From the NCBI GenBank assembly GCA_964019425.1, contig OZ025844.1, forward strand, positions 310,001-374,000: 64,000 nt of DNA, given 5' to 3'. The notes below the pieces were generated by a model. It ran no database searches. It saw nothing but the letters and a program-made list of their open reading frames with translations, and had not been told where the DNA came from. Positions 1 through 64,000 of this stretch are shown piece after piece; within the stretch, counting starts at the first letter, position 1; each line of letters starts with the position of its first letter. The DNA comes from Flectonema sp. DT1601. Its lineage: Eukaryota; Euglenozoa; Diplonemea; Diplonemida; Diplonemidae. The position numbers were made by a program, and so were the translations under genes.

Positions 1-806
1 TGATTCCGATGCGAGAAAGGGGGAGGTAATCAATATTTCCAAACACAGTGTCCTCTTTTCTTTCCATTTTCGAGTTGCTACTTTTATCAACGTTTCTCTT
101 CTTGTTTTTTTTTTTTTTTGCCGTCTGATTTAAACACATATCCAGGGGTCAAAAAAGCTACACAAGGCCGTGACCGTAGTGTACGTTTCTCCAAACCTGG
201 GGGTGGATCTGTAGGTTTTCCCTTTTTTTTTTTTTTTTTTTAAAAAAAAACAAACTTCAAAAAAAACGGGGAAAAAAAACAAAAAAAAAAAACAATTGTT
301 AACTAAATTAGTACCGAATTTGAACGAACTAGGTGAATAAAGAAAATTGAATGAATCCGCGTGGCAGTTGTCAAAGTCGTAAAATAATAATAAACAATGA
401 TATCTAAGTAGTTGTATTGTTTATTGAAAGACGTTGCTTTGCGTCTCATCCTTATGAACAAAGCCAGAACACCCTGGATAATCTAAAAAAAGCAAGAAAT
501 CAAGTGGGGACGTGATTATTGATCACAGAACGCTGCCATCTCCAGAACCAAGCTAATTCAACGTACAAAGACGGAGCACTAACCCAGCTCAGAAATCAGC
601 AGGCTGTTCTTAAAGAATCAGAAAAAGTTGTAATCACAACACAAACATGACTTGAATTGCTGTTTTCAAGAGAAAATCCTAAGGCGACAAGAAAAGGTTA
701 AAAATGAAATATAGATTTTGTTGTTATTGTTATTATTGCTGTTGTTGTTTTTTTCCACTGAAAAGAACAACCTTACTATTTAAACTTTTTTTTTTTTTTT
801 TTTTTT
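1..806. other. AT-rich spacer, no gene seen
   Basis: No reading frame here looks like a protein. The stretch holds long T and A runs (about 102-120, 222-290 and 785-806) and otherwise unremarkable AT-rich sequence. The T run at its right end directly abuts the foldback element that starts at 807. Confidence 0.6.
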
Positions 807-2030
807 GGGAAAACCTCTAATTCCACGTAAATGTTACTGAAATGTCCGATCTCAACATGAAAGTTTCCGAAACGGACAGCTCCACACAAAATAGTTTCCG
901 AAATGGACAGCTCCACACACGAAAGTTTCCGAAATGGACAGCAAAAAAAAAAAATTTTTTTTTTGTTGGCAAAATGAATTTTTTTTTTTTTTTTCTCCGT
1001 TGCCTGCACCCAAAAAAACTTTTCGCTAGTGAACAACTTTTTTTTTCCTGTATAAAATTGCTATGGTAGGTAATTTCATTTTCGCTGTTCAGTAAACGGA
1101 AAAGTTTTTCTTTCGCTATTTACTGCTTTAAGGTAAAGCAAGTGCTGTAATTACAACTAATACGTGCAGGGCCTGAATCAACCTCTTAGTACTCCTTCAA
1201 CAGGTGACATAATAATATATACTAGTAGCTCGCTAATCAAGTGAAAGTCAGTAGCGGAGTAGTTCGGCTGATTGAATCTTTAGAAAAGTGTTCCGTGGGC
1301 TACTTTCACAGAAACTCCGAAAGGACAGTACTGTGTGGCTCAGTGAGGTGATCTCAGACTTGAGAACACTAAATGGTTTCGCCACTCCACAGCTATTCAT
1401 GTCAAGCCCTAGGCCGCTGATCATGTATACTTGGTTTTTGCGCTCTCATACCTCATCTTGGTTGGTACGACGTGTAGCGGAGACTTGTCTCTGCGTAGGT
1501 GACCCGGCCCTGCACACATACCGAGCTGTATCACTCTTCTAAAGATTCATGATGTTGGATTTCTCTTGTCTCCTATCTGACGCTTGTGATGCACCTCTAG
1601 TATTTTAATACACTCTGAATTCTCATGGTTGTATGAGCTGACAAGTCGGGACAAGTGTCTCTACCCGAAATTCGTCCATCCCTATACCTGGCCCTGCACA
1701 TACCGAGCTATGCCGATCCAGGGGCGCAGTCAGTCCTAGGCCCAGGTCACACAGGTTCGGTGTATTTCACTCATCTCGTCGGATGGCCTTGTCTTACGTA
1801 GGAAAAAAAATTTTTTTTGGGAGAAAAAAAAATCCCCATGACTTTGGGCGACCCCGAAATGCTCTGGCAGTAAGCTATAAAAAAAAAAAAAACAGCTGTC
1901 CATTTCGGAAACTTTCGTGTGTGGAGCTGTCCATTTCGGAAACTATTTTGTGTGGAGCTGTCCATTTCGGAAACTTTCATGTTGAGATCGGACATTTCAG
2001 AAACTTTTTTGTGGAATTATAGTTTTTCCC
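807..2030. mobile_element. Foldback / inverted-repeat DNA element, 1.2 kb
   Basis: The two ends are long inverted repeats. About 807-945 reads nearly the same as the reverse complement of about 1893-2030. The outer tips are GGGAAAACC on the left and the complement of GGGAAAAAC on the right, each followed inward by an ATTCCAC stretch. Each arm contains three tandem, roughly 30-base units built around TTTCCGAAATGGACAGC. Both tips abut T runs, which would hide any target-site duplication. The core of about 950 bp has no convincing gene, and one internal phrase (around GGCCCTGCACA) occurs twice. The same tip sequence recurs in shorter elements at 7994, 11258, 14797 and 28811. It is therefore probably a non-autonomous DNA transposon; no transposase was seen. 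Confidence 0.75.
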
Positions 2031-4470
2031 TTTTTTTTTTGTTAGAAAGAAACAAAGTATCAAAGAATGTCCAACTTCATGTTCACAATTCCCCAACTGA
2101 ATAAAAAAGTACACTCTAGACTTAGTAAAATCACTAACAGAAGCGGGAAAAGGTCGTCGTATACCAAAAAAATTACCAATGAGTTAATTAAAAATAATAG
2201 TTGAGATAAACAAAGGGGAGGGAAAAATCACATAAAGGAAAAAGGAAGAGATGGGAAAGGCAACTAAAAACAAGCAACACAATTGCCGTTGACACATGAA
2301 GATAGCTTTTTTTCAGCATTACCGTAAGGGAATACTACAATTTCGATTGGAAAAAGGACGGGAATTAATTTTAAAAATAAAAAAAACACAAATAATAAAT
2401 GGGAAAATAGAGGAGGTCAGTCCCTTTCTTTTCAATTTTCTTTTTTCTTTTTTTTTTTTTTCTTTTCTTTTTTCATTAATTATTTTCTGCTTGTTGAAAT
2501 TTGGGGATTGAAAATGCTTGAATATACTTATGAAGAAATAAATATCTGTATTGCACCAACGTTACCCAAAGGTAACGTCGCCAGCATAGGTAAACATATT
2601 ATGCAGAAAACGCTACATTAAAATGAATGTTTCTCACTCAGTTACATAAATATTTCTTTTTTTCCGTGTTCTTATTCAGTGCAGTACGTTAGCGAAGTGT
2701 TTAATTACTAAAATAGTCGTGAAGCCCCACCCCCCGAGAAACCAAAACCAAGAGTATAACGTTATACAACAGAGAGTAGGTTTTGAAAAAAAAATGCGGG
2801 TTGCATGTTCGAATTTGTAAATTTTACAACTGTGTTGTATCATAAAAACAGATGGAGTGACTAAAAAGTAGGAAACGGGGTAATAGACGGGAAGGGCAGG
2901 GGCTGATCACCTCGCTGTAGCTGTAAGTTACACTCAGATCTCGAGTATGCAAGACTGCCACGTTGAAGCATACTTCAGCCACTTTTTTTTTTTCAGTGCA
3001 AAGCAGCATAGATGGGTACCAGATTGATAAAAGGAAAAAAAAAAAAAAAAAAAAATTATTGTTTTTTTTTTTCGTTGTTTTGTATTTATGAACCGTGTAA
3101 TCTCAACTACGCACTTCACAAAAATGTACTTTCTTCTTTCTTTTTTTTTTTTTTTTTCTGCCCCCTGGGGCTGGCATGAGTGGGTCTTGCCAAAGCTGTT
3201 GACCGAGTTGTCAATAACCCTGGGGGTACTATCAAAAACTATTTTTTTTTTTTTTTTCATTGAAACTAAAACAGGAAACGAAGAACAGGGGAAAAAAAAA
3301 AGGATCCCATTCCCGTTCTTTATTTCTTCAAGTCCTCCACCAAGGAAACAGAGACTTTGGTCGCAACTAAGGAGCAGGTTTTCTGTTTTTACTTTATTTA
3401 TTCCCTCTCAAAAAACCGAACAGCGCGACGACTACAGCTGAATCCCGTAATCCTACCGCACACGAAACGATTTATTATCGAGAAGGACATCGTACCACTT
3501 AATGGAGAATTTTCTTATATAGTTTTTTTTTCCTTATTTTTAAAATATGAATCGAGAAAAGTAACAACGTATCAGTTATTTAATAAGCAGCTTACACATA
3601 GCCAGCCGATAGCTCGGCCGCCCCAGTTTCGAGGTCGCCAAGCAATTCCGCGTGAAATGTGAAGCTGTTGGAGTCATCCTTATCGCACGTAAGAGGCCCA
3701 CCCAGCTCAAGTCAGCAGCAAATAAATTGTCATCTTAAAAAGTCTGATAGAACTGGTTAGTTGTTCAGAATGATAGATTTCCTTTTTTTTTTTCCTGGCA
3801 GAGATTGAACGAAGAAAAAAAACTCTGCGACTGACAAGCGGGCAAATTCAATTGGTGGCAAGTAAATCAGAAAAGCTTGAAAAATATTGCTAATGGAAAG
3901 AAAATATGATGCGGTGCAGAAAACACCCCCCCCTCCCCCAATTCGCGCCAGGCTATCCTGTGGGCACCTAACACCCAATTCACGAAAATACTATCCAAAA
4001 AAAGCTTGGCGCAAATTGGGAGGGGGACTTTTATGAATAAATGGGGGGGGTTTCTGCAGCCCCTCACATGCTATCCTTTTTTTTTTTTTGAAAAGTAACG
4101 AGGGAAAATGTTATTCCCTCTAATCATTTTCTACTGAGAAAAAAAAAGGATAGTGTTTATTTTGAAAAAAGAGAGAATTAGAGCAGAGTGTGAATGAATG
4201 AAAAAACGGGAGTTTTGGGGAACGAGATAAATAATCAAAATTCGAATGAAAAAAATACCACTTGACCTTACCAGAAGGGTATAGGCAAGTGGTAGCTTCT
4301 TGCTACTTTTGGTTCCTCCCCATCCTGGGAGAAGAAACTATCAGAACAGAAGCCTAAATGTAATTTGGTTTCTTATTTTTGAAAGAAAAAGAATTTTTTT
4401 TTTTTTTTTTTAAAAACATTTATAAAAAAAAAAAAAAAAATTTAAAAAAACCTGTCGAGGTCATGACTAC
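2031..4470. other. Gene-free AT-rich spacer
   Basis: This stretch is rich in homopolymers (for example T/A runs near 2450, 3040, 3140, 3240 and 4400-4440). Short frames occur on both strands but none resembles a protein or has the acceptor-plus-ATG context seen at the real genes. No tRNA or rRNA was recognised. Part of it must be the 3' flank of the CCCH gene that ends at 4471. Confidence 0.55.
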
Positions 4471-5544
4471 TTAAGCGATATTATACCCGGCTTGAGCAAG
4501 TTCTCCCATGAGTGTCGTAATCTCGCTGAGGGGGCATTGCTCCACCTTGCTGACTTCAACAACCGGAAGGACCTTTTTAACTTTGTGTGTTCTTACCGAA
4601 CCAGCTGGCAGTTTGATTCTGCATATGTGGATGTTAGAGCATTGCTCTCCCCACTTGCAAGCCTTCTTTGGGTGTAAGCGACAGATTCTGTTGATCGGAA
4701 TGTTCAGTTTAGTTCCCTGTTCGGTTTCACAGAGGGAGTGCAGACCTTTCGTTGGGCAAATAAACTCCGATTGCAGTTCTGTAGTTTTTGTTCCCTCCGT
4801 TACTTTGAATGAAGTCCACGAGCGATTACCTGATAGAAGTGGTGTCTCCTGCTTATTAAATTCCGGATTTGAAGTACACTCATGACAGATAGAACTGTTA
4901 CAGCAAGCCATACGCCACATAGATCTCACATGACGGAGATACGCAGAGTCTACATGAATTAGTTTACAGCTTCGAGTGCATCCGTTCTTTTCAGCTTCTC
5001 TGCAAAGGACTCCAGTTGCTCCGTGTCCAACCTTTCCTCCTTTTACCTTTCTACATAAATCATTTAATCCTTCTGTTTGTTGTATTCTTTCGATAGGAAC
5101 ACTAAAAGTCTCTCTATTCTCTTCACAGAGAATGCTAACGTCAACTGGAATGGTTTTATCGACGGGGTTTAATTGTCTGAGACTTGCGATCTTCTTTCTG
5201 TCTGCATGGATGGAGTGGCACTTACCTTGAGCACGACATTGTCTAGCTTGGTACTTTTTACATAAGAAGGCTCTCTTACTGGCGCCTCCAGGTGCTAACA
5301 GATTTCTAAGTCCTGCAGTGCAGTGGACTTCAGTACAGTCACCTCCGTACTTTAGACTGTAAGGTTGTTTATTAATGGGATCGAATACTTTTACAACTCT
5401 TTCAGCTGTTGAAGATGAATCACTACTACAGACACTAACATTACTCGGAGTCTTGACCAGTGACCTGCTCTCGCAAACGTCAACAATCGGAAATGACATC
5501 CCTGTTGGAGTCGCCGAAATGAAGGCAATCGTGTTAGTGAACAT
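4471..5544 (-). CDS. Triple CCCH zinc-finger protein (probable RNA-binding regulator)
   Basis: A 357-residue, single-exon protein with three CCCH modules. The first is C95-x7-C103-x5-C109-x3-H113. The second is degenerate, C181-x7-C189-x3-C193-x3-H197. The third is C288-x7-C296-x5-C302-x3-H306. Each sits after a similar hydrophobic lead-in (such as IPINRI before the third). Proteins with repeated modules of this kind are common in kinetoplastids, where CCCH proteins bind mRNA and set stability or translation; that role is inferred here. The start chosen is the ATG at 5544. The frame runs 11 codons further upstream but contains no ATG there. A T-rich tract ending in AG lies upstream (TTATTTTTTTGATAAG), as expected for a trans-splice site. 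The target RNA is unknown. Confidence 0.8.
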   Translation of the reverse strand: MFTNTIAFISATPTGMSFPIVDVCESRSLVKTPSNVSVCSSDSSSTAERVVKVFDPINKQPYSLKYGGDCTEVHCTAGLRNLLAPGGASKRAFLCKKYQARQCRAQGKCHSIHADRKKIASLRQLNPVDKTIPVDVSILCEENRETFSVPIERIQQTEGLNDLCRKVKGGKVGHGATGVLCREAEKNGCTRSCKLIHVDSAYLRHVRSMWRMACCNSSICHECTSNPEFNKQETPLLSGNRSWTSFKVTEGTKTTELQSEFICPTKGLHSLCETEQGTKLNIPINRICRLHPKKACKWGEQCSNIHICRIKLPAGSVRTHKVKKVLPVVEVSKVEQCPLSEITTLMGELAQAGYNIA

Positions 5545-6064
5545 CTTTCTTTTGTTTTTTTTTTGTGTTGTTAACAAACAATCTTATCAAAAAAATAATA
5601 ATAATAATAATAATAATATAATGATTAACACACACATAACAACATCATGTTGCAAAGTATTACAAAATAACTTTCTCAGCCCTAAAAGAGAATCAAAAGT
5701 TATGAGAGGGAGAGGAAGAGAGAAAGGGTACGATCTCACATTTCCTTTTTGTAATTTCAAGATGAAGGGTAGGGACGGATAGATAAATTAATATAAATAA
5801 ACAGTAATGAATGAGAACAGTTTGGCTAACTCTATTAATGTTAGTTTCACCATAATTACTTGTCAATTTCTTAGTAAAAAAAAATGTTAGTTTGTTCACA
5901 GGGGAGAAGAACAAGAAGGAAAAAAACAAACAAAAAAAAAAAAAAAAAAAAAAAAAACCATTCAGATAAAGCCTTATATTTTGTTAGTTTTACTGGCGCA
6001 CGGGGAAATAGATAATAAAGAAACGGCTCTTAATCTGAACAGTTTCTTCTCCGACTTCGTCGGT

Positions 6065-6095
<31 letters not shown>

Positions 6096-6859
6096 CGGGC
6101 GGGGAAAATTAATAGAATAGAGAGAAGGTAGAGAGGATTTCCGAGCTGCTTTTATCTGTTAGCAACAAACAAAAAAGGCAGCCGTCAACGACACGTTTCA
6201 ATTCCACTGACATATACAAAAGATAATATTTTAATGAACTGAAGGTTAGACTAGCAGTTCCTACCAGTTTGGTTGAAAGTGATAATATTGGAGTAGACAG
6301 AGGGAAATTAAAAAAATTAATACTTCAGTATTAATTCACAATAAGCACATCACATCATCACTTTTGATAAACAACAGAAGAAGACCTATCAAAACAACAA
6401 ACAGCACGATGCAAAACAAAAAGCCAAACAAACGACACAGCTCATCGACACGTAGTACTTAACAACCAAATAGAAATTTTCTACTCGAGAATGCAAAAAA
6501 AAAACCTGTATTTCTTACAATGACTATTAAGGTTTAAAGCAACCCAGTAAGAAATAAAATTACAAAAAAAAAAAAAAAAAAAATGCAACATGAAAAAGAT
6601 TGTTAGCAAATTAAAAAAAGACATGCTAGCAAACGACAAAGATACATGTTTTTGTGAAGGTAATCGACTTGCGATCAACGTTTTCATTAATACGTTTTTG
6701 TAAGAAGGTTGAAGACCAGCAAAGGAAGCAATCAACTGCGAACATGACCAAAAGATTAGACCTTAAGACATAATAAAATGCGGCCTCACTGGCATATCCG
6801 TACTATGAAGCTGATTGGCAGCTAAATTAAGTCAGTTCACCAGTCTTAACTAAAAGTTC
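5545..6859. other. Spacer with A runs and a short inverted-repeat element
   Basis: No gene seen. It contains (AAT)n near 5590, A runs near 5935-5957 and 6067-6096, and the short element at 5957-6044 listed separately. It separates the CCCH gene from the NTF2-like gene. Confidence 0.55.
5957..6044. mobile_element. Short inverted-repeat element, family 2, copy 1
   Basis: The left tip ACCATTCAGATAAAGCC and the right tip (complement of ACTGTTCAGATTAAGAGCC) form imperfect terminal inverted repeats of about 18 bases around an 88-bp element. A related copy lies at 47105-47213 with the same tips. Both follow a long A run. MITE-like by structure. Just outside the right tip is a small hairpin, CCGAC-TTC-GTCGG. 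Confidence 0.5.
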
Positions 6860-7783
6860 TTACTCTGAATATTCTTTCAGAGATGGGATGCTCTTCGTTA
6901 AATCTCTGTAGAAACTTTCATCTTCCGTGTAAAGAGTAAGCTTCTTAATGTTGATATCACTCGGGCTTCTGAACTCAACAATACCAACACCAATTGAGAT
7001 ATCATTGTGTTTCATCGTAAACGACACATGTCGACCAGAAGCTCGAATGTCTGCAGCAGTTATATTAAGAAACCCTATTGGAGAGGCTGCAATTTCAATT
7101 GCTGATAAATCCTTGCCCTGAACAGGAAATAACACTCTCGCGGTATCCGTGAAGCTGTTTGCGAAGTTTTCGTTGGTAGTTGTGATTGACTGAACTCGTT
7201 GGATTCCTCCGTACCTACTGTTGGCAATTAATATTTTATAAAAATAGAATACAACCCATGAAGATCCCCAAGTAGTATAAAGCTGTGTGACAGCTGATAG
7301 AGACCCTACAGAGTATCCCAACATATCGCGAACTGACGTAGAAACTGGAGCCACATCAAGAGCGTCCCAGAAAGCTTCCAAATGCTTCACTTTCAATTCT
7401 GTCGTAAAAGTATAGCGAACATGAACAGGAACTCGGATGACCACTCCATTTGATAAAGTAGTGAAGATTATTAATGTTCTCACAACAACATAGTTCTCCT
7501 CATCGACGATGTCTGAAGCGATAGGTGACAGCTGAATATGTTTCTGGTCGATAAATCCATCCCAGAATGACTGTCTCTCACTGTCATCAACTGATTTAGT
7601 ACCACCTATTGGATCTTCAATGACGCCGTTAGAGTCGAATAGCAGTAACCATTTTCCTTTATCTAAGGCACCAACATGTTTTGGTGAAGCTAATGCCGCC
7701 TCCAGTAGTTGTTCTCGTAGAGTACAACTACCAAAGACTGTTCCCGTAATTAAAAGTGAAAACAATCTGAATAAATAAATCAT
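6860..7783 (-). CDS. Secreted NTF2-like (SnoaL-type) domain protein
   Basis: A 307-residue protein starting at the ATG at 7783 (MIYLFRLFSLLITGTVFGSC), a clear signal peptide. It is preceded by TTAATTTATCTAAACAG, a likely splice acceptor. Residues of about 25-150 match the NTF2/SnoaL fold: helices with ALASPKHVGALDKGKW, then LLLFDSNGVIEDPIGG, and later the beta-strand run VVVRTLIIFTTLSNGVVIRV. Family members range from enzymes to plain ligand-binding domains, so no reaction can be assigned. The C-terminal half, around residue 190, has a hydrophobic stretch (SSWVVFYFYKILIA) and then a region that may be a second, diverged domain. Pieces of its 5' end were copied into the neighbouring tandem array (see 10468-10575 and 13857-13964). 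Confidence 0.65.
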   Translation of the reverse strand: MIYLFRLFSLLITGTVFGSCTLREQLLEAALASPKHVGALDKGKWLLLFDSNGVIEDPIGGTKSVDDSERQSFWDGFIDQKHIQLSPIASDIVDEENYVVVRTLIIFTTLSNGVVIRVPVHVRYTFTTELKVKHLEAFWDALDVAPVSTSVRDMLGYSVGSLSAVTQLYTTWGSSWVVFYFYKILIANSRYGGIQRVQSITTTNENFANSFTDTARVLFPVQGKDLSAIEIAASPIGFLNITAADIRASGRHVSFTMKHNDISIGVGIVEFRSPSDINIKKLTLYTEDESFYRDLTKSIPSLKEYSE

Positions 7784-7993
7784 TCCACTTTTTTTGGTAA
7801 ACTGTTTAGATAAATTAATATTAACATTTAAAAAACATGACAAGTGAACATAATTCGTATTTTAAAAAAGAGGAAAAGAGGAAGGTGGAGGTAAGAAGAT
7901 TGCAACAGCTGAATCGAAATCCAGTTCAGTTGTTGTTGGCTTAAAAAACATCGAACTTTTTCTTCACGCGAAGAAAAAGAATTAAAAGAAAAT

Positions 7994-8155
7994 GGGGAAA
8001 ACCCTCCATTCCACAAAAAGTTTCCGAAACCGCCAAGTGAACACAAATCTCACGTGGTTTCGTAGTCTTGTTGGATTCCGGTACACAAGGAAACCTATCG
8101 TTGTACGAAGTTAATAGTTTCAGAAACCTTTGTGTTGTGGATTAGTCGTTTTCCC
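7994..8155. mobile_element. Short inverted-repeat element, family 1 (162 bp)
   Basis: The tips are GGGGAAAACCCTCC with ATTCCACAAAAAGTTTC on the left and the complement of GGGAAAACGACTAATCC on the right. The tips are shared with the foldback element at 807-2030. Compared with the copies at 11258 and 14797, this one lacks about 95 internal bases. Confidence 0.65.
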
Positions 8156-9046
8156 AAAATAAAAAAGGCGAAAAGATTTCACCTTTGTACTTCTACTAAG
8201 AAAAACTCTTGTTCCCAAGAGAGAGATTGAGTGTGTACACAAATACTGCGATAACGACATGGAAACGCTATGGCGGCAATCATCTACAAATTAAGGAAAT
8301 AAATAAATAAATTTAAGAAAAACAAATTCTTGTCCACATGAAAAAGTGTGCACAACGAAATTGACATACAAATGAATAACAAGTCGGAGGTAATTTGATA
8401 CTGTCAGTAAATACAAATCAACTTCTAACTGGATGAAACTAAAATAAGGTTCAGCCAACCCAGTTGCCATGTAAAAAGACCAGCAGTTGGTATCAATAAA
8501 AGATTTTAGACAAATATCTACTGGAGGGGGGTTTTTGCCCCCTCCGCATCAATCATAACAAACAATAGCCGGAGCTGTATTCCTTTCAAAGCTGGAGTGG
8601 TGGACAGTTGTTCAGTGCCGAAATAATCAGACAGTGATACTCCAACAATCTCTTTAAAGAAAAAACTTTCCAAGAGAAGCCTTGCTCATTCGTGAAAAAC
8701 AATCAACCGTAGGAACCGTTGAGTTGAAGATACCGAACTTACATTCCCTTAATTGGAAGACGGGTGCAATATCAACAGACAGGTGAGGAGGATAGACAAA
8801 AAGCAGAAGATACCGAACTTACAATGCTTGCCTTGTGATTGTGTTCCTTTAATTGGAAAGACAGGTGGGGTGAAATGTTGACAATGTAAAAACAGTAACA
8901 ACTTTAGGTATTAAAAACATACTTGACTGGAAAAATATTTGTAGTTGTTTATCAAAAACAAGTGGGGAGCAAATTGATACTGCAATATCAACAGACAGGT
9001 GAGGGGAGGATAGACAAAAAAGAGTTTATTCATAAAACAAAATGCT
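8156..9046. other. Spacer downstream of HRP-A
   Basis: No gene seen. The sequence is repeated, with small changes, at about 11514-12429 and partly at 15053-15773. It includes a recurring phrase (ATTGATACTGCAATATC with ACAGACAGGTGAGG) found just downstream of the HRP stop codons, probably 3' UTR. Confidence 0.55.
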
Positions 9047-10388
9047 TTACTCCAGAACTGGTTCAGCAACTTCACCGACGACAACCTCCTCAGTAGGCTT
9101 AACAACTGGGTCGAAGGCGAACCCCTCCTTTTGGATTTCTTCTTCAGAAACAGGGATTGCTTGCATAAGGGAAACTACATTCTCGAGTTCTGTGGCTTTG
9201 ACAGCCATAGATTTCTTGGTTCTTCTCTTCTTGCAACAGGTACAGCACAACACCACACTAAGAGTCATGACAATTACCGCACCAACAAGTGATAAAATAC
9301 AAGCAACCTTCGATCTGCCGTGGTGGTGGTGGTGATGACGGTGGTGTTCACTGAGGTAGTGCTCTTCCTCATCGATAGCATTCATCACATTCATGGATTC
9401 CATCAGAGGCATAAGCTCATTCTGAATCATCTGATCCAGGAGTTTAATGTCCGCAGGGGTCGGCATGGACGCGAAAACCCATTCGATGGCAACAAAAGTC
9501 TCTCCAGCCCGAAGCACATCAGCGCTGCTTGGCTCAATACATCCAGCCCGTATTCTCAACTCTTCAGTTTCTGGACATCCATTCAGGCAGCTCTCAGCAG
9601 GACACGCGAACATAATTCTGATCTCCAGCAAGAAGTCGAACTTCGCAACGACGGTGGCCGTAATCTCGTTCAACTTCTGAATGCTGGCACCGACAGCCTC
9701 AACAGGCTGATTCAACAATAATGGGAAGGAAATCGTCAGAGGGCTGTTTGTGTTGTTAGTAAAGGTGTGAAAGAAGAATTACAGAAACACTTTCTCTTCC
9801 TCGCCTTCCAATTAAATATTTCAGAACCCTATTTGCTTTTCATCTTTTCAGATAAATTAATAAATAATACATAACATACTCCTGATTGTCTTGTCCATCG
9901 AAGTCATCGTTGTCGTCGTGGTCGTTGTGATCGAACCCGTCATGGCGACGATCCTCGCCATCTCTCTTGTGTCTGTTGTGGTAGTCATCATCATCGTGAT
10001 CATCACCATCGCGGTGGTGACGCCAGTTGTGTCCCCAACGGTGGTGTCCACTTCCACTTCCACTTCCAGAGAACCATTCCTTTAAGTGCTCACTGAGGTC
10101 ACTTCCATCAAACCATTTGTCACCACTTGAAGAACCATCGTGATGTTTCCAATGATGACCAACTTGACTGTTGGAAGACTCGTGGTGTTGGTTGTTATCC
10201 CATGCGTCACCTCTGAAATTCTCTCCGTCACCGTGCTCCTTGTGATGTTCTCCCCATCCATCGTGACCGTCACCACCTTCCTTCCATCCTTCATGGTCAC
10301 CGTGGTTTTCGTGATGACGCCCTTGACCCTCGTGACCGTGAGCCTGAACGGCAGCAATAGTTGCCGCAACAGCCAAAGTTGTCTTCAT
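9047..10388 (-). CDS. HRP-A: histidine-rich single-pass membrane protein, two exons
   Basis: Exon 1 is 9880-10388 and exon 2 is 9047-9743, joined by a GTATGT...AAACAG intron with an ACTAAC branch-like site. The product is 401 residues. Residues 1-16 are a signal peptide (MKTTLAVAATIAAVQA). Residues of about 17-169 are a His/Gly/Asp-rich ectodomain that also carries the phrase FDGSDLSEHLKEWFSGSGS. The second exon adds a conserved module with C217, C222, C226 and C238 (CPAESCLNGC then AGC), a second His run (HHRHHHHHH), a membrane span at about 316-337 and a Lys/Arg-led tail ending EVVVGEVAEPVLE. The protein should sit in the plasma or an endomembrane with the His-rich part outside or lumenal. 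Metal or proton binding is inferred from composition only. A likely trans-splice acceptor (CAATTTCCCTCAAAAG) lies 20 bases before the ATG. Confidence 0.8.
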
Positions 10389-10467
10389 GTTTATGGATTT
10401 GTTTGCTTTTGAGGGAAATTGAGGTTTTCACTTTTAAGTAATTCCGCCTTACTTTGAACTCTCTGTT

Positions 10468-10575
10468 GTAGTGAAGATTATTAATGTTCTCACAACAACA
10501 TAGTTCTCCTCATCGAAGATGTCTGAAGTGATTGGTTCTTATTTTTTGGTAAACTGTTCAGAGAAGTAATATTTA
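10468..10575 (-). pseudogene. Relic of the NTF2-like gene (copy 1)
   Basis: About 69 bases at 10468-10536 match 7458-7526 inside the NTF2-like gene with a few changes. They are followed at 10543-10575 by a piece matching 7790-7825, the start region and acceptor of that gene. The intervening coding sequence is absent, so the copy cannot encode the protein. It shows that the ancestral duplication began inside the NTF2-like gene. Confidence 0.75.
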
Positions 10576-10630
10576 TAACACACAAAGAATCAAAATCATA
10601 AAAAGAAAAAAACTGCGTCGAATTTAACGT

Positions 10631-10916
10631 CACCTATCCAAGTCACCTCAAAGTGTCCCCATCCAAGTCACCTCAAAGTGTCCCCATCCAAGTCACCTCA
10701 AAGTGTCCCCATCCAAGTCACCTCAAAGTGTCCCCATCCAAGTCACCTCAAAGTGTCCCCATCCAAGTCACCTCAAAGTGTCCCCATCCAAGTCACCTCA
10801 AAGTGTCCCCATCCAAGTCACCTCAAAGTGTCCCCATCCAAGTCACCTCAAAGTGTCCCCATCCAAGTCACCTCAAAGTGTCCCCATCCAAGTCACCTCA
10901 AAGTGTCCCCATCCAA
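10631..10916. repeat. 25-bp minisatellite, about 11 units
   Basis: A perfect head-to-tail array whose unit begins CACCTCAAAGTG and ends CCATCCAAGT. There are about 11 copies here against about 17 in the sister array at 14020-14456. Because 25 is not a multiple of three, all three plus-strand frames stay open and encode the same 25-residue repeat; these are not genes. Confidence 0.95.
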
Positions 10917-11257
10917 CAGATGTAAAACATCCGTAGGATGCGTGTTAGAAACAGTTAGCACTTTTTTGGCTTTGCTTGTTTCTCCCCGTCCTGCTCTCTT
11001 ACACAGTTCCAAGTGTTTTCGTATTGCAAGAAGAACTGTTACAAAAAAGACGATAAAATGTAAGAGCCAGTGACATGAATTACCAGAGGGGAAACTTGCA
11101 ATGACAAGTGAACATAATTCGTATTTTAAAAAAGAGGAAAAGAGGAAGGTGGAGGTAAGAAGATGGCAACAGCTGAATCGAAACCCAGTTCAGTTGTTGT
11201 TGGCTTAAAAAACATCAAACTTTTTCTTCACGCGAAGAAAAAGAATTAAAAGAAAAT

Positions 11258-11513
11258 GGGGAAAACCCTCCATTCCACAAAAAGTTTCCGAAACCGCCAA
11301 GTGAACACAAATCTCATTGTGGAGAAGCAACTCACACCCTAAGAGGAAGAATTGCTGAGGCGTTTCGTTGTTTAGATCCTCCACAATGAAATACATCTCA
11401 CGTGGTTTCGTAGTCTTGTTGGATTCCGGTGATACAAAACACACAAGGAAACCTATCGTTGTACGAAGTTAATGGTTTCAGAAACCTTTGTGTTGTGGAT
11501 TAGTCGTTTTCCC
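11258..11513. mobile_element. Short inverted-repeat element, family 1 (256 bp)
   Basis: Same tips and flanks as the copy at 7994-8155, with the full-length interior (a GATTCCGGTGATACAAAAC segment). It was carried along by the segmental duplication rather than inserted independently. Confidence 0.65.
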
Positions 11514-12429
11514 AAAATAAAAAAGCGAAGGAGAAAAGAAAACTATTTCACCTTTGCACTTCTACTAAGAAAAACTCTTGTCCCCAAGAGAGAGATTGAG
11601 TGTGTACACAAATACTGCGATAACGACATGGAAACGCTATGGCGACAATCATCTACAAATTAAGGAAATAAATAAATAAATTTAAGAAAAACAAATTCTT
11701 GTCCACATGAAAAAGTGTGCACAACGAAAGTGACTTGCAAATGAATAACATAGTCGGGAGGTAATTTGACACTGTAAGTAAATACAAAACAACTTCTAAC
11801 TGGATGAAACTAAAATAAGGTTCAGCCAACCCAGTTGCCATGTAAAAAGGCCAGCAGTTGGTATCAATAAAATAGAGGGAGGGAAAACGAATCTCGTAAT
11901 TTTATTTTTTAGTCTTCGACTTTAAACGAAGAGATATAAAATAATTATTTTGGACAAATGTCTACTGGAGGGGTTCCATTCTTTTTTTTGATGCCCCCTC
12001 CGCATCAATCATAACAAACAATAGCCGGAGCTGTATTCCTTTCAAAGCTGGAGTGGTGGACAGTTGTTCAAGGCCGAATTATTCAGACTATGATACTCCA
12101 ACAAACTCTTTAAAGAAAAAACTTTCCAAGAGAAGCCTTGCTCATTCGTGAAAAACAATCAACCGTAGGAACCGTAGGAACCGTCGGTGAAGATACCGAA
12201 CTTACAATGCTTGCCTTGTGATTGTGTTCCTTTAATTGGAAAGACAGGTGGGGTGAAATGTTGACAATGTAAAAACAGTAACAACTTTAGGTATTAAAAA
12301 CATACTTGACTGGAAAAATATTTGTGGTTGTTAATCAAAGACAGGTGGGGAGTAAATTGATACTGCAATATCAACAGACAGGTGAGGGGAAGATAGACAA
12401 AAAACAGTTTATTCATAAAATAAAATGCT
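11514..12429. other. Spacer downstream of HRP-B
   Basis: No gene. It is near-identical to 8156-9046, with a small insertion of AT-rich sequence around 11875-11950. Confidence 0.55.
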
Positions 12430-13777
12430 TTACTCCAGAACTGGTTCGGCAACTTCACCGACGACAACCTCCTCAGTAGGCTTAACAACTGGGTCGAAGG
12501 CGAACCCCTCCTTTTGGATTTCTTCTTCAGAAACAGGGATCGCCTGCATTGGTGTGACTACTTTCTCGAGTTCTGTGGCTTTGACAGCCATAGATTTCTT
12601 GGTTCTTCTCTTCTTGCAACAGGTGCAGCACAACACCACACTAAGAGTCATGACAATTACCGCACCAACAATTGATATAATTAAAACAACCTTCGATCTG
12701 CCGTGGTGGTGGTGGTGATGACGGTGGTGTTCGCTGCGGTAGTGCTCTTCCTCACCGATGGCATTCATCACATCACCAGATTCCATCAGAGGCATAAGAT
12801 TAGCATTCTGAAGCATCTCAAGGAGGAGTTTAATGTCCGCAGGGGTCGGCAGGGATGCGACAACTACTTCAACAGCAACAATACTCTCTCCAGCTCCAGC
12901 CTGAAGCGCACCAGCTTTCCTTGGCTCAATACATCCAGCCTGCATTCTCAACTCTTCAGTTTCTGGACATCCATAAAGGCAGCTCTTAGCAGGACACGCG
13001 AACATAATTCTGATCTCCTGCAAGAAGTCGAACTTCGCAGCGACGGTGGCCGTAATCTCGTTCAACTTCTGAATGCTGGCACCGACAGCCTCAACAGGCT
13101 GACTGAACAATAATGGGAAGGAAATCGTCAGAGGGCTGTTTGTGTTGTTAGTAAAGGTGTGAAAGAAGAATTACAGAAACACTTTCTCTTCCTCGCCTTC
13201 CAATTAAATATTTCAGAACTCTATTTGCTTTTCATCTTTTCAGATAAATTAATAAATAATACATAACATACTCCTGATTGTCTTGTCCATCGAAGTCATC
13301 GTTGTCGTCGTGGTCGTTGTGATCGAACCCGTCATGGCGACGATCCTCGCCATCTCTCTTGTGGTGGTCATCATCATCGTGATCATCGCCATCACCATTG
13401 CGGTGGTGACGCCAGTTGTATCCCCAACGGTGGTGTCCACTTCCACTTCCACTTCCAGAGAACCATTCCTTTAAGTGCTCACTGAGGTCACTTCCATCAA
13501 ACCATTTGTCACCACTTGAAGAACTATCGTGATGTTTCCAATGATGACCAACTTGACTGTTGGAAGACTCGTGGTGTTGGTTGTTATCCCATGCGTCACC
13601 TCTGAAGTTCTCTCCATCACCGTGCTCCTTGTGATGTTCTCCCCATCCATCGTGACCGTCACCACCTTCCTTCCATCCTTCATGGTCACCGTGGTTTTCG
13701 TGATGACGCCCTTGACCCTCGTGACCGTGAGCCTGAACGGCAGCAATAGTTGCCGCAACAGCCAAAGTTGTCTTCAT
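12430..13777 (-). CDS. HRP-B: histidine-rich single-pass membrane protein, two exons
   Basis: Exon 1 is 13272-13777 and exon 2 is 12430-13135; the product is 403 residues. Exon 1 is almost identical to HRP-A, including signal peptide and His-rich ectodomain, with a short in-frame difference in the GDDHDDDDHHKRDG stretch. Exon 2 has the four-cysteine module (CPAKSCLYGC then AGC), a His run before the membrane span and the same tail as HRP-A. Downstream of the module it carries AGALQAGAGESIVAVEVVVA, the form shared by copies C, D and E; copy A departs from it. The intron is 136 nt, GTATGT...AAACAG, in the same phase as in HRP-A. Function unknown. Confidence 0.8.
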
Positions 13778-13856
13778 GTTTATGGATTTGTTTGCTTTTG
13801 AGGGAAATTGAGGTTTTCACTTTTAAGTAATTCCGCCTTACTTTGAACTCTCTGTT

Positions 13857-13964
13857 GTAGTGAAGATTATTAATGTTCTCACAACAACATAGTTCTCCTC
13901 ATCGAAGATGTCTGAAGTGATTGGTTCTTATTTTTTGGTAAACTGTTCAGAGAAGTAATATTTA
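13857..13964 (-). pseudogene. Relic of the NTF2-like gene (copy 2)
   Basis: Same two fragments and the same deletion as at 10468-10575, so the loss came before the last duplication. Confidence 0.75.
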
Positions 13965-14019
13965 TAACACACAAAGAATCAAAATCATAAAAAGAAAAAA
14001 ACTGCGTCGAATTTAACGT

Positions 14020-14456
14020 CACCTATCCAAGTCACCTCAAAGTGTCCCCATCCAAGTCACCTCAAAGTGTCCCCATCCAAGTCACCTCAAAGTGTCCCCA
14101 TCCAAGTCACCTCAAAGTGTCCCCATCCAAGTCACCTCAAAGTGTCCCCATCCAAGTCACCTCAAAGTGTCCCCATCCAAGTCACCTCAAAGTGTCCCCA
14201 TCCAAGTCACCTCAAAGTGTCCCCATCCAAGTCACCTCAAAGTGTCCCCATCCAAGTCACCTCAAAGTGTCCCCATCCAAGTCACCTCAAAGTGTCCCCA
14301 TCCAAGTCACCTCAAAGTGTCCCCATCCAAGTCACCTCAAAGTGTCCCCATCCAAGTCACCTCAAAGTGTCCCCATCCAAGTCACCTCAAAGTGTCCCCA
14401 TCCAAGTCACCTCAAAGTGTCCCCATCCAAGTCACCTCAAAGTGTCCCCATCCAAC
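14020..14456. repeat. 25-bp minisatellite, about 17 units
   Basis: Same unit and same flanks as the array at 10631-10916, with about six more copies and essentially no variation between units. Such uniformity suggests active slippage or unequal exchange. Its position is about 240-680 bases upstream of the HRP-B start. Confidence 0.95.
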
Positions 14457-14796
14457 AGATGTAAAACATCCGTAGGATGCGTGTTAGAAACAGTTAGCAC
14501 TTTTTTGGCTTTGCTTGTTTCTCCCCGTCCTGCTCTCTTACACAGTTCCAAGTGTTTTCGTATTGCAAGAAGAACTGTTACAAAAAAGACGATAAAATGT
14601 AAGAGCCAGTGACATGAATTACCAGAGGGGAAACTTGCAATGACAAGTGAACATAATTCGTATTTTAAAAAAGAGGAAAAGAGGAAGGTGGAGGTAAGAA
14701 GATGGCAACAGCTGAATCGAAACCCAGTTCAGTTGTTGTTGATTTAAAAAACATCAAACTTTTTCTTCACGCGAAGAAAAAGAATTAAAAGAAAAT

Positions 14797-15052
14797 GGGG
14801 AAAACCCTCCATTCCACAAAAAGTTTCCGAAACCGCCAAGTGAACACAAATCTCATTGTGGAGAAGCAACTCACACCCTAAGAGGAAGAATTGCTGAGGC
14901 GTTTCGTTGCTTAGATCCTCTACAATGAAATACATCTCACGTAGTTTCGTAGTCTTGTTGGATTCCGGTGATACAAAACACACAAGGAAACCTATCGTTG
15001 TACGAAGTTAATGGTTTCAGAAACCTTTGTGTTGCGGATTAGTCGTTTTCCC
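14797..15052. mobile_element. Short inverted-repeat element, family 1 (256 bp), third tandem copy
   Basis: Tips as in the copy at 11258. The flanks here, AAAGAAAAT on the left and AAAGAAACG on the right, still look like a decayed 9-bp target-site duplication. Confidence 0.65.
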
Positions 15053-15773
15053 AAAGAAACGGGGTCGGAGGAACAAGGTATTTCACCTTTCTACTTCTAC
15101 AAATAAAATAAACGAGAGAATGAAATTGAGTGTGTACACAAATACTTCGTTATCGAATCATCTGCAAATAAAAAAACAAACACAGAACTCTGGTCCACAT
15201 AGGAAATTGTGCACAACGACAGTGACCCAGGAACATGGCTTCAAAGAGTCAGAAGCCTGCTAAAATGGAACATAATCGGAGAAAAAAGAATTTCGCAATC
15301 CCTTTTTTATCCCTTTTTTATTTGTTGATGTTCCCCCCGCTGCGGCATGTTGAGCGAATTTTAAAAAGAAAACAGGAGAGAGAGAAACCTGGGGGAGATT
15401 ATAATTATTTTGGACAAATGTCTACTGGAGGGGGGGTTCCAATCTTTTTTTTTGATTCCCCCTCCGCATCAATCATAACAAACAATAGCCGGAGCTGTAT
15501 TCCTTTCAAAGCTGGAGTGGTGGACAGTTGTTCAGTGCCGAAATAATCAGACAGTGATACTCCAACAAACTCTTTAAAGAAAAAACTTTCCAAGAGAAGC
15601 CTTGCTCATTCGTGAAAAACAATCAACCGTAGGAACCGTTGAGTTGAAGATACCGAACTTACAATGCTTGCCTTGTGATTGTGTTCCTTTAATTGGAGAC
15701 AGGTGGGGTAAATTGAAACTCTATTATCAATAGACAGGCGAGGGGGGGATAGACAAAAAAACTTATAAACGTT
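15053..15773. other. Spacer downstream of HRP-C
   Basis: No gene seen. Parts match the spacers after HRP-A and HRP-B, for example around 15410-15690; other parts are unique. Confidence 0.5.
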
Positions 15774-17843
15774 TTACTCCTGAACTGGTTCGGCAACTTC
15801 ACCGACGACAACCTCCTCAGTAGGCTTAACAACTGGGTCGAAGGCGAACCCCTCCTTTTGGATTTCTTCTTCAGAAACAGGGATCGCCTGCATTGGTGTG
15901 ACTACTTTCTCGAGTTCTGTGACACAGCTAGTTTTGGCAGCCTTGGTTCTCTTTGCTTTTCTCTTCTTGCAACAGGTGCAGCACAACACCACACTAAGAA
16001 TGATGATACTGACCAACCCAACAATCAATAAAATACAAACAACCTTCGATCTGCCGTGGTGGTGATGATGACGGTGTTCGTTGTGGTAGTGCTCTTCCTC
16101 AGCGATGATATCCATCACATCACCAGATTCCATCAGAGGCATAAGATTAGCATTCTGAAGCATCTCAAGGAGGAGTTTAATGTCCGCAGGGGTCGGCATG
16201 GACGCGACAACCACTTCAACAGCAACAATACTCTCTCCAGCTCCAGCCTGAAGCGCACCAGCTTTCCTTGGCTCAATACATCCAGCCTGCATTCTCAACT
16301 CTTCAGTTTCTGGACATCCATAAAGGCAGCTCTTAGCAGGACACGCGAACATAATTCTGATCTCCTGCAAGAAGTCGAACTTCGCAGCGACGGTGGCCGT
16401 AATCTCGTTCAACTTCTGAATGCTGGCACCGACAACCTCAACAGGCTGATTCAACAATACTGGGAAGGAAAACGTCAGAGGGCTGTTTGTGTTATTAGTA
16501 AAGGTGTGAAAGAAAAACTACAAAAACGCTATCGCTTCTTGCCTTCCATTATTTCATAAAATTATCGATTAATAAATTAAATAAAGAGATTTACGCTATT
16601 GAGGCAATTTCGCTGTCACCAGATAGAACTTTACCCGAAATTTGGACCCATAGGGGCACAGTTAGGCCAGAGCTGCAGCTCACACAGGTTCGGTATGTAT
16701 TTTGGACATAAGCCAAAAAAATTTAAACGCTGGGAATTGGCGGACGCAAGCCCCCACTCTTCCTAGCTTGGTAAGCTCACAAACAAAAAATCCGCCGCAA
16801 GCCAAAGTAATGGGTCAAGTTCGAGTCCTAGTGGAGAACTTCTTTTTGCAGGGGTTGGCGATTTCACAAACTATTTTTGTAGAATTAGAGGTTTTAAAAG
16901 ATTTAACCAAAAACCCTGGACTTTTTTACTGTACGGCGAAAATGAAATTATAGAACTCCAATTGCGAAAACTTCTAATATATGACATACCCCAGACCGTC
17001 TTGTCCATTGAAGCCATCGTGTCCATAGTTATCACCATCCTTGTTGTGGTAGTTATCACCATCCTTGTTGTGGTAGTAGTCACCATCCTTGTTGTGGTAG
17101 TTATCACCATCCTTGTTGTGGTAGTTATCACCATCCTTGTTGTGGTAGTTATCAACATCCTTGTTGTGGTAGTTATCACCATCCTTGTTGTGGTAGTTAT
17201 CACCATCCTTGTTGTGGTAGTTATCAACATCCTTGTTGTGGTAGTTATCACCATCCTTGTTGTGGTAGTTATCACCATCCTTGTTGTGGTAGTTATCACC
17301 ATCCTTGTTGTGGTAGTTATCACCATCCTTGTTGTGGTAGTTATCACCATCCTTGTTGTGGTAGTTATCACCATCCTTGTTGTGGTAGTAGTCACCATCC
17401 TTGTTGTGGTAGTTATCACCATCCTTGTTGTGGTAGTAATCGCCATCCTTGTTGTGGTAGTTATCACCATCCTTGTTGTGGTAGTAATCGCCATCGCCAT
17501 CGCCATCGTGGCGGTGACGCCAGTTGTGTCCCCAACGGTGGTGTCCAGTTCCACTTCCAGAGAACCATTCCTTTAAGTGCTCACTGAGGTCACTTCCATC
17601 AAACCATTTGTGACCACTTGAAGAACTATCGTGATGTTTCCAATGATGACCAACTTGACTGTTGGAAGACTCGTGGTGTTGGTTGTTATCCCATGCGTCA
17701 CCTCTGAAATTCTCTCCGTCACCGTGCTCCTTGTGATGTTCTCCCCATCCATCGTGACCGTCACCACCTTCCTTCCATTGTCCCTCGTGACCGCGAGCCT
17801 GAACGGCAGCAATAGTTGCCGCAACAGCCAAAGTTGTCTTCAT
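15774..17843 (-). CDS. HRP-C: histidine-rich membrane protein with an octapeptide array, two exons
   Basis: Exon 1 is 16990-17843 and exon 2 is 15774-16482; the product is about 520 residues. Signal peptide and early ectodomain match HRP-A and B, with a shortened His stretch after the signal peptide. After HHRWGHNWRHRHDGDGDGD comes an array of about 20 copies of the octapeptide GDNYHNKD (some GDYYHNKD or VDNYHNKD), encoded by a 24-bp minisatellite. Each unit offers one His and two to three Asp/Asn ligands. Exon 2 carries the usual four-cysteine module, His run, membrane span and tail. The intron is 507 nt, against 136 in A and B, because it contains a relic of a mobile element. Donor and acceptor (GTATGT, AAACAG) and phase are unchanged. 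Confidence 0.8.
16610..16899. mobile_element. Relic of the 807-2030 element family inside the HRP-C intron
   Basis: The stretch shares TACCCGAAAT and CACACAGGTTCGGT phrases with the core of the 807-2030 element. It ends with GATTTCACAAACTATTTTTG then TAGAATTAGAGG, a decayed copy of that element's right arm. It lies wholly within the HRP-C intron and is absent from the introns of the other tandem copies. Confidence 0.55.
17028..17490. repeat. In-frame 24-bp minisatellite of HRP-C
   Basis: About 19-20 head-to-tail copies of a 24-base unit (CACCATCCTTGTTGTGG plus a variable TAGTTAT or TAGTAGT end) encode the octapeptide array of HRP-C on the minus strand. The period keeps the frame, so copy number can change freely. 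Confidence 0.95.
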
Positions 17844-18436
17844 GTTTATGGACTTGTTTGCTTTTGCGAAAATAAATAATAATTACCAGCCTACCTACTG
17901 TTCTTCACCAGCAGTAAGGAAATGTTGCTTAAAATTTGTTTTTTAAGGAGAGGAAGTAAGCAATCCCCAACACTGAGATAAACTAAAAGGGCAAACAGTT
18001 TTGCACGAGGTACTCAACCACCCCTCAGACAAAGAGTTGGGAAAGACGGCTTGGCAAGTAGTGGAAGATAGTTGTAGATATTTTTGAATTTTTTTTATTG
18101 TATTGAATTGTATTTTTTTTTTATTTTTTTTGTCGCGATTACTAAAAAACAGAAAACAAGAGATCAACAACGCAACAAAATAATTCGAAGAAGAAAAAAA
18201 AAAAAAGAAATTTCTTCCTCCCCTCCTTATATCGTCCAGGAACTCAATAAGTAAGTTGAGAGACGTCAAAGTTGATAAAGAGATCAACAAATAATTTTCA
18301 TATAAACAAATCGCATAATAGTCCGTTGAAACAGCTTTTAATTTTTTAAAATATAAAACACACCAAAAAGACAGGGTAGATAGCATTCTCGAACAGGGTG
18401 GAAGATCAAAGAATCAAAATTAAAAGACATCATGCT
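17844..18436. other. Spacer between HRP-D and HRP-C
   Basis: No gene. AT-rich, with a T run near 18110-18130 and an A run near 18190. Just upstream of HRP-C is the acceptor-like TTATTTATTTTCGCAAAAG, probably its trans-splice site. Confidence 0.5.
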
Positions 18437-19765
18437 CTATATTTGAGCTGGTTCGGTAACTTCACCGACGACAACCTCCTCAGTAGGCTTAACTACCGGG
18501 TCGAATACGAATGATCCCTTGAGCATTACTTCCTCAGAAACAGGGATCGATTCTTCACTTTCACAGCCCTTCTCGAGGTCTGCCTTGGATGCGGCTTCGG
18601 CCTCAGCTTTGGCCTTCATGGCTCTCTTTGCTCTTCTCTTCTTGCAACAGGTGCAGCCCAGTAACACTACGACTGTTAGAATGCAAGCAATCTTAAAGTA
18701 ACAGTGGTGCTGGTGACGGTGATGGTATCCATGGTAGTTGTTTTCTTCTTCTTCAACGATGATACTCATCACATCTGTTGGTTCCATCAGAGGCATAAGA
18801 TTAGCATTCTGAAGCATCTCAAGGAGGAGTTTAATGTCCGCAGGGGTCGGCATGGACGCGACAACCACTTCAACAGCAACAATACTCTCTCCAGCTCCAG
18901 CCTGAAGCACACCAGCTTTCCTTGGCTCAATACATCCAGCCTGCATTCTCAACTCTTCAGTTTCTGGACATCCATAAAGGCAGCTCTTAGCAGGACACGC
19001 GAACATAATTCTGATCTCCTGCAAGAAGTCGAACTTCGCAGCGACGGTGGCCGTAATCTCGTTCAACTTCTGAATGCTGGCACCGACAGCCTCAACAGGC
19101 TGACTGAATAATACTGGGAAGGAAAACGTCAGAGGGCTGTTTGTTGGTTATTTCATTCAATTGGAAATTTTATTACTTCTGACCGATCTCATTGTCACAT
19201 CGTCGCCGTCTAATAAAATAAAACAAAACAATACAAACCCTTCATTCTGGAATATGTTTTCTTTACTGTGGTGGTAGAACCTATTGCGGCGACGACCTCC
19301 ATCTCTGCGATTTCTGTTGTGGTGGTCATCACCAAAGTGGTGGAATCTGTTGTGGCGACGACCTCCATCTCTGCGATTTCTGTTGTGGTGGTCATCACCA
19401 AAGTGGTGGAATCTGTTGTGGCGACGACCTCCATCTCTGCGGTGTCTGTTGTGGTGGTCATCATCATCGTGATCATCGCCATCGTGGTGGTGGTGACGCC
19501 AGTTGTGTACCCAACGGTGGTGTCCACTTCCACTTCCAGAGAACCATTTCTTGAAGTGTTCACTGAGGTCACTTCCATCAAAGTGACTGTCGGTAAAATC
19601 AGCATCGTGGTCATCATTACAAGGCTTTCCTCCGTTGTTAGACTTTGGTTTAGGTTCACCCTCAGTCACACTGTTGTCTTTCTCCACAATTTCCGGGTGA
19701 GGTGGCTTGCTTTCTTGGGACTGGACAGCTGCCAAAATTGACACAACAACTAAAACCTTCTTCAT
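18437..19765 (-). CDS. HRP-D: histidine/arginine-rich single-pass membrane protein, two exons
   Basis: Exon 1 is 19239-19765 and exon 2 is 18437-19136; the product is 408 residues. The signal peptide is MKKVLVVVSILAAVQS. The ectodomain differs from A-C: a Pro/Glu/Lys stretch, the shared FDGSDLSEHFKKWFSGSG phrase, then three tandem copies of a 22-residue His/Arg-rich unit (with RRDGGRRHNRFHHFG). The intron is 102 nt, GTTTGT...AAACAG, in the same phase as the others. Exon 2 has the CPAKSCLYGC/AGC module, a shorter His run, a shorter membrane span and a more Ala/Glu-rich tail, ending TEPAQI. The start is preceded by CATTTCTCCTCCAG, a convincing acceptor. D and E form a second subfamily. Function unknown. 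Confidence 0.8.
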
Positions 19766-20595
19766 ATTTATTTTCGCTTAACTGGAGGAGAAATGATTTC
19801 ACTGAGAACATTAACGAAGTGTAGTTCTGTTTATCAAAATCCTTTCTCTAATATCTCAACATTGTTTCTCTGACTTACTGTAAGAAAGAACAAGAGAACA
19901 CCATCTACCAACTTCTCATTAATAAAATAGCAAACACTAAGCAATCCAAGTAAGTCGAAAAGGTTGGTAATTGACTTCGTTATATTCGGGTGTGACGACC
20001 GAATAACGACGCAGATTATAGTCATCAGTGCATTTTTTTTTTTTTTTTTTTTTTCTTTCTTTTCTACTATTCCGAAGAATGTACTTTACCATTTCGAGCA
20101 AACTATAACTATTTCAAGGAAAGCTATCGAGGAGAGAGTATTTAAAAAAAAAATATTATTCCCTTTTGGCGCTATCAAAGAGAAGCAAAAGAGGAAGGTA
20201 GGTAGTGGAAGTAGACCCAAGTGGAAGATTTAAATGGATAAGAAAAAAGACAACAACAACAATCCTGACAAAGGAACTGAAGAGGTTGAAAGAAATAGAT
20301 TACTTCATTTCCTTTTTTTTTTTTTTTTTTCCATCTCCGAAATGTTTTGGTACATAACTCTTTTTATCGAAGTTTCGTTAATTAGAGTTTTTGTTTTTTT
20401 TTTATTTTCGTTTCAACGTCAAAGGTGGATAGGTAGTACTAAAAGATGTCAAAAGCCGATAAACGATCAACTTATGATCTTCTTACCAAATGTTATCAAA
20501 AGAGAGAGAACAGTTATTTTATACACAAAAACTAAAGAAGACAGGGCAGATAGCAAAAAAAAAAAAGAGGGGATTCAAAAAAAAGGTATTATGCT
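19766..20595. other. Spacer between HRP-E and HRP-D
   Basis: No gene seen. It has T runs near 20033-20055, 20307-20330 and 20393-20403. Short open frames on the plus strand lack protein-like content. Confidence 0.55.
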
Positions 20596-22002
20596 CTATT
20601 CTTGAGCTGGTTCGGTAACTTCACCGACGACAACCTCCTCAGTAGGCTTAACTACCGGGTCGAACACGAATGATCCCTTGAGCATTACTTCCTCAGAAAC
20701 AGGGATCGATTCTTCACTTTCACAGCCCTTCTCGAGGTCTGCCTTGGATGCGGCTTCGGCCTCAGCTTTGGCCTTCATGGCTCTCTTTGCTCTTCTCTTC
20801 CTGCGACAGGTGCAGCACAACATTACACTGAGAGTGATGATAGTGACCAACCCAACAAGTGATAAAATACAAGCAATCCTCGATCTGCGGTGATGGTGAC
20901 GGTGATGGTATCCATGGTAGTTGTTTTCTTCTTCCTCAACGATGATACTCATCACATCTGTTGGTTCCATCAGAGGCATAAGATTAGCATTCTGAAGCAT
21001 CTGATGGAGGAGTTTAATGTCCGCAGGGGTCGGCATGGACACGAGAACCACTTCAACAGCAACAATACTCTCTCCAGCTCCAGCCTGAAGCGCACCAGCT
21101 TTCCTTGGCTCAATACATCCAGCCTGCATTCTCAACTCTTCAGTTTCTGGACATCCATTCAGGCAGCTCTTAGCAGGACACGCGAACATAATTCTGATCT
21201 CCTGCAAGAAGTCGAACTGCACAGCGACGGTGGCCGTAATCTCGTTCAACTTCTGAATGCTGGCACCGACAGCCTCAACAGGCTGACTGAATAATACTGG
21301 GAAGGAAAACGTCAGAGGGCTGTTTGTTGATTATTTCATTCAATTGGAAATTTTGTTCTTCTGACCGATCTCATTGTCACATCGTCGCCGTCTAATAAAA
21401 TAAAATAAAAACAATACAAACCCTTCATTCTGGAATATGTCCTCTCTACTGTGGTGGAATCTATTGTGGCGACGACCTCCATCTCTGTGGTGTCTGCTGT
21501 GGTGGTCATCATCATCGTGATCATCGCCATCGTGGTGGTGGTGACGCCAGTTGTGTCCCCAACGGTGGTGGCCACTTCCACTTCCAGAGAACCATCTTTT
21601 GTAGTGCTCACCGAAGTCACTCCCATCAAAGTGATGACTCCAGTGGTGACCAACTTGACTGCCCGAAGAATCATCGTCGTGATGACGGTGGTGTCTTCCC
21701 CATTTTCGTTGCCATCTGGATTCCTGAACCTCACCGTTGCTGTTTTCAGCCACATTGCTACCGTCTAGCTGTGGTGGAGCCACACCGCCTTCACGGCGTT
21801 CTTCACGGCGCTCACGGCGTTCTTCACGGCGCTCCTCACGACGCTCGCGGCGGTGCTCACGGCGATCTTCACGACGTTCGTGGCGGTGTTCACGACGCTC
21901 ATGGCGTTCTTCATGACGCGTCTGAACACTGTCAGGTTTCTCTTGAGTGTCCTGAGCCTGAACAGCAACCAGCACTGCTGCAATGGCTAAAGTCTTGTTC
22001 AT
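20596..22002 (-). CDS. HRP-E: histidine/arginine/glutamate-rich membrane protein, two exons
   Basis: Exon 1 is 21422-22002 and exon 2 is 20596-21319; the product is 434 residues. The signal peptide is MNKTLAIAAVLVAVQA. It is followed by a highly charged stretch of Arg/Glu repeats (RREDRREHRRERREERREER), which no other copy has, then the His-rich part with FDGSDFGEHYKRWFSGSG. The intron resembles that of HRP-D (GTTTGT...AAACAG). Exon 2 has CPAKSCLNGC/AGC, a short His/Arg run, a full membrane span (ACILSLVGLVTIITLSVMLC) and a tail nearly identical to HRP-D. It is the first copy of the array in transcription order. Function unknown. Confidence 0.8.
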
Positions 22003-22234
22003 GTTGAAGCCTTTGTTTGCCTGATAATAATTATGTGTAATAAAGACTTTAAATTATTTTCTCAACGAAGTCTAATGAACGTGCCTGACGTCTGACCTGA
22101 GGAGAGAACGAAGATGTAACCAACACACGAACAAAATAAGAATAAAGTTACTACTACAATACAATAAATACTACTAACTAATACTAAAGAAGATGAGATA
22201 CAAGACAATAACAAGTAAAGACACGATAATCATC

Positions 22235-23336
22235 TTAAGATGGTCTTGAAGGTGAACGCGACGGTCGTTTTTGAATGCCATCCCTCATAGCAGCCATCCA
22301 TGCTGCTCTGTTCTGCGAAGATGTTGCAGCAAATCGAATAACCCTAACTGGTTGTGTGGGTGTTGGATCTCTCGAAGGAATTGCTACTTGAAATCCGAAT
22401 GAGTGTTGTGGACCACCCGGCAGAGCAGTCAGACTACCTGACATACTTTCAGACTTCAGGCGATCATCTCTCTCAACAACGATAAGTTCTGAAGTTGGAA
22501 ATAAAAGTCTTGGTGTCATATCTGTTTGTGTCCTACCACACCAAACCAAACCACCCGACAGAGTAAAGAATCTCTTTACCCAAACAGCATCTGCCCCTCC
22601 CCTGACAATAAATAACCAACCTTGATACTGCATCTCACCATACTGAAGATGACAAGCATTTATCTTACCAGTTAGTGCTTGACTAAGTCGAGGACCAGCA
22701 TAAGAAGGTGATGAGGAATAAATAGATAGCTGAGGGCTCTTACTCCTCGATACTCGAGGAGGAGTCGACGGTAGGCTACTTGGATGATGTTTTCTCATTG
22801 GAGATGAATTCCCTACGTCGCTAACAACAACAGATTCTGGTGACTCAGCTGGTTCAGGTAGTGGAGTTGGTTCTGATTTAAAAGTTTGATCTCCTTTCCG
22901 CTTTTCTCTAAGACTGCCGAGTCTCCAAGCCCAAACTAGCGCAACCTGAAGAAGAACCATTTTTGATTGATACGCATCCTCACAAATAATTGATCGATGA
23001 TCCTCTTCGTCTTCTTGAATAGCAACCAACAGCTCTGATAGATCAACAGATTCATATAAATTATCAGCTGAACTGTGACAGTCTAAATTACATCTAGAAC
23101 CTTCTGACGTTAGTTCATCTTGAATATCTTCTTCTGTTTGAGTTAAAGTACTCTCAACGGATGTTTTTATAAATAGTTTTGGAAATCGATCCCACAGCTG
23201 TCTGTTTTCTAATTCTTCAATCCAAAGTTTCTGTCTGTCGATTGTTTCATGAGCGCTGAGAATGTGAATAATGTTATCGTCATCTTGTATTCTATTGGCA
23301 CTCAATGCACTCGTGTTTGCTTCGAATACTAAATCC

Positions 23337-23372
<36 letters not shown>

Positions 23373-23596
23373 GTATCGTCCAAGTCATCAACTCCAATCA
23401 ATACTTTCGGTGGAGACGTTGGAGGAACGCTACTGCCATCACTAGAAGGTGGTGGAGGACAGCTCCACTCATCTTCATCCTCATCCTCATCTTCATCATC
23501 ATCATCACGCAATGAATCGATTGTTACTGGTACTGTAACAGGAAACGGTTGCATTGGTGGTGATTCGAATGAACTACTCCCGCTGTCTACAGGCAT
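22235..23596 (-). CDS. PH-domain protein with acidic N-terminus
   Basis: A 453-residue, single-exon protein. The N-terminal third is low-complexity with two long Asp/Glu runs (near residues 34-45 and 72-87) and Pro/Ser patches. The middle, about 100-240, is probably helical. Residues of about 320-440 fit a pleckstrin-homology domain: YQGWLFIVRGGADAVWVKRFFTLSGG at the front, FGFQVAIPS in the middle, and the closing helix with the invariant Trp in NRAAWMAAMRDGIQ. PH domains bind phosphoinositides or proteins at membranes, so a peripheral membrane or scaffold role is likely. The ATG at 23596 follows AATCATCAG, a possible acceptor. No catalytic domain seen. Confidence 0.75.
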
Positions 23597-24321
23597 CTTT
23601 TATTTATATATATCTGATGATTCTAATGAATTAATGTGTCAGAGATGAAACAAGTAGTCATAACTATAGTTATTGTTAATGACCTGTGAGGGGGATTAAC
23701 TGTTTGATTTTGTATGTAAAATACAAATGTATTGTATCATAAACAACATAACGATAATTTAACATTAGTTCTGAGATACAGTGACTAGGTGTGATGCTTA
23801 ACTTAGCCTTTTAAAGTAACTATTAGGTTTCGAGAGTAATTCATATACACCTCTTACCTCTATTTTCTCTCATCAGTATGGTGTAGAAGTAAGTCAATCA
23901 TCTGTTGTGACTGAAGCATCTTAGTTAGCAAGACTAGGATGTAGTTACTTTGTTATAATGTTTATTTTCTTTTTGTTATCCGAGAGTAATCCATATACCT
24001 TGTTACTGACCTGTGAGGGGGGTGTTAATAGTTTACTTTTTTTTTTCTTATAATAACTGTTCAGAATTAATTTTCTTACAAAAACCATCAACATTATTGA
24101 TTCGTAATAATTGAAAAAATTGAACAACCTTCTAAGGTCTTAATTCTGATAAACTAAACAGATCTGATGATATTTTAAAATAGAGATCTCCCTCAACTGA
24201 ATTGGATGGCCTTCGTCAAAGAAAAGACCACATCGTAGCCTTCAGACAATGAAGACAACGCTTTCCACATAGACGGTGGAGGATAGCAGCGTGTGGATAC
24301 CTCCTCAACACGTATGTTGAA
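23597..24321. other. Spacer between ABT1-like and PH-domain genes
   Basis: No gene seen. It contains a repeated phrase, GACCTGTGAGGGGG, at about 23681 and 24009, and GAGAGTAAT(T/C)CATATAC at about 23832 and 23981, so a short stretch is duplicated. It probably covers the 3' UTR of the ABT1-like gene. Confidence 0.5.
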
Positions 24322-25011
24322 TTATATATAAACAGAGCTTCGTCTCTTTGGACCTCCAGGGTTGGAACCAGTGCTGGGAGTCCGTCTGCGCTTTTGTTTG
24401 TAGCTGTTGTCCTTCTCAGAAAGAGTTTTACGGTATGATTCAGCAGCCTTGAGACCTTCCTTCTGAACACGAGCAACTTCACGGCGCATGTATTGCTTTT
24501 TAAGAATACCTTCTTCCTGAAGATCATCCCAAGTAAATCCAGAGAGGTATTTTATGTTCCAAAGCTCGTGTGCGAATAAAGCCTTCCGACTGCCTCCTAC
24601 TTGAGTGCAGTTCATCAAAGCAGCTCTCTTTGCATGTTTCTTTTTTATAAACTCAACCCAACCTTCGGAGTAGAGACGGTGGTTGCGTTGCTTCTTTTTT
24701 TGTTCTTTTGTTCCTCTCATTTCTTTTAGTTTTAAATTCATGCGTCCAACTGGACCAACGCGATCTTCAAACATACTTCTGAGAATCATAGGAGTCATTG
24801 AGAAAGGTATTCTCGATAAGTAAACAATTCCTTTGTCTGTTCTACGCTTTTCAGCTGCTTTGCTTTCCTTTTTTACTGGTTCTGCTCGTTGTTCCTCTTC
24901 TTCTTCTTCTTCTCCTTCTTCTTCCTCTTCGTCGTCTGAGGGAGACGCATCTAATTCTTCTTCCTCCTCCTCTTCCTCTTCTTCAAGATATTCTATATCG
25001 TTCTTAGTCAT
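24322..25011 (-). CDS. ABT1/Esf2-like pre-rRNA processing factor
   Basis: A 229-residue nucleolar-type protein. After an acidic N-terminus (long Glu runs) comes an RRM-like core: GIVYLSRIPFSMTPMILRSM, GPVGRMNLKLKE, then EGWVEFIKKKHAKRAALMNC. This is followed by the family signature LWNIKYLSGFTWDDLQEE and a basic tail. This order is typical of ABT1 (animals) and Esf2 (yeast), which act in small-subunit processome assembly with the U3 snoRNP. The ATG at 25011 is preferred over the longer upstream frame: the pyrimidine tract CTTCCCCCATCTTCCAG ends 13 bases before it and would cut the longer frame off. Identification of the family is firm; the exact orthologue is not separable here. Confidence 0.88.
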   Translation of the reverse strand: MTKNDIEYLEEEEEEEEEELDASPSDDEEEEEGEEEEEEEQRAEPVKKESKAAEKRRTDKGIVYLSRIPFSMTPMILRSMFEDRVGPVGRMNLKLKEMRGTKEQKKKQRNHRLYSEGWVEFIKKKHAKRAALMNCTQVGGSRKALFAHELWNIKYLSGFTWDDLQEEGILKKQYMRREVARVQKEGLKAAESYRKTLSEKDNSYKQKRRRTPSTGSNPGGPKRRSSVYI

Positions 25012-25580
25012 TGAGAGAGTGTCACTGGAAGATGGGGGAAGTTTTTTTTTTTTTTTTGAGTTAATATCTCTTAATAAATAAAAATCAAACAATAATACTA
25101 ACTAACGAGAGGATGGGAGGAGGGGACTGGAGAAAGACGCTAACCCCCACCGCCAGCTGAAAATATCAAAAATAAAGAACAGAACTTTCATTCGGGAACA
25201 AAACAAAGATTCCACAAACCTCTTTGTGCTTGCAGTTCTCTTAGAATGTTCCTTTAGTCGGGTTTTGAACTTTATAGTACTGTTTGGAAAAGGTTGCGTC
25301 ACGGAATTGATTTAACAAAGTGGAAACAAAAGGCAGAGAAATACCAAGCGGGGGAAAATGGAAAAGAAATTTAAACAATTCTCATGTACAAGGGAAGAGA
25401 TTTAACAGTGAGGATGGAAAAGGTGAAAACAAAAGGCACTTGACAGAGCTGGCTCTACGCACCGCACTGCAAATGCAACAAAGACACATGCACATGTACA
25501 AGGGACGGGGGGTGACAACAATAATAACATTATGAAATATTATCGAGATCTAAAAAAGAAAAGCCGCTAAGCTTCATTTA
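25012..25580. other. Spacer upstream of the ABT1-like gene
   Basis: Contains the ABT1-like acceptor (tract 25025-25041) and an AT-rich stretch with no gene. Confidence 0.5.
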
Positions 25581-27065
25581 CTATCCCATAGTAGTATCCC
25601 ATGGAGGTGTTGGTGATGGTTGAGGAGTGTACGATCTTCTTCTTGTCATGTGATGTGTGTGTTCAATTCCTTGAAATTGATTTTGTGGTCTCGAATGACC
25701 CTTCCCATGCGTACCCATCACATCTCTCATATCAGAGCAGGTCTTTGGAGCGTACTGACGTGAGTTAAATATGTCTGACAATGCAGGAGTTGGGTGAGGA
25801 TGTTGCTTCGTCGCTCCTTTAAACTTATAAACTGGTTCTGGTAGCGACACTACTACCGGTGCTGTGAGCTTGCCTCTATACTTTAGGTTATCATTATTAG
25901 CCATTGTTCCGTACTTACGACCAATGATATCACCGTGATCTCTACCTGAGTGAAATTCATAATTCTTAGATGGTCGAGGGGAAGCAGGAGCACCAGGATC
26001 AACAAGGAACGCAGAATTGAATGAGAATGCTGTTTGCATGCTGTTTCTCCTACGGCCAGTTGGACTCGATGGTCGACTTTCTGGAGGTGGAAACTGTCTC
26101 AACCCTCTCGAATAAGGAGACAAGGGAGTAGTGCAGTGAAATTGAGAATCATCATGAGCCAATACATTCCCATGATCTGACCGATACGTACCAGATCCAG
26201 GAAGTGAGCTACTTCTTCTAAATGTTCTCTGCATACTAACAGAACTACGAGGCGATGCTACTGATCCTCTACCCTTTCTTGATGGAGATGCTCTTGGTGT
26301 TGCAGCCTCACCAAGTCTTCCTCCTCCTGGTGAAAATCCAACAGCACGCATTTGATCTGAAGAAAGATTTAATGGATACCTCCTTCTTGGTTTATGTGAA
26401 GTATCAAGATCTTGATTAACACCAGTACCAAATGGAGCACGAAGACCAATAGGCATTGATAACATACTATTAAGTCCTTCTCTTGACTTTCTAATACTTC
26501 TTGGTTCTGACTGACCCTCACCAACTGCACAACTTTGTGATATTGCTGTTCTTGATGACGATGTGCAACCCTCAGGTGTGTGTTTACGATTAGTTCCTTT
26601 AGCATATTGACTGTGAGTCTTTTGTGATAGACTTCTCCTTCCACCTCTCTCCCATAGTGGAGCTTCTTTAAATGTTAAAGACATTTTAGAATGTCTTTGA
26701 GACTCCTCACGTACCTGATCAACAGAAGAAACTTTGACACCGTTAATGTGAGTCAGTTGTCTTCCCATGAAACCACTCAGGCCAGAGCGATCTGCTGCAC
26801 TTCCATTTTCAATTCTACTAATTTTCATATCTTCCAAAGTGCATCCCAACTTTTCTTGGAAACCCTTCTTCTTAACACTCACTACTGTTGTACCAACAGG
26901 TGTACCCTTGTGACCCTTATCGGATATACGCTTTCCTCCTCCTCCAAGACCTGTCCACTTTCTACTAAAATCAACATTTTGTTTCAAATCCCGTCTTGAG
27001 GTGAGTGACTTCGAAAGAGGATGATCGGCGCTCCCGACAGTTGCTCTCCCTCCTATTGCGACCAT
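25581..27065 (-). CDS. PDZ-like domain protein, Ser/Arg-rich
   Basis: A 494-residue, single-exon protein from the ATG at 27065. Residues of about 61-133 read as a PDZ-type domain: a carboxylate-loop-like GFQEKLGC, KISRIENGSAADRSGL (the usual A-x-R-x-G-L turn), then RQLTHINGVKVSSVDQV. The rest is low complexity, with many RS, SP and RR pairs, and ends in TPQPSPTPPWDT. The C-terminal SVTPPWE/TPPWD phrase is shared with the partial gene at 63344-64000. PDZ domains bind C-terminal peptides, so a scaffold role (cytoskeleton or membrane) is inferred. The frame continues upstream but only with Lys/Glu codons from the A-rich leader and no ATG. Confidence 0.65.
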   Translation of the reverse strand: MVAIGGRATVGSADHPLSKSLTSRRDLKQNVDFSRKWTGLGGGGKRISDKGHKGTPVGTTVVSVKKKGFQEKLGCTLEDMKISRIENGSAADRSGLSGFMGRQLTHINGVKVSSVDQVREESQRHSKMSLTFKEAPLWERGGRRSLSQKTHSQYAKGTNRKHTPEGCTSSSRTAISQSCAVGEGQSEPRSIRKSREGLNSMLSMPIGLRAPFGTGVNQDLDTSHKPRRRYPLNLSSDQMRAVGFSPGGGRLGEAATPRASPSRKGRGSVASPRSSVSMQRTFRRSSSLPGSGTYRSDHGNVLAHDDSQFHCTTPLSPYSRGLRQFPPPESRPSSPTGRRRNSMQTAFSFNSAFLVDPGAPASPRPSKNYEFHSGRDHGDIIGRKYGTMANNDNLKYRGKLTAPVVVSLPEPVYKFKGATKQHPHPTPALSDIFNSRQYAPKTCSDMRDVMGTHGKGHSRPQNQFQGIEHTHHMTRRRSYTPQPSPTPPWDTTMG

Positions 27066-27428
27066 TTTTTCTTCTTCTTTTTTTTTCTTTTTTTTTTTTT
27101 TTTTGGTACAAAACACACCCTCCTAAGTAAGTAATGAAATAATAAGATGAAACTTTCATTTCAGAAATACGCAGCTACAAAGCAACGATAAGAGATCACA
27201 CTTCGTACATAACGTTAGTAGAATCTAGTAGTTCGGGGACACCTGTTACATTTTTTTCTCTGTAATTAAAAAAACATAGTTAAAAAGTCTATTTTTGTAG
27301 CTAAGTAATTACTAAAACAGGTCTGGCGAACTGGGAGCTGAGAAGAGTCTTCTTTACTATAAGAAAAGAGCTATTTTTTTTTTTTTTCTTTTTTAAAATT
27401 TTCCTCTGTTCTTTATTGTTTTCCTTTT

Positions 27429-27460
<32 letters not shown>

Positions 27461-29089
27461 CTTATACTTCTTAATTCTTTTCATTATTTTTTTTTTTTTT
27501 AATTATAACTAAAATATGAAGTTAATTAAAAAAAAAAAAAAAAGACCACGAAATGAAAAGAATAATAATTGCATATAAACATATCTACTAGTGATGGCAG
27601 ATGCTTTTGTTTGACCCGTGAACCGACTTAAACTGATAAAGCTAAAGGAGGTTTACGTGTGCTGCCAACATTCTTTTTCGTTCTTACAATACTTGTTAAA
27701 TGCAAAAAAAAAAAAAAAAAAAAAAAAATCTCATTTGAGATCGATCTCCGTTCTATTTTTCTATCATTTTGTTGAATTAAGATATAACACCAGTCTGCAG
27801 AGTTTATCGCCATTAGTGCTTGCAAAAAGGAAAGACGGGTAAGTCACTGTTCTTTTCATACGGGGTTTCTTTTTTTTTTTTTTTTTTTTTTTTTTTTCAC
27901 GCCGGTATACGAGAATTCTCTCACCTACGGAACACCTTTACAAAACTAAATCGTAAAGAGTAATTTAAAAATTTTCCGTTGTCTACACTCAAGAGCACCT
28001 ACAAAGAACAGAACACGCTTTCTTAGTGCAAGAAGTAACAAATTTCCCTATTATTCTTGCACAAAAAAAAAAAGAAATTATCGTAAAAAAAAATTCGATT
28101 AAACTGTGAGAGACAAAAAGAGAGTTTTCCTGCCACCCTAAAAAAAAAAAAAATAAAATAACAATTGCGGTGAACTCAACTATACGAGAGGTGCAAAAGA
28201 AAAGAAGTCCAAAACCAAGATAACAAAACCAAGAAAAGATGGGACATAGAGAGCCCAAAAATACAAAAAAAAAAATGAAATACACACAAGCTAACTCCAA
28301 AGGCAGACCATCTTCATTAAAGACAGCAGAGGGGAGCAATAAGATAATTTTATAAACAAAAAAAAAACAATAATGAGAAGGAAAAAACTAAAGCGCTCTC
28401 CTCAGTGGATACTAAATATAAAAAAAAACAAAAAAAAAAAACATGAAAATACCAAGACGACCTGTGCTAAAGCTCTATCACCTACTAAAAAGCAACAGGC
28501 GCTGCAAAATATTTTACAGCCTTTTATTTCTCGCTATATCACAGATTTTCTTTTTTTTTTTTTTTTTTTTTTCTAATTTTTTTTTTTTTCCCGCCGATAT
28601 GCCAGCTGCAACAAAGAAACAACAAAATTATATAACCAACACACAGAGGTATAAAGTAAAAATAAAAAAACTGGGGAAAATAAAACATCAAGAATGCCTC
28701 AAAATATAAACGCGTGACACTTGCACATACGGTGGTGCTAAAAGTTTTTTTTGTTGCCTCCTCACAAGAGTAAAATCTTCAGTAAAAAAGACTACGTTTT
28801 AATTTTTCTTGGGGAAACTTCCAATTCGCACAAAGTTTTTTTCAAAAGTCCGGATTTTGAAAAAACTTGTGTGGAATTAGATATTTTCCCATTTTTCTTT
28901 AGCAAAAAAAAACAAACTTGACATTACCCCTGTTCTCTCTTTCACACACTCTCGTAACATAAAATAGTGGAAAAAAAAAATGACAACACTCAGTTACCGA
29001 AAAAAAAAAAAAAAAAAATGGAAAGCAGCTTCAAAAGGAACGAAAATTCTGAAGAAGAGAAATCAAACCAAAAGAATGCAACGTGAAAT

Positions 29090-29125
<36 letters not shown>

Positions 29126-32093
29126 GAAAACTACGAGAAAAAAAAAACATCACAATTACCTCATTCAGAATGTAAAAAAAAAAAAAAATATATAATAGAA
29201 AAGAAAAGGCCGATAATTCAAGTCATTGTCTGCCTATTGACTGTGGTTGCTTATGTTTGAAAATATCGAAAGAAAAACTTGACATGCTCTCAATAGGGAA
29301 CACTAAAAACGTTAAAAGAAAAAAAGGGGAAAATGAACCACTAGTAGTCACTCTGATTGATGCATTTACTGGTGATGGTCGTTTTTGACAACTAGGAGAG
29401 GATTACTACAAGAGTCACGATTATAACACTTGATGTGTGCTTCTTGTTCAACCCCTCACCCAGATTGACTACGCGGAGGTATTGAATAACTGAAATTATA
29501 ATAATAAAAGATGGAACGTATCGTTTTTATTTATTTATTCAATTTTTTTTTTTTTTTTTGTTTTTTTTTTTTTAAACGAAGGCGCAAGAAAGAAATATAA
29601 AATCTTTTTTTTTTAAAAAAAAGATATTTTTAAAAAAAAGATCAAGACGGGCAGCATCAAAGTAACAAAGGCTGACAACCCTCTACTCTGACTCAACATT
29701 AGTACATATTCGTTCCTAGGAGATAAAACAAAAACATACAAGTGGGAACTCAAAGAAATCTCAAGCTATGGTGCCTGCTAAGTGTCGATTTAGCAAATGA
29801 GGCTGGCTGTAGCTTAACTTTAATTATCACCTTCCTGTTGATTTTTTTTAATTTTATCAGGTTTTTAGGAACATTGCAGATACGAATGTTTTACTCATTT
29901 TTAATTGGAAAGGATTAGTTGGTTCCTTTCTTTGTACTTTTTTTTTTATTCTTTTTTTTTTTTAAAAAAGATTTTCCTTTACATCTTCACGAAGAAGAAA
30001 AAAAGAAAAAAAAAAATGAACGACGAGTAGCTGTAAGTTTTTCATTGAAGAAAGGTGATACAGTGACAATGTAGAAAAACAGTAATAAAAAAAAAAAAGG
30101 TGATAAGAAGTAAATAAAAATAAACACATTTTTTGTAAAATTCAGTGTAGACTCAGAAAGATCACCTCTCTCTTTGTGTGTTACAGTATTAGAATATTTT
30201 TACATGACAGTATTCTGACAAGAGCAGTTGACTTTCTTAATGTTTATTTAGAAAAAAACGCGGTTGAAGTTTCCCACTCCAGTAAAACATTTTGAAAGGC
30301 TGGAGACCCCAACAGAAATGGGAATGAGCAAAGAAAGCTTTTTATCAGATTCTGATGGTGTTTTTAAAGCAATCACCAACCTTGGCAGTCATTACTCACG
30401 GGATGATTTCAGACTTTGACCCCCCCCTCCCCCCCTGTTGTGTTCCTTAAGCAAAAGGAAAAAGAGATCCAAAAATAATAACATTAAAAGGGGAAAGCAG
30501 CAAAATAATAATACGGCGACACTGTCATCAACTGAATCATCTGTGAAGACGAAGAAAGTGACCTCCAGACTGGACTTCAGGTGATGGATGCTGCGAATCA
30601 CTTTAAGTTGATCGGGAAAAACTAAAACAAAAAACAAAAACAGTGCTCTAAAATTTTAATTTGCGCGCGCCATCACCTCACTTGTGGCTTTCCAAAATTG
30701 TATAAAAAACAAACTAATAATCAGCATCAAATATCTTATTCTTTTTTTTTTTTTTTTTTTTTTTGTAGTGTAATAAAAAAACAACTAATCTCGCAATCAA
30801 AAAAATTTGGCAGTTAAGCTCAATAAAAAGAAGGGGGAAAGAAATAATACTAAACAAGTAGCCGCCAAATAGAAATAAATCGTTGGGGGATAGGGTAACA
30901 AATATGATAGTTGCCTGCCACAAAATACCAAGGGGAAAAAAATGCCATGTTTAAAAAAGAAAAAAGAAGAAAAAAAAAACTGAACGTTGTGGAGTGACGA
31001 TGATTGGAATTACCTACGAGTTACTTTTAGTAGTGTTGTGTTGAAGGGAAAAAAAAAAAAAAAAAAAAATCAAATCAAATTTTGTTTTCCCTTCGAATTC
31101 TTTATTTTTCTCCCGTTTTTTTTTTACAACGAAAAATATTTAAAAAAAAAAAACAAGGCGCTGCTAAATAAGCTCATTGCACTTGCCCCATTGACAACTT
31201 ACTACAAAAAAAAAAAAAAAACGGTTAATTCATAAGCTTTTGATAAAAACCTCATCACTCAACTAAATCTTTATAAAAAAAATAATAAAAAATGTATGAC
31301 AAGAGACAATGGAAGTCCCCGTCCTTCTTATTAAATAAACTAACTACATATACTCGAAAAAAACTAATAAAACTACATCCGTGCTTCGCTCCGGATGCGG
31401 GTTTTTTTTTTTTTTTTTTTGGGAAAAAACAACAAGGAATAGGAAGAAAAAAAAAAAACAGGAAATGTATAGGGACCTCAGGCGAACAACAACAAAAAAA
31501 AAAAATAAAAATATATAAAAAAAAAATGTAAACACCACTTGCATTACGCACAGGAAGAGGATTAGAATAAATTTTAACGGTTTTGCTTTTGTTTCCAACA
31601 GAACGAAGACAAGTCTCCAAAAGATCATTATCGGATTTTTTTTTTTTTTTAAAAAAATATATAAAAAAAAAATAAAAACTCACAACCTCAACTACATGTA
31701 TCAAGGCTTGACGAATTTCTTTAGATCCGAAAATGGCGTTCTTAGTAGTAGATCACCCTTTTGAGTGTAAGTCTTATGAAATACATTAAAACTTTCGATA
31801 TTGTTATTCACTTAGTTAACAAAAATAAATTTTATTTTTTTGTCCTCGATAAAAAGACTGCAGGGATGAGTTTATATCAAATGACGGAGACAAGGGGATC
31901 GCCGCAAGGTCGTGAGACTCTCAAAGTGTCCGAAACATTGCGAGACGGTATTGAAGTCTTGTGTTGTTGTTTGAAATTGCTTATTTGTTACCATCGGGTT
32001 GGTTTTCTTTTTTTTTCTTTTTTGTTTTCTATTTATGTTTGTTTTTTTTTTTTTTTTTTCTTTCACTCTCTTTTCAGCTCCGCAATTCGCTCG

Positions 32094-32128
<35 letters not shown>

Positions 32129-32561
32129 TGGTGGAAGTTGCATCTTTTCATTTCATTCTTATAATATTTATTTTTTTATTTTCCCAGTCATTTTTTTTTT
32201 TTCTATTCACTGACTACTGCAAAGGACACTCAGCTCATCTGAACTACCGTTTAGAAATTAATAATTACCTGCCGTCGTTTTCTGCCTTCCCATTCAGAGA
32301 GATTAGCTAGTATTCAGATCTTTTTTATCTTTTTTTTTCTTTTTTAAATTATACGCACATACCCCCCACTCATAGAGGGTTTCATGCAATCTCGCAACAG
32401 ATACTGAAAACGGACCTAATCAAGCAGCAAACAGTGAACTTTGCACACATGATGTGGATTTATAAAACCACTTGCTGAGCATGCATTACTTTAACATAAA
32501 AGGTATCACAGTTCTCGTTCACAACAGGAGTAGTTCCTGAGTGACGAGATACTACCAACAT
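27066..32561. other. 5.5-kb gene-poor, homopolymer-rich region
   Basis: No reading frame here looks like a gene. There are many A and T runs of 20-35 bases (for example about 27430-27460, 27703-27728, 28556-28572, 29091-29123 and 32096-32125) and the small inverted-repeat element at 28811-28890. It is the longest gene-free stretch of the window and lies between genes pointing the same way, so it is not a strand switch. It could hold a transcription start for the genes to its left, or be gene-poor by chance. No tRNA, rRNA or snRNA was recognised. Confidence 0.5.
28811..28890. mobile_element. Minimal family-1 inverted-repeat element (80 bp) with 9-bp target duplication
   Basis: The tips GGGGAAACTTCCAATTCGCAC and the complement of GGGAAAATATCTAATTCCAC enclose two arms with AAAGTTTTTTTC/GAAAAAACTT and a short loop, almost a perfect hairpin. 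It is flanked by ATTTTTCTT on both sides (28802-28810 and 28891-28899), a direct 9-bp repeat as made by Mutator-like transposases. The T-rich flank weakens that point somewhat. Confidence 0.7.
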
Positions 32562-33727
32562 CTACTGAGGAGGTTGTGATTGCTGTGATACTTGAGATAT
32601 TTGCGACTGCTCAGAACCCTTACGAGAATGTGGAATAGGAGGCGAATGTGATGCATGCGAATGCTGTGATGACCTGCCAGAGTTAGTTCTGAACATCTGC
32701 TTGCCGTTCGTTTCTAACATGTGAAGCATGTGATCTAAGTCCTGATTGGTTGTTTTTTTTTTTAAAATCCTACGTTACAATTATTACACATCATATTATT
32801 TATATAAAAAACTCATACCGAATCAGTGAGTGGAGTCACACCCTCATTGTCATCGTACTTCACTGGAGGCGTTCTGTTAGAGCCACCAGGAGTCTGGCAA
32901 GAAGGAGTTCCTGGAAGCTTAGTTGGTGTCATGGGAGAAGAAGGGCATTGCATATGACTAAAAGACATGTCTGGTGTAGGGATCGTAACTGGAGTCACAG
33001 GAAGAGCATTCTGACCGAAAAACATATGAGGTGGTGAAGGTCCTCTCATAGATGATTGCGAAAGATTTGATGACAACCTTCTGTACGATGAAGCAGTTGA
33101 AGATCTTATTGATTGCGTACTTTGAACAGAAAGATTACTTGAATGTCTTTGAAACGCGGTAGATGGAAGAGAAGGAGGCACTTCAGCAGCCTGCTGCATT
33201 TTTGCAATTATCTCCGACTGCGGTTGGGTAGCAGCAAATTCTTCTTCGTCATCTTCATAAACAGAAGTTAAATTTATTGAATTAGGAGGTGCCGTATTAT
33301 TCAAATTTATATTATCTTGCAATGGAAGCAGAGGCTGTGTTGTCGTCTGTTCCGCTTCAGCAATACCATGAGCACCGAGTATCTTTTCAGGGACACCGTA
33401 AAGAACTTTGTCACCAAACCTTTCTCTTCTATCTTTGAGACCCTCCTTGTATTGATGGATGTGGACATTTGGACATCTGGCACCAAGTTCACACTTTCCT
33501 TTATAAAATGGTACGCATCTTGAAAAAAATGAGTGATGAACCCTCCATTGCTCCTGACATGTTCTACACCGCAATGAGTGATTTCCTTTTTTGATACGAA
33601 CATTATCCCAATTGTTGTGTTTGCATGGGGCTACCTGATTAGCTGGTGTTTCTTTACTCTTTTTGTGATTGCGATGTGAACGCTGTTGCTGAGCAGGTGC
33701 TCCGCCGGCCGCGGCTGACGGGATCAT
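32562..33727 (-). CDS. CCCH zinc-finger protein with N-terminal CxxC element, two exons
   Basis: Exon 1 is 32819-33727 and exon 2 is 32562-32741; the product is 362 residues. The N-terminus has CKHNNWDNVRIKKG and CRTCQEQW (C35, C54, C57), a small zinc-binding element. It is followed directly by a CCCH finger, C71-x7-C79-x5-C85-x3-H89, and a basic helix. This pairing is familiar from kinetoplastid CCCH proteins. The remainder is Ser/Pro/Gln-rich and probably unstructured. The intron is GTATGA...CCAATCAG. Without it the frame stops two codons after the donor; with it the protein gains 59 Ser/His/Gln-rich residues (ending SQPPQ). A tract TTTTCTCTTTCCCAG upstream is a good trans-splice acceptor. 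The probable role is post-transcriptional mRNA control. Confidence 0.8.
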
Positions 33728-34011
33728 TTTTTTTGATGCCGCTTTTACTATTTAGTTCTGGGAAAGAGAAAATTGAAAAAAAAAAAAAAAAATGATTTAT
33801 GAATATTAATACCAAATGAAAACACTACTACGTGGTATCGTCACCTAAGCGATATTATTTTGAAATAGGAGGATTCTTTTTGTTGCTCTCTCATGGAACA
33901 GATGCAATACATTTGATTTTTATTCTTTTCACTAAACCGATTGTTAGAAGTTTCCATCTGAGATGTAAAGCAGCAGCTTACAATTATTTAACTCCATCAT
34001 TGGAGGTGTCC

Positions 34012-35453
34012 TCATAACTGAAGCCTAGCAGAGAGCAATATGTGATCACTCGGTTCTTCGGAGGTTGGGAAAGAGAATTCTGGAACCACAGCAGGTGTCT
34101 CGTTTACTGAAGTAACCTGTTTTATATTTTGTTTTGAACTGGTGAGGAATCACCAACAACGACTCCCAACACTTCATTTCGTCTTGTCAACAACATCATC
34201 TCATTAGATAAGATAAAGAGAAAGTTGTTGTTTTTTTTTTTTTTTTTTTTTTCCTCAGACAGTAATAATAACACTACACCAACGTAGACGACATTACACC
34301 GAGGACTGAGCTTTTTCAAAATTCTCACTGGCGCACAAATACAATTGACTAAGATACTAACACAACCAGTATCAGGGACAGCCACCTTATTTTGATGCAG
34401 TGATAGGTAATCATCTTGACAAATTTATTTTTACAGAAAATTTCTGAGAAATATAAATAAAAAAAAAAAACAAACCTTCCACTCAGGAGAGATAAAGATA
34501 TAATCAAGAGTTCCAGTGAACGCTCCTCCAAAGCTAGAAATAGCGTGATTTGTGAACAGTGGTTCCTTACCGTTAGCTACAACAAAAGCTGATCGAAGTG
34601 CTTGCGGAAGTGTAACAGACCACTTAGGGTAAGCTTTAGAAGGCGGAGGATATTCTGGAGCATCCTTAGACAAGTCAGCAGTTGTCATTAAAGTGTAAGT
34701 TGAATCATGAGGTTTGAAGTTCCAATCACCTAATAACACATACGGAGTGCCATTAGCGAATGAATGGATCTTCTTAGCGCAAAGAGCAGCGTGAATGTTC
34801 ATCACTTGACAGGCCTCATCAGAACCGAATAAACAAGGCATGTGATAGGTTCCTACTGAGAAGATCTTTCCTGTAGTCAGCTGTTTAAACTTAGCCAGCA
34901 CCATTTCATTCTTTCTCCAGCTTGCTTCTGACCAAGGATGTCTTGGAGGCTTTGATCCAGTTATCCAATTATACAATTTATTAAAGTTAGAAACCTTTGG
35001 AACAGAATCCCATTTACCTGGTTTGGTGTCAGTTATTCTGGCGATTTCACATTCCTCTGGATGGCATTTACTGCGATCCCATGCAATACCAACACCCATG
35101 TGATTGCTGTAAGGACTTCCGTAAGTTGCGTACATAAAAGAGTAACCTTTATCCTCAAAGAACTTTGTAATTGGACCTGCCCACATCAGAGGTACTTCTT
35201 GTAGAGCAATCACAGCGATACCTTCTTGACATTGTTGTTCTATCTTTTGCTGAATTCTTTCATATCTGGTGACAGGGTCTAAGTCATTTGGATCGCACTT
35301 CGCAAAGTTCTTCGTAGTACACAGCGGTGCACTCAGAATATTATAAGTTGCAACTGAAATGTCACTCGCGTCAGTAGCATAGGCCCTGACTGATACAGCC
35401 CTTATTGATACTGCAGCACATCCTGCTGCAATTCCAAGACCAAATCTTTTCAT
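34012..35453 (-). CDS. Endonuclease/exonuclease/phosphatase-fold enzyme, probably mitochondrial, two exons
   Basis: Exon 1 is 34476-35453 and exon 2 is 34012-34116; the product is 360 residues. Catalytic-fold landmarks are TYNIL (N38), ALQEVP (E86), YVLLGDWNFKP near residue 250, LDYIFIS near the end of exon 1, and the closing S349-D350-H351 (EEPSDHILLSARLQL), which only appears after splicing. The fold covers nocturnin/Angel-type deadenylases, 2',5'-phosphodiesterase and other metal-dependent phosphodiesterases; the substrate cannot be told. The N-terminus (MKRFGLGIAAGCAAVSIRAVS) looks like a mitochondrial presequence. The intron is 359 nt, GTTTGT...AAAACAG, long for this window. The acceptor GGTTATTACAG lies 15 bases before the ATG. 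Confidence 0.8.
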
Positions 35454-35554
35454 TTTGTAAAAACTCTGTAATAACCAGAACAGATAATTATTGTAAATTG
35501 TAGTGAGAACAACACCACAATCTCAAGTAGTTGAGATGCTATCAATAAATCAGA

Positions 35555-36589
35555 TTAGTAATCGTTACCAATACCTGGTGGTGATGGATGAGAATAAAGC
35601 TCTTCAGGTGTTTCAGGAAGAGTTTTGTTTCGAATCCATTTCCCGTCTTTGCGAACCCACCTGAGAGAGATGCCGTTGTCGGATTCTAATTCCTGTCTGT
35701 CTAACACAACGACTCTGGCTTTGTCATACTTTTTACGTTCAGATGAACTTTTCAAATGTGTCTCATCTCCTTTGTATCCACTAATTCTGTACTTCTCAAC
35801 TGCCTTCTTATCAATCTCACGCGTAGTGTTGCTGTGCCAAGTAGAGCGAATCGGATCAAACTCAACGTGTTCACCAGTCATTCCCTGTCGTTGAGTTGTT
35901 TTGTCTTTATAATAAAACACAATATACAATCAGATGATAAAAATGAAAACATCATACAGGTGGGTATCCCTTACCTTGACCCCAAATGGTTCCTCCGAAG
36001 GCAGCTTCGTCCATATCTGTTTTTAGTAATTTTATTGGAATGATAAATATTCTCATTGGGAAAAACTAAACTGAGGCGTACCTTCATCTTGTAGGTCATA
36101 GTCATCCATTTCGTCATGGTCGAGAACTCTGTGGGGATGTTCTTCTTCTAAATAGCCGAGACCACGTTCTAAATCAGATGTTTTTGATGAAGAAATAATA
36201 AGCTGCTCAGCCTCACTTATTGTACGAGGTTTCAGATACGGATCATCTATGGACATGAACTTCGCGTTTGATGTGAAAGTTTCATAGACGTTGCCGACAG
36301 TTTCATTTGTATGAATTTCATTTTCTGAATCCGAAAACATCTCAGGAATGTTATGGCATTCTAAGTTGAATCTTGAAAGCACCCATTTCACTCCATGATA
36401 ACCTTTTCTTATTTCATTTAACTCCCAATACAGAGGTCTCGACGACACTCCTTTATCAGGCGAATTTTCAAAATCACTCTGATACATCCCATTTAATAGT
36501 AAATGACGATAATGTGGCTGCCAGTCAACAGGGATTCGCTTCAGCTGCTGAAAAGCAAATTTCGAGAATTTTCGAGCTTCGGTTCTCAT
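35555..36589 (-). CDS. Possible LYR-family mitochondrial protein, three exons
   Basis: Exons are 36082-36589, 35975-36016 (42 nt) and 35555-35904; the product is 299 residues. Splice sites are GTACGC...AAACAG and GTAAGG...TATAAAG, and all joins keep frame. Residues of about 10-75 resemble the Complex1_LYR family: a helix, then HYRHLLLNGMYQSDFE, a spacer, and GYHGVKWVLSRFNLE. The canonical LYR triplet reads HYR. LYR proteins hold acyl carrier protein and serve respiratory-chain or mitoribosome assembly. The rest, including the basic C-terminal region (ISLRWVRKDGKWIRNK), is not recognised. A four-codon upstream frame (ATGGCGATACGATGA) overlaps the start codon. The match is weak; treat the family name as a suggestion. 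Confidence 0.6.
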
Positions 36590-36778
36590 CGTATCGCCAT
36601 TAATAAAATATTAATATAAATTTAATACCTGGTTGATGAGTTAAAAAAAAAGGTTTTTTATGATGATGATAATTAACTATTTTCAGTCTTATTTTAAAGG
36701 AAGAAATTGATATAAAGTATAATCTAACGAACATAAAATAACAAACACAAACTAACTACGTGTATGGTGTTTTCATGA

Positions 36779-38038
36779 TTACCTCCAAGATTGTCTTTTT
36801 AAAGGTCCACCCAGTGCTGAGTGATTCATTCTCCTATATGAATATTTTTGATTAAGATCATAGATTAGTTCTGGTGTTGGTCCTACTTTCTCCCATTCAG
36901 AAATAAACGTTCTTTGCAGAGAAGATTTTTGACTAACACTCCAGTCGGTAGGTATAGATAAATGTGTTTCCTTCTGTGCCTCTAACATCAAAGTTGATAA
37001 TTGAGAGTCGTCTACTTCTCTCTTTTTAAACTCACAATGACAATAACGAGCTTCAAAGAAAACCCAATCAAAGAAACTAGTACTTTTAGTTAAAAGTCTG
37101 ACACTACCGCCAACCTTTAACTTTTGATGAATAAGTTGAAATAATTCTGTTGTGGGAACTCGTTTATGTGATTGGTCGTATGAAGAGCAGGTGTTTGGAT
37201 GAATAAAATGGACCTCGTCAACCGATTCGTCTGGTACGATATTTTGAAAGTAAAACGCCACGTCTGCCTTAACAAATTTCATATTTTCTGGAGCAAATCC
37301 ATCTGACTGACTGCAACCGTTACTTACAATTCTAAAAAAAGACGTGTTCGTTTCCGATACTATAATAAAATTTGCTTCTGGCAAAGCCTCAGCGTACTCA
37401 GCACCATGCGAGTTACTGTTAGTAACCAGTACTATTGTTTTTAATTTTTCATGAAACCATTCTTGAGAATCTTTATAGTCAGCTACCTGATCAGATAACT
37501 TCGTTCTAGCAGAGTCTCTAAACATTCCACGTGTGTTTGGTACGATTAGCGCTGGTGGGTTTTTCACACTTATAATTTCACTAGATTCACTTAGATCGAT
37601 TCCCTCCATCGACTTAAAAACTGCCTGAACCCCCGCTTTTGTGATATCGGCTGATCTTTCAATAGTTTCTTGTGATATTATTGATGAATACCCTTGAGGA
37701 GGTTGTTTCGATGAGATTATCCTTTCGGTAATCAAATCATCTGTGTATCGAGTAAGAGGACTGTCGTTGGAAGAATTTTTCTTTCTGAATTCCTCTTCCA
37801 AGGTTTGATTTTCTCGAAATCTGTTGCTTCGTGTTATTGGCTCATCGTTTAGTTTCTCTTTCCCTCTCAGATATTTATCTTGTTCTTCTATGCTAGCGCC
37901 GATAGTTTTTTTTGGAAGTCCTGGTCTGCTCACGACAGAACCATCTCCGTACTCACTCTCCCACCGAATATCCGACACGCTCGGCATTTCATTTTTCCAA
38001 CCAGAATTGTATCGACGAGCGAGTATCCGCAGACGCAT
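36779..38038 (-). CDS. TrmB-like methyltransferase-fold protein, probably mitochondrial
   Basis: A 419-residue, single-exon protein. The N-terminus MRLRILARRYNSGWKNE looks like a mitochondrial presequence. Residues of about 195-345 follow the tRNA (guanine-N7) methyltransferase fold: NFIIVSETN where TrmB has the acidic residue that holds the cofactor, MKFVKADVAFYFQN, then DEVHFIHPNTCSSYDQSHKRVP in place of the usual FPDPWPKxRHxKRR, and LKVGGSVRLLTKS. The glycine-rich cofactor loop is not obvious and the PDPW motif is altered, so it may be catalytically dead and act as a scaffold. Degenerate methyltransferases of this type are known in protist mitoribosome assembly. The acceptor CACTTCAG lies upstream. 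Confidence 0.55.
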   Translation of the reverse strand: MRLRILARRYNSGWKNEMPSVSDIRWESEYGDGSVVSRPGLPKKTIGASIEEQDKYLRGKEKLNDEPITRSNRFRENQTLEEEFRKKNSSNDSPLTRYTDDLITERIISSKQPPQGYSSIISQETIERSADITKAGVQAVFKSMEGIDLSESSEIISVKNPPALIVPNTRGMFRDSARTKLSDQVADYKDSQEWFHEKLKTIVLVTNSNSHGAEYAEALPEANFIIVSETNTSFFRIVSNGCSQSDGFAPENMKFVKADVAFYFQNIVPDESVDEVHFIHPNTCSSYDQSHKRVPTTELFQLIHQKLKVGGSVRLLTKSTSFFDWVFFEARYCHCEFKKREVDDSQLSTLMLEAQKETHLSIPTDWSVSQKSSLQRTFISEWEKVGPTPELIYDLNQKYSYRRMNHSALGGPLKRQSWR

Positions 38039-38404
38039 ATTATTATATTAAAATGTCTGAAGTGATACTGAATGAGGATACTAACGAAGATGATATAATA
38101 TATCTCAGCCCCACTCAAGAAACTAAACGTACCAACAGTGTTTTGAAATGGAACAAGAACGAAAAAAAAAGGATAAAATTTTAAATATATGTGATGCCCA
38201 GGGATAGGTGAAAAAAAGACGATTAATTACTCGTGTTAATAGTCAGATAAAACACGGTTTTTTTTTTTTTTTTTTTTTTTTTAATAATTTATAATCTTTT
38301 TAAAAAAAGTTATTTATAAATAACACTCTTGTGTCTGGAACACATATCAAAAAAGGCCCACAAAATCCGTTTAATTTGAAAAAAAAAAAATAATAATCAA
38401 ATAA

Positions 38405-40318
38405 CTATTTCTTGACGGGTGTAGAAGACGACGAAGAAGTGTGATGATTCTTCGATTTGGTTCTACGACAATGAGCAATTGGGGAGTTACTTGATGGAGG
38501 AGTTGAGAGCGGTGGAGTAGCTGGGTTAGATTCTGGGCAGTCGAAGGAATCAATTCCAACAGCGACAGAGTTAACGGGCTTTGCTTCTCTCATACTTGTT
38601 GAGGATCCTGACGAAGACGCTGAGTTGTTCATCTTCCACCGACTTGGTGTCGGAACTTGTAACATTTTCCCTGAACGTGCTGATGAGGATTCTGCTATTG
38701 TCGGTCCACCATAAACTGGTGAATTGGATCTGAGACTTGTTGTTCCTCCTAGGCTTCCTTTACTTGCACGGGTTGCAAAATTAACTGATTTTGCACTCAG
38801 TGAACGAACCACATCAGACTTCGTGCAATTTCCGAAATATTGTCCCAACGTAAGCATTTCTAACATCTCTTTTGTTAATGGAGGATGCTCCGTATCCTCA
38901 GATGAAGGAGGTAACAAAGCACGAAATTGCCTTGTCTGCCAAACCTCATCATCATCATCATCTCTAGTTTCTTCTTCAGCGATGTCAGACGTAAACTCTG
39001 ATTTCATTTCTGAATGAGATTTTAAATCACTCGTTGGATCGAATGTATCTGGACCTTCACTTGGATCAACGTGACATATTGGCATTATATTCATTGCGTT
39101 ATGTTCATTCATTTGATGATGCGTTAGACCTCTATGTTGCTGGGTTCCTGAACTATTTAAAGTTTGAGCAATAGGTGATTGTTGTTGTTCCTTTCTCAAA
39201 CTTGATCCAGCAGATGCTATTGACCCTCGTCGGTCTGGTTTTGCTTTTACTCGAGCACCTTTGATACAACTTTGTATTTCATTTACTTGTTTCATTCTAG
39301 GGCTTGGAATGGAACTTCCCCTAGCAGGTATAGCAGTGCTGTTGGTTCCCGTGTCACTTTGATTTTCAATATCTTCAATAACTCGATACTCAAGCCAAGT
39401 CGATGGACAATATTTCTTAAGCTCACCTGTTGCAGTTGTTCCAAACAACGTTACTGGATAACTACCAGGAGGGTTTGGTGGTGCTAGGAAAACAACATAC
39501 TGATGATCGAGGACACTGCATGGAGGAGATCCCCATCCAGATCCTTTCTTAGAAGTTAGTTGGATAGCAACTCTAAAAGGAGCAGCATCAGGATTAAGAA
39601 AGTTTACCTGTAACCGAACAGGATAGTTTCCTGCTGTAGGAGCACAATACCCACGATCAACTATACCAGGGATCACTGGTTTGCTTACTGGTGTCGCAGC
39701 AAGAGAAGCAGCGCGTAGCATACGAACTTGAAGTGTTAATTCTCTGACCTGTTCTTTTAATATCTCTGCAGTGTCAGATGCGAGTTCTGATGCATCTCCA
39801 TCACCACCAGAAGCAGTACTCGTTCCGCAATACGATGCTCCCTCTGCACTCACTGATAATAACGATTCATCATCATGAGTTACTGATACTGATGCTTCAC
39901 TTGGGATGTGCCAAGTTACGTGTTGCTTTTCTTTTCTCTTTTTTGCTAACAGCATTCGTTGTCTTCGATCACGTAGTAAATCTAATTTTTCTTGAGCCTG
40001 GGTAGCATCTAATACGAACATACATTCACTTTGTGGAATGAATCCCAATTTTAAAAGACCCTCTTGCATCTTTATACGATGACCATGCTTACCCAAATAC
40101 GGATGAACTTCAAGCGTAACAGGACCAGGTTCTGAATACCTTCGATTATCAGAATAGGCTCTCCAATCCCATTCGTATGGATATACGAAGCCTGATAACG
40201 TTTGCCACTTAACAATCCACGGGGATCTTTTTGATACTGAACTTAGAAGAGTGATCACATCAGATTCGTTAACAGACCCCCAATCCTTTCTGTTATCTGT
40301 TGGACCTGTTGTTGACAT
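38405..40318 (-). CDS. Unrecognised 637-residue protein
   Basis: I do not recognise this family. The first 130 residues look folded (SPWIVKWQTLSGFVYPYEWDW, then LEVHPYLGKHGHRIKMQEGLL and CMFVLDATQAQEKLDLLRDRR, a basic helix). A coiled-coil-like segment (ILKEQVRELTLQVRMLRA) lies near residue 195. Residues of about 220-320 resemble a beta-sandwich: AGNYPVRLQVNFLNPD, HQYVVFLAPPNPPGSYPVTL. The last half is Ser/Pro-rich and probably unstructured. The ATG at 40318 follows TATTATTTTTTACAG with a 19-base leader, an excellent acceptor. A structural or adaptor role is a guess. Confidence 0.7.
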   Translation of the reverse strand: MSTTGPTDNRKDWGSVNESDVITLLSSVSKRSPWIVKWQTLSGFVYPYEWDWRAYSDNRRYSEPGPVTLEVHPYLGKHGHRIKMQEGLLKLGFIPQSECMFVLDATQAQEKLDLLRDRRQRMLLAKKRKEKQHVTWHIPSEASVSVTHDDESLLSVSAEGASYCGTSTASGGDGDASELASDTAEILKEQVRELTLQVRMLRAASLAATPVSKPVIPGIVDRGYCAPTAGNYPVRLQVNFLNPDAAPFRVAIQLTSKKGSGWGSPPCSVLDHQYVVFLAPPNPPGSYPVTLFGTTATGELKKYCPSTWLEYRVIEDIENQSDTGTNSTAIPARGSSIPSPRMKQVNEIQSCIKGARVKAKPDRRGSIASAGSSLRKEQQQSPIAQTLNSSGTQQHRGLTHHQMNEHNAMNIMPICHVDPSEGPDTFDPTSDLKSHSEMKSEFTSDIAEEETRDDDDDEVWQTRQFRALLPPSSEDTEHPPLTKEMLEMLTLGQYFGNCTKSDVVRSLSAKSVNFATRASKGSLGGTTSLRSNSPVYGGPTIAESSSARSGKMLQVPTPSRWKMNNSASSSGSSTSMREAKPVNSVAVGIDSFDCPESNPATPPLSTPPSSNSPIAHCRRTKSKNHHTSSSSSTPVKK

Positions 40319-41057
40319 GTTTTACACTACTTCACTGTAAAAAATAATATCAATACAAAACTACTCTACATCCATCTTCAAAAACGAAATTCTGACCGAT
40401 GTGTATAACAAAAACCCCAGTGACAACATGCTTGAAAATACAATACTTGTTGTGTGCGGGGAAAAAAAAAAAAAAAGAAAACAAACGTGAATTGTGCACG
40501 AAATCGGGAACCGACTTGCAACGAAAAAAAGTTGAGGTTGGATATCCTGTTCAAAGTTGTGCAAAAATAAAATATATAAATAAAAACACTAATGTTGTCG
40601 TTTTGGTTTTGTTTTTGTGCATTAAAATCACTACCCAGATAGACTGCTGGAGATAAAAAAGGGAAATCCGAAATGAGAATCGCTCAAACACAAAATTGAG
40701 AATTAGGATTTAAAATCCTAAAAATCTTAACTGAGAGTTGTGGCAGAAAATATTCCTTTGCCGATGCAAGAATAATAATAATAATAATAATAAATTATAC
40801 AAAGATAGAAACTGTGTTGCTATTTTCAATTTTATTTATTTTTTTTTTTTTTTTCCCCTCCCCCAATAATAAAACTTACAACGATGGTTAGGGACGATGA
40901 TTTAGTTTTAACAAACAAAAAAAAAAAGACGAAATAACACTCTCACATCAACACAAAACAAACAATCAATGTGAACATCGGAAGGGGTTCGAGAAAAACC
41001 TTTTAAACGGTTTTACACACCTAACCATAACCATAACAAATTCTCGAAACCAGGAGG
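40319..41057. other. Spacer between the VIT/VWA gene and the 38405 gene
   Basis: No gene. It contains an AAT microsatellite near 40770-40795 and a T run near 40838-40854. Confidence 0.55.
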
Positions 41058-43925
41058 CTACAATGACTCATCTTCAACTTGCTCATCCACAGGAGGAGCA
41101 CCATATGGGGACATAGCTGAAGCTCCCATCTGATGAGGGGGTATTGATTGTTTGTGAGTAATAAGATGCTCGCAGTTGTTATTTTTGAGGAAATTCATAG
41201 CGTTGAACGCGGTGAACTCCCACTGCGATTTAAGATAACCAAAGTTAGACTCTAGATAGTTGAGAACAAAAGCGGTTACTTCATAAACACCAGTCAAGTA
41301 ACCTGGAGAGACAGAAAGAAGAGCGAACAATTCATGTGATGCAATCCAAGAACCATCACCTAACTGCATTGATATCAATTGATCACATAAAGTTGATGTG
41401 GTACTAATTGGTACACTCGCTGCTAAACTAAGAACAGGACTCTGATCCACTGAAAATGCAAATCCCTCGTCTTCTTCTTTTTCCATGGCTTCTTCTTCCA
41501 TGGCTTCTCCTTCCATGGCTTCAGCTGGCATGCTAGCCATAAGACTTAACCCTGGAGGGCTTATTATTTGTGCGCTTATCGGTGGACATATCTCAGTTGC
41601 TTCTGACGCGAGAGTCTCTTTTCGTTCTGATTTCCACATCGGTGAGCTGGACTTCCTCTTTCGTTGAGTAGATTTACTGGTGATTTTTGGTGACCCGACC
41701 TTCTTCTTCCTTTTGACTATATTGATATCAATCTTTGTTAATCTATTTACCGGTAGTAGTATTCCTTCCTCATCAACTGCAACTAACGCTGTGTACTTTG
41801 ATAAGACATTAAATGACTTCGATAATCGAATTGCTTCAGGCGTTACTTCATCATTGAACTCTCCTATTCTTTGCATGTCTTCAATTTCTCTAATCCGTTT
41901 TGCAGCTGTCAGCTGATTAATTCTGAAGTTTGTCGAGAGTTTTGTTGTGTAATTACGTAAAATTTCATCTTCATTTTGCACACAAACCAAATCACGTTTT
42001 GGTATTGGCATATTGACAAGTATTTTATTTTGAATTAATTCTTTATCTGACTTCGATATCGGAATGTGCACAAATTTGTCTTGTTGACGAAGCGATAATT
42101 GAAAAGTAGATTTGATTTCGCGAAACGAGACCTCAGACCTCGTGTATCTTATCCTAGACACATCTCCTACAGCTAAACAACCAGTTCTTGTCATTGTTAA
42201 TCTTAGGTCTTTTCCAGACATTTCATTTTTAACAATGATAGATGACGGAAATAGATCTCCAAGTGATTCTTTGGACATTCCTCGTTGGAGTGAGAATCGA
42301 ACTATGGCGGATTTTGTTCGGTTGGTCGGTTCGATGTATTTCTCGTTTAAAATTGTTTTTGATATCTTCTCTGAAATAAATTCATCATTAACGAAGTATC
42401 CCTTTAGGCGATCACATTTGATCACAAAACCTCCCTCCACTGTTAATCCTTCTCCCGATAGATTTTCTGGTTGAAAGTAATCCGGTGCGAACCCATAGAG
42501 CATTACCCTATTATCAGCGGATACCAATGAAATATGGCTATCTCTAAATATAGGAAAACAAGGTTTAAACCCGTCAATTTCATTTACAACATTCAGTGAT
42601 AAATTATTAATAAACGGTTGTAGAGATTGCTTTAGAATTGACGTAGCATGGTAAGCAACACCATCGGTATTTTTAATGTAAAACGACGATCCTCCACTGT
42701 AACGTGCAAGTCCTTCTATCAAGTCTCTGCTGCAACTGTTTCCCATTCCAATAGCTGAAATACGACTGTTTTCTGAAATAGAAAAAGCTTCTTTTAAAAT
42801 ATTTTTACAATCCTGAACTGCTCCATTAGTAATTATAATTATCTGAGTCGCTTCAGTTAAAGTTCTTTTTATCATCTGGAGAGGTTCTCTCAAGTTTGGT
42901 TCATTGAGATTCGCTTTCATCGCAGATATAAATACTTTAGCCTGATCAATAGAATTCGCATTGACTGTCTGAAATACTGGAGCAGAACTTGTAGGTGACT
43001 CCGTAAAGAGAGATTCAGATTTATCTCCAAAACGAATGATGTTAAATAAAGAGTTTTCTGGTATTGTTTGAATGAATTGTTTCATGCAGAGTTGTGTTGT
43101 GGCGAGTTCGGTTTTCATGGAGTCGGAACTGTCGATTAAAAATAAAATCCTCGGAACGGATCCTTCCATCCCTAGAAAACTACCCGAAACAGGAATAGCT
43201 ATGGAATAGTGTTCTGTTGGATTCCCTGTCCTGGTCGGTGTTATGGAAATCGTATTCACATCGAACGGTTTATCTTCAGGAAGAGTAACTTTTACATTGA
43301 TGTCGCAGTTTAATTCAACAGAACTACACAACAAGATCACATCACCTGGTGGTGCAGTATTAACAATACATTCTGTACTTTTATACGTCGTTTGCTTTGA
43401 AAGACTCTGATCAGGTCTAATCACGTCATGTGATGTATAAACAGGAATAATATTCTGAGGTACGGTAATGAGTCCAACTGTTAAATTGCTTCCTGGTTCC
43501 ATAGATACCTCAGTTACGTATGTAAGTTTTATTTTAATTGACCCTAACGGAGGGATAATTCCCAAGTGAAAAACTAACACATCAGTTGTCTCACCAGTTT
43601 CAGTTAGGATTGTTGACTGTCCTTGAGCAATTGCATCATCGTAGTCGTCTTGTGCTTCGTCTTTGTCTTTCATGGTGCATTTTATCTCTCGGTTATTTAT
43701 TATCATAGAGCATGATGTGATAATACAAGTTGGGTTAATTGGATGTTCATACTTCACTTCGATTGATTCACTCTTCAGGTCATTAACGAATTCTTGTTCT
43801 ACTTCAACAGTAGCTGCAATAGTGTCAGCAGAGACAAAGTACTTTAATCCAACAAGAGGACATGGTACGTAGTCATTTACAGCTGTTGGATCTGAACAGC
43901 GGCGTCTCTTACACGATGTCTTCAT
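41058..43925 (-). CDS. VIT and von Willebrand A domain protein (VWA5A-like)
   Basis: A 955-residue, single-exon protein. Residues of about 15-150 form a VIT domain (VPCPLVGLKYFVSADTIAATV; a KDKDEAQDDYDDAIAQG segment; VFHLGIIPPLGSIKIKLTYV). A VWA domain follows at about 255-430 with an intact metal site, LFLIDSSDSM (D-x-S-x-S). The C-terminus ends in the helical block typical of VWA5A relatives (DGSW, VTAFVLNYLE, SQWEFTAFNAMNFLKNN). A low-complexity Met/Glu patch (AMEGEAMEEEAMEKEEDEG) lies before it. Members include VWA5A and the vault protein PARP4; no PARP domain is seen here. The start is the ATG at 43925: TTCTATCTCCTCACACAG ends 16 bases before it and the longer upstream frame has no ATG. 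Confidence 0.85.
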   Translation of the reverse strand: MKTSCKRRRCSDPTAVNDYVPCPLVGLKYFVSADTIAATVEVEQEFVNDLKSESIEVKYEHPINPTCIITSCSMIINNREIKCTMKDKDEAQDDYDDAIAQGQSTILTETGETTDVLVFHLGIIPPLGSIKIKLTYVTEVSMEPGSNLTVGLITVPQNIIPVYTSHDVIRPDQSLSKQTTYKSTECIVNTAPPGDVILLCSSVELNCDINVKVTLPEDKPFDVNTISITPTRTGNPTEHYSIAIPVSGSFLGMEGSVPRILFLIDSSDSMKTELATTQLCMKQFIQTIPENSLFNIIRFGDKSESLFTESPTSSAPVFQTVNANSIDQAKVFISAMKANLNEPNLREPLQMIKRTLTEATQIIIITNGAVQDCKNILKEAFSISENSRISAIGMGNSCSRDLIEGLARYSGGSSFYIKNTDGVAYHATSILKQSLQPFINNLSLNVVNEIDGFKPCFPIFRDSHISLVSADNRVMLYGFAPDYFQPENLSGEGLTVEGGFVIKCDRLKGYFVNDEFISEKISKTILNEKYIEPTNRTKSAIVRFSLQRGMSKESLGDLFPSSIIVKNEMSGKDLRLTMTRTGCLAVGDVSRIRYTRSEVSFREIKSTFQLSLRQQDKFVHIPISKSDKELIQNKILVNMPIPKRDLVCVQNEDEILRNYTTKLSTNFRINQLTAAKRIREIEDMQRIGEFNDEVTPEAIRLSKSFNVLSKYTALVAVDEEGILLPVNRLTKIDINIVKRKKKVGSPKITSKSTQRKRKSSSPMWKSERKETLASEATEICPPISAQIISPPGLSLMASMPAEAMEGEAMEEEAMEKEEDEGFAFSVDQSPVLSLAASVPISTTSTLCDQLISMQLGDGSWIASHELFALLSVSPGYLTGVYEVTAFVLNYLESNFGYLKSQWEFTAFNAMNFLKNNNCEHLITHKQSIPPHQMGASAMSPYGAPPVDEQVEDESL

Positions 43926-44051
43926 ATCAACAAGTTGTGGTCTGTGTGAGGAGATAGAATAAACTAAAATCAATAGACTGTATAAATACCTCCTTTGGTT
44001 TTCTAACTTTAATCTATAACCTGATAGCAATCAGTACAGTCAAACCACACA

Positions 44052-46349
44052 TCAGTTCTTCCCTGTTGAAGCTTTTTTCTTTGCCCTCGTCTTACATTTT
44101 TTCCCAACATCACCAGAACACTTCGAACACTTGTCGTAGGAACTTCCTTTACAACCAGCACGGGCATGCAATAGCATTGCAGAACAATAATCTGGAGACA
44201 AGTTAGACTTTCCCTTCGAGAATGAAATTATTGCTTTTGATAATACATGACAGTCGGAAGGTGTCACGAGGGATAGTTTTACGTAGAGTGAAGCTGCTGT
44301 GATGTAGTAGGACGGTGCGACAGAAGAGATGTGAGGAAATACTTTTTTAGCATTAGCAATCTTAACCAAAGTATCAGCGTGTAATAACCAAAACTGCTGT
44401 TCAGTAAGTTGCAATCGTGACCTTACATTGTTGGACTCCGATGATCGATGTAGAATCTGAAGAGAACCTTCAACTGCCGCCATGAATGATCTTTCTCTTA
44501 ATTTTGTGTTGCAATCTAACATTTTTATATATGTCGACAATGCACTCTTATCTCTTAACATGTTTGCGTATGACGTTGCTAACCAATAATTAATATTACA
44601 AGGATGAATTAGGTCATTTGATTCATCTCTTTCTGATGCGGAGATAGCTTCCCAACTTGACAACGCTAACTCAAATGAGAGAGCAGCACCTTCCCAGTCT
44701 TCTGAGTTGTGTCTAATTAAACCAGCTTGTCTGAAGGAGTTTACAGCTACCTGTTGCTGTCGAACTTCTAACATTACGATTCCTACCTCGTGGTGTGCTG
44801 AGGCATTCTTATCATTACTTTCAAGGAACATCTTTTGGACTTCGTACCACAAATTAAAACATTCGTCACCTAAAAACGGACAATGAACACATTTCCTCCA
44901 CCAATTTTGACTTTCTTGATATCCAACAGGTCCTTTCATTCCTGCTATAGCCTTACCAATGTACAGGTTTGGTTCACACCAGTCTGGATCAATTTCAACG
45001 GCTTTGTGAAAATGAGGAAGTGACTTTTCAGTTTCATTCTTATTCAATAATAATATGCCATACTGCTGGTGGTGTTTTGCTCCGTTTGGGCAGACTTTAA
45101 TCGCACTTTGGAATAGAGTCACGTCAGAGACCCAATCTTCGTTACGCTTTCCGAGAAGTAGACTCCAATGAGATGACAGCATTAAGAACACTACCATTTG
45201 AATACCAGAATACAGAGTCACACCAGTATCAGTTTTTTTAGGTGAAAAAAACCAACCAACCAACACACAAACACCAACAGATGGAATATATGTCAGTCTC
45301 TCTGCATACATGGTTCCAATTGTAACAAGAATACCACTTGAGGGTATGAGAGGTACGCATATCCATGCTAACGATGTGATTATTATTCTATTCTTCATCA
45401 CAACACCATACAGTGCTGTAATTACTAATACTATTATCAATGATAAAGTGTAGTAAAGACGGATATCTGAAGTGTTTTCAATGAGTGGAATACAATCAAA
45501 TGGATATTCACAACACATATCAGTCGGCCAGAACATTAACTTCAGATATAAATACTGAACATGTAAAAGACTCGCTCCTCTCACCCAAGTATCAGATGCA
45601 AATAATATAGGATTTTCTGCTTTCCTTAGTAGTTGACTGCCAGACAGATCTACCTGACCAAGAAACAGCCTACGAAATGCGATGTAACTGCCAACTGCCC
45701 CAACACACAAAATTATTTTTTTGCATCCGGGGAGAATTGATCTAAAATTATTCGCGGATAGGTCGGAGATGAGGACCAGAACGACAACTGTTATACCTAT
45801 TTCCTTTGACAATACCGCAAGAGTAATTAGTACGAGAAAAGACAACCCTTTCAGTAGGGTAACACGCCGTGTGTCAATAATCAGGTAGGCAGAAATTACA
45901 AAAATCGCGCAAAGAATTTCAGCTCGGCCAACAATACCAGTCACAGCTTCCGCATGTAGAGGATGAGTAGCAAACAAAACAGAACTGTACATCACGTGCA
46001 TCATATTGTGAGAAATCGAATAAGACAGAAGCCCAACTAATGAAGCAACAACACCGTGTAAAATAATATTAACGAGGTGAAAATGAAATGCCTCACCTCC
46101 GAATAAGTTATTCATTCTAAAACTAGCGATGGTAATTGGTCGATATGATTTATTGCTGTCAATTCGAGAGATTTCTTTTCCCCAAAAATCATGTTGGAAA
46201 ATGTCAACCCAACTGGTCTTATTTGGATAAGTGTCAGGATTACTTTCAATAGCCAAGTGATCGTCAAATACAAATCCGCAATCCAACGCTTTCCAATAAA
46301 CTCCGACAGTCACAGCGAATGTGATGACTAAACATGTCAACTTGTTCAT
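44052..46349 (-). CDS. TMTC-type protein O-mannosyltransferase
   Basis: A 765-residue polytopic protein with TPR repeats. The N-terminus shows the GT-C landmarks of TMTC proteins: WKALDCGFVFDDHLAI (catalytic-type DD in the first lumenal loop), SYRPITIASFRMNN, then LFATHPLHAEAVTGIVGRAE. About ten membrane spans follow, including the DUF1736-like segment with LYLKLMFWPTDMCCEYPFDC. After residue 420 come TPR-like helices (LPHFHKAVEIDPDWCEPNLYIGKA). Animal TMTC1-4 put O-mannose on cadherin folds in the ER; here the substrate is unknown. The tail is basic (KKCKTRAKKKASTGKN). The stop lies only 126 bases from the next start downstream, showing how tight the array is. Confidence 0.88.
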   Translation of the reverse strand: MNKLTCLVITFAVTVGVYWKALDCGFVFDDHLAIESNPDTYPNKTSWVDIFQHDFWGKEISRIDSNKSYRPITIASFRMNNLFGGEAFHFHLVNIILHGVVASLVGLLSYSISHNMMHVMYSSVLFATHPLHAEAVTGIVGRAEILCAIFVISAYLIIDTRRVTLLKGLSFLVLITLAVLSKEIGITVVVLVLISDLSANNFRSILPGCKKIILCVGAVGSYIAFRRLFLGQVDLSGSQLLRKAENPILFASDTWVRGASLLHVQYLYLKLMFWPTDMCCEYPFDCIPLIENTSDIRLYYTLSLIIVLVITALYGVVMKNRIIITSLAWICVPLIPSSGILVTIGTMYAERLTYIPSVGVCVLVGWFFSPKKTDTGVTLYSGIQMVVFLMLSSHWSLLLGKRNEDWVSDVTLFQSAIKVCPNGAKHHQQYGILLLNKNETEKSLPHFHKAVEIDPDWCEPNLYIGKAIAGMKGPVGYQESQNWWRKCVHCPFLGDECFNLWYEVQKMFLESNDKNASAHHEVGIVMLEVRQQQVAVNSFRQAGLIRHNSEDWEGAALSFELALSSWEAISASERDESNDLIHPCNINYWLATSYANMLRDKSALSTYIKMLDCNTKLRERSFMAAVEGSLQILHRSSESNNVRSRLQLTEQQFWLLHADTLVKIANAKKVFPHISSVAPSYYITAASLYVKLSLVTPSDCHVLSKAIISFSKGKSNLSPDYCSAMLLHARAGCKGSSYDKCSKCSGDVGKKCKTRAKKKASTGKN

Positions 46350-46703
46350 TCACCTAACTAAAACAATATCATAAAATAATAAACATTAAAAAAGTTCCTA
46401 TTCATACTTTGTTCATTTCTAAATTAAATTAAAATATTTTAATAAGGTGGTGAGATACACATCAAATGTAACGGTTCTGAATCAATCGGAGAGAACAGAT
46501 ATTTCTCAATCAAATACAATAATTTCGTTACGAAAAAAAAAAAAATGGGCGATGAAAAAAAGAAATAGTAAATCTTTTTTGTGTAAAAAAAAAGTGTAAA
46601 CGTTGAAAATGTGTTTTTTTTTTCAACAATCACTTACCGTCGGTGACTATTTTTTTCTCAAACTGAGGAAAACTATTTGGACTGTTTGGAAAAGATTTCA
46701 CTT
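46350..46703. other. Spacer upstream of the TMTC gene
   Basis: No gene; AT-rich. The TMTC leader acceptor (GATATTGTTTTAG) lies at its left end. Confidence 0.5.
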
Positions 46704-46975
46704 TTACCAAACAGTGAGATTTTGGTTCGTTGGCATGGACTTCGACAACATCTTCGTATCGTGTAGCATTGTAACTTTTCCAAGACGGATACCAGCTGTT
46801 TTGTTATTATTAATCAAAATAACCACCACGAATAAACAGATCTACACGACCATAACATACCCGCAGGGTTTGCAAGAGGTACCTTAGTAGGATCCTCTCC
46901 GAACTGCCATCCCTTATAAACTTTTTTCTTTACAGGTTTACAACTATTGGTAGCACCGGTAATGAATTCAAACAT
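46704..46975 (-). CDS. Small two-exon gene, 68-residue product, family unknown
   Basis: Exon 1 is 46861-46975 (MFEFITGATNSCKPVKKKVY, then GWQFGEDPTKVPLANPA) and exon 2 is 46704-46795 (GIRLGKVTMLHDTKM, ending NQNLTVW). They are joined by a 65-nt GTATGT...AAAACAG intron in correct phase. The ATG lies six bases after a near-perfect acceptor, a run of 16 T then CACAAAGCAG. No signal peptide or membrane span. I do not recognise it. The case rests on the acceptor, the spliced frame and the protein-like composition of exon 1; exon 2 is less certain. Confidence 0.6.
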
Positions 46976-47104
46976 ATTAATCTGCTTTGTGAAAAAAAAA
47001 AAAAAAAATAATAATATTTTTTTTTTTTTTAATATTATCGATGTTTCTATAATGTCATCTGGTAATGTTTTAAAAATAATACAAAAAAAAAAAAAAAAAA
47101 AAAA

Positions 47105-47213
47105 AACCATTCAGATAAGTAGCCTTATATATTTTGTTAATCACAGACAGTATTAGTAGTGGCGGCACAGTGGAAATATAATAAATAAAACGGGCTCTTT
47201 GATCTGAATAGTG
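47105..47213. mobile_element. Short inverted-repeat element, family 2, copy 2
   Basis: The tips ACCATTCAGATAAGTAGCC and the complement of ACTATTCAGATCAAAGAGCC match those at 5957-6044. It follows a long A run and lies 48 bases beyond the lactonase-like stop codon, probably in the spacer or 3' UTR. Confidence 0.55.
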
Positions 47214-47256
47214 TTATCGTTGGGTTGACAAATTCGAAAGTTATCAATATAATAAC

Positions 47257-48375
47257 TTAATTAAGAACTTTCCAAGTAATAGTAACGGGTGACGGGACGC
47301 TTGTGATGAATTTAGTTTCACGTAAAGCTCCAGTAGTCTGATCAAGGCTAAACGATGTTATCGTATTTTCATTTTGATTAAGAGCGAATAACACCAACTT
47401 ATCGGGAGATAAAGACATACTTCGAGTCCATCCCCCAGACGGAGTGAATCCCATCAAATATGGGAATCCAAACTTATCTAATTTATAGGAAACAATGGAA
47501 TTGTTTCCTCTATTCGAAACATATAAATATTCATCATTAAATAAAATAATTTCCGCAGCTTTGTTAAACCCCTTAAACGTATCCGGCAGGGTAGAAATAG
47601 TTCCTATCAACGGACCAATCTGTTCTCCTGTCATGTTGTATATTCCGATTGTTGAATTTATTTCATTCACAACATAAATTTTTTCAAACAACAGAGACTG
47701 AGTAAAGTGTCTTGGACCAGAATACGGAATTTCCTTAGCCGGTGAGGCGATCTCAATAAGTTTTCCGTCTCTAACTTCGTATTGAAATATTTTATCTAAT
47801 CCCAAATCAGGGGAATACAAGATACTCTTATTCTTAAGCGATGGATATATCATATGAGGGTGAGGTGATGTTTGCCTAGTAGGTGATGGACCATGACCTT
47901 TATGCTTAACTGAAAACGATGCTTTTTTTAAACTACCAGTAACAGTATCATACGGCAATAACGAGACAGTCCCAGAACTGTAAGACACAGCTGCTATATA
48001 ATTTGGTATTTCTGAGTGATACACACAATTGACTCCAAGGGCAGAGACTGGATCGGATATCTTTTTTAAATTTCCATCATCTTCACTTAAAAATGATTGC
48101 AATCTAGCTTCTGTCGCAGTGTTAGCAGTCACTATCAGGTGGTTATTACTTGATAATGATATCCATTTGGGTGCTCCTGATATCACTTCTTTCCCAACTT
48201 GTAATAACTGTCCCTGCACATCAGTACTCTTAAACACAAATACAGTTGAGTTATCGGTGGTCATATTATAAGGACCATCCGCGTCAGGTCCCCCTGTTCC
48301 TACATAAGCAACAAACGACCGTCTTGCAGGCTGGGTAAACGTGTATAAAAGCAAGGTCGTTATCACATATGCCAT
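47257..48375 (-). CDS. Secreted lactonase-like beta-propeller protein
   Basis: A 372-residue, single-exon protein starting at the ATG at 48375 (MAYVITTLLLYTFTQPARR), which gives a short signal peptide or anchor. It follows the Pfam Lactonase (6-phosphogluconolactonase/YbhE-like) pattern of seven propeller blades: FVAYVGTGGPDADG, PKWISLSSNNHLIVTAN, HPHMIYPS, ILYSPDLGLDKIFQY, GPRHFTQSLLFEKIYVVNE, YLYVSNRGNNSIVSYKL, RSMSLSPDKLVLFALNQNENTITSF. The HPHM and GPRH phrases match the usual metal/active-site positions. Members hydrolyse lactones or act as cyclases of muconate; the substrate here is open. The acceptor TTATTTTTTTTGTTAG lies upstream and excludes the Tyr-rich upstream frame. Confidence 0.8.
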   Translation of the reverse strand: MAYVITTLLLYTFTQPARRSFVAYVGTGGPDADGPYNMTTDNSTVFVFKSTDVQGQLLQVGKEVISGAPKWISLSSNNHLIVTANTATEARLQSFLSEDDGNLKKISDPVSALGVNCVYHSEIPNYIAAVSYSSGTVSLLPYDTVTGSLKKASFSVKHKGHGPSPTRQTSPHPHMIYPSLKNKSILYSPDLGLDKIFQYEVRDGKLIEIASPAKEIPYSGPRHFTQSLLFEKIYVVNEINSTIGIYNMTGEQIGPLIGTISTLPDTFKGFNKAAEIILFNDEYLYVSNRGNNSIVSYKLDKFGFPYLMGFTPSGGWTRSMSLSPDKLVLFALNQNENTITSFSLDQTTGALRETKFITSVPSPVTITWKVLN

Positions 48376-48818
48376 AATTACACTGTAAAACCTAACAAAA
48401 AAAATAAATAAATAATAATAATAATAATTTATCTTCTCTTTTTCAACATTTTTCGTACTATACACAACTATCTCTTAAAAGGGTCGTCACTGGAGTAGTA
48501 AAAGTAAGAAATAATTACAAATCGCGTAACGGTTATTTCAAGTGTACAACTTCGCAATGACACGTTTTTTTTTTTTTTTTTTTTTGGTAACATAAAGAAA
48601 TTGTGACAAGGAAAGCGGGTTTATACCGACGTCGCAAATACAAAGCAGTGATTAGCGATAAAGAAACATCACTTAAGAAGATTCTTCTTAAACCGCCACT
48701 CCTTTTTTGTAAAAAATATAAAGACAAAAACTACCTGCAAATTTCATTCACCATCAGGTAGTGAATTGCTGGGCAACTCATTAAATAATAAGTCTCCTCG
48801 TTATTTAATTTATATATT
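48376..48818. other. Spacer upstream of the lactonase-like gene
   Basis: AT-rich with a T run at 48564-48585; no gene seen. Confidence 0.5.
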
Positions 48819-49736
48819 TTATCCCAAGGCGACATCGAGGACCATCATCGTGATAAATCCGACAATGCATCCAATACTCGCAGTTCTGCCATTGCCGTTG
48901 TGTTGAGCTTCAGGGATTAAATCGTCTACAACGACGAAAACCATAGCACCGGCAGCAAAACTCATTGCATAGGGAAGAATAGGCTCCATTTGGTCGACAG
49001 CCAACGCTCCTAAGACGCCTGCAAACGGTTCAACCATTCCACTGAGTTGTCCGTAGAAAAAACATTTCCAAAGTGGTAAACCTTGCCGACGAAGTGGTAA
49101 GGAAACAGCCATTCCTTCGGGGAAGTTTTGGAGTCCAATTCCAAGAGCCAGATTGAATGCATCATAGAATGAACATCCTAATTTGGAACATGTGTCAGTA
49201 CCAAGGTAACCAAACCCAACACCAACAGCCATCCCCTCAGGTATATTATGAAGTGTTATCGCAAATACTAACATTAAAACTCTTCTCCAAGAAGCTTCCT
49301 GGGCGAGAAGGACGGAGTAGTCGTCATCCTTTTTCGCCTTCGCAATTCGATTCGATTCGATGTATGTTTTCATAACGTAATCACCCAATGCTACGAATAG
49401 AACACCAACAGCGAATCCTATGGCTATTGGTAACCAAACAATATTAATGTGAGATCCATCAATTCTTTCAAAGAGTTGAGTGTCTTTGTAAAAGGGTGTT
49501 TGCTCAGCGATAGCAATAGCAGGAGCCAAGAGAGACCAGTATGAAGCTGCCAACATAACGCCTCCAGCAAAACCGTAGCAAGCATCCAGAAATCGTTGTT
49601 TTCCTGTTCCAGATCCAAGAAGAGGATCCACGAACACGATTGCTGAACCCAATGCTGTTACACCCCATGTAAACATCGTGCCCGCCAGCGCCTGTTGGAC
49701 TGGCGAGAGAGCTTTAAGTGAGGCAACCCAATCCAT
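48819..49736 (-). CDS. ZIP family zinc transporter, ZIP11/GufA type
   Basis: A 305-residue protein with about eight membrane spans. The two metal-binding helices are intact: TLHNIPEGMAVGVGFG (H-N-x-P-E-G) and IGLQNFPEGMAVSLPLR (Q-N-x-P-E-G). That Q-N variant, the missing long His loop and the fold order mark the GufA/ZIP11 subfamily (SLC39A11). ZIP proteins move zinc into the cytosol. An upstream acceptor ATAACCCTTTCTAAAG lies 18 bases before the ATG. No introns. Confidence 0.92.
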   Translation of the reverse strand: MDWVASLKALSPVQQALAGTMFTWGVTALGSAIVFVDPLLGSGTGKQRFLDACYGFAGGVMLAASYWSLLAPAIAIAEQTPFYKDTQLFERIDGSHINIVWLPIAIGFAVGVLFVALGDYVMKTYIESNRIAKAKKDDDYSVLLAQEASWRRVLMLVFAITLHNIPEGMAVGVGFGYLGTDTCSKLGCSFYDAFNLALGIGLQNFPEGMAVSLPLRRQGLPLWKCFFYGQLSGMVEPFAGVLGALAVDQMEPILPYAMSFAAGAMVFVVVDDLIPEAQHNGNGRTASIGCIVGFITMMVLDVALG

Positions 49737-50460
49737 TGTTAGTTATGTAGCTCTTTAGAAAGGGTTATATCACAGATCAATAAAATATAATTAAAAAACC
49801 AAATCAATGAAACTACACGAAAATTCAACTCCTTAATTCTGAGGAGGAGGAATAAATATGTTAGTCCACATCCATGGAGGAAATGTTTGTTTATTTTATA
49901 TTCAATGATCAATAATAAAATATGTTGTTCATCTGTTCTGTAAAAACAAACTTCGCTATCTCCCTGCTTCTGATAATCAATTCTGACTGGTGGGAAGAAA
50001 ATACATAAAAGAATATGAAGTGAAAAATCCATTTTTAAAAAAAAAATAATAAAAAATATAATATTACCAAACAATAATTCTCAAAACAAAAAAAAGAACC
50101 CATTTCAGGGATGCGAGTGGCGGCGTGTTTTCTGTTCTCTATTTCCTAAAATAAGCTGTCTGTAAAGACAAGAATTGCCAGATGGCACTCAGATGCTTGA
50201 ACTGAAACCCTTTAGACATATAAAAATAACATAACAAAAAAAAAAAGAATAAAAAAAAAAAGACAAAAAAAAAGAACAGATTTAACGCTTTTTTTTCTTT
50301 TTTTTCTGTTTATTTTTCCCCTCGTTCTTCGGTAAACACAAAGAACTCAAATGGCAGAAGTTGCAGGGGATGTTGACAAAGACAAACCTAAAAGAAAAAG
50401 TTGATTTTTCACAACTGAGAGCAGACAGGCAACACGAATAGTATCTAACAGTGGAGAGAG
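49737..50460. other. Spacer between NEK kinase and ZIP genes
   Basis: No gene accepted. A Leu/Ile/Phe-rich minus-strand frame at 49739-50074 contains CTTCCCACCAG and probably represents the ZIP leader or an alternative acceptor rather than a protein. A runs lie near 50040 and 50240-50270. Confidence 0.45.
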
Positions 50461-52767
50461 TTATCTGTTTTGGCAAAACAGTAACTGCGAGAACAGAGGA
50501 AGTAAAGCGACATCGTTTGAGAGAATAGCAGCAGTGCGAGCATCATCACCAGAAGAGAATGCTTCGTAGGCAGATATGAATTTATTTTCACCAATCTGAC
50601 GAATAATGTGATCGCTGATGACAAGCTCAGTGTCATCATCATTCGGAGCCATTAGAGGTCCAGCGTGTTCTTGAAAGAATTCATCTTCAGGAGGATCGTT
50701 GTCGTCGATGGTTTTAAAAACAGAATTCTTAATATTGTCCTGCACACTTTTAAAATCTTCTTCGAATTCTCTCTGGGCGTATACCTCTCGAGCAGCTACA
50801 CCCGCAGGGACGTCATCTATGTTACCAAACTTATTGAGATCTGATAACTCATCTGTTTGTTGAGGTTCGTTGATGACGACAACCCTCTTTGCTGGATGAG
50901 GTTTCTGTTCTACAATTCTTTGTGGTGACATAACAACTTGTTGGTCTTCTTCACTTCTTCTTAGAGATGTCACTACTTCAGATTTGTCTTCATGTGGCTG
51001 CTGCTGTTGTTGTTGTTGTTGTTGTTTCTCAATAGCGAGCTCCCTCTCTTTCCAAAGCTGCATTGCTTGTTTTAATTCCGGATCTTCTCCCTGAGGATAG
51101 TTTTCGGTATCGTTTTGAGACGTAACCGGGAATTGACCTTTACCTGGAATAGTATCAAAGTTACTTAAAAATTTATCGAGATCAATAGGGGAGCTAACAT
51201 TGGTCTTTGGCTGTGGTGGAGGTGGAGGTCGAGGAGGAGGTGAAGGTGGAGGTGGAGGAACATTCATAACTCTACCCGAATGCACTCTGACTGGCTTAGT
51301 AGTAATAACATCACTAAGGTCAACATTAATACTTGGTTTGTGATTGAGAGCTAGTCTACCTGATCGAACTCTACCAAAATCTGGATTTCGTTGTTCTGAT
51401 TTCATTGCGAATTCGCTGCTAATCTTTTCAACTAATTTGATTTCATCAGCCTGACGCTGACTTTCAGTCGCGAATGGATTGCTTGGTCTCCTCTTGTTGA
51501 TGACAGCTGCTATTTTTGCTTCTAAAAAAGCAGCCCTCGTCGGGTCACACGGAATTCCTTTTAAAACTTCAAACTTTGAACGCTGGGCATCTAATTGTTT
51601 ACGTAAATCTGATACGTGATTACTAACGTGTTGATCTATCAAGTCTGAAGTCTTTCGTGATGGTGTTGGTGTGGGTCGTATTACAGGAGTTCTTTCTTGG
51701 ATGGGTTGATGTTTCTTTTGCTGATATTTCTTCTTCTTTTCTTGTAGAGAAGCAGCAAACATTTTCGAATTGTCTTCGATTTTCTGCTGAGCTATAACCT
51801 TCAACCGCTCAATGTCTTGTCTTCTATCTTCATTCGTTTTTATATTGTCACAAGGCTGTTTTTGCAACAGCGATGGCTTTGGCTGTTGAATAGGAACCGA
51901 CACCGGAACATACGGTGTATCAGCAAGGGCTTTTGCTTTTTTAATTACTATTTGCAAGCTGAGAATCTTGTTAATTCCAGGACGTTGTCGCATGTCCCTC
52001 GCCAAAAGCGAATCAAGCAGCAGTCTAATGTCACTGGAATAAGAACTAGGTATTGGATTAAATGACCCTTTTACTATTCTCGACATCAAAGATTGCATAC
52101 TCGATCCAGTAAATGGATGTTTGGCTGTGCACATCTCATACAAAATACATCCCAATGACCATATATCACTTTTATTATTGTATGGTTTATTCTGACACAA
52201 TTCGGGACTAAAATAGTAAGGAGTCCCACACATTGTTTTTGCCAATGCCATCGTATTCAGCAACGTCGTCGAAATACCAAAATCACCTAATTTTACAACA
52301 GGATAGGACTGTTGGAGATTGCAACCACTGACAATGGGAATTTTTAAAAAAACATTTTGCGTCTTCATATCTCTGTGTAAGATATGTTTATCATGTAAGT
52401 GTTTCAAAGCCATCGATATTTGAACGAAAATAGCGAGACAAGCATCCTCCTTCATTGGTGTACCTCGAAGCTTTTTTATACGTTGGGAGAGATCTCCTCC
52501 ATCAGCGAACTCCATAATGATATTTAATGTTTTCTTCGACGTGAAGGAGTCGATATACTTTACAATGTTAGGGTGAGATAGTTTCCGAAGGATGGAAATT
52601 TCATTCTCAGCTTCTCTCCTTTCCTTTTTTGACAGCTGTCCCAGCTGAACTTGTTTTGCGACGACGTGTTTTTGAGTTTTTGTGCATCGAACAAGTAGAG
52701 CTTCCCCGAATGATCCTTTCCCAAGGACTTTTATTCTCTCATATCCACGACTATGTAAGTCATTCAT
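50461..52767 (-). CDS. NEK-family serine/threonine kinase
   Basis: A 768-residue, single-exon protein. The kinase domain covers about residues 9-265: glycine loop LGKGSFGEALLV, VVAKQV lysine, HRDMKTQNVF catalytic loop, KLGDFGIS, then CGTPYYFSPELCQNKPYNNKSDIWSLGC, the NEK-type activation segment. About 15 extra residues (IPIVSGCNLQQSYP) sit between the catalytic loop and DFG. The C-terminal region has basic helices, a poly-Pro block (VPPPPPSPPPRPPPPPQP), a Gln run and a coiled part. NEK kinases act at cilia, basal bodies and in mitosis, consistent with a flagellate. The ATG at 52767 follows TTACCCCCCTTATCAG by 15 bases. That leader sequence belongs to a dispersed repeat also found near 8385-8475. 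Confidence 0.9.
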   Translation of the reverse strand: MNDLHSRGYERIKVLGKGSFGEALLVRCTKTQKHVVAKQVQLGQLSKKERREAENEISILRKLSHPNIVKYIDSFTSKKTLNIIMEFADGGDLSQRIKKLRGTPMKEDACLAIFVQISMALKHLHDKHILHRDMKTQNVFLKIPIVSGCNLQQSYPVVKLGDFGISTTLLNTMALAKTMCGTPYYFSPELCQNKPYNNKSDIWSLGCILYEMCTAKHPFTGSSMQSLMSRIVKGSFNPIPSSYSSDIRLLLDSLLARDMRQRPGINKILSLQIVIKKAKALADTPYVPVSVPIQQPKPSLLQKQPCDNIKTNEDRRQDIERLKVIAQQKIEDNSKMFAASLQEKKKKYQQKKHQPIQERTPVIRPTPTPSRKTSDLIDQHVSNHVSDLRKQLDAQRSKFEVLKGIPCDPTRAAFLEAKIAAVINKRRPSNPFATESQRQADEIKLVEKISSEFAMKSEQRNPDFGRVRSGRLALNHKPSINVDLSDVITTKPVRVHSGRVMNVPPPPPSPPPRPPPPPQPKTNVSSPIDLDKFLSNFDTIPGKGQFPVTSQNDTENYPQGEDPELKQAMQLWKERELAIEKQQQQQQQQQPHEDKSEVVTSLRRSEEDQQVVMSPQRIVEQKPHPAKRVVVINEPQQTDELSDLNKFGNIDDVPAGVAAREVYAQREFEEDFKSVQDNIKNSVFKTIDDNDPPEDEFFQEHAGPLMAPNDDDTELVISDHIIRQIGENKFISAYEAFSSGDDARTAAILSNDVALLPLFSQLLFCQNR

Positions 52768-52786
52768 CAGTACTTTAATCTGATAA

Positions 52787-52872
52787 GGGGGGTAACTTGA
52801 TACTAATATTAAATGGAAAGCAACTTGAAACTGGCAAAAACGAGAATAGGGTTCGGCCAAACCTGGTTAAGG
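52787..52872. repeat. Dispersed repeat copy forming the NEK leader
   Basis: It aligns with 8385-8475 and 11755-11840 in the tandem region: TAA(C/T)TTGATACT, then AACTT..AACTGG, then AGGGTTCGGCCAA against AAGGTTCAGCCAA. Identity is partial. The NEK splice acceptor lies at its left edge. Confidence 0.5.
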
Positions 52873-52975
52873 GGGGTGAAACTAAAAGGTAAATCATCGA
52901 AATCGAACCTGGATAGTCACCTAAAGCATATAACTTTATAAGCTAAATAATAATATACTTCAATATTACAAATAT

Positions 52976-53476
52976 TTACATATCCTGCAGCTGATGGTAG
53001 TTACTTATTATACCCCGAAGGCATTCAGCTAAGCTTGAAGTATCATTTTCAGTTGGAATCGGAATATCCTTTTTATATTCACCATTAACCCCGTGTACTA
53101 GTGTTTGACTGTCTAGGGTTATGTTTGGAGCGACCGATCTCTTTGAAAGAATAATGCAATTATCTCCTACGGATGATTGTATTCCGAGTTCACTGCGGCA
53201 TCCAAATGTGTTTCCGTTTCCTATTAATTTACTTTTTACGTTTACCCAACATTCAAATAAATTATCGTTTCCAATATATAAAGTTTGAGGTTGACCTTCT
53301 TCATCAGGTGGAAGTAAATTTCTTACTTCTACATATTCTTCAAAAACGTTTCCATTTCCAATTACAATCGGTCCGTTTGTCGCTCTTATCTTAACCAAAG
53401 GGTTAATTATATTTCCTTCTCCTAGGGTTACATCTTCTTTTATCGATGCGGTTTTACAGACGGTATTTTTTACCAT
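52976..53476 (-). CDS. DCTN6: Dynactin subunit 6 (p27)
   Basis: A 166-residue left-handed beta-helix protein. It shows the family order: CKTASIKEDVTLGEGNIINP, IVIGNGNVFEEYVEVRNL, LYIGNDNLFECWVNVKSKLI, GNGNTFGCRSELG, VGDNCIILSKRSV, then a helical C-terminus (SLAECLRGIISNYH). The length fits the family (about 180-190 in animals). p27 caps the pointed end of the Arp filament in dynactin, which links dynein to cargo. No introns; acceptor CAATTCCTACAG upstream. Confidence 0.9.
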   Translation of the reverse strand: MVKNTVCKTASIKEDVTLGEGNIINPLVKIRATNGPIVIGNGNVFEEYVEVRNLLPPDEEGQPQTLYIGNDNLFECWVNVKSKLIGNGNTFGCRSELGIQSSVGDNCIILSKRSVAPNITLDSQTLVHGVNGEYKKDIPIPTENDTSSLAECLRGIISNYHQLQDM

Positions 53477-53807
53477 TATTCAGTTTTTTTTTTGTGTTCT
53501 GTAGGAATTGAACTTGATGAAAAATCGTAATCTGACGTCGAGAGAATATATTTGTGTGTCACCACCTCATTTAGTGTTTTGGTGTTCCTATTAAGAAAGT
53601 AGAGAGTGATGCTTTTTTTTTTTTGTTATGTGTTGTGACATGAGTCTTAACTACAAAACGTTGTCGGTACTGACTGGGTAGGAACAGTAGCGATCGATCC
53701 CCTGCATACATTAAAAAAGGTTTAAACACTTCAATGTGAGATTAAGTTCTTTGCGGATGAATTCTCCAGAGGCAGATTATGTCCTCTTTAATGAACCCTT
53801 TCCGTAA

Positions 53808-53838
<31 letters not shown>

Positions 53839-54011
53839 CCCCATCATCTCTTTTTTTTTCTTCTTCTTTCCTTTTTTTTTTTCGTAATACCAATAGTTTG
53901 CCAACAGAGAGAACCTTACTGTATCACATTTGTTCTTAACCAGCAAGTTGCGTGCACAAGAATGAACATCCAACAGCAACGTGAGTATAACCAAGACACT
54001 AAATGAATGCT
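53477..54011. other. Spacer between PDIA6-like and DCTN6 genes
   Basis: No gene. T runs lie near 53810-53838 and 53850-53880. Confidence 0.5.
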
Positions 54012-55782
54012 CTAGTGTTGTGGGTAAGCAAATGCCTCACCGTCCCAAGGTGTTACAGTTTGAATGGTTGCGGATTTAACCACTGCTGGTGTGTCAGACT
54101 GGCTAAGGGTTTGAGCTACTTTGGTAGCTTCAATAGGACTTCCCAAAAACTCAAATCGACTACTTTTATCAACCGTATCAATCACTAATAAGGACGGAGC
54201 AGACATCACATCGTACGCCATTTCCAGGGCTGGCTGAGCTCCAATTTCGGTCCAAATAATTGTCGAGATGGATTTCATCTTCTCAGCACCCTCCTGCAAG
54301 GAACGCAAATACTCCAGACGACCTTCTTTTCCTGACTCCGTCTGTGTTTGGATTTATTTAGTTAATAAAACAGAGTTTGCTAAATAATGAATCGATGTTT
54401 TCATTTCTCAAAAACATACCAAATGAGGAAGAAATGCAATTCCGCAAAACGGAGCAGAGTTACACGAGCTGAAGACATCACTCGACGTGAGTTGGGAAAT
54501 CTGTTTTTTTTAATAATTTATTTCTGAAATGCGTTACAATGATATTAACACCTCCTTAACAAGTAGATATATACCTTGGCAGCCTTAGGAGACGAGGTCT
54601 TGACTAATGATAAAAGCGAATCGACGTCTGATGGTCCTGTGTACAGTTGAGCAGCTACCGATCCCCTTCCTGAAACTATTTGATACAACTTTCCCTTTTC
54701 AATACTCAAAGGCGAGAGGTCATCACCGTGTACGGCAGCGTTAACTGCAAGACAAACAGCCTGTTTTTTGGTTTGTTTTTTTTTTTTAAAAAACTTCTTT
54801 TTTTTTTGGTAAACCCCAAACAAGATAAACTGAATAACAAAAACCAAACCTGTCCTTTTGCTTTTGTTGCGACTTGATCGAAAGCCTCAGCGAGAGCTGA
54901 ACACTCTTCACTTTCTGGATCATATGAGTGAAGAAGATGAAGAACTTGAGCTGGTTTTGATGCCAATGCTGAAATCTCTGATGCGTCAACCGATTGAATG
55001 TCATCACCGTCACCAGGTGCGAACTTTGCCTTCTTCTTCGACTTCTTCTTCTTCTTCTTCTTTTTTTTCTTTTTCTTCTTCTTCTCCTCTCCATCTCCAG
55101 CAGCATTTTCTTCAACTGGAGAATCCTCCGTTTTGCTTGGAGGAGTTTCCTTCTTTTCTTCGACTACTTTTTCTGGTTCTGGTTCTGGTTCTGGCTCTGG
55201 TTCAGGTGGAGTTAATCCAAAAGCAGTATTGCAATGTTTTGTGATCTCAGAGAGAGTGTGCTGACCATCGTACTCAGATACTTGACCATTAGAAAATACT
55301 TTCAGAGTTGGATACGATGCAATGTTGTAAGTGGTCGCAAGTTCTACGTCACTGTCGCAGTCTGCCTTTGCAAAGAAGACGTCACCTTTTAGCTGTGCTG
55401 CTGCCTTGGAAAGCTCATCATCAAGGGCCTTACATGTCTCACACCATGGGGCGTAGAATGATACGACCCAGTTTTTGGTACCTTCAGTGACTACTGAGAA
55501 GTTTCCCGTTACAATTGGTACGAGTTCTGGCCATTCATTTTCTGGTAAGAATACAGCTTTCTTTCCCTTCTTCTTCTTCTTAGGAACATATCCATCAACG
55601 TGATATTTCTCACCCTTTCCACATTTTTGGTTTGCGAACCCTCCGCACATTCTTTTAATTGGACACCATCCAAATCCGTCTTTCACACATCTCTTACAGG
55701 TCTTATATTTCTTGAAGTCAACACCTTCGGATGTTGCAACGAGGCACAGCAGGGCCGCTAGTTGGAAGGCCCGCGCGGGCAT
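54012..55782 (-). CDS. PDIA6/P5-like protein disulfide isomerase, four exons
   Basis: Exons are 54850-55782, 54575-54760, 54420-54500 and 54012-54341; the product is 509 residues. All introns are GT-AG (GTTTGG, GTATAT, GTATGT donors; AAAACAG or ACACAG acceptors) and all joins keep frame. A signal peptide (1-20) is followed by a Cys-rich PSI-like element (CKRCVKDGFGWCPIKRMC). A thioredoxin domain follows with active site C114-E-T-C117 (FYAPWCETCKAL), then a linker with PEPEPEPEPE and a run of about 17 Lys. The C-terminal domain is the redox-dead PDIA6 b-type: CNSAPFCGIAFLPHL, GRLEYLRSLQEGAEK, IIWTEIGAQPALE, and VTPWDGEAF. The family folds secreted proteins in the ER. No KDEL-type signal is seen at the end (AYPQH). 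The CETC site is an unusual variant of CGHC. Only one active thioredoxin domain is present where P5 has two. Confidence 0.88.
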
Positions 55783-56431
55783 GTTGCTTGCTGCTGGTGT
55801 TGAAAAAGATAATTATCTGTGTGATAAAATTAAACCGTTCCTAATCTTAACATTTAAAAAGGTGCCTGAAGAAAGCAATGTAATAAGTACCTATTTCTTA
55901 CAAAGTGTAATTATGCGCACTAAGTGGTACGAGAGGTGATAACGGAATGGGGAAAAAAACAGGCTTCGGCAAATTTCTTTTTTCCTTCTGATGTGTCTTT
56001 TTTTTTTTTTTTTTTTTGGGTGCTTCGTAAGCCCGAGCTGGCTGCAACCAACTAAGAGGCTCATTTGTTGCAGGGAGCGATGGGGTTAGCTTTTATTTCC
56101 CTTGAGCTGATGTGTGTTGGCGTCGAAAGCTTACCGCCATGCCTTTTCTTTTCCTTTTCTCTTCCCTAGAATTTGATACGAATAATTGATGGGGGGAGAG
56201 CAAGGATTTTTTTTTTTTTTTTTTTTTTTTTTAGTGATTTTTAAACTTATGGGTAGATGGGCTAGGCAGCTAACGATATCAGAAGAGAGACAAACGAACT
56301 AAGCAGACAATCCTTTAGTCTAAGAATTCGTTGTCTCAATCCAACGTAAAAGGCTAGGAGATTAACTATAAACATAACACCGAACTTATGCGTAATATGA
56401 GTATGCAGTAACTAATTAAGCAACAAGACAT
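55783..56431. other. Spacer between NMD3 and PDIA6-like genes
   Basis: No gene seen. T runs lie near 56000-56018 and 56208-56232. The part at about 56020-56160 is less AT-rich than other spacers and could be a structured non-coding RNA, but I recognise none. Confidence 0.45.
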
Positions 56432-58123
56432 CTAATCGCTGATATAAGGTTCTTCAGCTGGAGCCTCTTCAGGAACTTCCAAGTCTTCAAGAAGTTCTTC
56501 GAGACCAACACGCGCCTCATCCGGATCAGCGAGAGTGGTAGTAGTCATCTGGTCAACTTGTTTGTACAAAGTTACATTTCTTCTGAATTCTTCATCTCTC
56601 TCCAACTCGTCTAAGAACTCATCCATGGCTGCTTCCTCCTTCTGTTCCTGAGCCTTTGTAAGGTTTGCTCCCTTCACCTTTGGTAAGAATTTCAAAGCCC
56701 ACTTTCTACGTCTTCTTCTCGCAGTTTGATTAGGGTAATGCTTTCTTGCGATAATTACAGCAGGCATCTGATCATCACGGTATGACGCAATGTCTTCTGA
56801 ATTGAAGTTTATCTTCTCCATGTCGTAAGCCATTACCGAGTCACCTTCACGAAGCTGTTTTGTTGGATGTTTTTTTTTTTTTTAAACAGTTCATACTTAC
56901 ATAATAAGCACTGCAAAAGAATAAAGGAACTCTCACATACAACATTACCCAAATGGGATCTTACAATGTATTCTTTTCCGCTACCGATCTCGTCAATGCG
57001 GTAGAGAGTGATGTCAGCTACTTGGTATCTGTGTGGTGATTAGATATATATTTATAGAAATGAAAAATAAAGAATGAATCAAGGATACATACTTTCCGTT
57101 TACAGCTCCAATGATCTTCTCAACATCAACGACGTAGAATTCGGTTAGGACACGTGATGTTCCCATTGCTAGGAAAGGATTCTTCCAGTAGTGTGAACTC
57201 GACACTTCTTTTACATTTAAATTAGTTGGGTCCATAATAACGATGTTGCTGAACATCTTGTGAACCATCACATATGGTCCAATACCACCTAATTGTTTGT
57301 ATAATTCTCTCGGTAAACAAACTAAATCTTCTCTACACAACTTAGCAATTTCAAGTCTATAAGAGTAGTGAAAGTTAGCTGTGTTGTTTTTAAGATCAGA
57401 GCTAACCAGTTGTTCAGCATCAACACGTCTGCATGGTGCTAGAGAACTTAAAAATTGAAGTAACTTCAAAGCAGGTGACCTTGAATCGAAGAAAAAGTCC
57501 AAACCATCAGGTTCGGATTGAATCTTTAAGCACTCAGTGTGCATGCTATTTTTTAAAATTAATTGTTCAAGAAACAACAACATTCTCTTGTGATCAACTC
57601 TTTGACGAACCTGAAGAACACATCCCCATTGCTCTTGACCAGTTGCAATTTTAGCACAGCCTTCACATTGGATCGCGTTGACAACGAAATCAATTACAGC
57701 GCTCTGTTGAATGACAGTACCAGTAAAAACTTCTTTTTGAACTGTTAATTTAATCTTAAGTCTTCTACTGTGGGGTTCTGTCCATATCCAAGTAGCATCT
57801 ACCAAGTGTAGTTTTGATAATCCCTTAATACGTTTTAAACAGAGAGTTAACAACTCTTTTGATTCTAAGTCGCAATGGGTCCAATACTTCGGGGGTTGTA
57901 AATATCTCTCACACGCTCGACACCAAGTTACTGTACATTCTTTTGGTACTCCTTCAGTCACGTCCATGGTGCCTCTAAGACAATTGAGACACATGTTTGA
58001 AGGGTTCGAGTCAATACCAACACCACACATACAACACAATATCTGTGGTACATCACCCCAAGTTTTGCCGGTCGCGTGGGCCTCTGGGGCCTTGTCATCT
58101 TCGTGCAATTCCAATGGTTCCAT
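56432..58123 (-). CDS. NMD3: NMD3, 60S ribosome export adaptor, three exons
   Basis: Exons are 57093-58123, 56965-57028 (64 nt) and 56432-56854; the product is 505 residues, matching the usual 500-520. Splice sites are GTATGT...CACACAG and GTAAGA...AAAACAG. The N-terminus carries the zinc ribbons (CCMCG, CLNC, CRACERYLQPPKYWTHC, CEGC). The middle has FLEQLILKNSMHTECLKIQSEPDGLDFFF, HYSYRLEIAKLCREDLVCLP, and the SH3-like tail LREGDSVMAYDMEK. NMD3 binds the nascent 60S subunit, gives it a nuclear export signal and leaves in the cytoplasm. An acidic C-terminus (LEELLEDLEVPEEAPAEE) with leucines could be the export signal. Among the surest calls in the window. Confidence 0.95.
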
Positions 58124-58944
58124 TTTTTGATGCTTTTATTACTTTTAAATGAATTAGATTAGATTAGGTTTTTTTTTTTGTTGTTGTACCGACGTAAGTC
58201 GGAGAAATTATTCAGATTTAAAAGCAGTTAGTCGTTCAACTATTTACATGTTGATGTGAATGACAATTAATTACACATGACTAGTTGATTTTGTTATTTT
58301 GATTTTCCTATTTGGGGAGGGAAAACAACTGTACCAAAAATATAAACCAAACAGGCTTAGATTATTATCAATATCGGTTGCAATAAAATAACAAAAAAAA
58401 AAAAAAAAAAGAGACATCCACTCATCGCAGGAACTGCAAGAAAGAAAATTCTTTTTTTGGTCAACAGTTACTCACTCTAATACACTTTAAGTGTTCATAA
58501 AATAGAGAGGAAAATAATAAAAAAATAAAAAAAAACGAGAAAGATTTTTTTGTTGGTTTTGTGAATAAAATGTAATCACAACCTCTACCGGTGTATCAAA
58601 GCAACATGTTTTGGAAGTAACTTCCTCCCATGGCAAGGGGCTCAAACTAGTCGTTTTAAAAAAAAAATATTATGAGCACCCTGGTCGTAGTCTTGAAGTT
58701 AATATACTTAGAAGAACAACGACTATATTATTGCAACATGTTTTTTATTATTTTATAACATGGCAAACTCCCTTCTTCACATTCATTTGTCAAGTCGAAA
58801 ACAAAATCAACAAAGGGAAAGTGACTTATCAAACTGACTATCAATTTATGTTTCTACAGCGACGAAAAATCGTAATGGGGAAAATATAAGATTCTTGATA
58901 TCCTTTTTTTTCCCTCTATAGTTAGTTTTTTTTAATATTAATAT
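58124..58944. other. Spacer upstream of NMD3
   Basis: No gene. At 58185-58230 is a hairpin (CCGAC-GTAA-GTCGG) followed by ATTATTCAGATTTAAA, similar in inverted orientation to the right tip and flank of the family-2 element at 5957-6044; probably a decayed copy. Confidence 0.45.
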
Positions 58945-60225
58945 TTAGTAAGGATCGTTCTTCTTAACAGAGACTGGAACCTGAGGAATTTCCTCAAGTT
59001 CCAGTTCTTTGTTCTTGGATTCAGCTCTAATTTCTGAAGGGGTTGGTGATTCGATGTCACAATTTTCAACTTTGTCTGTTGTTCTACAACAGCACACATA
59101 CAAACTGAAAACTAACACGCAGATTGCAACAACACCAGCAGCAGAACTCCCAATGATTATTGCAAGTTTGCGGTTCTCATCACTATCGGTGGCGTCATCA
59201 TCATCATCATCATCATCACCGTAGATAACTAGAATAGATGTTACTTTAGCATCAGAGAACGGTCCAGTACCGGATAAAGAATCAGCAGCAATATCTAAAG
59301 CGATATTGTCTACTGCTTTCATTAAGTCTGCATCCTCCTCAAGTGTCAACACATATTCCACAATCGATAACTCAGATTGCTTAGCTGAAACATCTCTTGA
59401 TGGTGACTGTCCCTCAATACAACCCGCATCATATCTCAGCTCTGGTGATGCCAGACATCCGAAAGAGTTACAAGACACAGCTGGACACGCATACAAAACA
59501 GATACATCTCTCACGAGTTTTTCATTCTTGTTTGCAGACAACAATAAAATCTCACGTAGTTTGTTAAATAAAATGTTTGATGGAGAGGCTGCTATCTGAA
59601 CATAGGTTCTAATAGTCTCTTGATTCACATCTGGTTCGCTCATGTCATTCGTGTCGTCGTCGTAGTGTTCTTCATCATCATCATCGTGTTTAACTTCAAA
59701 TTTGTAATTCTGTAGTTTAGTTACGTGATGAGCTGCCAGTTCATTTCTACTAATGGCATTTAGAATTCTGTGAAAAGCTGTGTCTCTCACTACAGGATTA
59801 GCAGTGTGGACGACGAAGTCTAAAAGTGAAGTTGGTGAACCAACCTGAAGTGGAACAACACGAGGAGCAGGATTATTATTTGTAACGCATCCTGAGGCAG
59901 TCAAGTTTTTTCTTGGTGGACATCTGCCATCTGGACAAACAGTACCCGGACAGACAAAGAGAGGATAAATCTCAAGCGCAACATTGTCATCCATTATAGA
60001 AATAGTTTCCAACGCACTAGAAAGACGGAACATATCAACAGAAGTGACAGCAGCGTTGATAACTAAACGTCCATGCGCAGGTGGTGGGATATCACTGTCC
60101 GACAAGTCGTTAGAATCGTTAATGTCGTTAACGTCGTTAACGTCGTTACCATCCTGACGATGGTTCTCTCTGCCAGCAAGACTCATCGTCACTACAGACG
60201 TCAGCATTATTAAAGAACTCGACAT
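58945..60225 (-). CDS. Distant HRP relative: membrane protein with two four-cysteine modules
   Basis: A 426-residue, single-exon protein from the ATG at 60225. It has a signal peptide (MSSSLIMLTSVVTMSLAG) and an Asn/Asp-rich stretch with a repeated DVND/DIND motif. Module 1 has C92, C97, C102 and C113 (FVCPGTVCPDGRC, ending SGC). After a His/Asp patch, module 2 has C247, C252, C257 and C269 (YACPAVSCNSFGC, ending AGCIEG). An Asp run, a membrane span at about 353-376 and a Cys-rich start of the tail (CCCR) follow. Module 2 lines up with exon 2 of HRP-A to E (FACPAKSCLYGC, AGCIEP). The acidic runs here take the place of the His runs of the tandem family. The acceptor CTTGTTTTAATACAG lies upstream. 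Function unknown. Confidence 0.78.
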   Translation of the reverse strand: MSSSLIMLTSVVTMSLAGRENHRQDGNDVNDVNDINDSNDLSDSDIPPPAHGRLVINAAVTSVDMFRLSSALETISIMDDNVALEIYPLFVCPGTVCPDGRCPPRKNLTASGCVTNNNPAPRVVPLQVGSPTSLLDFVVHTANPVVRDTAFHRILNAISRNELAAHHVTKLQNYKFEVKHDDDDEEHYDDDTNDMSEPDVNQETIRTYVQIAASPSNILFNKLREILLLSANKNEKLVRDVSVLYACPAVSCNSFGCLASPELRYDAGCIEGQSPSRDVSAKQSELSIVEYVLTLEEDADLMKAVDNIALDIAADSLSGTGPFSDAKVTSILVIYGDDDDDDDDATDSDENRKLAIIIGSSAAGVVAICVLVFSLYVCCCRTTDKVENCDIESPTPSEIRAESKNKELELEEIPQVPVSVKKNDPY

Positions 60226-60952
60226 GTCTTCTTTTTGTTTTGTCAAATTGAAATCTGTATTAAAACAAGTTAACGGTTAACACAAAAAAAAAAAAAAAAT
60301 CTTTTTTAAAATAACTCACAACACCAAAAATACATAATTGAAAACACTACACAAAAAAAATTTTTTTTTGACTTAAAATACACTAATCGGGATCCAGGGA
60401 ATGGAAGAAACACTGGTGGTTTATAAAGTTACACCTTGGCTAACCGAGCTATCGTAGCCCCTAAGTAGTCAGCTTGCACAGTAAACGAACAAATGAAACA
60501 ATACATTTCTTGTAAGAAATACAATATAAAAAAAAATTAAAAAAACAAGATTTCTTCTTGTTCTGATGTTTTTTTTGCCAAAAAAGAAACTCTACAACAA
60601 AAGAGTGTTAACCTGGAACGACAGAAATGTACTTTTTTTTTTGGAGTCAAATTCAGCTGTGCTGACCTATGTTTTTCAATACGCATCTCTTCCGAGTTCT
60701 ATAAAACACTGATAAGAGGAATAATTTGAATATTATTCAGCGTAGGGATTGACTTTCATGTTTTTTCACCTTCCAAAGAAAAAGCGAAAACAGAAACTCC
60801 GGCTCCTTCTGCATTCGGGTATATCCCGAGCGTGGTGGTACCTGTTATTGGTTTGTAATTTTGAAATAAACATTTCACTAGAAAAGTAAAAAGGTACGAC
60901 TAATTTATTACTACAAACCAAATATAGGCTAACGTATGGTGAGGCTGTGATA
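60226..60952. other. Spacer upstream of the distant HRP relative
   Basis: No gene seen; A and T runs near 60283-60297 and 60350-60370. Confidence 0.5.
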
Positions 60953-61390
60953 TCAGACAAAACATGTTCTTCCCTTAACGTAAAGTTGATCTAATTCTCT
61001 TACAAGCTTTGGATCGACGTCATCTTCATCGATCCCGAGGATATCCATTTCCTGACGCTCACGTCTTTCTCTTCTTCGTCGAAGCATTTCATTCTCTGCC
61101 CAGGCAACTACGTTATCGTCAGGCATAATGAATGGTTTTCCAATTCCAAACAACCAACAAAGGAAGTAAACAAGCACCAAGATTTTCGTGTTGGCCGCCC
61201 ACGTACTTGAAGGCTCCGGTTCATAAGCAACCTTCACATAAGGATATGGAGCGTCTACGGGTGATGCTCCTCCGATAGGTCTCGTTCTTCTGAAAGCTCC
61301 ATGATTGCCTCCAGCATTTACTGACGTTCTGTGAAGAACAGGAGCCCTTCCCAGCAGTAGTGGGGCAGTCAGACGCTTTACAAGCGGCAT
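60953..61390 (-). CDS. Mitochondrial inner-membrane protein, possibly complex I NDUFB11/ESSS-like
   Basis: A 145-residue protein from the ATG at 61390. The N-terminus (MPLVKRLTAPLLLGRAPVLHR) is a typical mitochondrial presequence. One membrane span (ILVLVYFLCWLFGIG) is followed by MPDDNVVAWAENEMLRRRRERRE, a basic helix, and a short acidic tail with a DP pair. That order, span then PD...WA..E..R..RE then DP, is how NDUFB11 (ESSS) of complex I looks, but identity is too low to be sure. The acceptor TTTTCATTTTATCACCATCCCAG lies 10 bases before the ATG. Confidence 0.6.
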   Translation of the reverse strand: MPLVKRLTAPLLLGRAPVLHRTSVNAGGNHGAFRRTRPIGGASPVDAPYPYVKVAYEPEPSSTWAANTKILVLVYFLCWLFGIGKPFIMPDDNVVAWAENEMLRRRRERRERQEMDILGIDEDDVDPKLVRELDQLYVKGRTCFV

Positions 61391-61823
61391 AGTTACTCTG
61401 GGATGGTGATAAAATGAAAATAATAACATGAATAAACATGAGTGACTCACTTTACAATAGAGTTAGTGCCTTCAATCACAATTCATTTTTTTTTTTTTTG
61501 AGCGCAATTGGTCTGCAGAAAGCGATAGAAATGTAATTTTTTAAATTCAAAAAAAAAAAAAAATTTTTTTTTTAAAGTATTCGACAAAACAAAAAAAATA
61601 AACATCGTTCACGGAATATTTTATTTTATAAAATAAATTGACCAAATACCACCACCTGCTTTGAAATTAACTACTATTTAATGCTGCTTGCAAGCTCTGC
61701 AAAGTAATGCAGCACTTTTAGGCAATGAGTGCTTTTTGCGACGTCGATATCTGAAATACCAATATCCAAAAGCCTATTTGTTAGTAGAGGAGCTTCAGTC
61801 CGGATAATTCAAAACTGACGTGA
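61391..61823. other. Spacer between uS12m and the 60953 gene
   Basis: No gene accepted. T/A runs lie near 61485 and 61550-61573. Confidence 0.45.
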
Positions 61824-62571
61824 TTAGTATCCAAGCTGCGATTTCCATTTTTTTGCTTTTGAACTCTTCGTTGGTATCGCAGGGAAATCAAACTGTCCTC
61901 TGACTGCTCTGTACTTAACTGAAAGACCACGAACGTGCTGCGCAACGTTGACAAGGACGGAATACTCTCTGATTGGCGCTGTTTTGTCACCGATTCTGGA
62001 AACAAACTGTTTTTTTGTTTTTTTTGTTTTTTTTTTTCCCCCCAATTAAAAGTTTGTGTAAATATTACGATAAAACGAACGTTAATTCCCTCAAAAAAAG
62101 GTAAACCATAAGATAAAAAAAACATACCGTAGTTGCAACAGGTTCCCCTGTTCTGATAGAAGGCTTTCTGATGCTCACTTCTGCACAAAGAGGCTTTCCA
62201 GAGTTAGGTCTTCTCGGTGATCGAATTACAATCTTTTTTACGATTGCTTTTTGTCTAAGCTGACCGAGTAAGTGAGGGTAGTGGGGTTTGTTAAATTGAT
62301 AAAAAGGTGATTCAGCTGTCCTCGCGAATGAACAACTACTCCACAGTGGGTTCATTCTCATATCGCCAAGATGAATAAAAACTCCAGCATTTCTAATCTT
62401 AATAGGGAAGGCCGCCTTTTCACTACGGTTACCAAGAGTCTTTTTTTGAACAGAGAACCCCGCACCCTTATTTTGAGAACGATCAAGTTGTCCTTTCCAT
62501 CTCTTTTGGACTGTCGCTATTGAACGAAATCCGATCCCTTTTCCGAACCCCTGCAGGACATTTCGGAACAT
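61824..62571 (-). CDS. Mitochondrial ribosomal protein uS12, nuclear-encoded, two exons
   Basis: Exon 1 is 62128-62571 and exon 2 is 61824-62006; the product is 208 residues. The N-terminus MFRNVLQGFGKGIGFRSIA is a mitochondrial presequence. The S12 core starts near residue 95: LGQLRQKAIVKKIVIRSPRR with PNSGKPLCAEVSIRK (matching the TPKKPNSAxRKVARV signature), then after the splice REYSVLVNVAQHVRGLSVKYRAVRGQFDF (matching [29 protein letters not shown]). uS12 lines the decoding centre of the small subunit. The usual PGxGHN loop is replaced by KTAPIRE. The intron is 121 nt, GTATGT...AAAACAG. The start is the ATG at 62571 because TTTTAACTCCACCACAG ends 18 bases upstream and cuts off the longer frame. 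Confidence 0.8.
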
Positions 62572-63343
62572 CCTTTTCCTATTCAGCAGCTGTGGTGGAG
62601 TTAAAAGAAAGTAAAACAATGAAAACGTGCTCACAAAAATCTTCTTAAATTTTTCTGATTTCTTGACCGCCATTTCTTGTTTCCTGAGTTAAATAAAAAG
62701 CTTCAATGCCAAAAGAAACGGTTCTCCCTTTTTTTTTTTTTTTTTTTTTCCTTTCTCAAACAACACGACCACTGTCTTCTTAACCAGTCAAACGTGTTGA
62801 GTGAAGGGAAAGAAATACTTTACTTGTTTCTAATCAGTACATAATAATATAAAAACTCTAGAGTAGGGAAGGGAAGGGATCGGCACTGACATCATTTTAT
62901 CTGAATCCCTGGTGTCTATCATTAGGGACTAACGAATGATTTTTTCGCCGATAAATCGTCTTTCCCTACAGGGGATTTTGCAAAACACAAAAAAAAAAAA
63001 AAAAAAACTAGGAATTTAATCACTCAACTGTCGGCAGACTATTAAAAGTCGGCTCCTAGGGCAGGTTTGCTTCGCAACCTTTGCTGAAGACACAAAAACA
63101 GGTATAAAAAAATACTCGCAAGGGGGTGGTGTCAATGCCGGACAACAAGCTGGCCACTGCTATCGACGTAATCTTAGTATGAAGACAGCTCTGTGCGGAT
63201 ACCGCATTGTTATCAGAAGTTAACATCAGCGACACACAGTAATTAGTAATATTTTTAATCTTTTGGAATGTAAAAAAAGAAAAAATCATCGGAAATATAT
63301 AAATCTACAGAAAACTAATATCTGCGGTAGTTTAAAAATATTC
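62572..63343. other. Spacer between the partial coiled-coil gene and uS12m
   Basis: No gene accepted. T run near 62730-62750, A run near 62988-63006. Confidence 0.45.
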
Positions 63344-64000
63344 TCAAATAATAGATGATCGAGGCGGTGAGTAGTGTGACACAGCTCGGACACTGTGATC
63401 AACCATAACTTGTGGAATGGGTGAAGCGGTCGGGGGAATAAGTTCCCAAGGAGGAGTAACCGATCGCTTCATTGACAATGATCTCTGTCGTGAAGGGGAC
63501 GCAGCACGTGGAGCGGGTGGACCTAGTATCCCCTTGTTCGCAACTACTACAGTCTGTTGAAGTTGTTGTTGCTGGTGTTGATGAATAGTAGCCCTCGCAA
63601 ATTCTAATCGAAGTTCATCCATTTCTTTACGAAGTGCTGCAGCCTCCAACATTGCATTGTTGCCGATTACTTCTGATGCATTCAAGCGACGCTTTAAATC
63701 CGAAACCTCCGTTCGTAAATTACGCAACTCATCAGCATTTCTATCAGCTAACAACAAGTACGTATCCTTTGATGGAACTATTGGTGAAGGAGGTCTAACA
63801 GGAGGTTGATAAAGAGAACTCAAAGACGGAATCTCTAATTGATGAGGTGGAGATGTTAAAGCAGATGATAAAATGATATTACTCTGTCCTACATGTGGTG
63901 CTGGAGGTGACTGAGCTCTGATTTTACGAGTTCCAGTAAACCCCAATAAAATAGTTGGAGTGTTAGCTTGTGAAGCTGCTGCTGAAGCTTCTTGTTTAGA
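63344..64000 (-). CDS. Coiled-coil protein, 5' part beyond the window
   Basis: The frame is open to the window edge, so the start is missing; 218 C-terminal residues are visible. A coiled coil lies near the middle (YLLLADRNADELRNLRTEVS then LKRRLNASEV and LRKEMDELRLEFARA), followed by a Gln run and a Ser/Arg/Pro-rich tail (SPSRQRSLSMKRSVTPPWEL). The TPPW phrase recurs at the end of the PDZ-like protein at 25581-27065. No enzyme domain seen. Confidence 0.65.
   Translation of the reverse strand, partial: SKQEASAAASQANTPTILLGFTGTRKIRAQSPPAPHVGQSNIILSSALTSPPHQLEIPSLSSLYQPPVRPPSPIVPSKDTYLLLADRNADELRNLRTEVSDLKRRLNASEVIGNNAMLEAAALRKEMDELRLEFARATIHQHQQQQLQQTVVVANKGILGPPAPRAASPSRQRSLSMKRSVTPPWELIPPTASPIPQVMVDHSVRAVSHYSPPRSSII

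Follow-up and report, generated by a model that had tools for sequence, protein, structure and literature searches.

A family of single-span membrane proteins with a common architecture extends through this genome: repeat arrays that differ between genes sit on a shared membrane-proximal module, and the module segment bears a conversion-like pattern. Copies A to E, five two-exon genes arranged in tandem on the minus strand (9047-22002), are one branch of this family. We favour, with a probability of about 0.5, the explanation that these proteins form a tethered mucin-like polyelectrolyte coat on a SEA-like anchor, with arrays that turn over and a module that is homogenised.

Results

Five tandem genes share one intron position

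The window, the 64,000-nucleotide stretch analysed here, spans positions 310001-374000 of C65, one of the 92 contigs that make up an 89,535,806-base assembly. Copies A-E are all complete, and their joined products (401, 403, 520, 408 and 434 aa, respectively) contain no internal stops. Each copy is interrupted, at an identical place, by a single phase-2 GT-AG intron of 136, 136, 507, 102 and 102 nt from A to E, with the donor GTATGT in A-C and GTTTGT in D and E. In copy A, exon 1 (9880-10388, 509 nt) encodes a signal-like start and a His/Gly/Asp-rich outer part, and is followed on the minus strand by the intron (9744-9879, GTATGT..CAG) and by exon 2 (9047-9743), which encodes the module, a His run, the membrane span and the tail. 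Exon 1, intron and exon 2 of the other copies lie, on the same strand, at 13272-13777 (506 nt), 13136-13271 and 12430-13135 in B; at 16990-17843 (854 nt), 16483-16989 and 15774-16482 in C; at 19239-19765 (527 nt), 19137-19238 (GTTTGT..CAG) and 18437-19136 in D; and at 21422-22002 (581 nt), 21320-21421 and 20596-21319 in E. Every exon 1 ends in phase 2, and every exon 2 starts CCCTCTGACG. The five genes and their shared intron had been proposed by a sequence-only reading of this DNA, and its coordinates, frames and joins were all reproduced.

Evidence on the joins also came from P0006, a Trinity transcript-derived protein of 383 aa from another species, present in EukProt. In one frame, P0006 carries a signal-like start, a His-rich stretch, the exon-2 module, a membrane span and a tail; it is 47% identical to exon 2 across 99% of the query. 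A tree of 22 modules, in which 8 of 19 inner branches are open and from which only this group is used, places it with A-E (support 100/99). Its architecture is the same as that of A-E, but its exon-1 sequence is different. Since a single transcript carries both parts in frame, the main doubt concerning the exon 1-exon 2 join is answered as far as sequence can, albeit in another species.

The copy C intron contains, on the plus strand at ~16775-16850, a tRNA-like stretch recognised by eye, with a box A-like TAGCTTGGTAAG and a box B-like GTTCGAGTCC, compared with what we take to be the box A and box B motifs. ARAGORN detected no tRNA in the whole window, this intron included. The stretch is perhaps a tRNA-derived SINE, which could account for the length of this intron (507 nt versus 102-136 nt in the others).

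Outer parts differ in sequence and repeat type

The outer parts of A-E share 41-78% amino-acid identity over aligned residues, with the exception of A and B (98%). The different repeats previously ascribed to these copies are all real: copy C exon 1 contains an octapeptide array (24 nt x 19.6, 17026-17495), copy D exon 1 contains 22-residue units (66 nt x 2.9, 19271-19463), and copy E exon 1 contains Arg/Glu repeats (21789-21913). Likewise, the FDGSDLSEH..WFSGSG phrase, said to be kept in every exon 1, was found in five of five copies, reading FDGSDFGEHYKRWFSGSG in E; the signal peptide of A-E was judged by eye. His accounts for 14-18% of the outer part in all five copies and Ser for 4-9%, and the net charge ranges from -31 (C) to -1 (D). 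Exon 1 of copy A was considered as a separate family and rejected, as its only matches in this genome are the five copies themselves.

Two noncoding 25-bp minisatellites lie between the genes, one of 11.2 copies between A and B (10636-10916) and one of 17.2 copies between B and C (14025-14455), both with 100% matches. Their unit length is not a multiple of three, and both belong to the ~3.4-kb A/B duplication unit. Elsewhere in the window, two 31-bp tandem repeats (860-942 and 1894-1982), ~1 kb apart, have units that are largely mutual reverse complements.

Exon 2 evolves in two regimes

Exon 2 had been described as nearly the same in every copy. This description holds for its first ~354 nt in B-E, where the six pairs are 96.0-98.6% identical (5 to 14 differences; identities were computed without the first base of the exon), but fails for the rest of the exon and for the copy A module. 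At about nt 354, identity changes abruptly, and beyond this point B/C and D/E share 69.1-74.1% (68.8-74.1% for A-C versus D/E), with B-C at 90.4% and D-E at 92.3%. Copy A is 90.4-91.0% identical to the other copies over the first part (90-91% for the module) and 68.8-93.1% over the rest. The homogenised tract, delimited by difference positions together with synonymous counts and identities, lies at 20965-21319 in E, with counterparts at 18782-19136 in D, 16128-16482 in C and 12781-13135 in B, all on the minus strand. Just upstream, the intron shows 48-60% identity in comparisons of A-C with D/E, and 69% when A/B are set against C. Nor is the membrane span the same throughout: that of copy D is nine residues shorter than in the other copies, with an extra Cys and a Lys near its start, and may provide a weaker anchor.

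Synonymous differences were compared between the first 345 nt and the rest of exon 2, using Fisher tests on rounded counts. With p values read as guides only, since sites are not independent, the counts in the module and in the rest are 3/79 versus 29/71 for B-D (p 1.4e-8), 4/79 versus 28/77 for B-E (p 9.6e-7), 1/78 versus 31/71 for C-D (p 4.9e-11), and 2/78 versus 26/77 for C-E (p 1.5e-7). A-D and A-E show the same step (p 2.7e-8 and 8.5e-7), the contrast is weaker for D-E (p 1.9e-3) and A-C (p 1.1e-3) and borderline for B-C (0.053), and A-B shows none (p 0.43). Synonymous sites are therefore near-unchanged in the module and heavily changed in the tail of the same exon, which indicates gene conversion. 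The simplest cause would be a recent exchange of the module segment between copies, by gene conversion or unequal crossover, and of these gene conversion is the likeliest source of the two regimes.

Could purifying selection alone, with no gene conversion, have kept the module constant? The invariance of four Cys, one Pro and one Gly in 17 aligned modules of the family, part of whose rows were chosen by a cysteine motif, would fit such selection. However, synonymous sites, which purifying selection at the protein level would not keep from changing, are equally constant, with 1-4 changes of ~78 in the module across the six B-E pairs against 26-31 of 71-77 in the rest for the four B/C versus D/E pairs. 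The abruptness of the step also speaks against it, as does the copy A module, which differs from each other copy by 27-28 nonsynonymous and 4-6 synonymous changes, giving a dN/dS of 1.0-1.5 (127 codons). The sameness of the module is thus not plain conservation, and selection as its only cause is very improbable. For the copy A module, the dN/dS comparison suggested earlier gives no sign of strong purifying selection; relaxed evolution, or evolution that mildly favours diversity, would be compatible with this ratio.

The module occurs at about 44 places in the genome

Using five protein queries, we found the module at about 44 places (E <= 0.001): seven on C65, seven on C6, three on C8, one on C58, three on C3, one on C17, five on C31, one each on C84, C69, C61 and C19, ten on C85, one on C36 and two on C57. 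The seven on C65 are the five copies, a two-module gene and one at 510 kb. This count leaves out matches covering only the acidic stretch and span (C52, C60, C2, C42 and several on C85), and includes 11 places counted without reading by eye (C3 at 99 and 101 kb, C36, two on C57, C65 at 510 kb and five on C85). Two damaged members aside (on C3 a fragment of 115 aa, on C31 a copy truncated by an in-frame TGA), every member followed to its end shows a span, then cysteines in a juxtamembrane stretch, and finally a short tail. In a profile comparison, A-E matched nine sequences of other branches with a probability of 97.3 (E 1.8e-11, 67 columns).

The two-module gene of the window, ~37 kb from copy E (58945-60276, minus strand), is a single 443-aa open frame with one membrane span. 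Its first module resembles C85 genes (up to 54% identity), and its second (59212-59631, minus strand), used for structure prediction, resembles C6 genes (39%). A relative on C84 (429563-430282) also has two modules and one span; its tail recalls by eye a Tudor or SH3-like fold (DRVKALYIDGQWYDGEIAG...), and Pfam gave no match for this relative. On C19 (412001-422000), a relative with a 2,553-aa frame has an outer part of Cys repeats, by eye of the type C.G..SC.

Arrays change on closely related modules in other branches as well. Genes 782 (800-aa frame, Glu/Gly/Arg/Asp array) and 836 (950-aa frame, DHGSDKHEESNS array) of C6 are 99.2% identical over their first 120 nt and 88.0% over the module, whereas the arrays between them differ; gene 859 has a His-richer array (29% His) with a module 98.1% identical to that of 836. 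The C8 genes carry a GEKREERL-type array, and the C31 genes carry Val-Pro-Thr-Ala arrays in frames of up to 7,921 aa, one relative giving a Pfam PT-repeat match. The module is more alike than span and tail in 21 of 21 pairs of seven genes compared, although only slightly so for C8 519-532 (98.9 versus 98.3%). The proposal of a variable outer part on a fixed anchor is hence borne out for A-E and for 782/836, with the amendment that the sameness of the anchor is conversion-like. His is absent from the eight commonest array residues in two C8 genes and in 782; since these His-poor arrays stand on the same module, His-richness is, as judged from these sequences, a property of some branches and not of the whole family.

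So far the family has been found in this genome, and the A-E branch also in the transcriptome of one other species. Among the matches listed in a protein database search (7998 candidates scored), only P0006 and proteins of this genome appeared, so that the previously suggested exon-2 search of protist proteins yielded a relative in that one species. A protein database region search returned only the query itself, and one scan of viral contigs found no relative. The family is absent by title and abstract from the best-ranked literature on diplonemid surface proteins, mucins, glycocalyx and multigene families, a search outside of which subscription papers and bioRxiv lie; in the available part of PMC10161547, the words "transmembrane" and "mucin" do not occur.

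A possible SEA-type fold of the module

The predicted structure of the second module of the 58945-60276 gene, of moderate confidence, has a beta-alpha-beta-beta-alpha-beta order, and its best fold matches include PheRS and SEA (MUC16) domains. In this one model, the module looks like a SEA-type (ferredoxin-like) domain, and its cysteines probably form disulfides. No match to Pfam SEA (PF01390) was obtained at E <= 1 with 17 modules, a search in which HMMER filters drop most matches above ~0.1. A genome-wide SEA profile search gave no match either, but it also matched 0 of 14 control genomes and is so uninformative. We take the SEA self-cleavage motif to be G-SVVV at the start of the third strand. 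This G-S cleavage site is absent in A-E, copies C-E reading GESIVAVEVV and copy A GETFVAIEWV at the aligned position; only one of 17 aligned rows, the C19 relative (SG-SVVEF), has G-S directly before a SEA-type V-V. Many true SEA domains are not cleaved.

Profile searches, which might have placed exon 2 in a known family with another role, found none among Pfam, NCBIfam and PDB sequences that matches the module. We rejected the sub-threshold Pfam matches (TMEM51, MLANA, DAG1, TMEM154 and others), which, where their position was shown, miss the module and cover the span, the tail and the His/acidic stretch, as well as one meaningless NCBIfam match on a span. Against PDB sequences, a profile including the span gave mostly span matches (best E 0.011), and the module alone gave one match (E 1).

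Genomic context

Of the 34 open frames of at least 180 aa in the window, 30 are on the minus strand, and the four on the plus strand run over a minisatellite or antisense to arrays; this bias fits polycistronic transcription. A ZIP-family zinc transporter gene (48819-49742, minus strand; Pfam PF02535, E 2.5e-23) has the same direction as the His-rich genes. No Rfam family matched the window.

The last 19 bases of the kinetoplastid/diplonemid spliced leader (at most one mismatch) matched the genome 297 times forward and 436 times in reverse, versus 0 and 0 for the reversed control. Many of the sites among the matches listed lie in arrays with 610- or 623-nt spacing; three array units in L037 and four in L038 read AACCAACGATTCTAAAGCTACAGTTTCTGTACTTTATTG then GTACAGTC. 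We take the leader designated "Euglenozoa 14" to be that of Diplonema. In the available part of PMC3795323, this 39-nt leader differs at two places from the one found here, and thirteen other euglenozoan leaders start AACTAA or AACTTA. On the evidence of these SL RNA arrays the host is a diplonemid, a marine flagellate; a kinetoplastid is unlikely, judging by the 5' half of the leader. The leader exon also occurs at single sites outside the SL RNA arrays (five examined, on C1 and C2), in some cases followed by ATG; such sites may have arisen by reverse transcription of trans-spliced mRNAs. Of the six diplonemids examined in PMC12621601, four have predominantly canonical GT-AG introns.

Discussion

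From these sequences we infer a surface location and a coat function for the family. In the coat explanation, the outer part of each protein, charged and made of repeats, would stand on a folded module with four cysteines close to the membrane; the span would follow, then a cysteine cluster just inside the membrane, which could be lipidated, and a short tail. The array would provide charge and hydration, and might bind metal in the His-rich cluster. The module would hold the array off the membrane, a mechanical or spacing role suggested by analogy with mucins. Arrays would change by gain and loss of repeat units, and gene conversion between neighbours would keep the module uniform.

Transmembrane mucins share with this family a repeat ectodomain, a membrane-proximal module, one span and a short tail. 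In contrast to the SEA mucins MUC1 and MUC16, copies A-E have no Pfam SEA sequence match, add four cysteines, and are devoid of the G-S cleavage site, and their repeats are His/charge-rich rather than Ser-rich. Ser/Thr/Pro-rich repeats of the mucin type were not found in A-E, as counted by Ser alone. Dystroglycan has a SEA-like juxtamembrane domain, but the DAG1 match of one relative (2e-4, below the cut-off) falls on the acidic stretch, span and tail and not on the module. The procyclins and mucins of trypanosomatids are euglenozoan surface proteins with short charged or Pro/Thr repeats and tandem genes; they are GPI-anchored and lack this module. Set against them by description, A-E have a membrane span and a tail, and no GPI-type C-terminus was found in A-E, the hydrophobic span being followed by about 65-75 tail residues. 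The broader view, that diplonemids possess a transmembrane-mucin-like system of about forty genes, with a lineage-specific disulfide-braced SEA-like anchor, interchangeable arrays of up to thousands of residues, and conversion focused on the anchor domain as arrays are exchanged for others, is one that we put forward tentatively.

The main alternative, metal capture, had already been listed among candidate roles: the His/Asp-rich ectodomains of A-E would bind zinc, copper or iron, for uptake or detoxification. The His content shared by the five outer parts despite their differing sequences, a second His run adjoining the membrane, the 44 His in the 383 residues of P0006 and the nearby ZIP gene are all in line with it, and metal binding by A-E is chemically plausible from their His content. 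However, the same module carries His-poor arrays in gene 782 of C6 and in both of the C8 genes for which composition was measured, so that metal capture fits the His-rich branches only and is unlikely as a function common to the whole family. Genes in one euglenozoan cluster are often functionally unrelated, and the ZIP neighbour therefore says little. We consider this alternative unlikely.

Even less probable is that these repeat-rich proteins belong to an extrusome, an internal organelle that can be discharged, or to a feeding apparatus, rather than to the cell surface in general. Some diplonemids have extrusomes, and long low-complexity charged arrays of greatly varying length would suit a packing matrix, but a packed soluble matrix has no need of the span and short tail with juxtamembrane cysteines seen in every member read to its end except the C3 fragment and the truncated C31 copy. 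Strict surface variation, with one or few copies expressed at a time and arrays swapped against a predator, virus or host, would agree with tandem copies, exchange between them, and array differences and replacement, yet is similarly improbable, all five window copies being complete frames; nothing found speaks in particular for antigenic variation in this strict sense or for pH sensing.

Under the coat explanation, some forty genes that can be recognised by their anchor would offer a first handle on the coat, and the anchor sequence could help to find and tag such proteins. The contrast between array and module provides a natural case of a folded part homogenised by conversion next to a disordered part that turns over. 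Should the module prove to be of the SEA type, the mucin design would reach beyond animals; the diplonemid system would then represent a SEA-type surface scaffold outside animals and their relatives, either independently gained or inherited unnoticed.
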